Shown here in pieces: positions 1 to 32,575 of a DNA stretch of 32,575 bases; within the stretch, counting starts at the first letter, position 1; the number at the start of each line of letters is the position of its first letter. Position numbers and translations under genes: made by a program. The notes below the pieces were generated by a model that worked only from the letters and a program-made list of their open reading frames with translations, was not told the DNA's origin and did not search any database. This DNA comes from Candidatus Acidiferrales bacterium. GTDB taxonomy: Bacteria; Acidobacteriota; Terriglobia; Acidiferrales; UBA7541. The DNA lies in the NCBI GenBank assembly GCA_025451835.1, contig JANWJR010000063.1:1-32575 (forward strand), written 5' to 3'.

Positions 1-2
1 GC

Positions 3-572
<570 letters not shown>

Positions 573-683
573 CCTCAGGATTCCTCCTCTTGCACAACCA
601 GTTGCACCTGCCAATGAAGCTGTTTATCTTCCTTTTGGCGGCTATAATCCTTTCGCACTTCGGCGGCCTCTGGAGCAGGTACG

Positions 684-749
684 ATGGCCAAGAAAAATTT
701 CGAACAACTTACCGAGCGCGAGATTCCGGTTCTCGCGATCGAAAAGTGA
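684..749 (+). pseudogene. N-terminal remnant of an MbfA-type (rubrerythrin-VIT) iron exporter
   Basis: An ATG at 684, preceded by a GGAGCAGG ribosome site, opens a 21-residue peptide containing FEQLTEREIPVLAIEK. This closely resembles the start of MbfA/erythrin-VIT proteins (F..LTEREI.ALAI), in which it begins a ferritin-like domain. Here the frame stops at TGA 747-749 and the VIT membrane half continues at once in the +2 frame. The ferritin-like domain is therefore missing. A TATAAT hexamer about 45 bases upstream may be the original promoter. The identification rests on recalled family sequence. Confidence 0.55.
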
Positions 750-1213
750 GCGGGTTTGTGGATCGACCACCGGTGTCGGCGGCTTTCGCCGGATTGGTGA
801 ATGCGCCGGTTTTGACGCTGGCCCCGCTGTTTGCCGCCGCTTTCGCCACGCACAACTGCTGGGACACTTTTTTGGTCGGGCTTGCCGCGTCCCTGGGCGC
901 AGGGATGTCGATGGCATTTGTCGCGGGGTTCTCCGACAACGGTTCGCCCGCCGAGAGCGGCCAACCCGTTTTCCGGGGTTGCGTAGCTGGACTCATGACT
1001 GCTGCCGGTGGGATTGGACCAGCGCTACCGTTTCTGATCTCGAATTTTCGTACTGCATTTTTCGTGGCGGCGTTTGTGGTGGCCGTTGAACTAGCGGCGA
1101 TCAGTTACATTCGCTATCGTTACCTGGATACGCCGCTGCTAAGATCCGCGTTTCAGGTGGTCGTCGGTGGTGTGCTTGTCTTCGTAATGGGAATTTTAAT
1201 TGGCAGATTGTAG
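746..1213 (+). CDS. VIT/CCC1-type membrane domain, detached C-terminal half of an MbfA-like iron exporter
   Basis: About 155 residues, mostly hydrophobic, with segments resembling the VIT half of MbfA: LTLAPLFAAAFATHN, DTFLVGLAASLGAG, FRGCVAGLMTAAGG, ELAAISYIRYRYLDTP and FQVVVGGVLVFVMGILIG. VIT-family proteins move Fe2+ or Mn2+ across membranes. The GTG at 746 overlaps the TGA of the upstream remnant (GTGA), so coupled translation is possible. The frame stays open upstream to 590, but that stretch (MHNQLHLPMKL...) covers the ancestral promoter and start and looks fortuitous. I recall a conserved glutamate after the GAGISMGFAE segment; the corresponding stretch here is GAGMSMAFVA. It is either a decaying pseudogene half or a short VIT-only protein. 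Confidence 0.6.
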   Translation: MSGFVDRPPVSAAFAGLVNAPVLTLAPLFAAAFATHNCWDTFLVGLAASLGAGMSMAFVAGFSDNGSPAESGQPVFRGCVAGLMTAAGGIGPALPFLISNFRTAFFVAAFVVAVELAAISYIRYRYLDTPLLRSAFQVVVGGVLVFVMGILIGRL

Positions 1214-1264
1214 GACACTGGGCCCAGCGGGCTGGTGCTTCACGTGTTTGTGGGAGGATGGCTT

Positions 1265-2284
1265 GTGAACAATCGATTCTGGATTTTGATGCTCGCAATT
1301 ATTTCGCTGCCTCACGTTTTGCGTGCGCAAGACACGGCGGCGCATGTCGTGAAATACCAGGCGACGATGAATGCCGTGAAATATGTTTACGGTGCGGCGA
1401 AGCCGGTTGCGCGGATCGCGCCCGGCGACATCCTCGATACCAACACGATCGATTGTTTTGGTGGCGCGATTACGAAACCAAGCGACACGCTGGCGATGGC
1501 GAAAGGCGATAACCCACTCACAGGCCCGTTTTATGTCGAGGGTGCGGAACCGGGCGACACCATCGCGATCGACTTTCTCGAACTGACTGTTAACGGACCG
1601 CAGGGCGTCGGCGCGCTCGCGCCCGGCTTTGGCGCGATCAATCCGACGAATTATACGCCGATGCTCAATTCGCCGCTGCCCGAACGGATATGGCTTTACC
1701 CGATTCATCAGAAGGAAGACACGGCAACTTTCGAAGCGCACGATTCCAAGTTTTCCGTGGATATTCCGATGCATCCCTTTATCGGCTGCATTGGCGTCGC
1801 GCCGGCCGGAGGTGAAGCGAGAAGTTCGATTGTGCCGGCGGAATTTGGGGGGAACATGGATGCGCCCGAAGCGAGCGTCGGAAACACGCTGTACCTTCCG
1901 GTGAATGTTCCCGGCGGGCTGCTTTTTATCGGCGACGGACATGCGGCGATGGGCGACGGCGAAGTGGCGGGCAGCGCCATCGAAGTTCCGCTCCACGTTC
2001 GTTTGCGCGTTACGGTGATCAAAGGGCAGAAAATCGACTGGCCGCGCTTCGAAAATCAGAATGAGATCATGGCTGCCGGAATCTATCGCCCCGTGGATGA
2101 CGCGCTGCGGATTGCCTTTACTGAACTGGTTGGCTGGATTCATTCTGATTATGGCTTGTCCGACCTGGACGCCTACGAACTGCTTTCGAAAGTAGCAAAA
2201 ATCCATTTGACCGAAATGGTTGATCCCAACTACGTGGTGATCGCCAAGATCGACAAAAAGTACTTGCCTCCGCGAAAGCATTAA
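1265..2284 (+). CDS. Secreted acetamidase/formamidase-family protein
   Basis: 339 residues with an N-terminal signal peptide (NNRFWILMLAIISLPHVLRAQ). The body resembles the FmdA/AmdA family, which hydrolyses short amides such as formamide or acetamide to ammonia and the acid. Visible family features are the early PGD(I/V)L..NTIDCFGGAI block, NPLTGPFYVEGAEPGDT, the PMHPFIGCIGVAPAGGE block, GGNMDAPEASVGNTLYLPV, and GGLLFIGDGHAAMGDGEVAGSAIE. The GTG at 1265 is chosen because GGGAGG lies seven bases upstream; an upstream GTG at 1235 would place the signal peptide internally. The secreted location is unusual next to cytoplasmic FmdA but common in Acidobacteria-like genomes (inference). The actual substrate is unknown. 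Confidence 0.85.
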   Translation: MNNRFWILMLAIISLPHVLRAQDTAAHVVKYQATMNAVKYVYGAAKPVARIAPGDILDTNTIDCFGGAITKPSDTLAMAKGDNPLTGPFYVEGAEPGDTIAIDFLELTVNGPQGVGALAPGFGAINPTNYTPMLNSPLPERIWLYPIHQKEDTATFEAHDSKFSVDIPMHPFIGCIGVAPAGGEARSSIVPAEFGGNMDAPEASVGNTLYLPVNVPGGLLFIGDGHAAMGDGEVAGSAIEVPLHVRLRVTVIKGQKIDWPRFENQNEIMAAGIYRPVDDALRIAFTELVGWIHSDYGLSDLDAYELLSKVAKIHLTEMVDPNYVVIAKIDKKYLPPRKH

Positions 2285-2610
2285 GACGGTTGGCTGAGTC
2301 AAAGACGCGTTGCTTTTCGGCCAGACTATCGAGCTCCGAGGGTCTTGCAATTCGTTTTCCTCGATTCGATGCCCGTTTGACCCAACTGTCACCGTACATA
2401 CCCACGGGACCATCTTGTCGGGACATAGAAGCGATACCAGCGAGCGGAGCTGTGGAGACATATTTCGCGAGGCAGCGTTCGAACTCGTGCGCAGCCGCGG
2501 CTTGCGTTAAGGCCATACGCTGACGTGGGCTACCAGCACGGAGGATGGCGGCCGCGATTTCTTTCAGGAATTTAACGCAAACCATGGCGGTCTGAAACCG
2601 ATTGCAAATC
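2285..2610. other. Intergenic stretch, nothing recognised
   Basis: 326 bases between the convergent acetamidase-family gene and the outer-membrane protein gene. Open frames cross it on both strands, but none has a credible start, a recognisable protein or a ribosome site. I see no tRNA, strong terminator or repeat. Confidence 0.5.
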
Positions 2611-3447
2611 TCACGAATGCTGGGCCATGCCGAGGAGGCTTTGGGCGGCGGGCGCGTGTGATTTGTCCTTTGCGCCCCAGGTCCAATAGAGTCCGAGGTA
2701 GGCGTAACTTTCCGCCTGACCGAAGACTGAGTGGCCATAACAGAAGAGCAATTGGAAGCCGGGATTGCGAAAATAATAATAGCCGCCAATATCGATCAAT
2801 GTCGCCGAGCGCGTCTGCGCGGCTGCCAGACCTTCGCGTCCGTGTGAAAAGACTTCTGTGCCGAGCGTGAGTTTCTTGCCGATGTTCCGCTGAACGAGCC
2901 ACCCTGCATACGTGAAATTGCGGAAGCCAGGGGCGTTGTTCACCGCTTCGCCGACGCCTCCGTAGGACGTCCATGGACCAAAATCTTTCTGCACCCAAAC
3001 GGGAAACTTCGCCCATCCTTTGCCCACTCCCAGGCCCTTATGCGGGTCGCCCGTGGGTATCTCGAACATCGGGAAAATGCCGACCATGGGCCGGTGCCTG
3101 GTTTCTTGAATGAACCGGTACTTGATTCCGAGTTCCGTGTCGCCCATGCCGAACGCGTTAGGGTCCGCTCCGGAAGGGAAGTAAGCCGCGTTGTTCGACG
3201 GGATGATTCCCGCGGCAGGGATGACAACGTGAAGCTGAACATTGGGAATAACTCCCCAGTTAAATTCGATGGCTGGGCCGGAGGTATCCATTTCGACGCC
3301 GGTGCCGCTGGCGGTGCCAAATGTATAGAACTCACAGTTGCGAAAAGCGACCGGCAGCGGATCGTCCGTTTGAAACGGCGGGCCGGCAAGAGCAACGGGC
3401 AGATTGAAGAATGATCCGAAAAGAAGCGCGATGAAGACGACTCTCAT
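2611..3447 (-). CDS. Predicted outer-membrane beta-barrel protein, phenol MetA-type
   Basis: 278 residues with a signal peptide (MRVVFIALLFGSFFNLPVALA) followed by GPPFQTDDP, a mature N-terminus common in proteins of the 'MetA-pathway of phenol degradation' outer-membrane family (PF13557). The body alternates polar and hydrophobic residues with many aromatics, as expected of a barrel. Examples are GMGDTELGIKYRFIQE, FPMFEIPTGD, GKGWAKFPVWVQKDFGPWTSYGG and TLIDIGGYYYFRNPGFQLLFCYGHSVFGQ. The ATG at 3447 has GGAG eight bases upstream. The frame extends further 5', but that extension lacks a signal-peptide-compatible start. Substrate and role are unknown, and no aromatic-degradation gene is adjacent apart from pobA 2.5 kb away. 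Confidence 0.7.
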   Translation of the reverse strand: MRVVFIALLFGSFFNLPVALAGPPFQTDDPLPVAFRNCEFYTFGTASGTGVEMDTSGPAIEFNWGVIPNVQLHVVIPAAGIIPSNNAAYFPSGADPNAFGMGDTELGIKYRFIQETRHRPMVGIFPMFEIPTGDPHKGLGVGKGWAKFPVWVQKDFGPWTSYGGVGEAVNNAPGFRNFTYAGWLVQRNIGKKLTLGTEVFSHGREGLAAAQTRSATLIDIGGYYYFRNPGFQLLFCYGHSVFGQAESYAYLGLYWTWGAKDKSHAPAAQSLLGMAQHS

Positions 3448-3724
3448 CCTTGCTGCTCCGAACGGCGCGATCGCGACCCAGTGCGAATCATGTGGCACGA
3501 CGGCCGAGATTGTCGCGCGACATGATCGCAGATGCAAGCCGAGCGCAGCGCGCAGCCGCATTCCCCAGGTGCCTGAACCGAACGGGAATCTTGGCATGTG
3601 GCCGAATGCCCGGTGGAACGAACGGCTCACGCGGTGCTATCCAATTGGGCGCAGGCCGGCCCGGTTAGCTGGAAATTGCCGTCGGAAGGTGCTAAAAAAA
3701 TTACAGCGACGAACGGGTGTGCGC

Positions 3725-4069
3725 GTGCCAGAAACTTGCAGTTCAAGAGGGTGCAAAGCCACTGTGCCGGCAGGACTTGCCGCGGAGAAGCTGTGCATTC
3801 TTCATTTCACGCTTTTCATCGAGCAGGAATGCGCCGAGATGCGGCGTGAATCCGCGCTGGGAAAAAACAGCCACGAGCGGCAAAACGAATTGATGCAAAA
3901 GATCGCTGGGCGCGGCGACGCTCTGGTACATGTGGCTACCTGTGGGTTCCCGATGTCCGACGAGATCAAAGCCCGCATTTTGAGCACTCTTCTTACGCTG
4001 ATGAATACGCGAGAAAACCTCGATCGCGCCGTGATGCGGCAATCGGCACTCCGCCGCTTCGCGGGTTAG
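3725..4069 (+). CDS. Conserved-looking hypothetical protein with N-terminal CxxxxC
   Basis: About 114 residues, unrecognised. The N-terminus has C-SSRG-C followed by a stretch ending AGLAAEKLCILHFTLF, then a predicted mostly helical region (EQECAEMRRES, HERQNELMQKIAGRGDALVHVAT, SDEIKARILSTLLTLMNTRENLDRAV). The Cys/Cys/Cys-x-x-His arrangement could bind a metal, but this is a guess. The frame is open back to 3404, but that part lies opposite the start of the barrel gene and is very Arg-rich, so it is probably not translated. No clear Shine-Dalgarno marks the true start; GTG at 3689, 3719 or 3725 are candidates. Nothing adjacent on the same strand suggests a function. Confidence 0.5.
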   Translation: MPETCSSRGCKATVPAGLAAEKLCILHFTLFIEQECAEMRRESALGKNSHERQNELMQKIAGRGDALVHVATCGFPMSDEIKARILSTLLTLMNTRENLDRAVMRQSALRRFAG

Positions 4070-4143
4070 CATTTCGCAGACGCGTCCACCAGATCTCTCT
4101 CCGTTCCCGTGGTTCTCACCGAGTTCATGCCGAACAAGGTGAT

Positions 4144-5181
4144 CTAGGCTCCCATGTAGCGGGCGTAGAGCGATCGCGCGACCGAGGAATCCTTTGTGCC
4201 CTTGACGATCGCTCGGCCATCGGCAAACACTATCATTTCGTAAGGCGGGATTCGGAAACGCACGAGGAAGTCATTGCTGCGAATTTCGGCCACGGAAGCG
4301 GCAGTAAGCCTGTGGCTTAGCTCGGCCAGATCGATCTTGCGGTTGCGCTCATGAATCTGCACCGAATCGCGCCCGCAAATCGTGATGTGCGGCTGCGCGC
4401 CGCCTTTCAGATACGTGAAATCCCGGCGAACGCAGGCGCGGCAATCGGGATTCCGCTGAGGACGGATGGATTGAAATCTGCCGGTCCACACGTCGCAGGA
4501 GATCAGCCGCCCGTGAAGCGCCTCGGGTTTACCCGCAAGAATCTTCAGCGCCTCGGCCGCTTCGATCGAGGCGATGACGCCGACAGCGGCATTCAGCACT
4601 CCAGCCGTATCGCACGAATCTTCCGCGGCGAGCATTGCGACGCCGTCGGGGCCTTCGACGATGCAAGCCAGACAGGGGGTCTCGCCTGGACGAATGGTCA
4701 TGGTAAGGCCGTAGCTGCCGACCGCGGCGGCGTAAATCCACGACACACCGCTCGCGACAGCTGCGTCGTTCAGCAGGAGGCGCGTCTCGAAATTGTCCGT
4801 TCCATCGAGTATGAGAGAAAATCCACCGACGAGATCCGACGTGTTTTTCGATGTGAGATCGGTAGGAATTCCTTCGACGCGCACATCCGAGTTAATGGCA
4901 TGCAGCCGTCGCTCCGCGGCGATTGCCTTCGGCAGCGATTCGGAAGCATCGGATTCTTCGAATAACGTTTGGCGCTGCAGATTGGACGGCTCAACGAAAT
5001 CGCGGTCGATGATACGCAGCCTACCCAGGCCGGACCGCACCAGGAGGTTAGCGGCAACGGTTCCGAGCGCCCCACAGCCAACCAGGACGGCACTCGATGC
5101 CAGCAATTTTTCCTGGCCAATCTTTCCGATGCCCGAGAACAAAATCTGCCGCGAGTATTTTTCGAGTTGCTGGTGATTCAT
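4144..5181 (-). CDS. ThiF/MoeB/HesA-family E1-like adenylyltransferase with C-terminal extension
   Basis: 345 residues. E1-like enzymes adenylate the C-terminal glycine of a ubiquitin-like sulfur carrier (ThiS or MoaD) for thiamine or molybdopterin synthesis. Visible features are the nucleotide-binding GCGALG (35-40), SNLQRQ (66-71), the DGTDNFETR block (126-134), two zinc-binding CxxC pairs (Cys170/173 and Cys247/250), and Cys190 in DSCDTAGVL at the catalytic-cysteine position. Residues 265-345 form an extra small domain (TICGRDSVQIHERNR..), seen in some ThiF-like proteins; it is not a rhodanese. Neither MoaD nor ThiS is adjacent, so MoeB and ThiF cannot be separated. A molybdate transporter 8 kb away makes a MoeB role attractive but unproven. 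Confidence 0.85.
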   Translation of the reverse strand: MNHQQLEKYSRQILFSGIGKIGQEKLLASSAVLVGCGALGTVAANLLVRSGLGRLRIIDRDFVEPSNLQRQTLFEESDASESLPKAIAAERRLHAINSDVRVEGIPTDLTSKNTSDLVGGFSLILDGTDNFETRLLLNDAAVASGVSWIYAAAVGSYGLTMTIRPGETPCLACIVEGPDGVAMLAAEDSCDTAGVLNAAVGVIASIEAAEALKILAGKPEALHGRLISCDVWTGRFQSIRPQRNPDCRACVRRDFTYLKGGAQPHITICGRDSVQIHERNRKIDLAELSHRLTAASVAEIRSNDFLVRFRIPPYEMIVFADGRAIVKGTKDSSVARSLYARYMGA

Positions 5182-5267
5182 GCGAGTTTTGGTTCAAACG
5201 CCATCATAACGCCTTTTAGGCGGCAGGCAACTTAGCTGTGCTAACCTTTCTTCTCATTTCTGAGCGC

Positions 5268-8200
5268 ATGAAAACCCTGCGTAAAATTTCGCTTCGAGGG
5301 ACGCGGTTGCACCGGCGGGCTGCGAATGGGATGACGTCATGGATAGCCGCGTGTGTTGGAGGTGTCCTCCTAGTGGTGGCGCCCCTAGCCACCGCCCAGG
5401 AAGCGCCTGTTGAAGGGCGCCAGGTCGCCGAAATTCGGGTGGTAGATGATTCCGGAAAAGCGGTCCCGAGGATGCCATCGCTGGCCCTCCAAGCCGGACA
5501 TCCTTTCGATTATGCGAAAGAGCGCGAAAGCTTGCGGACGCTATACGCCAGCGGCGACTATGCGGACATTCGAGTGACGGCAGCGAACGAATCACGTGGC
5601 CTGCACGTGGAATTCGTGGTGCGCCGCAATTACTACAATAATGTGATTCGGATTGAGGGCCTCAAGCCGCCCCCAACCGAAGCTGCGGCCCTGGCGGCCA
5701 TGCGGCTCAGCCTCGGAGAGGCTTTTCGCGAAAGCGTTTTGCGCGAAGCAATCGGCCGCCTCGAAGATGCACTTCATGCCGATGGCTTCTACCAGGCTAA
5801 GGTCACTCGCTCCTTGATGCCGCATGAGGATACGCGGCAGATGGATATTATCGTGAAGGTTGATACGGGCCCGCGCGCGCGCGTTGGCAGCATCACGTTC
5901 AAGAATCAGACTCCTTACAAGGACAACGCGCTATTACGGCGTTCGAAACTCCGGGCCGGAAACGGCGTGACGTCAGCGCGCCTCTCCCGCGCATCGCAAC
6001 GGCTTAAAAAATATCTCGTGGACCAGGGGTATTTGGGGACGGGAGTCCTTATCGAAGCCGGCGCGTACGACGCACAGTCGAACATGGTGCCGCTGGCGTT
6101 TCAAGTAACGACCGGCCCCCGCGTCCGCGTCGAAGTCTCTGGCGCGCATCTCTCCAAAAGCCGTTTGCGCCGACTGCTGCCGATTTATCCGGAAGGAACG
6201 GTGGACGACGATCTCCTGCAGGAAGGCCGGCGAAACCTTCGCGCTTTTTTTCAGCGCGAAGGTTATTTCGATGCCGACGTCCAGGTGACTTCCCGGGGCG
6301 ATGCGGCGCGATCCGAACGCGTCATCAGCTATGAAGTTGCGCGCGGCGACCGCTTTCGGTTGTCTGGCGTGTCGTTCGCCGGCAACAAATACTTCAGTAC
6401 GAATTTGCTTAGTGGACGCCTGCAATTACAGCCCGCATCTTTCGCATCGAGAGGCCGTTTCAGCCAGCAACTCGTGCGAGCCGATGCAGATTCGATTCGC
6501 GGCCTCTATGAATCGAATGGTTTCCGCGCCGCGCAGGTTACCTCGGCCGTGCAGGACGACTACCTCGGCAAGAAAGACAACTTGTTCGTCTCGTTCGACA
6601 TCGTCGAAGGTCCGCAGACGCGGGTTGCGAGCCTTAAGCTGGAGGGAAATCGCACGATTAGCACCGATACGATTCTGGCGGTTGTAGGATCCTCGCCGGG
6701 CCAGCCGTATTCGGAAGCCGGCGTCGCAAGCGACCGCAACAATATCCTCGCTATGTATTACAACGAAGGATTTCCCGAAGCGCGTTTTCTGGAAGACGCC
6801 GTTCCCGGGGCCGCGCCGAACACGATCGACTTGACCTACCAAATCGCCGAAGGCGAGCGGATCGACGTGGCTAAAGTGCTGCTCACTGGCTACCAGTACA
6901 CGCGGCCGGGAATCATTGCACGACAAGTGCAGATCAAGCCGGGCGGTCCCATGCGCGAAGGCGATGTGGTGGAAACGCAGCGCCGCCTATACAACCTCGG
7001 TGTTTTCAATCGCGTGCAGATCGCGCCGCAGAATCCGAACGGCACAGACCCAGACAAAACGATGGTCGTAGATGTGACGGAAGGCAATCGGTATTCCGTC
7101 GGCTACGGCGTCGGGTTCGAAATTCAAAGGATTGCCGCTACCTGCAACAATCCCCCGCCAACTCAGCCGGCTCCGAAGCAGCCCTCCCCGCCATGCGATC
7201 CGAACGCCACTAAGCTGGCTTCCAGCCCGCGTGGAATTTTCGAGATTTCGCGCTCGAATATGTTCGGCCGAGCCCAAACCCTGTCATTCAAAGCCCGCGC
7301 GAGCACGCTCGAATACCGCTCCGTCTTGAGCTACACGGCCGACAATTTTCTCAACAATCGCAGCTTGAACCTGCAGCTCACCGGGTATGCGGAAAAGTCG
7401 CAGGACATCAACACGTTCACCTCGACGCGACTCGAAGGAGCGGTCCAACTCGTGGAGAGCCTAACGCCATCGAGTTCGTTGCTCTATCGCTACTTTTACC
7501 GCCGCGTCGAAGCTTCCAACATACGAGAAACGATCGATCCGGAAGAGATACCGTTGTTGAGCCAACCGACCCTCGTTTCCGGATTCGGCATCACGTATGC
7601 GCGCGACCGCCGCGACAATCCCGCCGACGCAAAACGTGGAACCTTCAACACGGTGGACCTTAGCGTAGCGGAGCGCCCTCTGGGTTCCGATTCGAGCTTT
7701 TTCCGCGGTGCGCTCCAGAACTCTTCCTTTTATCCCTTCGGACGCGATTTCGTTTTTGCGCGTTCCATACGATTTGGCGTCGAGCAAACGCTTGGCAATA
7801 CGGTGGAGCCGAATGATCCAAGCTGCATTACGCCTCCGGGTTCGACCAAGCCCAATTGCGTCACGATCCCTTTGCCCGAGCGATTCTTTGCCGGAGGAGG
7901 AACATCGATCCGCGGCTTCGGCTTAAATCAAGCGGGGCCTCGCGATCCGGTTACCGGGTTCCCCGTGGGAGGACTGGCGTTCGTAGGATTTAATCAGGAA
8001 CTGCGTTTCCCGACGCGATTCTCCATCGCCGGCAGCAGGCTCGGCGGGACGATTTTTTATGACGCTGGCAACGTATTTAGCGACGTCAGCCACATTTCGC
8101 TCGCGTGGAAGCCTCCATCGCCGACAAACTTGAACTATTTCTCGCATACGGTGGGAATCGGGGTGCGCTACCCCACGCCAGTCGGGCCGGTGCGCCTTGA

Positions 8201-8321
8201 CTTCGGATACCAGCTTAATCCCGCGCAATACCAGGTGGTGACGAACACGACGACCAACGCGACGGAATTGCTACGCCTGCCGCGCTTCCAATTCTTTTTC
8301 AATATCGGGCCGGTGTTCTAA
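5268..8321 (+). CDS. Omp85-family outer-membrane assembly protein (BamA/TamA type) with seven POTRA-like units
   Basis: 1017 residues, longer than typical BamA (about 800) or TamA (about 580). A hydrophobic segment at 24-43 acts as signal sequence. The periplasmic part contains seven POTRA-like units by my reading: about 52-120, 125-202, 205-285, 286-361, 362-449, 451-531 and 532-608. Each ends in a V..(G)P(R/Q)- or EG(E/N)R-like turn. The barrel (about 609-1017) has the IRGF lock motif at 881-884 within GGGTSIRGFG, YDAGNVF at 931, and a terminal phenylalanine. Two Cys-flanked proline-rich insertions (Cys626-Cys643 and Cys853-Cys864) may be disulfide-closed loops. The ATG at 5268 has only a weak GAG upstream. 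It lies directly before a SurA-like gene and tamB, which suggests TamA-like duty, but it may equally be the main BamA. Confidence 0.88.
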   Translation: MKTLRKISLRGTRLHRRAANGMTSWIAACVGGVLLVVAPLATAQEAPVEGRQVAEIRVVDDSGKAVPRMPSLALQAGHPFDYAKERESLRTLYASGDYADIRVTAANESRGLHVEFVVRRNYYNNVIRIEGLKPPPTEAAALAAMRLSLGEAFRESVLREAIGRLEDALHADGFYQAKVTRSLMPHEDTRQMDIIVKVDTGPRARVGSITFKNQTPYKDNALLRRSKLRAGNGVTSARLSRASQRLKKYLVDQGYLGTGVLIEAGAYDAQSNMVPLAFQVTTGPRVRVEVSGAHLSKSRLRRLLPIYPEGTVDDDLLQEGRRNLRAFFQREGYFDADVQVTSRGDAARSERVISYEVARGDRFRLSGVSFAGNKYFSTNLLSGRLQLQPASFASRGRFSQQLVRADADSIRGLYESNGFRAAQVTSAVQDDYLGKKDNLFVSFDIVEGPQTRVASLKLEGNRTISTDTILAVVGSSPGQPYSEAGVASDRNNILAMYYNEGFPEARFLEDAVPGAAPNTIDLTYQIAEGERIDVAKVLLTGYQYTRPGIIARQVQIKPGGPMREGDVVETQRRLYNLGVFNRVQIAPQNPNGTDPDKTMVVDVTEGNRYSVGYGVGFEIQRIAATCNNPPPTQPAPKQPSPPCDPNATKLASSPRGIFEISRSNMFGRAQTLSFKARASTLEYRSVLSYTADNFLNNRSLNLQLTGYAEKSQDINTFTSTRLEGAVQLVESLTPSSSLLYRYFYRRVEASNIRETIDPEEIPLLSQPTLVSGFGITYARDRRDNPADAKRGTFNTVDLSVAERPLGSDSSFFRGALQNSSFYPFGRDFVFARSIRFGVEQTLGNTVEPNDPSCITPPGSTKPNCVTIPLPERFFAGGGTSIRGFGLNQAGPRDPVTGFPVGGLAFVGFNQELRFPTRFSIAGSRLGGTIFYDAGNVFSDVSHISLAWKPPSPTNLNYFSHTVGIGVRYPTPVGPVRLDFGYQLNPAQYQVVTNTTTNATELLRLPRFQFFFNIGPVF

Positions 8322-9032
8322 ATGCGACGAACTCTTTGCGGCTTCGGTATCGCCCTGCTCTTAGCGACCGGTGGAGCAGTGTGCGCACGCGCACAGTCCG
8401 ATCCATTTTCGTCATTGCCAGGGCAAGCGGTTGCGGGCAACGGGTCAGCCAGGGCGCAGACTGTGGATGGTATTGCGGCGCGAATTGAAGACGATATCAT
8501 CACGGAGAGCGAAATTCGCGAGCTAGGCGCTTTTCAACAGCTTGTTGACGGTAAATCGAAAACGCGCGCCGAACTGATCAACGAGCTAGCCGACCAATGG
8601 ATCGTTCACGGTGAGGCCGCTGCTGCGAAGTTTCCGGAGCCGTCAGCCACGGATCTCGATCGCGCCTACGCGGAATTAGTGAAGCAGTTTCGATCGCCCG
8701 ACGAGCTTCAAAAACGCTGCGTGGAGGCAGATCTGACCGATGAAGCGGTGCACCGGCTGCTGAAACAGCAGCTATTCCTCTCGCATTTCATCGACTACCG
8801 CTTCCGTCCGGCGGCGCAAGTGAATGACGAGCAGATACAGGCGTACTACCGCGACGAATTCGCGCCACAGCTTAAAGCCCGTGGCCAGGCGGTCCCTCCG
8901 GTCGAGGACGTGGAAGACACGATTCGTGAGGTCCTGATTCAGAGAGCGATCACCGATCGCGCCACCAAATGGCTTGATGACACACGTCAACGCCTAAGGA
9001 TAGACGTCGTATCACCCGGGAGCACGCCGTGA
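8322..9032 (+). CDS. SurA N-domain-like periplasmic chaperone without a PPIase domain
   Basis: 236 residues starting immediately after the Omp85 stop. It has a signal peptide (1-24, ending ARAQ) and then the SurA_N-like signature VDGIAARIEDDIITESEI (48-65). A helical region with EL..ELADQWIVH.EA follows, then a C-terminal helix (VEDTIREVLIQRAITDRATKWLDDTRQRLRI, about 192-226) that in SurA packs back on the N-domain. There is no parvulin domain in between, so it should hold unfolded outer-membrane proteins without prolyl isomerase activity. Its GTGA overlap with tamB (9029-9032) implies coupled translation. The position between Omp85 and TamB supports a role in delivering barrel substrates to this machinery. 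Confidence 0.75.
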   Translation: MRRTLCGFGIALLLATGGAVCARAQSDPFSSLPGQAVAGNGSARAQTVDGIAARIEDDIITESEIRELGAFQQLVDGKSKTRAELINELADQWIVHGEAAAAKFPEPSATDLDRAYAELVKQFRSPDELQKRCVEADLTDEAVHRLLKQQLFLSHFIDYRFRPAAQVNDEQIQAYYRDEFAPQLKARGQAVPPVEDVEDTIREVLIQRAITDRATKWLDDTRQRLRIDVVSPGSTP

Positions 9033-12000
9033 AGCGTCGCTTGCTGCGATGGCCCGTCGTCTTCCTGCTCATCGCTGTGGCGGCGGCTCTGGCGGTCGTT
9101 TTCGTCGTCGAGACGGGAATTGCCGAGCGGCGCGTGGGCCAGGAACTTGTGGAACAAATCGAATTGCGCACGGGCGCTCGCGTGGAACTTGGCGCATTCC
9201 ATTTCCGCATCTGGCATTTGCGCGCCGAGATGGACAACCTGACGCTGCACGGACTCGAAGGGCCAGAGATGCCGCCACTGTTTCACGCCGATCGCGTCGA
9301 CATCGCAGTCCGCATCCTTTCTTTCTTCGGCAAACAGATTGCGCTGGACGAACTGGTCGTGGAACGCCCCGAATTGGCCGTGAGGATTGCGAAAAACGGC
9401 GGCAGCAATCTGCCATCGCCGAAAATCGAGCCGAGCAATCGACGCTGGGATGAAACGCTTTTCAATCTTCGAATTGGCCGGCTGGAACTGCGCAAGGGCG
9501 GCGCGCAAATCAACAACCAGCGGGCGCCCCTTGCGGTCCAGGGTCAGAATTTTCAATTCAGGCTGCAGTACAATGCAGCGTCCACTGGAACTGACTCCTA
9601 CACCGGGAATTTGAGCTGGACGAATGTCGAAGTTGCCGCACGGCGCGATCTGCCGTTCCGTTTCGATCTGTCCTCGAAGTTCACACTGCATCGCAATGCT
9701 TTCGAATTGAATGAATTAATCTGCAAGCTGCTGCATTCCGAGTTCGACCTCCGCGCAAGTCTTCCCAATATCGGCGGGAAGGACTGGGATTTCCGTTATC
9801 GTGGACGCCTCTCTCTGGCTGACGCGCGCACGATTTTCCGCGAGCGCGAGACGCCTGACGGCGTCGCGGACTTTTCTGGCAACGCGCGATACAGTGCGGG
9901 CGCATGGACGGCCAGCGGCCACTACGCGGGTCGCGATATTCGAATGCACGACCGGTGGTTTCACGCGCCGAACCTTGAATCGTGGGGCGATTACGATGTG
10001 GCTCAAAAGCGGCTGGTGGTGCCGCGACTGAACGTTCGCGCGCTCGGAGGATCGGTAAGCGGCCGGCTCGAGATGGACCTCTCGACGCTTGAATTCCGCA
10101 CGAACACGCATCTCACAGGCGTCAGCCTTGCCGCGGCGCTTGACGCCGTAAACAATTCCGGGTTCCCGGTTGATACGCTGCATTGGGACAGCGTGATGAC
10201 CGTGGATTCTGTCAATACATGGACGGCAAATTTCGAGCATTTCCAGTCTAAGGGCCACTCGCAATGGCTCCCATCGCAAACCGTTGTCACGGGAGACATG
10301 CCGGTTAGCGCGCGGATTGATTACGATTACTCCGCCGACCGTCGCGGTGTCCTGCTCACGCAGAGCGAGATTACAACTTCAAAAACTAAACTGGATTTCG
10401 ACGGCTCCCTTAGTGGCGTCGATTCAGCCTTGGAACTACAGCTCCACGCTGGCGATCTGACTGATTGGGACGACTTTATCAACGACCTTCGCGGCGTGGA
10501 TGCCCCTCGGCGGCGCGTGGCAGGCAAAGTGGACTGGCGCGGGCGGATTCTCGGGCCCATCGTCGGCCCGACATTTTCAGGCCGCCTTCAGGCCACGGAC
10601 GCAGGCTACGACGCCCTGAAGTTCGATGAAATCGACGGAACGCTGGAATATTCTCCCGACGCGTTCCAGCTTACGAATACAACCGTGCGCCGCGGAAGCG
10701 CCGCGGCCTCGCTTGATCTTTCGCTTCAATTTGACGGTGACTGGGGGTTTCTGCCGCAAAGCCCGTGGACGCTCGAAGCACGGATGCAACGCGCGCCCAC
10801 GGGTGAAATCCAGGAAATGTTCGGCACTAAATACCCTGGCAGCGGCTACCTGAGCGGCGATCTTCGGGCCAGCGGAACGCGGACGGCGCCTGCATTCGAC
10901 GCGAACTTCACGCTCGACGAAATCATCGTCAAAGGCTTCACATTCGACCGCCTCACGGGCGTCTTACACGTCGCCAGCGACGAGATTCGGCTTTCTCGTG
11001 CGGCTTTGAAGAAGGGCTCCGGACAAATCAGCGGCGGCTTCCTTTATCGCCTACGGGAAAAAGAGACGGAATTTCACGCCAGCGGCACTGGCATTCCGCT
11101 CAGTGAAATCTCAGAGCTGCAAAACTCCAAGATGCCCATCGGGGGCAGCCTTGATTTTCATCTTCGAGGCAGCGGCGCGATCGCCGCGCCAATCGCGCTG
11201 GGAGATTTAACGCTCACGAGCCTCACGATGGGGCCTGAAACGGAAGGCAATTTCCACGGCAAGTTCTCATCCGACGGCAAAGCCGTTCACGTATCGATCG
11301 CGTCGGAGATGGCGCGTGGAAGTCTCAACGGCAGCGTTATGATCGGACTGAACGGCGCCGCCCAGATTACCGGCAGCCTTTCCGCCGAACAGATCGACAT
11401 GGACCCGTTCATCACCGCAGGACTTCATCTCAAACAGGTTACCGGACACAGCAGCGTGAGCGGGCAATTTACCGTCGCCGGCTCGCTGCGGCAACCCGAT
11501 TCGATTGAAATGACCGCAAACATCGCGCACATCGGTTTCAATTACGATCTAATTCAGCTCGAAAACGACGGACCCGTGCGCTTGACCTACCGCCGCAATG
11601 AAGTCCGCATCGATCAAGCGCACCTTCATGGACCCAATACCGATTTCCAGGTGAGCGGGTCCGCGCGCTTCGATCGCGACCGCCCTCTGCATATGGCTCT
11701 TTCAGGCGGCGTGGACCTGCGGTTTCTGAAAGGAGTCCTCCCTGACCTCCAGGCGCAAGGCGCCGCTGAAGTGAACGTTTCGATTGGCGGCACGATTTCC
11801 AGGCCTCGAATCACAGGGCGCGCAAGCGTCCGGGATGCATCGGCCAATTATTCGGACTTCCCGGTAGGGCTCAGCCACGTGAATGGCGATTTTGTTTTCG
11901 ATGAGAGCCGCCTGCTTTTCGAACGCGTCATCGCGGAATCGGGCGGCGGACAATTGACTCTCGATGGCAGCGTCAGCTATGGCGAAGGCCCGCTGCGCTA

Positions 12001-12967
12001 CATTGTGAATACCATCACTCCGCAAGTTCGCATTCGCTATCCGGCGGGAATGAGCTGGCTGGTTGGAGGAAAATTGCAACTCGCGGGAAGCAGCCAGGGA
12101 TCGGTTCTCAGCGGGCAGATCGAAGTAAAGCGATTGCTTTTTTCAGAAGGGGTGGACGTGGCGTCCTTCTTTGCCACCGCCTCGGACACGACAGCAGGCC
12201 CGCCTTCGTCCTCGCCTTTTCTGCGGAATCTCACCTTCGACGTTGCGGGCCACACCAGTCCGGGTGCTCAAATTCAATGGACTGGAGCGCAAATCGAAAT
12301 CGATGGAGACGTCCATCTGCGCGGCACGTGGGACCGGCCGGTCCTGCTCGGTCACGTCCATCTTTCGGGCGGCCAAATGGTCTTCCGCGGCAACACCTTC
12401 GATCTGACGCGCGGCGACATCAACTTTGCGAACCCCTTCCGTCTCGATCCAGTGCTTAACGTCGAAGCAACCTCCACGATTAGCCAGTATCAGGTGACCA
12501 TTAACTTCTCCGGGCCTGCCAGCAGGCTTTCTCTCAACTATCGCTCGGACCCGCCCTTGCCGGATTCAGACATCATCGCGCTCCTCGCCATCGGTAGCCC
12601 CGGCGAGGAAACCGCGCTGCGTTCGCAAACTTCGGGCTCGCAGAATTACGGCGCCACGGCGCTGTTATCGGAAGCGATTTCAAGCGGCCTTGGCGGCCGC
12701 ATCGAGCGGCTCTTCGGCATCAGTCACTTTCGCGTCGATCCGTTTCTCGCGGGAACCGCAACGGAATCGAACGCGGCGGCACGCGTAACGATCGAGCAGC
12801 AGGTGACTCGCGACCTCACGGTGACATATTCCTCCAATACCAGCGCGAGCCAATACCAGCTCGTTGAAGTGGAATACGCCGTGAAGCGGGATCTCTCCGT
12901 CATCTTTCTTCGCGATATCAACGGCACCTATGGTTTCGATGTCAAATTCGTGAAGCACTTCAAGTAG
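9029..12967 (+). CDS. tamB: TamB-like translocation and assembly module protein
   Basis: 1312 residues, similar in size to E. coli TamB (about 1260). An N-terminal membrane anchor (residues about 8-28) is followed by a very long repetitive beta-rich region of the AsmA/TamB type. TamB proteins form a hydrophobic groove bridging inner and outer membranes and work with an Omp85 partner; recent work links the family to phospholipid transport. The conserved DUF490/TamB C-terminus is clear: DLTRGDINFANPFRLDP, SGPASRLSLNYRSDPPLPDSDI, IALLAIGSPG, then RIERLFGISHFRVDPFLAG and a terminal DLSVIFLRDINGTYGFDVKF. The GTG start overlaps the upstream TGA. The three genes form one operon. Confidence 0.9.
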   Translation: MKRRLLRWPVVFLLIAVAAALAVVFVVETGIAERRVGQELVEQIELRTGARVELGAFHFRIWHLRAEMDNLTLHGLEGPEMPPLFHADRVDIAVRILSFFGKQIALDELVVERPELAVRIAKNGGSNLPSPKIEPSNRRWDETLFNLRIGRLELRKGGAQINNQRAPLAVQGQNFQFRLQYNAASTGTDSYTGNLSWTNVEVAARRDLPFRFDLSSKFTLHRNAFELNELICKLLHSEFDLRASLPNIGGKDWDFRYRGRLSLADARTIFRERETPDGVADFSGNARYSAGAWTASGHYAGRDIRMHDRWFHAPNLESWGDYDVAQKRLVVPRLNVRALGGSVSGRLEMDLSTLEFRTNTHLTGVSLAAALDAVNNSGFPVDTLHWDSVMTVDSVNTWTANFEHFQSKGHSQWLPSQTVVTGDMPVSARIDYDYSADRRGVLLTQSEITTSKTKLDFDGSLSGVDSALELQLHAGDLTDWDDFINDLRGVDAPRRRVAGKVDWRGRILGPIVGPTFSGRLQATDAGYDALKFDEIDGTLEYSPDAFQLTNTTVRRGSAAASLDLSLQFDGDWGFLPQSPWTLEARMQRAPTGEIQEMFGTKYPGSGYLSGDLRASGTRTAPAFDANFTLDEIIVKGFTFDRLTGVLHVASDEIRLSRAALKKGSGQISGGFLYRLREKETEFHASGTGIPLSEISELQNSKMPIGGSLDFHLRGSGAIAAPIALGDLTLTSLTMGPETEGNFHGKFSSDGKAVHVSIASEMARGSLNGSVMIGLNGAAQITGSLSAEQIDMDPFITAGLHLKQVTGHSSVSGQFTVAGSLRQPDSIEMTANIAHIGFNYDLIQLENDGPVRLTYRRNEVRIDQAHLHGPNTDFQVSGSARFDRDRPLHMALSGGVDLRFLKGVLPDLQAQGAAEVNVSIGGTISRPRITGRASVRDASANYSDFPVGLSHVNGDFVFDESRLLFERVIAESGGGQLTLDGSVSYGEGPLRYIVNTITPQVRIRYPAGMSWLVGGKLQLAGSSQGSVLSGQIEVKRLLFSEGVDVASFFATASDTTAGPPSSSPFLRNLTFDVAGHTSPGAQIQWTGAQIEIDGDVHLRGTWDRPVLLGHVHLSGGQMVFRGNTFDLTRGDINFANPFRLDPVLNVEATSTISQYQVTINFSGPASRLSLNYRSDPPLPDSDIIALLAIGSPGEETALRSQTSGSQNYGATALLSEAISSGLGGRIERLFGISHFRVDPFLAGTATESNAAARVTIEQQVTRDLTVTYSSNTSASQYQLVEVEYAVKRDLSVIFLRDINGTYGFDVKFVKHFK

Positions 12968-12998
12968 ACTGCATTTCTCCGCTGGACTGCAATCAGGG

Positions 12999-14078
12999 TT
13001 ACTCGGAAAGGACCATGAGCGACTCCGGCGGCAGACGCACATGCCACGGAAACGGCCGGTTGCGGAACCGTTCCCATTTTTCTTTGAACACCTCGGCCTG
13101 CAGATGCACCACGGCGGAATCACCCGGCACCTTGTGCAAGTGAAGGTAGAGAGTGATGCGAAATGGCGTTTCCGACGAGCGCATTAGCCAACAAGCGAAG
13201 ACGTTATCACCTTCGTTTGGCTTGTCCGCTGCCTCGAGGAAATCGATATGATGCGCGCGAATTCCTATGTGCGCGGGCGGCTTGTCGATGCTTTGCACAA
13301 CGCGCAGGCGGCATCCCCAATCGATCGCTTCTACCGCGCCGTCCGAAACTGCACGCGCACGAGAGAAATTCTTGCAGCCTGTGAGTCTCGCGACTTCGAG
13401 AGTCGGAGGATGACGGAAAATCTCCTTCTTCGCACCGAGCGCCGCCACGTGCCCTCGCGATAGTACCAGCAGTTGTTCGCCCAGGCGGTAGGCCTCTTCC
13501 ATGTTGTGCGTGACGATGAGCGCCGGACGCTGGTAAGCCGCAAATGTTTCCTGGAGTTGCGCCTCCATCTGGCCGCGGAGGTGCGTGTCGAGCGCGGAGA
13601 GCGGCTCGTCGAGCAACAGGGCTTCGGGCTCAGTCGCCAACGCTCGCGCCAGCGCCACTCGCTGCTGCTCGCCACCGGAGAGCTCCCGCGGATAGCGCCG
13701 GTCGAATCCAGAAAGATGCGTTCGCGCGAGCAGAGATTCAACGCGGCTGGCACGTTCTTCGCGTGGGAGTTCGCACAATCCAAATGCGACATTGTCGCGC
13801 ACGGTTCGATGCGGAAAGAGAGCGTAATGCTGGAATAGCAGGCCGATGCGGCGATCGCGCGACGCAATTGCCACGCGGCGCTCCGAGTCGAAGAGAGTGC
13901 GATCGTTGAGTCTAATTTGTCCGCGGCTGGGCCATTCGAGCCCAGCGATCGAGCGAAGGAGCATTGATTTTCCCGCGCCAGATGGGCCAAGGATGCCGAG
14001 AGGCGCGTTCGTCGCAGTGAAAGACACGTCGAGCGTGAAGTTAGCCAGCTTCTTCTCGATTTGGACTTCGAGCGCCAC
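12999..14078 (-). CDS. modC: Molybdate ABC transporter ATP-binding protein
   Basis: 359-residue ATPase that powers molybdate (or tungstate) import through ModB. Walker A GPSGAGKS (31-38), Q-loop Gln83, signature LSGGEQQ (133-139), Walker B LLLDEP (154-159), D-loop SALD and H-loop His191 are all present, so it should be active. The C-terminal 130 residues match a TOBE-like regulatory region (GCRLRVVQS..., IGIRAHHIDFLEA), shorter than the double TOBE of some ModC proteins. The GTG start lies one base after the modB stop codon, indicating coupled translation. It is the last gene of the minus-strand mod cluster and converges on tamB with only 31 bases between. A sulfate-type ATPase is the alternative, but the ModA/ModB neighbours settle it. 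Confidence 0.88.
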   Translation of the reverse strand: MALEVQIEKKLANFTLDVSFTATNAPLGILGPSGAGKSMLLRSIAGLEWPSRGQIRLNDRTLFDSERRVAIASRDRRIGLLFQHYALFPHRTVRDNVAFGLCELPREERASRVESLLARTHLSGFDRRYPRELSGGEQQRVALARALATEPEALLLDEPLSALDTHLRGQMEAQLQETFAAYQRPALIVTHNMEEAYRLGEQLLVLSRGHVAALGAKKEIFRHPPTLEVARLTGCKNFSRARAVSDGAVEAIDWGCRLRVVQSIDKPPAHIGIRAHHIDFLEAADKPNEGDNVFACWLMRSSETPFRITLYLHLHKVPGDSAVVHLQAEVFKEKWERFRNRPFPWHVRLPPESLMVLSE

Positions 14079-14079
14079 G

Positions 14080-14760
14080 TCAATGCCGCGCCCACCGCGC
14101 GTTTTGCGGTCCTTGCAAGTGTGTCCAATAGTAAAGACCGCCTAGAAGGGCGAGCGAAATCGCGATGTCCGCGCCGCACCACATCACGGCGCGATGGAAT
14201 TCGTCGGCTTCGACCGCAAAATAGATCGCGATCGGAATCGTCTCAGTTCTCCCGGGAACGTTGCCGGCGAGCATCAGCGTGGCGCCAAATTCTCCCAAAG
14301 CTCGGGCAAATGCAAGAATGGTTCCTGCGAGCACTCCAGGCCAAGCGAGGGGAAGCGCTACCTCTCGAAAGACACGCCATTCGGTTGCGCCCAACGTTCG
14401 CGCTGCCTCTAGTAAATCCGAATCGACCTGCTCGAGTGCGGCGCGAGCCGTGAGATACATCAGCGGGAAGGCGACTACCGCTGCAGCGATCACCGTCGCC
14501 GGCCACGAGAAAACGACCGTGGCGCCGAGTTTCAAGAGCAATCTTCCGAGAGGGCCGTTTCGGCCAAAGAGCAGAAGAAGAAGGAATCCCACGACAGTCG
14601 GCGGCAAAACGAGCGGTAGCAGAAAGATTCCATCAACCAGCGCCAGCGCAGGGCCAGCGCGGCGCTCGCGCCACACGGCGGCAGCGAGTCCAGCGACGAG
14701 TGTAATGATCGTCGCGGTTACGCTTGTTGCCAGCGATATCCAAAGAGGGGACCAATCCAT
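14080..14760 (-). CDS. modB: Molybdate ABC transporter permease
   Basis: 226-residue inner-membrane permease, the normal ModB size, with five or six hydrophobic segments. It has the binding-protein-dependent permease EAA-type loop (EAARTLGATEWRVFREVALPLAWPGVLAG) that docks onto ModC. The FARALGEFGATLMLAGNVPGRTETIPIAIY stretch is typical of the molybdate/tungstate branch. It starts 36 bases after modA and its TGA lies one base before the modC GTG. No good ribosome site precedes the ATG at 14760, so translation may depend on coupling to modA. Confidence 0.9.
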   Translation of the reverse strand: MDWSPLWISLATSVTATIITLVAGLAAAVWRERRAGPALALVDGIFLLPLVLPPTVVGFLLLLLFGRNGPLGRLLLKLGATVVFSWPATVIAAAVVAFPLMYLTARAALEQVDSDLLEAARTLGATEWRVFREVALPLAWPGVLAGTILAFARALGEFGATLMLAGNVPGRTETIPIAIYFAVEADEFHRAVMWCGADIAISLALLGGLYYWTHLQGPQNARWARH

Positions 14761-14796
14761 CGGGACAGAATTGTAACTGTATCGGCGTTTTTCGTC

Positions 14797-15594
14797 TTAT
14801 TTTTCGGTCGGGGCAAAGCCGTATTTCTGGAAGACGATGCGCGCTCCGGCACCTTCAAGAAATGAGAGGAATTCGCGGGCGGCAACCATATTTTTCGAGT
14901 TCTTTAGTACGGTGGCAGGATAAACGATCGGGTCGTGCGAATTTTCGGGAGCCGCTGCGACGATGCGTACACGCGAAGAAATCTTCGCATCGGTTTGATA
15001 GACGAGGCCTGCGTCGGCATTGCCCGTCTCGACGTACGTCAGTACCGCACGCACGTCCTTTGCGTATACGATCTTTTTTCGTATCGCCAGGAACAGTCCG
15101 AGATGCTCAAGCGTTTGCTGCGCGTACGCTCCTGCCGGTACGGTTGACGCCTCTCCAAGCGATATCACTCTCACATCAGAGCGAGTCAGATCGGAAAACC
15201 CGCGGATAGCATTCGAAGAGGCAGGCGCGATTAGCACCAGCGTGTTGGCGACGATATTCCGGCGGGCTCCGACCGCCAGCAATCCCTCGGATTGCAGCGT
15301 GTCCATTTGTTTTTTGGCCGCCGAGAAGAAGATGTCCACGGGCGCGCCTTGCTCGATCTGGTGCTGGAGCGTGCCCGAACCTCCGTAATTAAACGTGATC
15401 TTAACTTCGGGATGCTCTTGCTCGTAGGCGTGGCCGATTTCGTCGAGCGAATTCTTCAGGCTAATTGCGGCGGAGACGATCAACGTTACGCGTTGTTGGG
15501 ACAATGGTTCGGGGGCGGCGAAGATCGCCGCTCCCATAATCATTGCGAGAACGAGGAAAACCTGCACGACGCGGCCTTTGCCACACACGATCAC
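14797..15594 (-). CDS. modA: Molybdate ABC transporter periplasmic binding protein
   Basis: 265 residues with an N-terminal signal segment (VVQVFLVLAMIMGAAIFAAPEP). The mature part begins with the family pattern VSAAISLKNSLDEIGHAYEQEHP and continues with NYGGSGTLQHQIEQGAPVDIFFSA, which contains ligand-binding serines of ModA-type proteins. Later come SLGEASTVPAGAYAQQTLEHLG, TYVETGNADAGLVYQTDA and the C-terminal FLSFLEGAGARIVFQKYGF. It captures molybdate or tungstate in the periplasm for ModBC. The GTG at 15594 is preceded by GGGAG at a good distance. It begins only 35 bases after the DUF2059 gene, so both may share a transcript. No ModE-like regulator or Moco riboswitch is evident nearby. Confidence 0.9.
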   Translation of the reverse strand: MIVCGKGRVVQVFLVLAMIMGAAIFAAPEPLSQQRVTLIVSAAISLKNSLDEIGHAYEQEHPEVKITFNYGGSGTLQHQIEQGAPVDIFFSAAKKQMDTLQSEGLLAVGARRNIVANTLVLIAPASSNAIRGFSDLTRSDVRVISLGEASTVPAGAYAQQTLEHLGLFLAIRKKIVYAKDVRAVLTYVETGNADAGLVYQTDAKISSRVRIVAAAPENSHDPIVYPATVLKNSKNMVAAREFLSFLEGAGARIVFQKYGFAPTEK

Positions 15595-15629
15595 TTTTTC
15601 TCCCGGCCCATTGGCCGCTTATAGCTTAC

Positions 15630-16334
15630 TTATCGCTGCGGCGGCGTGGGACGCGGTGAAGGCGGGGGAACCGGCGGCGTGGGCGCGGGTGCAGTCCCAG
15701 GAGGTGCACTGGGCGTTTGAGGGCTCTCCGGCTCGGCCTCGCTATGGGGCAGCATCGGTTTCAACTCCGGATATTGATCCGCCATTTCCGTGAGCGTCGA
15801 AATCGCAGCGGTTCGTTCGATGGACGCGCCAGCGGATTGCGACTCCTGCATTACCTGTGGCATCGTTGATACCATGCGTTTCCCGAGCGGCGATTCGTAG
15901 AACTGAATCAGTCCCTGAATGTCTTCCGTTGAGAAATGGCTTGCGTAGATCGGTACCATCGCTTCGCTAACGTCGTGCGCCGGATTGCGAGCATTGAATT
16001 TTTGCCCGAATGCATCCATGAATTGCTGGAGACGATCGCCTGGCATGTTTCGGCTCATGGCACTCTTTACCTGGTTGGTGATCACCTCCGACATATTGTC
16101 GCCCATCTTTGTCGACCCGGTGAGTTCCATCAAATGCCGAATAGCCTTTTCCTTTTGAGGGTCTACCTTTTCGTTTGCTGCTAGTGAAGGATTCTGCGAG
16201 GGTTGCGCATTCGGCTGAACCGCCACTGCCGACCTATGCTGCGCCGGGTGCTGCGTACTTGCAGGGGATACTTGGGCCACGGCCGAACCGGCTGCGAGCA
16301 GCAGTGTAGCCATTAGGGCAATTCCAAATTTCAT
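15630..16334 (-). CDS. Exported DUF2059-domain protein with proline-rich tail
   Basis: 234 residues: signal peptide (MKFGIALMATLLLAAGSAVAQ), a low-complexity Gln/Pro/Ala linker, then a DUF2059-like helical domain (about 65-195). The domain shows AIRHLMELTGSTKMGDNM, VPIYASHFSTEDIQGLIQFYESPLGKRM and a following MPQVMQESQSAG segment, all typical of the family. The last 35 residues are almost entirely Pro, Ala, Ser and Thr. The domain's function is unknown. The ATG at 16334 is chosen because GGAG lies seven bases upstream and the signal peptide starts there. It lies 35 bases upstream of modA on the same strand, so it may be the first gene of that transcript. Confidence 0.8.
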   Translation of the reverse strand: MKFGIALMATLLLAAGSAVAQVSPASTQHPAQHRSAVAVQPNAQPSQNPSLAANEKVDPQKEKAIRHLMELTGSTKMGDNMSEVITNQVKSAMSRNMPGDRLQQFMDAFGQKFNARNPAHDVSEAMVPIYASHFSTEDIQGLIQFYESPLGKRMVSTMPQVMQESQSAGASIERTAAISTLTEMADQYPELKPMLPHSEAEPESPQTPSAPPGTAPAPTPPVPPPSPRPTPPQR

Positions 16335-16573
16335 CGTGTTTCTCCTGTTCCCCATGCAGGACCTATGGTTGCCCTGAGGGACTCCAATCTTTGCATCGTA
16401 GCCGACTGGCCGGGGAGATGCAATTTTGCGGCCTCTGACCGATGGCACGGGGGGCCCGCGTCATGGTAGTTTCAATGGAGAGCCCATAATCAAACGCCTC
16501 GTAAAAACATGCAAATCATTCCACCAACGAGCAACCCGCGGTATCGTTTCCCAACCGACGGGGTGCCGCTGGG

Positions 16574-17290
16574 ATGAGCCAGAACGGGGACAAACTCAGC
16601 GGGACCGGTCGAGAGTTTGAGGCGGCGCGCCGTGAAATGGTTGTGCGGCAGATCCACGATCGCGGGATCGTCTCCCCGCGTGTTTTGAAGGCAATGCAGG
16701 CAGTTCCACGGCACGAATTTGTCTTGCCCGAGCATCTTCAAGACGCGTACGCAGACAAGCCGCTGCCGATCGCTGAGGGGCAGACAATTTCGCAGCCGTT
16801 CATGGTCGCTGCGATGACGGATGCGCTACTGCTCGAGGGCGCGGAACTGGTCCTCGAAATAGGCTCAGGCTCGGGATATCAGACTGCGGTGCTGTCGATG
16901 CTTGCTCGCGAAGTGATTGCTATTGAGGCGCAGCCTGCGCTCGCATCCCAGGCTCGCGCCCGGCTGGAACGGCTGGGGTATTCGAACTTGCGCATCGAAG
17001 AAGGCGATGGTTCCTCGGGCTGGCCAGCGTGCGCACCATACGACGCGATCTTGGTTGCGGCGGCCGCTCCTCGCGTTCCTCCGCCGCTCGCCGAACAATT
17101 AGCAGAAGGAGGCCGGCTGGTGATTCCGGTGGGCGGGGCGGACGATCAGGAGTTGGTCCGCGTCGTCCAACGCGACGGCCGGACGAACCGAGAAACGCTT
17201 TACAATTGCCGTTTCGTGCCTTTGATCGGCCGCTACGGCTGGCGGCGCAATGCCAGCTCCGAAGAGAAGAATCCCCACGCGAATGAATGA
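16574..17290 (+). CDS. pcm: Protein-L-isoaspartate O-methyltransferase
   Basis: 238-residue SAM-dependent enzyme that methylates isoaspartyl residues in damaged proteins so that they can revert to aspartate. The N-terminal EMVVRQIHDRGIVSPRVLKAMQAVPRHEFV block, PLPIAEGQTISQPFMVAAM (the substrate-binding family motif), SAM motif I LVLEIGSGSGYQTAVLS (about 92-108), and PYDAILVAAAAPRVPPPLAEQLAEGGRLVIPVG are all diagnostic. Length is close to the usual 205-230. The ATG at 16574 lacks a strong Shine-Dalgarno, and an internal ATG at about residue 22 is possible. The 3' end overlaps the next gene by eight bases. Confidence 0.93.
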   Translation: MSQNGDKLSGTGREFEAARREMVVRQIHDRGIVSPRVLKAMQAVPRHEFVLPEHLQDAYADKPLPIAEGQTISQPFMVAAMTDALLLEGAELVLEIGSGSGYQTAVLSMLAREVIAIEAQPALASQARARLERLGYSNLRIEEGDGSSGWPACAPYDAILVAAAAPRVPPPLAEQLAEGGRLVIPVGGADDQELVRVVQRDGRTNRETLYNCRFVPLIGRYGWRRNASSEEKNPHANE

Positions 17291-18038
17291 GCGCGCGCCT
17301 ACTCTCTCGATCGTTGTTCCTGCTTACAACGAGGCGAGCCGCCTGCCGGGCACTCTGGTCGCGATTCGTGATTATTTTGCCCTGCAACGGGTTCCGGACG
17401 CCGAAATCGAGATTCTTGTGGTGGATGACGGCTCGACAGACGCGACCGCGTCTCTCGTTCGCGAGATGATGCGGGAGCTTCCGTCGTTGCGCCTGATCGC
17501 GAATGGACGAAATCGGGGCAAGGGCTACAGCGTCCGCCGCGGCATGCTCGAAGCGCGCGGACCTATCGCGCTCTTCACGGACGCGGATCTTTCCACGCCG
17601 ATCGACGAATGGCAAAAACTAAATACCGCAATCCAGGCCGGTAACGACATAGCCATCGGCTCTCGCGCCATGGATCGCTCGCTGATTTCTGTGCACCAAT
17701 CGCGATTTCGCGAGATCGCCGGAATCATTTTCAACGGCTTCGTGCGATTGATCGTAGGACTCTCTTTTGAAGACACGCAGTGCGGCTTTAAAGCCTTTGT
17801 GCTGCCGCGGTCTCGCATCGTCTTTGAGCAGCAGCGGATTGAGGAATTCGGATTCGATCCGGAGATTCTGTTTCTCGCGAAGCGCCACGGGCTGCGCGCT
17901 GTGGAAGTGCCCGTCCGGTGGGCCCACGATTCGGCCACCAAAGTTCGCGTGGTGCGAGATAGTCTGCGGATGTTCGAAGACCTGCTATACATCCGATGGA
18001 ACTGGCTCCTCGGCCGCTATCCGAAGCGCGGTCGATAA
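17283..18038 (+). CDS. Family 2 glycosyltransferase, dolichyl-phosphate glucosyltransferase-like
   Basis: 251 residues, GT-A fold. LSIVVPAYNEASRLPGTL opens the protein, DDGSTD is at 48-53, NRGKGYSVRRGM at 77-88, and the metal-binding DAD is in LFTDADLSTP (Asp100/Asp102). ISVHQSRFREIAGIIFN and DTQCGFKAF follow. These are typical of the ALG5/DPG synthase subgroup, which moves a sugar from a nucleotide donor to a polyprenyl phosphate. No transmembrane segments are obvious, so the protein is probably peripheral on the inner membrane face. Its ATG lies inside the end of pcm. The true acceptor may be undecaprenyl phosphate, but the window does not show which polymer it serves. Confidence 0.85.
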   Translation: MNERAPTLSIVVPAYNEASRLPGTLVAIRDYFALQRVPDAEIEILVVDDGSTDATASLVREMMRELPSLRLIANGRNRGKGYSVRRGMLEARGPIALFTDADLSTPIDEWQKLNTAIQAGNDIAIGSRAMDRSLISVHQSRFREIAGIIFNGFVRLIVGLSFEDTQCGFKAFVLPRSRIVFEQQRIEEFGFDPEILFLAKRHGLRAVEVPVRWAHDSATKVRVVRDSLRMFEDLLYIRWNWLLGRYPKRGR

Positions 18039-18066
18039 GTGTAATGGCCACCGCAGAGTTTCGGGC

Positions 18067-18612
18067 CTATTTCTTTTCGTGTTGCGCCGTGGGCGGCAGC
18101 ATGCCATTCAGCCGGAGATACATCGAGGCCATGCCGTAATGGTCGGCGAAATCGTTGGTCAGCGCGATCATCGCAGCGGCGCGCGACACGGTCCGGCCGC
18201 CGAAGGCTGTCAGCGGCTCTCCCAGCTTCGAATCGTCGACATTCGCCATTGCTTGCGTGCAATAAGCGAACGACGCCTTCAACGCACTAACGAGTTTGTC
18301 CTTCGGGTCCGTTTCGCTGAGTTTTTCCTCCGCCGGTGCGGCCACACCGGAAATCTTGGAGCATAGAAAATTGTTTGATCCCGCCATGTGTTCAACAAGT
18401 TTTCCGAACGTCATCTGCTGTGGCGTTGGTTTGTAGCCGTACTTATCGGCGGGCATGTCTTCAGCCGCCGCCACCAGATTGGTCGCCGCGCGCGCGGTAA
18501 TCTTCCGCACCGTGCTTGAGACTGGATTCGTTTCGGACTGCGCGGTCTGCCCGGCGTAGATGGGCAAAGATGCAAGCGCCAGAGCCGCAATTGCCACGAC
18601 GATTCCTTTCAT
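18067..18612 (-). CDS. Exported DinB-like protein
   Basis: 181 residues with a signal peptide (MKGIVVAIAALALASLPIYAG) and a four-helix DinB/YfiT-like domain. It shows LVAAAEDMPADKYGYKPTP, TFGKLVEHMAGSNNFLCS, and a C-terminal IALTNDFADHYGMASMYLRLNGMLPP. The His of LVEHM and the His of DHYG are placed like metal ligands in DinB family enzymes, some of which are thiol transferases. Export to the periplasm is odd for a thiol transferase, so its function is uncertain. The ATG at 18612 has AGGAGATG seven to nine bases upstream. It is convergent with the glycosyltransferase and divergent from the regulated operon at 18736. Confidence 0.83.
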   Translation of the reverse strand: MKGIVVAIAALALASLPIYAGQTAQSETNPVSSTVRKITARAATNLVAAAEDMPADKYGYKPTPQQMTFGKLVEHMAGSNNFLCSKISGVAAPAEEKLSETDPKDKLVSALKASFAYCTQAMANVDDSKLGEPLTAFGGRTVSRAAAMIALTNDFADHYGMASMYLRLNGMLPPTAQHEKK

Positions 18613-18642
18613 GACTTCTCATCTCCTTTGTAATGTAGGAAA

Positions 18643-18671
18643 AGCATAAGTGTTCCCAGGGCCTGTCGCAA
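18643..18671 (-). promoter_or_regulatory. Putative promoter of the DinB-like gene
   Basis: On the minus strand TTGCGA (18671-18666) and TATGCT (18648-18643) are separated by 17 bases, about 30 bases upstream of the start codon. The match to sigma-70-type hexamers is moderate. Confidence 0.4.
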
Positions 18672-18681
18672 GATGGAATGC

Positions 18682-18700
18682 TACTTTATAGCACAAAGTA
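18682..18700 (+). promoter_or_regulatory. Inverted-repeat operator TACTTT-N7-AAAGTA
   Basis: A perfect six-base inverted repeat (TACTTT ATAGCAC AAAGTA) ends one base before the TTGACA -35 hexamer of the downstream operon. Its placement and symmetry suit binding by a dimeric winged-helix protein, most simply the regulator encoded at 19340. That link is inference. Confidence 0.55.
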
Positions 18701-18701
18701 C

Positions 18702-18729
18702 TTGACAGTCCAGCGATGGATGCTACTCT
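18702..18729 (+). promoter_or_regulatory. Promoter of the six-TM/regulator/cis-prenyltransferase operon
   Basis: Consensus TTGACA at 18702-18707, a 16-base spacer, and TACTCT at 18724-18729. The expected transcription start lies near 18735-18737, coinciding with the GTG start codon at 18736, so the first gene may be translated from a leaderless mRNA. Confidence 0.55.
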
Positions 18730-18735
18730 GCCGTC

Positions 18736-19350
18736 GTGCCGCATCCAGACCCGTTGCATCTCCGGCCCGAAGACCCCGTGGAGCTGGCCGACCGCGCCCG
18801 CGATAATATCCGTTTCATTCGTGAAACGATGGAACGGGCGGGATCGTTCACAGCGATTCCGGGGTGGGGCGGACTCGCCATCGGCATCACAGCAATAGGC
18901 GCCGCGATGATCGCCTGGCGCCAGCCGTCATCAGGCCCTTGGCTTTTGACGTGGCTGTGCGAAGCAAGTATCGCTCTTGCAATCGCGACCTGGACAACTC
19001 TATCGAAGGCGCGGGAAACCGGAATTTCACTTCTGGCAGGTCCGGCCCGGCGGTTTGCGTATAGTTTTGCCCCTCCGTTGGTGGTCGGCGGGCTACTGAC
19101 GCTCCTTCTGGTTCGCGTCGGCGCGCTCGGAGCGGTTCCGGGAGTTTGGCTGCTGTTGTACGGAACAGCTGTTGTCACCGGTGGTGCGTTTTCCATTCGC
19201 ATCGTTCCGCTGATGGGGCTTTGCTTCATGGTTCTCGGCACAGTGGCGTTGTTCTGTCCCGCGGAATGGGGCAATGCATTTTTAGCGGCCGGCTTCGGGG
19301 TATTTCACATCTTTTTTGGCGCGGTGATTGCGAGGAAATATGGCGGCTAA
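18736..19350 (+). CDS. Six-transmembrane protein of unknown function
   Basis: 204 residues, unrecognised. A charged N-terminal stretch (PEDPVELADRARDNIRFIRETMERAGSF) precedes six hydrophobic segments at roughly 43-62, 71-92, 109-130, 133-153, 155-174 and 178-200, ending in RKYGG. The charged stretch probably faces the cytoplasm. There is no ribosome site before GTG 18736, and the promoter places the transcript start at or next to it. The stop overlaps the following regulator gene by 11 bases, so the pair is likely made together. Membrane-protein/winged-helix pairs of this kind could form a sensor-regulator unit, but no evidence here shows what is sensed. Confidence 0.75.
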   Translation: MPHPDPLHLRPEDPVELADRARDNIRFIRETMERAGSFTAIPGWGGLAIGITAIGAAMIAWRQPSSGPWLLTWLCEASIALAIATWTTLSKARETGISLLAGPARRFAYSFAPPLVVGGLLTLLLVRVGALGAVPGVWLLLYGTAVVTGGAFSIRIVPLMGLCFMVLGTVALFCPAEWGNAFLAAGFGVFHIFFGAVIARKYGG

Positions 19351-19723
19351 GCCCGGTGCGTTTCGAATGCTGCGCGACGAGCGGTCCAAGCGCGGGGCGG
19401 CCAGTGCTCGGGCAGCAGAAACGTCTGCGGCAAATCTGGACCGCTTGATCCACGAGAGGACCCGGCTTGGAATCGTCAGCGCGCTGGCCGTGAATCCTTC
19501 CCTGACATTCAACGAGCTCAAGTCCTTCCTCGGCGCCTCGGATGGCAATCTGAGCGTTCATGCGCGCAAGCTCGAGGACGCAGGCTACATCGCTTGCACG
19601 AAATCGTTTTCTGGCCGGCTCCCGAAGACTGAGTACCGGCTTTCTGCGTCAGGCCGTCGCGCGCTAGAAAGGTATCTGGATCACATGGAAGCTCTAATTC
19701 GTGCGACGAGGGAGCGTTACTAG
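19340..19723 (+). CDS. Winged-helix transcriptional regulator (HTH_34-like)
   Basis: 127 residues. The core (about 28-125) matches the winged-helix DNA-binding family PF13601-like: LDRLIHERTRLGIVSALAV, SLTFNELKSFLGASDGNLSVHARKLEDAGYI (helix-turn-helix), CTKSFSGRLPKTEYRLSASGRRALERYLDHMEALI (wing and dimer helix). The ATG at 19340 has GAGGA five to six bases upstream. It overlaps the end of the membrane protein gene and is followed after 22 bases by the cis-prenyltransferase. It is the obvious candidate to bind the TACTTT-N7-AAAGTA element upstream of its own operon. No ligand-binding domain is present, so control may depend on the membrane partner or on protein level. Confidence 0.82.
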   Translation: MAAKPGAFRMLRDERSKRGAASARAAETSAANLDRLIHERTRLGIVSALAVNPSLTFNELKSFLGASDGNLSVHARKLEDAGYIACTKSFSGRLPKTEYRLSASGRRALERYLDHMEALIRATRERY

Positions 19724-19745
19724 TAGCTTTTTTGATAGGAACTCT

Positions 19746-20486
19746 ATGGCGATAAGAACTGTGAACTCGTTCGTACGTCCGAGCCCGAAACTGCATGTTG
19801 CAATTCTTCTTGACGGCAACGGTCGCTGGGCTGCTTCACGCGGCTTGGCGCGCTCGGAAGGACACCGCGCTGGTGTTGCAGCGGTTCGGCGCTCAGTGGC
19901 GACGGCGTCGTCTCTAGGGATAAGCACACTTTCGCTTTATGCTTTTTCATCTGACAACTGGGGCCGCCCAGCGGGAGAAGTCTCGTCGCTCTTTACTCTG
20001 GTTGAAGGTTTTCTGAAGAATGATGCGGAGGCATGTGCCGTCCAGGGGATTCGCGTGCGCGCAATCGGCCGCCGTGATCGTATTCCGGCATCGCTCCGCG
20101 ATGCGATTGAGACCGTTGAGCGGATCACGGCCGGAGGGCGCAAACTCGAATTGCGGATTGCCGTGGATTATTCCGCGCGCGACGCGATTCTCCGCGCTGC
20201 CTGCTGGATGATGTCGAGCCTTGAGATCACACAGCGGGAATTCGCGCGCCGTCTGGGCGAAGTTACTCACGCGGGAGCGTCAGCGCCCGATGTCGATCTC
20301 CTGATTCGAACCGGAGGCGAGCGGCGCCTCAGCGATTTTCTACTGTGGGAATGCGCCTACGCAGAATTATTCTTCAGTCCAAAGATGTGGCCGGAATTTG
20401 AAGCGGATGATCTCGCGGCGGCAGTATCAGATTTTCTCAGCCGCGAGCGCCGCTTCGGTAGACTGCCTGAAGCCGCCGCCAGCTAG
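19746..20486 (+). CDS. Cis-prenyltransferase, UppS-like (divergent)
   Basis: 246 residues, normal for undecaprenyl diphosphate synthase, which elongates farnesyl diphosphate with isopentenyl diphosphate to make the C55 carrier for envelope polymers. Asp23 and the GNGRWA phosphate-binding loop (24-29), the LSLYAFSSDNW segment (62-72) and the C-terminal LLIRTGGERRLSDFLLW are present. Unusual positions are LLDGNGRWA (commonly IMDGNGRWA), DYSARDAI (141-148; commonly NYGGR.EI), and RTGGERR (commonly RTSGEQR). The ATG at 19746 follows TAGGAA. Lying 22 bases after a regulator gene rather than beside cdsA, it may be a second, regulated enzyme with different chain length. Whether another uppS exists cannot be seen here. 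Confidence 0.82.
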   Translation: MAIRTVNSFVRPSPKLHVAILLDGNGRWAASRGLARSEGHRAGVAAVRRSVATASSLGISTLSLYAFSSDNWGRPAGEVSSLFTLVEGFLKNDAEACAVQGIRVRAIGRRDRIPASLRDAIETVERITAGGRKLELRIAVDYSARDAILRAACWMMSSLEITQREFARRLGEVTHAGASAPDVDLLIRTGGERRLSDFLLWECAYAELFFSPKMWPEFEADDLAAAVSDFLSRERRFGRLPEAAAS

Positions 20487-20511
20487 AAGCACATGGTGAG
20501 GGATGGCCCGT

Positions 20512-20976
20512 TCAGCGATCCGACGCGATATCGGCGCGGCCTTCACGTGACATTCGAAACCCTTTGCGAATCACGCGGGCAGCCGTCGGCGTCAGCGAGT
20601 ACTTAGCGAGTTCCACTTCCGTTGCCCAAGCCACATCCGTCGCATCGCTGCCCGCTTTCGCGTTTCGGTTCGATGCTTCGCAAAGGTAATCGAGAATCAC
20701 GTAGTGATACTTCAGACGTCCTTGGTCATCGGCGAATATCCGTTCGAATGCTTCAATCAGAGCAAGCACCTGAACCTCAAGCCCCGTTTCTTCCGCGAGT
20801 TCGCGCCTCACTCCTTCGAACAGCGTCTCTCCTAACTCCAGCGTGCCGCCGGGAATAGACCATTCGCCTTTGAGTGGCGGACCGCCACGCCGGATCAGCA
20901 GCGCTCGTCCGTTGGCGATTACCACTCCACCCACCCCGATCAACGGGCGCTCCGGATATTCGCGACTGCGAGGCAT
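20512..20976 (-). CDS. NUDIX hydrolase
   Basis: 154 residues. The NUDIX box GX5EX7REUXEEXGU is intact at about 44-66 (GTLELGETLFEGVRRELAEETGL), with metal-binding glutamates in REL.EE. The protein starts RPLIGVGGVVIANGRALLIRRG, typical of ADP-ribose or nucleotide-sugar pyrophosphatases and of MutT-like enzymes. Substrate is not predictable. The ATG at 20976 has AAGGAG nine bases upstream; the frame continues further 5' into the LysW-like gene's region but that is not credible. It converges on the cis-prenyltransferase gene and is divergent from the LysW-like gene. Confidence 0.88.
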   Translation of the reverse strand: MPRSREYPERPLIGVGGVVIANGRALLIRRGGPPLKGEWSIPGGTLELGETLFEGVRRELAEETGLEVQVLALIEAFERIFADDQGRLKYHYVILDYLCEASNRNAKAGSDATDVAWATEVELAKYSLTPTAARVIRKGFRMSREGRADIASDR

Positions 20977-21010
20977 CCCCACACACTCCTTGGCGCACAA
21001 GCTTGACACT

Positions 21011-21028
21011 GGCGTTATATAATACGCC
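21011..21028. promoter_or_regulatory. Imperfect palindrome over a TATAAT element between divergent genes
   Basis: GGCGTTATATAATACGCC pairs 14 of 18 positions, with perfect GGCGT/ACGCC arms. It contains TATAAT at 21018-21023, about 40 bases before the LysW-like start. A TTGACA lies at 21003-21008, only nine bases away, too close to act as the -35 for this -10. Confidence 0.35.
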
Positions 21029-21063
21029 GGCATATTCAAGTTCCCAGAAAGGAGAGAGCCACC

Positions 21064-21324
21064 GTGGTTAGATGTCCGGAATGCGACACCGAGATTGATG
21101 TGGATGAGGATGAAGTCGAAGAAGGCGAAATCCTCAGCTGTCCCGAATGCGACGTCGAACTGGAAGTGACGCAGACGCATCCTGTGCACGTTATCCTCAT
21201 TTCTGAAGAAGATGAAGATGATGACGATGAAGAGGATGGCGATGGCAAAAAGAAGGAAAAGGACGAAGATGATGACGATGAAGAGTTGCCTGTCGTGGAC
21301 GAAGAAGACGACGACGTGGAATAA
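21064..21324 (+). CDS. LysW-like zinc-ribbon protein with long acidic tail
   Basis: 86 residues. The first 45 resemble LysW, the small carrier protein whose terminal glutamate holds alpha-aminoadipate during lysine or arginine synthesis in Thermus and archaea: VRCPECDTEIDVDEDEVEEGEILSCPECDVELEV. The four cysteines Cys4, Cys7, Cys26 and Cys29 form a zinc ribbon. Beyond residue 46 the protein is nearly all Asp and Glu with one KKKEK patch, ending DDDVE. The terminal residue is Glu, as in LysW, but the EDWGE-type ending is missing. The GTG at 21064 has GGAG 10-12 bases upstream. No lysX, lysZ or lysY gene is adjacent, so carrier function is uncertain. Confidence 0.7.
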   Translation: MVRCPECDTEIDVDEDEVEEGEILSCPECDVELEVTQTHPVHVILISEEDEDDDDEEDGDGKKKEKDEDDDDEELPVVDEEDDDVE

Positions 21325-21458
21325 CCTTGGGAAAGCCAGATGGCATCGTTCCGCTTCCTTGTGCCACCCGTTCTTGCGGGGGAAAGCCGATCTCGATCGC
21401 GTGACTATTTTCGATGGTTTGCGGTAGCGTGCCAGGCTGCAACAACTGGGGGATCCAG

Positions 21459-21857
21459 ATGCGAAGTCAAGATCCTTTTGTACCGGGCCGCATCATTCGA
21501 CTGCTGATGACGGCCTCTCTTCTATTTTTTGTGTCGCTGCCTGTAAATGCGCAGCAGACCAAAGCGCAACGAAAAGCCGAAGCTCAGCTTCGAACGGTCC
21601 ACGGCAGCGTGATCGACAAGGCCGAAAATCCAATTCCTTCCGGCGTCGTGTACCTGAAAAATGTGAAGACTGAGGCGGTGAAGACGTACATCGCCGACGA
21701 TTCAGGCAACTATCGGTTTAGCGGGCTTGATCCTAACGTGGACTATGAAATACACGCGGAACACGACGGACTAACATCGCCCACCCGAAACGTTTCAAGC
21801 TTCGACTCCCGCCGGGATATCGAGATCATCCTCAAGTTATCCCACAAGAAAACCTGA
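21459..21857 (+). CDS. Exported carboxypeptidase-regulatory-like (beta-sandwich) protein
   Basis: 132 residues. A signal peptide with an extended N-region (SQDPFVPGRIIRLLMTASLLFFVSLPVNAQQ) is followed by a Lys/Arg-rich linker and one CarboxypepD_reg-like domain: RTVHGSVIDKAENPIPSGVVYLKNVKTEAVKTYIADDSGNYRFSGLDPNVDYEIHAEHDGLTS. These small beta-sandwich domains are common in Acidobacteria and Bacteroidetes as single exported proteins or attached to TonB-dependent transporters. No receptor gene is adjacent. The ATG at 21459 is chosen for the GGGGGATCC-type purine run upstream; frame continues to 21414. Function unknown. Confidence 0.78.
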   Translation: MRSQDPFVPGRIIRLLMTASLLFFVSLPVNAQQTKAQRKAEAQLRTVHGSVIDKAENPIPSGVVYLKNVKTEAVKTYIADDSGNYRFSGLDPNVDYEIHAEHDGLTSPTRNVSSFDSRRDIEIILKLSHKKT

Positions 21858-21984
21858 CGGTTTGTTGAACAAAGCCAGTACTTCATTCTGAAGGGGCCTC
21901 AGGTCCTTCCCCGGCATTCCAGCAAAACGCCCTGCTGCCGTCGTATGCAGGAGGCTGCGTGTTCTCCCGCCGTCGCACCGGGAA

Positions 21985-23103
21985 TTACTTGTTTCCGTTT
22001 TCGAGAAGTGTGGTAGCGCTCACTGAGTCCGGGTCAGCCAGAAACTTAGCTACGACCGGCCCGATCGCAATGCAATCCAGGCTTAGGTGGCCGCAGGATG
22101 AGTTGAGCGATATCGCCGGTGCGCCTATTGCAGCCGCAAAAGCGAGTGCGGGTGTGGGGTTGACCATGTGATCTTCCGGCGAAATTATCACCAGCATTTT
22201 GGCGTGCACCCGATTTGCGACCGCTTCGAGCGAAGTCCTATATTCTGCGGGTATATCGTGCGAGATGATGGCCTGGCGCTGGCGAATCGCATTCCACGCC
22301 GTCGCAGCGTCGCCGACCTGCTCTTTGCGAGTCGCTGTGAGAAACTTGCCGAATTCCTCGGGACTCGTCCGGCTCACCCGGTACGCCGGGGATGTGATGT
22401 TCATCGAGTCGATTTCGTTGAAGACGCCGAAGCCGCCGGTCATTGCGCCGTTTCCTTTCCCGCCTTTCCAGGCGGGGTCAAGTTCGAGCGCATCGATTTC
22501 CGCCGTCCACAACAATTTATCGTAGGATGTGGACTGCGGCGAGCCGGCCATCGGAATCGCCAGATCCATGAAGCCCGGATGAGCAGTTGCCCATTCGAAC
22601 GTCTGCATGCCGCCCATCGAGATGCCCATTACGGCGTACAGATGAGAAATGTGAAAGACCTCCGTGACCATCCGACGTTCGGATTCGACCATGTCACGAA
22701 TCGTGAATTCGGGAAAATTCATTCGCGGCTGAAGCTTGCTGTTTGAAGGCGAGGTCGATATGCCGTTTCCGATTGAATCGACAAGAATCACAAAATATTT
22801 TGTGCTGTCCACCACGTTCGCCGGCCCCACGTAAGCCAGCAGATCGGACGAAGTTCCGCCGAGCCAAGTTGGCCACAGGATGGCATTCGATTTCTCGGCG
22901 TTGAGTCGGCCTATGGTGCGGTAGCCAAGGCGAAATTCGTGGATCACCGCGCCGCTTCCCAGTTTCAGGTCGCCCAGATCGGCGAAACGTTCCGGTGCCT
23001 GGTCCGCCAGCGTGGCGGCAGGCCTACCGCTCTGCGCGCGAACAGCAAGCGAAACTAACAGGAAGAAACACGTAAGAAGCCGCAACCGCCTTACCTGTGT
23101 CAT
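21985..23103 (-). CDS. Exported MetX-like alpha/beta hydrolase
   Basis: 372 residues with a signal peptide (RLRLLTCFFLLVSLAVRAQ). The body resembles the homoserine O-acetyltransferase (MetX) branch of alpha/beta hydrolases: FRLGYRTIGRLNAEKSNAIL, WPTWLGGTSS, FVILVDSIGNGISTSPSNS, and the nucleophile elbow GISMGG with Ser162. Asp311 (SPEDHMVNP) and His339 (CGHLSLDC) complete a plausible triad. True MetX enzymes are cytoplasmic and typically read GHD at the histidine; here it is GHL and the protein is exported. It is therefore more likely an exported hydrolase of unknown substrate than a methionine-pathway enzyme. It is divergent from the carbonic anhydrase gene. Confidence 0.82.
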   Translation of the reverse strand: MTQVRRLRLLTCFFLLVSLAVRAQSGRPAATLADQAPERFADLGDLKLGSGAVIHEFRLGYRTIGRLNAEKSNAILWPTWLGGTSSDLLAYVGPANVVDSTKYFVILVDSIGNGISTSPSNSKLQPRMNFPEFTIRDMVESERRMVTEVFHISHLYAVMGISMGGMQTFEWATAHPGFMDLAIPMAGSPQSTSYDKLLWTAEIDALELDPAWKGGKGNGAMTGGFGVFNEIDSMNITSPAYRVSRTSPEEFGKFLTATRKEQVGDAATAWNAIRQRQAIISHDIPAEYRTSLEAVANRVHAKMLVIISPEDHMVNPTPALAFAAAIGAPAISLNSSCGHLSLDCIAIGPVVAKFLADPDSVSATTLLENGNK

Positions 23104-23197
23104 GGCGAAATCATTTTACCTGAGGGAAGGCTTGAGGCGTTGAAGAATGGCTTGGAGAATGCGATGCTGTGCGACACGAGATGCTCGGAGGTGATCC

Positions 23198-23998
23198 GTG
23201 AGCTGTGGTCGTCGAAATCTATCCCCGATTCTTGCGGTTCTTATTGCCGTTCTTTGTTGGGCGCCTGGCAGCTCCTCCCAGGAGCATTCGTCGCAGGCGT
23301 CGCACTGGAGCTATTCCGGCGTCACAGGCCCGGAGCATTGGGGCGATCTCGACCCGGCTTTCGCAGCCTGTAAGAGTGGAACACGGCAATCGCCCATAGA
23401 CATCGCCGGTGCACACGAGTCCGATCTGCTGGCTATCCACTTCGATTACAAACTATCTCCACTTAGCATTGTCAACAACGGGCATACCATTCAGGTGAAT
23501 TACGAACGCGGGAGCACGATCTCGATTGCCGGGAAGCAGTACGCACTGGTTCAGTTTCATTTCCATCATCCGAGCGAGGAGCAAATTGCCGGCAAGCGCT
23601 TCGATTTGGTGGCGCACCTGGTTCACCAGGATTCGCAAGGGCATTACCTCGTGATCGCCGTGCTGTTCAAGAGCGGTAGCGTGAACCCGTTCATTCGCGT
23701 TCTGTGGACGAACTTGCCCAAGGAAACCGGGAAAGAGGTCATTGTGAAAAAAGTCGTGCTCAACGCGGAGGATATGCTGCCCGGCGACCGGAATTACTAC
23801 ATGTTTGAAGGCTCACTCACTACTCCTCCCTGCAACGAAGGAGTTAGCTGGTACGTTCTGAAAACGCCAATCGAGATTTCGCCCGAGCAAATCGCCGTGT
23901 TCGCTAAAATGTTCCCGAACAACGCTCGCCCGATTCAACCTGCAAATAACAGGGAAATCCTCGAGAGCCATTTTCCACCAACTGCAAAAACGAAGTAG
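23198..23998 (+). CDS. Exported alpha-type carbonic anhydrase
   Basis: 266 residues; interconverts CO2 and bicarbonate in the periplasm. Signal peptide at 1-28, then HWSYSG..GPEHWGDLDP and QSPIDI, typical of the alpha class. Zinc ligands are His121 and His123 (QFHFHHPSEE) and His140 (VAHLVH). His96 in NNGHT matches the proton-shuttle position, Glu127 the gatekeeper glutamate, and SLTTPPC carries the threonine that orients the zinc-bound hydroxide. Cys58 and the Cys of TTPPC can form the usual disulfide. The glutamate next to the third ligand in human CA II is Val138 here. The GTG at 23198 follows an excellent GGAGGTGAT ribosome site. Start and motifs make this a secure call. Confidence 0.93.
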   Translation: MSCGRRNLSPILAVLIAVLCWAPGSSSQEHSSQASHWSYSGVTGPEHWGDLDPAFAACKSGTRQSPIDIAGAHESDLLAIHFDYKLSPLSIVNNGHTIQVNYERGSTISIAGKQYALVQFHFHHPSEEQIAGKRFDLVAHLVHQDSQGHYLVIAVLFKSGSVNPFIRVLWTNLPKETGKEVIVKKVVLNAEDMLPGDRNYYMFEGSLTTPPCNEGVSWYVLKTPIEISPEQIAVFAKMFPNNARPIQPANNREILESHFPPTAKTK

Positions 23999-24149
23999 AG
24001 AAGACGCACGCCGCGCACGAGTTCATGCATAAGGCGCGCGGTACCAACAGCAGGCCAAATGACGTTCAAGCAATGCACGTCCAGAAGGGCTGCTCTGCCG
24101 CGGCGTGGTGCTTTCGACACTCATTTCAGAACTTTCTGGCCGAACCAGC

Positions 24150-24179
24150 TTGACGCACTTCGTCCGCTAGCACTATATT
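24150..24179 (+). promoter_or_regulatory. Putative promoter of the 370-aa exported protein gene
   Basis: TTGACG at 24150-24155 and TATATT at 24174-24179 with an 18-base spacer. The start codon follows about 72 bases after the -10. Confidence 0.4.
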
Positions 24180-24251
24180 TTTGTGACATCTTCTCGCTGG
24201 CAAGTCGTTAGTGTTCACGGGCGATCTGTGCCGACCGGCAGGCTGTGAAAA

Positions 24252-25364
24252 ATGAGTACCGTGTCAAAACCGCTAGGGTATTCACTTCTGTTGTTCGGAA
24301 TCCTGTTCCTGTCTCCCGTGAGGGTGAATTGTCAGGATTTTACCCTGGCTTTGCCGATGCAAAGAGACGTGGACTTCGGTTCGCGACGCACTAGGGTGTT
24401 TCAATGGGTCACGCTGGTGCCTGACCCGCCGGGAAGTTCCCAGACTTCAGACAGCAGTCCCATCGGACCGCGCTTCGAAGAGGGCTTCGGCGTGACTTTC
24501 CCTGGGAAATTGACACCGCAATCACCCGTAGACTCGTATCCTCGCTCCAAAGGACTATTTAACTCGGTTACGCTAATGCGAGACGGATTCGACGACCAAA
24601 AGCTTGCTGCCAGGCCTTCGACTGGCGCCGAGCTGCCCAGTCCGCTCGAGGCAGGTACCTGCGCGGAAAACTCTCATTCGAAAACTTGCCGTGTCCGTTT
24701 CTTCAAGGCCATCGTGCAATCGTTTATCTTCCTCGGCATAGAAACGGCGGGGAATCTCGCGCAGGATCCAGGGGTTCGTGAAACGACAGTCTATAACATA
24801 TCGAGCGGCCACTTTTGGAGCGGTTATTGGAAAACTCTCCAGAACTTCCGGTACACGGTTTGGAATGACGACGACACCCTGCTAACTACTTATGTCGGGC
24901 ATCCTATGATGGGGGCAGAAATCGAATTCATCTGGATTCAAAATAATCCGAAAATACGCGCTTTGGAGTTTCAGAATAGCAAAACCTACTGGAGGAGCCG
25001 GCTGTGGGCGATGATGCCCTCCGCCCTTTTTAGCGCTGAGTGGCTTCTCGGACCCTTGAGCGAGTCATCCATGGGAAATCAAGGGCGGTGGTATTACCAC
25101 GACAAGACAGCCCACGCTTGGACCAACGGAACTGGATTTCAGGATTTCGTTATCACGCCGGTCGGGGGACTTCTGTGGTCCGTTGGGGAAGATTGGTTGG
25201 ATCTGCATGTTGGGAAGAGAATTAGACTGAAATATAAGAATCCCGGGATGCGATTGATCAGCGCTCTCGTTACGCCCACAAAAAGCGGGGCCAACGTTCT
25301 CCGATTCAAAGCGCCCTGGTATCGTGATTCTGAACAAGAGGGACCCTCCGGCATTCTGCGGTAA
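24252..25364 (+). CDS. Exported hypothetical protein
   Basis: 370 residues. A signal segment (YSLLLFGILFLSPVRVNCQ; the Cys is a possible lipobox-like position, but the preceding residues VRVN do not fit one) is followed by about 130 polar residues without clear structure. The second half has membrane-associated or barrel-like segments: FFKAIVQSFIFLGIETAGN, FWSGYWKTLQNFRYTVWNDDDTLLTTYVGHPMMGAEIEFIW, SRLWAMMPSALFSAEWLLGPLSE, and FQDFVITPVGGLLWSVGEDWLD. The pattern YVGHP.MG..., then DFVITPVGG recalls DUF3943-like outer-membrane proteins, but this is a weak, recalled resemblance. The base composition looks slightly more A/T-rich than neighbouring genes. No functional neighbour is evident. Confidence 0.7.
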   Translation: MSTVSKPLGYSLLLFGILFLSPVRVNCQDFTLALPMQRDVDFGSRRTRVFQWVTLVPDPPGSSQTSDSSPIGPRFEEGFGVTFPGKLTPQSPVDSYPRSKGLFNSVTLMRDGFDDQKLAARPSTGAELPSPLEAGTCAENSHSKTCRVRFFKAIVQSFIFLGIETAGNLAQDPGVRETTVYNISSGHFWSGYWKTLQNFRYTVWNDDDTLLTTYVGHPMMGAEIEFIWIQNNPKIRALEFQNSKTYWRSRLWAMMPSALFSAEWLLGPLSESSMGNQGRWYYHDKTAHAWTNGTGFQDFVITPVGGLLWSVGEDWLDLHVGKRIRLKYKNPGMRLISALVTPTKSGANVLRFKAPWYRDSEQEGPSGILR

Positions 25365-25422
25365 CTTTCCTGAATCTTTAGGTGTTGGTCGGTAAACGCG
25401 CATCCCTGCCTTTCGAAATCAA

Positions 25423-25497
25423 TGGTGCCGGCGGGGGGAATCGAACCCACGGCCTAGGGATTATGAGACCCTCGCTCTACCACTGAGCTACGCCGGC
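25423..25497 (-). tRNA. tRNA with CAU anticodon (elongator tRNA-Met or tRNA-Ile2)
   Basis: The minus strand folds as a tRNA. The acceptor stem GCCGGCG pairs with CGCCGGC, followed by A and an encoded CCA (25425-25423). The D arm is GCTCAGTGGTAGAGC, the anticodon loop CTCATAA gives CAU, and the T arm GTGGGTTCGATTCCCCC has the invariant TTCGA core. The first base pair is a normal G-C and there is no run of three G-C pairs next to the loop, so it is not initiator tRNA-Met. The anticodon stem has a T-T at the innermost pair. Met versus lysidine-modified Ile cannot be decided by eye. Confidence 0.93.
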
Positions 25498-25513
25498 ACT
25501 TAGAGAATCCTTG

Positions 25514-25543
25514 ATGCTAAGGTGTCGCTCTGCAAGGCGTCAA
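25514..25543 (-). promoter_or_regulatory. Putative promoter of the tRNA gene
   Basis: On the minus strand TTGACG (25543-25538) and TAGCAT (25519-25514) are separated by 18 bases, and the tRNA begins 16 bases further on. Confidence 0.5.
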
Positions 25544-25825
25544 GAAGCACCGCTGATCTTGGCGGTGATTAGATACAGCTTAACAAAACGGCACCACGAC
25601 GCCGCGAGTATCGCACGTTCCAGCCGCCCACGCCGAGTAGTACCTTAGTAACATTGACCGCATCCAGCCCAACCGATAACTTCACGAAGACAATTCGAAA
25701 GGTCCGGCCTTAGCCGGGGATGTGAGGGTGTGTACGCTTTAAGCACATGCCTTTCATATTTTCCCCTTGACGGCATTAGACCGCTTATACACTCCGCCGC
25801 GTAGGTTTCCCTACTCGGAGGGGTT
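25544..25825. other. Intergenic region upstream of the repeat-peptide gene
   Basis: Between the tRNA promoter and the small peptide gene. It contains a six-base-pair hairpin, CACCGC-N8-GCGGTG (25548-25567), with no T tract. A possible promoter for the peptide gene follows: TTGACG at 25767-25772 with TACACT at 25788-25793 (15-base spacer). A short hairpin, GTAGG-TTTC-CCTAC (25801-25814), sits directly before the ribosome site. No protein-coding frame looks real. Confidence 0.4.
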
Positions 25826-25996
25826 ATGAATAAGTGGCTGATAGTGGTGGTTTTGGCTCTGTTGGCGCTGACCAGCGCGATGACTCTCAAGGCTCTAACA
25901 GGTCATCGGATATTGGCAGTTACGACGGTGCCCGTACCTCCCTCGCCGTGGCTGGTAGCCGTAACAACGGTTCCCGTGCCTCCATCGCCCTGGTAG
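25826..25996 (+). CDS. 56-aa exported or membrane peptide with tandem C-terminal repeats
   Basis: A short gene, ATG 25826 to TAG 25994-25996, with a strong GGAGG five bases upstream of the ATG. The protein begins MNKWLIVVVLALLALTSAM, a signal peptide or single membrane helix. After LKALTGHRIL come two copies of AVTTVPVPPSPW, at residues 31-42 and 45-56, separated by Leu-Val; the second copy ends the protein. The two 36-base DNA units (25916-25951 and 25958-25993) differ in seven of twelve codons and every difference is a synonymous third-base change. Selection on the peptide sequence is the simplest explanation and proves the frame. Function is unknown. The nearest downstream gene encodes a seven-TM protein. 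Confidence 0.8.
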   Translation: MNKWLIVVVLALLALTSAMTLKALTGHRILAVTTVPVPPSPWLVAVTTVPVPPSPW

Positions 25997-26006
25997 TTGG
26001 GGCGCT

Positions 26007-26032
26007 GCGGCCTTCATAAGATAGAAGGTCGC
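26007..26032 (+). other. Hairpin between the repeat-peptide gene and the seven-TM gene
   Basis: GCGGCCTTC and GAAGGTCGC form a nine-pair stem (one G-U) around an eight-base loop. No T run follows, so it is not a standard terminator; it could attenuate or protect the transcript. Confidence 0.35.
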
Positions 26033-26058
26033 GTGGGCCGGCCTGATCGAATCTTATA

Positions 26059-26760
26059 ATGCTTGGCCCATTCGATTATGCGTTGTGGCTAGTCGGTTTC
26101 CTCGTGGAAATCTACGTAGTTGTGTGGTCGCTTTACCAAAACGAATTTTTTCGCTACCTCCCGCTTAATATCTACATGCTTTGTGAGGCCTTGGTTACAT
26201 TTGGCATGTATTTTTGTCTTAGGACATATGGCTTCAGTTCTCGGAAGTTCTTTTATTTCTACTACTATACCGATAGCTTACTGGCGATTTTGATGTTCTG
26301 CGTAATTATCAAGCTTTATTTGCAGGTCTTCCAAGAACTCGGAGTGAACGCCTACATCCGCCGGGCTGCGGGTGTCCTGATCCTCTTGACCGCTATATTT
26401 TCTTATGGGGTCATCCATCAGAATCAAGATCACTTGACCAGCCGATTCGTCGTCGAGCTCGAGCAGAACCTCAACTTCGTGGGAGTGGTGTTGACGTATC
26501 TTCTGTGGGGCGCAATTATGAAGCTTCGCGAGACGCGCACGCGGCTCATTCAACTTGTATTGGCTCTTGGCATCTATTTCAGCGCGACCGCCGGAATGTA
26601 CGCGCTCCGAAACCTCTTCCCGCATCTCGAATCGTCATTCCTGAAATCTGTGCTCCCGTTGGTTGGTCTGTGGCTTCCCTTGGCCTGGGCGTACACGTTC
26701 ACTAAAGTTCCCGAAGATTCGCGCCTGGCAACGGCGCTTGTGGCGGCGAGGGCTCGATGA
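26059..26760 (+). CDS. Seven-transmembrane protein of unknown function
   Basis: 233 residues, unrecognised. Seven hydrophobic segments lie at about 5-25, 34-54, 66-90, 102-120, 137-155, 162-184 and 196-216, followed by a short charged tail. Little extramembrane sequence exists: loops such as YGFSSRKFFYFYYY and HQNQDHLTSRFVVELEQN. There is no catalytic motif I can name. No Shine-Dalgarno precedes ATG 26059; the bases just upstream are CTTATA. Translation may depend on the upstream peptide gene 62 bases away or on another mechanism. The TGA overlaps the next ATG (ATGA), so the two proteins are probably made together. The topology would suit a receptor or a transporter-like sensor, but this is speculative. 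Confidence 0.75.
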   Translation: MLGPFDYALWLVGFLVEIYVVVWSLYQNEFFRYLPLNIYMLCEALVTFGMYFCLRTYGFSSRKFFYFYYYTDSLLAILMFCVIIKLYLQVFQELGVNAYIRRAAGVLILLTAIFSYGVIHQNQDHLTSRFVVELEQNLNFVGVVLTYLLWGAIMKLRETRTRLIQLVLALGIYFSATAGMYALRNLFPHLESSFLKSVLPLVGLWLPLAWAYTFTKVPEDSRLATALVAARAR

Positions 26761-27167
26761 TTGCAGCCCTTATCTGCGTGATTTCGGCGGCTGCCTGCTT
26801 GCAGTTCTTCGTCTCCTATTGCCGCTCGATTCTGGCTTCGAGCCGCAAGGCCGAATTGTCAGAGCGGGTTCGCGAGGTAACGGGTATTGTAGGCCCCGAA
26901 GTTGCGGCCGGTGATTTCCAGCGTTTGCTGCAACTCGTCCGACTGTGCCCGGAGCGCGGCGATGATCGGACAGAAATCCGGGCCGTTGGAACCTACTACA
27001 CGCTTCTTCGCGGGATCATTCTGATTTCCCGCTCAGCGATGCCGAAACTTTCCGCCTGGGCGGAAAGCGAACGCCAGAGCTGCTCGTATTTTGCGGCGGT
27101 TGTGCTGGATCGCCGGATCTCCTACAGCCGCGACCTTCTGATGCAGCAAGCAGCCGATCGTTTCTGA
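26757..27167 (+). CDS. Membrane-anchored hypothetical protein, translationally coupled to the seven-TM gene
   Basis: 136 residues, unrecognised. One N-terminal transmembrane helix (IAALICVISAAACLQFFVSYC) is followed by about 110 mostly charged, predicted helical residues: SSRKAELSERVREVTGIVG, EVAAGDFQRLLQLVRLCPERGDD, TYYTLLRGIILISRSAMPKLSAWAESERQSCSYFAAVVLDRRISYSRDLLMQQ. No domain is recognised; the pattern suggests an all-helical cytoplasmic domain. It starts inside the stop codon of the seven-TM gene (ATGA). The pair is very likely functionally linked. Confidence 0.75.
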   Translation: MIAALICVISAAACLQFFVSYCRSILASSRKAELSERVREVTGIVGPEVAAGDFQRLLQLVRLCPERGDDRTEIRAVGTYYTLLRGIILISRSAMPKLSAWAESERQSCSYFAAVVLDRRISYSRDLLMQQAADRF

Positions 27168-27268
27168 CCCCGTAGTTCCGTTTTGCCAGGCCCTTCGCAT
27201 CGCGCCGGCTCTTCCGATTCGGTGTTACCATACACGCATCGGCCATCGACGCTTCCAAATCGCCGCAC

Positions 27269-28771
27269 ATGAGTGCTCCGCTCGAAAAATCCGTTCTTGC
27301 TACTATCCGTTCGCGTCGGATGATTGTCCCAGGGGACCGCGTAGGCGTGGCTGTGTCCGGTGGAGCTGATTCCGTTGCGCTTTTTCGGCTCGTTGAATCG
27401 CTGCGCGAACAGTTAGGAATCACGCTTGTAGCATTGCATCTAAACCACTCGTTGCGCGGAGCAGAATCGGACGGCGACGCATATTTTGCGGCCGAGCTCG
27501 CACGCGCGCACGGCGCTGAATGTATCGTTGCGCGTGAAGATGTGGCCGCAACGGCGGCACGAAACACGTGGAATCTGGAAGATGCGGCCCGGCGCATGCG
27601 CTACGCATTCTTCGATCGCGTAGTGGCGGAGCGCCGCGCCACACGAATTGCCGTCGCGCACACCGCCGACGACCAGGCTGAGACCGTCCTTGCGCATTTG
27701 ATTCGTGGCACGGGGACTGCCGGTCTTGCAGGCATCTACCCCATTGCAGGATCTGTCGTCCGGCCTTTGCTTTTCATCCGCCGACAGGAATTGCGCGGCT
27801 ATCTTCGCTCGCTCGCGCAGCCGTGGCGCGAAGATTCATCCAATCGCGACACCCGTCGAACGCGCGCGCACATCCGCGAACACCTGCTTCCAGTCCTTGA
27901 GACCGATTTTTCGCGGGCGATCGTGGGGCGTCTTGGCCGGCTGGCTCGGCTCGCGCGCGAAGAAGCGTTATTTTGGGACGCGCTCGTTGAGCACTCTTTT
28001 TCATCATACGTTCGGGAGCGCGAGGGCGGCTACGCGATTGCAGCCGGCGATTTGTTTTCGCCCTTTCACGTAAATCGCAATGAAGGAGCACCGAGGCGCA
28101 CCATTTCGGCGGAGAATGAAGAGTCGCCGCTGCGCGTGCTCACGGAGCGGCTGATTCGGCGCCTTTACGAAGCGGCGCGCGGCGACCGCCGGGAGCTAAC
28201 CGCGGCACACGTCGAGCAAGTGATTCATCTGGCCCACGCATCTTCTAGCGGCGCCCGGATTGAACTTCCCGGCGAGATTGATGTTGAGCGGAACTTTGGC
28301 GATCTCATTTTCACGCGCTCCAAATGCCGGCAGTGCGCGCCAGTTCGCGGCGCCCGCGTCGCCAAGTTCGCGGCCTACCAGTACCAGTTGACTCTCCCAG
28401 ACGCTGGCGTTGCTACTGTTTCCATTCCGGAACTCGGCAGCCGCTTCAGCCTGAAAGTGATTGACTGGCCCGCACAGGAGCGCGACACTAAAAGGGACGG
28501 CGTAGCCCTCGATGCTGACCTTCTCCGCTCACCCCTTATCTTGCGGAATTGGCGGCCCGGCGACGCCTATCGGCCCCGCGGCCGCCGCCAGGTTCGAAAA
28601 TTAAAGCAGATGTTCCTGGACGGTCGCGTTCCGCTGCGCGAGCGCGCGAGCTGGCCCGTTCTGGAAAGCGCGGGCCGTGTGGTCTGGGCCCGGGATATGG
28701 ACCCTGCCGACGATGTCTGCGCGACGGAACGGACACGAGTTGGAGTCTTCGTCAAGGAAGCTCGTATTTAG
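27269..28771 (+). CDS. tilS: tRNA(Ile)-lysidine synthetase
   Basis: 500 residues. TilS attaches lysine to the C34 wobble base of the CAU-anticodon tRNA-Ile, switching its reading from AUG to AUA. The ATP pyrophosphatase P-loop VAVSGGADSVALF is at 27-39, HLNHSLRG (about 59-66) and the HTADDQAETVLAHLIRGTG block are typical. The C-terminal TilS domain has LILRNWRPGDAYRPRGR..RKLKQMFLDGRVP, followed by WPVLESAGRVVWARDM. An insertion between the two domains (about 240-300) is long. It is 1.8 kb from a CAU tRNA gene on the other strand, which may be coincidence. It is followed by ftsH, the usual bacterial tilS-ftsH neighbourhood. Confidence 0.93.
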   Translation: MSAPLEKSVLATIRSRRMIVPGDRVGVAVSGGADSVALFRLVESLREQLGITLVALHLNHSLRGAESDGDAYFAAELARAHGAECIVAREDVAATAARNTWNLEDAARRMRYAFFDRVVAERRATRIAVAHTADDQAETVLAHLIRGTGTAGLAGIYPIAGSVVRPLLFIRRQELRGYLRSLAQPWREDSSNRDTRRTRAHIREHLLPVLETDFSRAIVGRLGRLARLAREEALFWDALVEHSFSSYVREREGGYAIAAGDLFSPFHVNRNEGAPRRTISAENEESPLRVLTERLIRRLYEAARGDRRELTAAHVEQVIHLAHASSSGARIELPGEIDVERNFGDLIFTRSKCRQCAPVRGARVAKFAAYQYQLTLPDAGVATVSIPELGSRFSLKVIDWPAQERDTKRDGVALDADLLRSPLILRNWRPGDAYRPRGRRQVRKLKQMFLDGRVPLRERASWPVLESAGRVVWARDMDPADDVCATERTRVGVFVKEARI

Positions 28772-28918
28772 TTCACGCGCAGGGTGCAGTAGATTCAGAA
28801 CGCGGGAAGCACGGCTGCCGCATCTAACACAGTAGGAAGCCCGATCCCGCCTCTTGCAGGGACACGGGAACCGCCGAATTTATATGGGATTTTGGCATTT
28901 AGAGTGTGAGGTAGCACG

Positions 28919-30859
28919 GTGAATTCAACGGTACGCACAATTCTCTTTTGGCTCTTAATGATCTTGTTGGCGGTGGTGCTGTGGAAGATGGCCTCCACCG
29001 GCGGCCAGTCGGCTCACGAAGACGAACCCGGCTATACCGGATTCATGGCGAAAGTGCAAGGTGGCAGCGTCAAGGATGTAACAATCTATCTTTCGCAGAA
29101 CAGCGCGGAACTCGAGGGCGAGTATCGCGACGGCGGCAAGTTCCGCAACGTGACGATCGCGAATGCCGCGATCCCAGACGTTACAAAGATTCTTCAGGAC
29201 AAGGACATCCGCTACAACTACAAGGAAGTGAAGAGTGGCGATTGGCTTTCGCTGCTCTTCAATCTTGGTCCGCTCATCGTCCTTCTCCTGATCTGGCTTT
29301 TCATGATGCGCCAATTGCAGTCGGGAGGAAATAAAGCGCTCAGCTTCGGAAAATCGCGTGCGCGGCTGCTGACGGCACAACAAAAGAAGGCCACCTTCAA
29401 GGACGTTGCTGGGATCGAAGAAGCGAAAGAAGAGCTCTACGAGATTATTGATTTCCTGAAAGACCCGCAGAAATTCCAGAAACTGGGCGGACGCATACCG
29501 AAGGGCGTGTTGCTCGTCGGTCCTCCGGGAACTGGCAAGACTTTGCTTGCCCGCGCAATCGCTGGCGAAGCGAATGTTCCGTTCTTTTCGATTTCGGGTT
29601 CTGACTTCGTGGAAATGTTTGTAGGCGTCGGTGCCAGCCGCGTTCGCGATCTTTTCGAGCAGGGCAAAAAGAATGCGCCGTGTATTATTTTCATCGACGA
29701 AATTGACGCCGTTGGCCGCCACCGCGGAGCGGGCCTGGGCGGCGGCCACGACGAGCGCGAGCAGACTTTGAACGCGTTGCTCGTCGAGATGGATGGCTTT
29801 GAGTCGAACGAAGGCGTGATTTTGATCGCCGCGACCAACCGGCCCGACGTTCTCGACCCGGCTCTGCTGCGTCCCGGCCGCTTCGACCGCCGTGTGGTCG
29901 TTCCGCGGCCGGATGTGAAAGGCCGCGAGGAAATCCTCCGCGTTCACACGCGCAAAGTTCCGATGTCCGACGATGTGGATCTCTCCGTAATCGCGCGCGG
30001 CACGCCAGGATTTTCCGGTGCGGACGTGGCGAACCTCGTGAACGAATCCGCGCTGTGGGCCGCGCGGCAGAATCGCAAGTTCGTAACCATGGTCGATTTC
30101 GAAATGTCCAAGGACAAAGTCCTCATGGGTGCCGAGCGAAAATCGATGATTCTCTCGGACGATGAGAAGCGAAACACGGCGTATCACGAAGCGGGCCACG
30201 CTCTCGTTGCCGCGAAGACTCCGGGCGCCGATCCACTCCATAAAGTGACGATTATTCCGCGCGGCATGGCGCTAGGCGTCACCATGCAGCTTCCGATCGA
30301 CGATAAGCACACTTACACAAAGGAATTTCTCGAGTCGCAACTTGCCGTTCTGATGGGCGGACGCGCGGCCGAGGAGATTTTCTTGAACCATGTCACCACG
30401 GGCGCCGGGAACGACATCGAGCGCGCAACCGAAATTGCGCGCCAGATGGTTTGCGAATGGGGCATGAGCCCGCTCGGCCCGCTGACCTTCGGCAAGAAAG
30501 AGGAAGCCATCTTTCTCGGCCGCGAGATCGCACAGCACCGCGATTATTCCGAGGATACAGCGATCAAGATTGACGTCGAAGTCCGCCGGATCGTTACAAC
30601 CGGCTATCTAAGCGCACGCGGCATTCTCGAATCGGATCGAGATGCGCTCGAGCGCGTGGCCCATGCGCTTCTCGAGCGCGAAGTGCTCGATGCCACCGAA
30701 CTCAAGCTCTTGATGGAAGGCAAGCCCCTTCCCGAAAAGCTCCCGCCCCCGCCTCCGTCTGCACCGCCGCTTCCGACGAAGGAACCTTCTCTCACACTGC
30801 GCCCCGAGCCGCGCCCAATCCCCGGCTTGGCCAAAGGCGAAAAGCCGGCGCCGGCATAA
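28919..30859 (+). CDS. ftsH: ATP-dependent zinc metalloprotease FtsH
   Basis: 646-residue membrane-bound AAA+ protease that extracts and degrades membrane and soluble proteins as a hexamer. TM1 at about 5-24 and TM2 at about 110-131 flank a short periplasmic domain. Walker A GPPGTGKT (about 201-208), Walker B IIFIDEID (about 256-263), the second region of homology [18 protein letters not shown], and the zinc-binding HEAGH (about 422-426) with NDIERAT downstream are all intact. The C-terminus carries a Pro-rich tail (about 605-646). The GTG at 28919 has GAGG upstream. It lies 147 bases after tilS, and an intrinsic terminator follows it. Confidence 0.97.
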
Positions 30860-30885
30860 ATAAGCTTCACGGTCTTGTGCTTTCG

Positions 30886-30914
30886 AAGGGGCGCAATCGA
30901 CGCGCCCCTTTTTC
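30886..30914 (+). terminator. Intrinsic terminator after ftsH
   Basis: AAGGGGCGC and GCGCCCCTT form a nine-pair stem with a seven-base loop, followed by a T-rich run (TTTCTTTTTC). It lies 26 bases after the ftsH stop. Confidence 0.85.
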
Positions 30915-30960
30915 TTTTTCGGAGAGCACCGTTCATCTCGCTTTGTCGTAAAATACCAGC

Positions 30961-31266
30961 ATGCTGAATAACGTTCCCGATACGTTTGAAACCGATTGCC
31001 CTTGCTGCCGCGCAAAGCTCACGATCGATCGTGGACTTGGCGTTGTGCTCTCGCACGTCGCCCCTGTGCGCCCGCCTTCGGTCGATCTCGACGACACGGC
31101 CCGGTTGCTTCGCGAGCAGGCCGCTTCGGTCGAGGCGAAATTTCGTGCGTCCGTGGAGGCAGAGAAATCCAAGGAAGACATCCTGGCACGAAAATTTGCT
31201 GAGGGCCTGAAGAAAGCTAAAGACGGGCCTATCGAAAAACCGATTCGCGACTTTGACCTCGACTGA
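30961..31266 (+). CDS. Small zinc-finger-like protein of unknown function
   Basis: 101 residues. FETDCPCCRAKLTIDRGLGVVLSH near the N-terminus carries three closely spaced cysteines and a distal histidine, resembling half of a zinc ribbon. The remainder is a charged helix (DDTARLLREQAASVEAKFRASVEAEKSKEDILARKFAEGLKKAKDG) ending RDFDLD. No family is recognised with certainty. The first 40 residues loosely recall the LysW-like protein at 21064. The ATG at 30961 follows ftsH's terminator and a possible promoter would lie in the AT-poor 46-base gap. It overlaps the next gene's TTG start by up to 14 bases. Confidence 0.72.
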   Translation: MLNNVPDTFETDCPCCRAKLTIDRGLGVVLSHVAPVRPPSVDLDDTARLLREQAASVEAKFRASVEAEKSKEDILARKFAEGLKKAKDGPIEKPIRDFDLD

Positions 31267-32569
31267 GCGGCCCCAGGTGCGCTTTCAGTCGTTACCACAA
31301 TTCGAACCGGCTGCGCAGCGGCTAATTCGCAAGACTCGAATTCTCCGGTTGTATTCCCCGATTTGGCCGACCACCACGTGCTTCGTGCTTTTCTTCACAA
31401 TCGCGGTCTCGCTCGCGGCGCCCGCCGTACATTCCCAGACAAAACACGCTCGAAAACATCCGCAAAAGCTTTCGCGTCCAATCCGGCTCGACGCGAGAGT
31501 AACTTACCGGCGGAATCCTGCATCGGGCGAACTGGAAATCGCTTCACCGGGCGGTATCGGAGCAGTCGGCGAACGCGACCAACCTTCGGGCACTCGCGCG
31601 ATTCGCGTGGTCACGCAAGTGGTTCCCGTCACGTGCAGCGCCGTTGGCTCCGATGGCACGCCTCTCCGCGATCTGACGCTGAAAGATTTTCGCGTCTATG
31701 ACGACGGCATCGAGCGGCCCATCGTCGTGTTTGGCGCGCATGCCGCCGCGCCCGCGAGTATCGCGCTCGTGATTGACGCCAGTCCCAGCGTGCTGCGCGA
31801 TTCGCAGGAAATGAAAAACGCGGCGAGCGCCTTGATCGAAGGACTCGCGCCGGCCGACGAGCTCGCCATCGTCGATTTTTCCGCTCACACATACTTGCAA
31901 ACCGGCTTTACGAGTGTTCGCGAACTTCTTCGCCGCGCCATCGCTCGCGTGGATGTTCGCCAGATACTGGGAGACACTGGAGGATCAAACATCTACGAAG
32001 CCGTTTACCTCACCGCGCGAAAACTTTTCCCTGGCCGCGCCGGCAGAAAAGCGATCGTGCTTCTAACGGATGGAGAGGATAGCGGCCTCGGGCTCACTCT
32101 CGATCCCGCGAGCGCCTCTCCGCATCCGTGGAACTCCGAAAATCGGCTGACCTTTGATGACCTGACCCGCGCACTCGCGTCTCACGACATCCAGATCTTC
32201 GCCGTCTCTACCGAAAATCGTCCCCGGGTCATGACGCGCGACTGGCTTGCCGCCCATCGCGGCAAGAGCCTTTTGACCCTCGATTCCCTCAAACTCGGCA
32301 TTCCCGCTTACACGCTGTATCTCGCCGAACTCGTGCGCCGCTCCGGCGGTGACTTGTACTTCCTTCGCGAAGCCGATACGCTCGCCGAAACGTTTCGCCG
32401 CATAGCTGCACGCGTTGGCACGGAATATTCGTTAGGCATCTCGCCGCTGCTGGGCGCGAATTCCGCCGCTCCGCGCCCCGGCTGGCATCAGTTGCGCGTC
32501 GAGGTCATCGGTCGCGGCGACGTCTCCGTCGTCCATCGCGCCGCCTATTACGTCCAAGCAACTCAGTAG
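31253..32569 (+). CDS. VWFA-related protein (acidobacterial type)
   Basis: 438 residues from the TTG at 31253. A hydrophobic signal or anchor segment is at about 42-62. A small beta domain follows (VVPVTCSAVGSDGTPLRDLTLKDFRVYDDG, about 123-152), the stretch that precedes VWA in the VWFA-related Acidobacterial family (TIGR03436). The VWA domain (about 167-410) has MIDAS residues DASPS (175-179), Thr242 in GDTGGSN, and Asp273 in LLTDGED. These bind a divalent metal for adhesion or protein contact. It is probably extracytoplasmic. The start is uncertain: no clear ribosome site is visible, and GTG 31277 is an alternative. Together with the other features it points to an acidobacterial host. Confidence 0.85.
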   Translation: MTSTERPQVRFQSLPQFEPAAQRLIRKTRILRLYSPIWPTTTCFVLFFTIAVSLAAPAVHSQTKHARKHPQKLSRPIRLDARVTYRRNPASGELEIASPGGIGAVGERDQPSGTRAIRVVTQVVPVTCSAVGSDGTPLRDLTLKDFRVYDDGIERPIVVFGAHAAAPASIALVIDASPSVLRDSQEMKNAASALIEGLAPADELAIVDFSAHTYLQTGFTSVRELLRRAIARVDVRQILGDTGGSNIYEAVYLTARKLFPGRAGRKAIVLLTDGEDSGLGLTLDPASASPHPWNSENRLTFDDLTRALASHDIQIFAVSTENRPRVMTRDWLAAHRGKSLLTLDSLKLGIPAYTLYLAELVRRSGGDLYFLREADTLAETFRRIAARVGTEYSLGISPLLGANSAAPRPGWHQLRVEVIGRGDVSVVHRAAYYVQATQ

Positions 32570-32575
32570 CGCAGC

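Follow-up and report, generated by a model that had tools for sequence, protein, structure and literature searches.

The locus examined here raises the question of whether an open reading frame of only 56 amino acids, ending in two copies of the same peptide, is a genuine gene and, if so, what its product might do. The frame lies in a 32,575-nucleotide stretch of DNA from a Candidatus Acidiferrales bacterium (hereafter the window, meaning the whole stretch analysed) and translates as MNKWLIVVVLALLALTSAMTLKALTGHRILAVTTVPVPPSPWLVAVTTVPVPPSPW, followed by a stop codon. Its parts and its neighbors are collected in Table 1.

Table 1. Features of the locus, with positions numbered along the window.
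Feature	Position	Strand	Basis or remark
alpha-type carbonic anhydrase (PF00194, E 2.3e-42)	23198-23998		
tRNA-Met(CAU)	25423-25497	-	upstream of operon
promoter-like element TTGACG-15-TACACT	25767..25793	+	read from sequence; tentative
strong Shine-Dalgarno GGAGGGG, ahead of the ATG	25817..25823	+	sequence; GGAGG-type sites ahead of start in most orthologs
56-aa repeat-peptide precursor gene	25826..25996	+	sequence, translation, family profile
signal-sequence-like N-terminus, residues 1-31, end ...HRILA	25826..25918	+	conserved family-wide; putative cleavage
copy 1, AVTTVPVPPSPW	25916..25951	+	sequence, codon comparison
copy 2, AVTTVPVPPSPW, LV linker ahead of it	25958..25993	+	sequence, codon comparison
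seven-helix (7TM) membrane protein, 233 aa, proposed cognate receptor	26059..26760	+	conserved next gene; AF2 model; fold comparison
third gene: 136-aa protein, one N-terminal TM helix and helical domain	26757..27167	+	synteny, model

A family of repeat-bearing precursors

The earlier note on this DNA had claimed that the two C-terminal copies are identical in amino acids and differ synonymously at seven of twelve codons, and the codon comparison agrees exactly: every change is a third-base, synonymous one (copy 1, gca gtt acg acg gtg ccc gta cct ccc tcg ccg tgg; copy 2, gcc gta aca acg gtt ccc gtg cct cca tcg ccc tgg), and 7 of the 11 four-fold codons are affected. As some 31% of random single changes are synonymous, seven out of seven has a probability of about 2.5e-4, a figure that presumes random placement and a block delimited by its own identity. 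Judged from sequence comparison, the evidence for coding from other genomes is much stronger than this figure, as homologs that keep this N-terminus and carry another repeat, itself identical between copies, are present in most genomes of the window's family; the earlier proposal of a coding gene is thereby borne out. Chance repetition or slippage as the origin of the copies is ruled out by the synonymous pattern together with the orthologs.

A protein query with the 56-aa precursor recovered homologs in relatives (own match E 1.1e-29, next 1.8e-15), and most of the named ones come from Acidobacteriota (MAGs of the Acidoferrales/'gp2' type), the phylum in which the earlier note had expected them. 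A precursor profile built from 16 members matched 71 of the 89 genomes of the window's family (E <= 0.1). The family precursors share an N-terminus like MNKWxxVVVLxLLxLTSAxGL, which is followed by a lineage-private repeat, usually in 2-8 copies and in a few members in a single copy. Such private units include ANTGSPMPPTPW x4, ANTGGPMPPTPW x3, NTSGPVPPSPW x4, NTPGPMPPSPW x3, ANSGAPVPPTPW x3, GGGAPMPITPW x3-4, ASTTNPVPVMPD x2, NTSSPVPVTPW x4, NGGAPAPPVPWK x3, NGGAPQPPTPWK x3 and IGPGTPP x8, among others. The combination of a signal-like N-terminus with several near-identical copies of one peptide, by which multi-copy pheromone precursors are recognized, is therefore found here, and the best reading of these sequences is a precursor that would release several copies of a short peptide.

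The residue immediately ahead of the first copy is Ala in 41 of 43 family precursors, and ahead of later copies it is K, A or R in 73 of 86 cases; units starting with Ala were trimmed before counting, favoring Ala for those units. Linkers are short or absent in many family precursors, and no common protease motif between copies was found across the precursors compared.

Upstream of the gene, a TTGACA-16-TAGxxT element stands about 60 nt ahead of the start codon in nearly all orthologs of genus g5. The promoter-like element in the window itself is considered tentative, because its spacer is short and it was missed by the consensus scan. The intergenic stem-loop is unremarkable (z -1.66), and the tRNA is the only Rfam match above cut-off.

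Several irregular members were also observed. The repeats NGGGPIPPR stand in a frame other than that of the signal sequence in L107/L130 (G110), in L091/L128 (G031) the 7TM gene is separated from the intact precursor by a second peptide gene, which is degenerate (NGRGPVPPSSCGRAG), and in L109/L111 (G103) the precursor gene is apparently split within its repeat array over two contig ends. Several other precursors lie near contig ends, and the repeats may break short-read assemblies and hide members.

Evolution of the repeat copies

Across the multi-copy precursors of the family, amino acid-identical copies differ in 590 of 1240 comparisons of four-fold codons (0.476), the expectation under random use of the observed codons being 0.68. 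The selection on the peptide that had been proposed from the window's two copies is accordingly upheld: within each gene the copies share one amino acid sequence, and their synonymous sites have diverged strongly.

Genus g5 allows the copies to be followed between species. Copies at the same position share synonymous codons between species more than permuted positions do, and this held for the 62 species pairs with differing repeat amino acids (0.461 vs. 0.423, permutation p 0.0008; dereplicated p 0.0055) in a sample of 12 three-copy genes. Within-gene codon identity of the copies is 0.424, about the permuted baseline, and where the repeat amino acids have changed, the change is present in all copies. 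Because same-position synonymous codons are shared and within-gene codon identity is only at baseline, the g5 copies appear to be old and positionally orthologous; for the same reasons, the matching of their amino acids seems to reflect selection instead of DNA homogenization. Gene conversion as the sole cause of copy identity is unsupported in g5, given the baseline within-gene identity and the persisting positional orthology, and short conversion tracts or position-specific codon selection are possible. The simplest reading seems to be that selection keeps the copies alike in amino acids. Whatever their function, the repeats provide a clean natural case of copies with identical amino acid sequence, apparently through selection, and positionally orthologous synonymous sites.

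The peptide gene is paired with a 7TM protein gene

A homolog of the 233-aa 7TM gene is the next gene on the same strand in 55 fetched peptide loci from 53 genomes, and homologs of this protein extend across the class Terriglobia and beyond it to further classes of the phylum. When one fixed criterion was applied to 7TM genes and control genes alike, 86 of 149 7TM genes had an upstream, repeat-bearing, signal-like short ORF vs. 15 of 852 other genes; the Fisher p of 8e-67 overstates the evidence, as related loci are not independent, and the contrast itself does not depend on p. The association was also seen at loci fetched by the 7TM protein and not by the peptide, where an ORF of this kind precedes the gene in 43 of 96 cases. 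Among the other 7TM genes, many are preceded by a single-copy short ORF of the secreted type. The earlier note included neither this conserved adjoining gene nor its class-wide pairing.

The 7TM-fetched loci carry unrelated, internally identical units, namely HGGAPIPPIPF x3, TAPEMRDGTT-type x3, AAGPWPFPDDSAGGNI x3, IGSAPAPMPPHATMAL-type x5, IGGTPPPRPMVVG-type x3, AIGPSPAPIPPR x3, NMPVFPTPPAVKTA-type x5, SGTGLPIPGSG x6, LDGTQPPLPPTKHLA-type x4-5, SPMVVPPNPFPQPQPKGNSSKVAF-type x8 and AMSPASPHPVPPPAL-type x7. In total, 81 distinct repeat units were collected over all loci, 78 of them containing PP or PxP, and in the class f6 precursors the repeats begin directly after the signal-like segment. Divergent 7TM paralogs that accompany unrelated repeats fall within this 7TM family as well (hhalign 99.2%).

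The distance between repeats is correlated with that between 7TM proteins when the neighboring gene is controlled for (partial r 0.29, p 0.0005), in a partial Mantel test, a type prone to false positives, and with clade structure contributing; the signal resides in helices H1-H4, and none was found in H5c, loop 5 or H6c. Co-divergence of repeat and 7TM may thus be proposed with weak, clade-sensitive support. As a separate observation, the 7TM frame is interrupted in L103 (G068) and L230 (G205).

The AF2 model of the 7TM protein, computed with 59 homologs, contains seven helices (pLDDT 84, pTM 0.80). Lys and Arg are concentrated in loops 1 and 5 and at the C-terminus, and therefore an N-out/C-in topology is predicted. 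The best PDB matches found by VIA-align are 7TM receptors or GPCR-like designs, the best with Z 17.5 at 3.5 A over 213 residues; among the matches listed, Z was 14.7-17.5 at about 3.4-4.1 A over about 200-220 residues, with one row at 5.3 A. Foldseek matches to GPCRs were weak (E 0.014 at best), and the mere arrangement of seven helices in a bundle can produce a match. The model supports a GPCR-like arrangement and not homology. In sequence, neither the Pfam families nor the PDB matches of the protein included a GPCR. A relation to HisKA_7TM (PF16927) was rejected, as hhalign gave probabilities of 0.1-0.5% when HisKA_7TM proteins of genomes related to the window's own were compared.

The 7TM protein is best conserved in H5, H6 and cytoplasmic loop 5 (LRETR) and poorly so in loops 3 and 4 and the outer half of H7; the conserved polar or charged residues are E133, Q136, R157, E158 and R160. 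At its outer end, H3 carries an aromatic stretch (YFYYY) that would be apt for a polyproline ligand. The protein has no fused output domain or kinase, and no kinase or regulator adjoining its gene was identified.

A homolog of the third gene is usually the next after the 7TM gene in the window's family. This gene is confined to that family and one same-order relative, placing it outside the class-wide core, and conserves CP and W...E...C.Y.AA..L..R. Neither it nor the 7TM gene has a family in Pfam or NCBIfam, and its structure model had no meaningful PDB match. A comparison of the locus with the PADLOC anti-phage defence models yielded no family, the sole match being to the third gene at E 0.056.

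Proposed function of the pair and comparison with known systems

We narrowly lean towards a reading in which the pair comprises a multi-copy secreted peptide ligand and its cognate 7TM receptor, forming a species-specific, pheromone-like channel. The two genes would be co-transcribed and the pre-pro-peptide exported through Sec, cut after the Ala preceding the first copy and, at the junctions of later copies, after Ala or Lys/Arg; each precursor would thus yield a single short, Pro-rich peptide in several molecules (in the window about 11-12 residues, (A)VTTVPVPPSPW). The peptide would then bind at the outer face of the cytoplasmic membrane to the 7TM protein of the next gene downstream; the variable outer parts of this protein may set specificity, and its conserved cytoplasmic face may relay the signal to an output. 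Points against this multi-copy ligand model are the many pairs with a single peptide copy, the lack of a common protease motif between copies, and the lack of an output domain in the 7TM protein and of an identified kinase or regulator beside its gene. The broader proposal, in which Acidobacteriota would use a large set of multi-copy secreted peptides, each served by its own adjoining 7TM receptor with a GPCR-like fold, is more tentative, and we rate it as somewhat short of probable.

The pairing and co-divergence data would also fit if the precursor were never cut and stayed anchored or intact in the periplasm, where its multivalent Pro-rich tail would engage the 7TM protein, either as a subunit or as a tethered ligand. 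The short or absent linkers of many members and the lack of an identified dedicated protease gene nearby are in keeping with such a tail, whereas the Ala-ending site ahead of the first copy, the start of the f6 repeats directly after the signal-like segment and the free variation of copy number from 2 to 8 are less readily reconciled with it, and we regard it as fairly unlikely. Strict pairing would also be expected if the 7TM protein were a maturation, export or uptake factor for a peptide whose receptor and target lie elsewhere, a role that its conserved polar and charged residues and its lack of an output domain would suit. However, 7TM divergence tracks the repeat in H1-H4, conservation peaks on the side of cytoplasmic loop 5, and the predicted fold is nearest to 7TM receptor arrangements and not to a known protease, making this role a distinctly unlikely one.

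Less likely than either are a bacteriocin with its immunity protein and a regulatory arrest peptide. A short peptide of the secreted type that diverges fast beside a membrane protein recalls the former, but the operon is syntenic and near-ubiquitous in the family, unlike bacteriocin loci with their patchy distribution, the searches matched no bacteriocin family, and the peptide lacks a cationic or amphipathic character; a bacteriocin-like peptide with a 7TM immunity protein is thus improbable. A SecM-like stall at the Pro-rich C-terminus, controlling the downstream 7TM gene, is suggested by the signal sequence, the Pro-rich end and the place upstream of a membrane-protein gene, in all of which the ORF resembles SecM/MifM/VemP and the RAPP peptides (PMC7897499, PMC10987492, PMC10951233). 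For such a stall one site suffices, leaving the identical copies and the lineage-wide change of all copies unexplained; RAPP or RGPP occurs in 0 of 81 units, although a novel stall motif is possible, and the downstream gene is no translocation component. We therefore consider arrest highly improbable. The differences from these known ORFs lie in the multiple identical copies, the lack of a known arrest motif and the absence of a translocon gene downstream.

Acidobacteriota are among the most abundant soil bacteria and are hard to culture. To our knowledge, no peptide-based cell-cell signaling system is known in this phylum, and none was found in the literature searched. Nor did the libraries searched contain a family, a PDB relative or a paper describing the peptide-7TM pair, preprints and most subscription papers lying outside the scope of the search. 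What lacks a described counterpart there is the gene pair and the 7TM family; multi-copy peptide precursors as such are a known principle. In fungi, the alpha-factor of S. cerevisiae and the P-factor of S. pombe are released from secreted multi-copy precursors and sensed by the GPCRs Ste2 and Mam2. The S. pombe P-factor precursor (map2) carries 4-8 tandem peptide copies (PMC6342294). The likeness lies in a tandem-copy precursor of the secreted type and a 7TM protein with which the peptide diverges, the receptor role being a proposed one in Acidobacteriota. In contrast to the fungal systems, the Acidobacteriota pair is bacterial and its genes are adjacent, with no sequence relation found; there is no consistent KR-type spacer between copies, no G protein is known, and the copies are mostly identical, whereas S. 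pombe strains mix variants.

Among bacteria, the RRNPPA systems of Bacillota (Rap-Phr, PlcR-PapR, NprR-NprX, AimR) place a small, Sec-exported propeptide beside its receptor gene, an adjacency seen here with the gene of the proposed receptor, and RRNPPA propeptides may contain as many as six copies of the mature pheromone (PMC9765709). Sec export of the present precursors is suggested by their N-terminus, and internal repeats, rare in RRNPPA, are common in them. RRNPPA receptors are cytoplasmic TPR proteins of Gram-positives, whereas the neighbor here is a seven-helix membrane protein with no Pfam match. HisKA_7TM modules are also bacterial 7TM sensory modules of about 220 aa, differing from the Acidobacteriota protein, to which no kinase is fused.

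If the ligand-receptor reading is true, the pairs would represent a bacterial counterpart of yeast pheromone/GPCR logic, in which some genomes would carry several orthogonal channels and ligand specificity would change between species. Dozens of peptides, each with its own 7TM protein, would offer an immediate list of testable ligand-receptor pairs, and the family would raise the question of whether GPCR-like peptide receptors exist in bacteria. More than one such channel may be present per genome: the window's own genome contains a second, divergent pair, in which a precursor with AEGIGAPSPPGPY x2 is followed by a 7TM paralog (L299, G000:C104, about 7,380-8,491).

At another locus (L330, G189:C18), a divergent 7TM gene is preceded by two small precursor genes, tandem paralogs that both end in AMPVPSCAPDGQNSCGL, and copy number is raised there via gene duplication instead of internal repeats.
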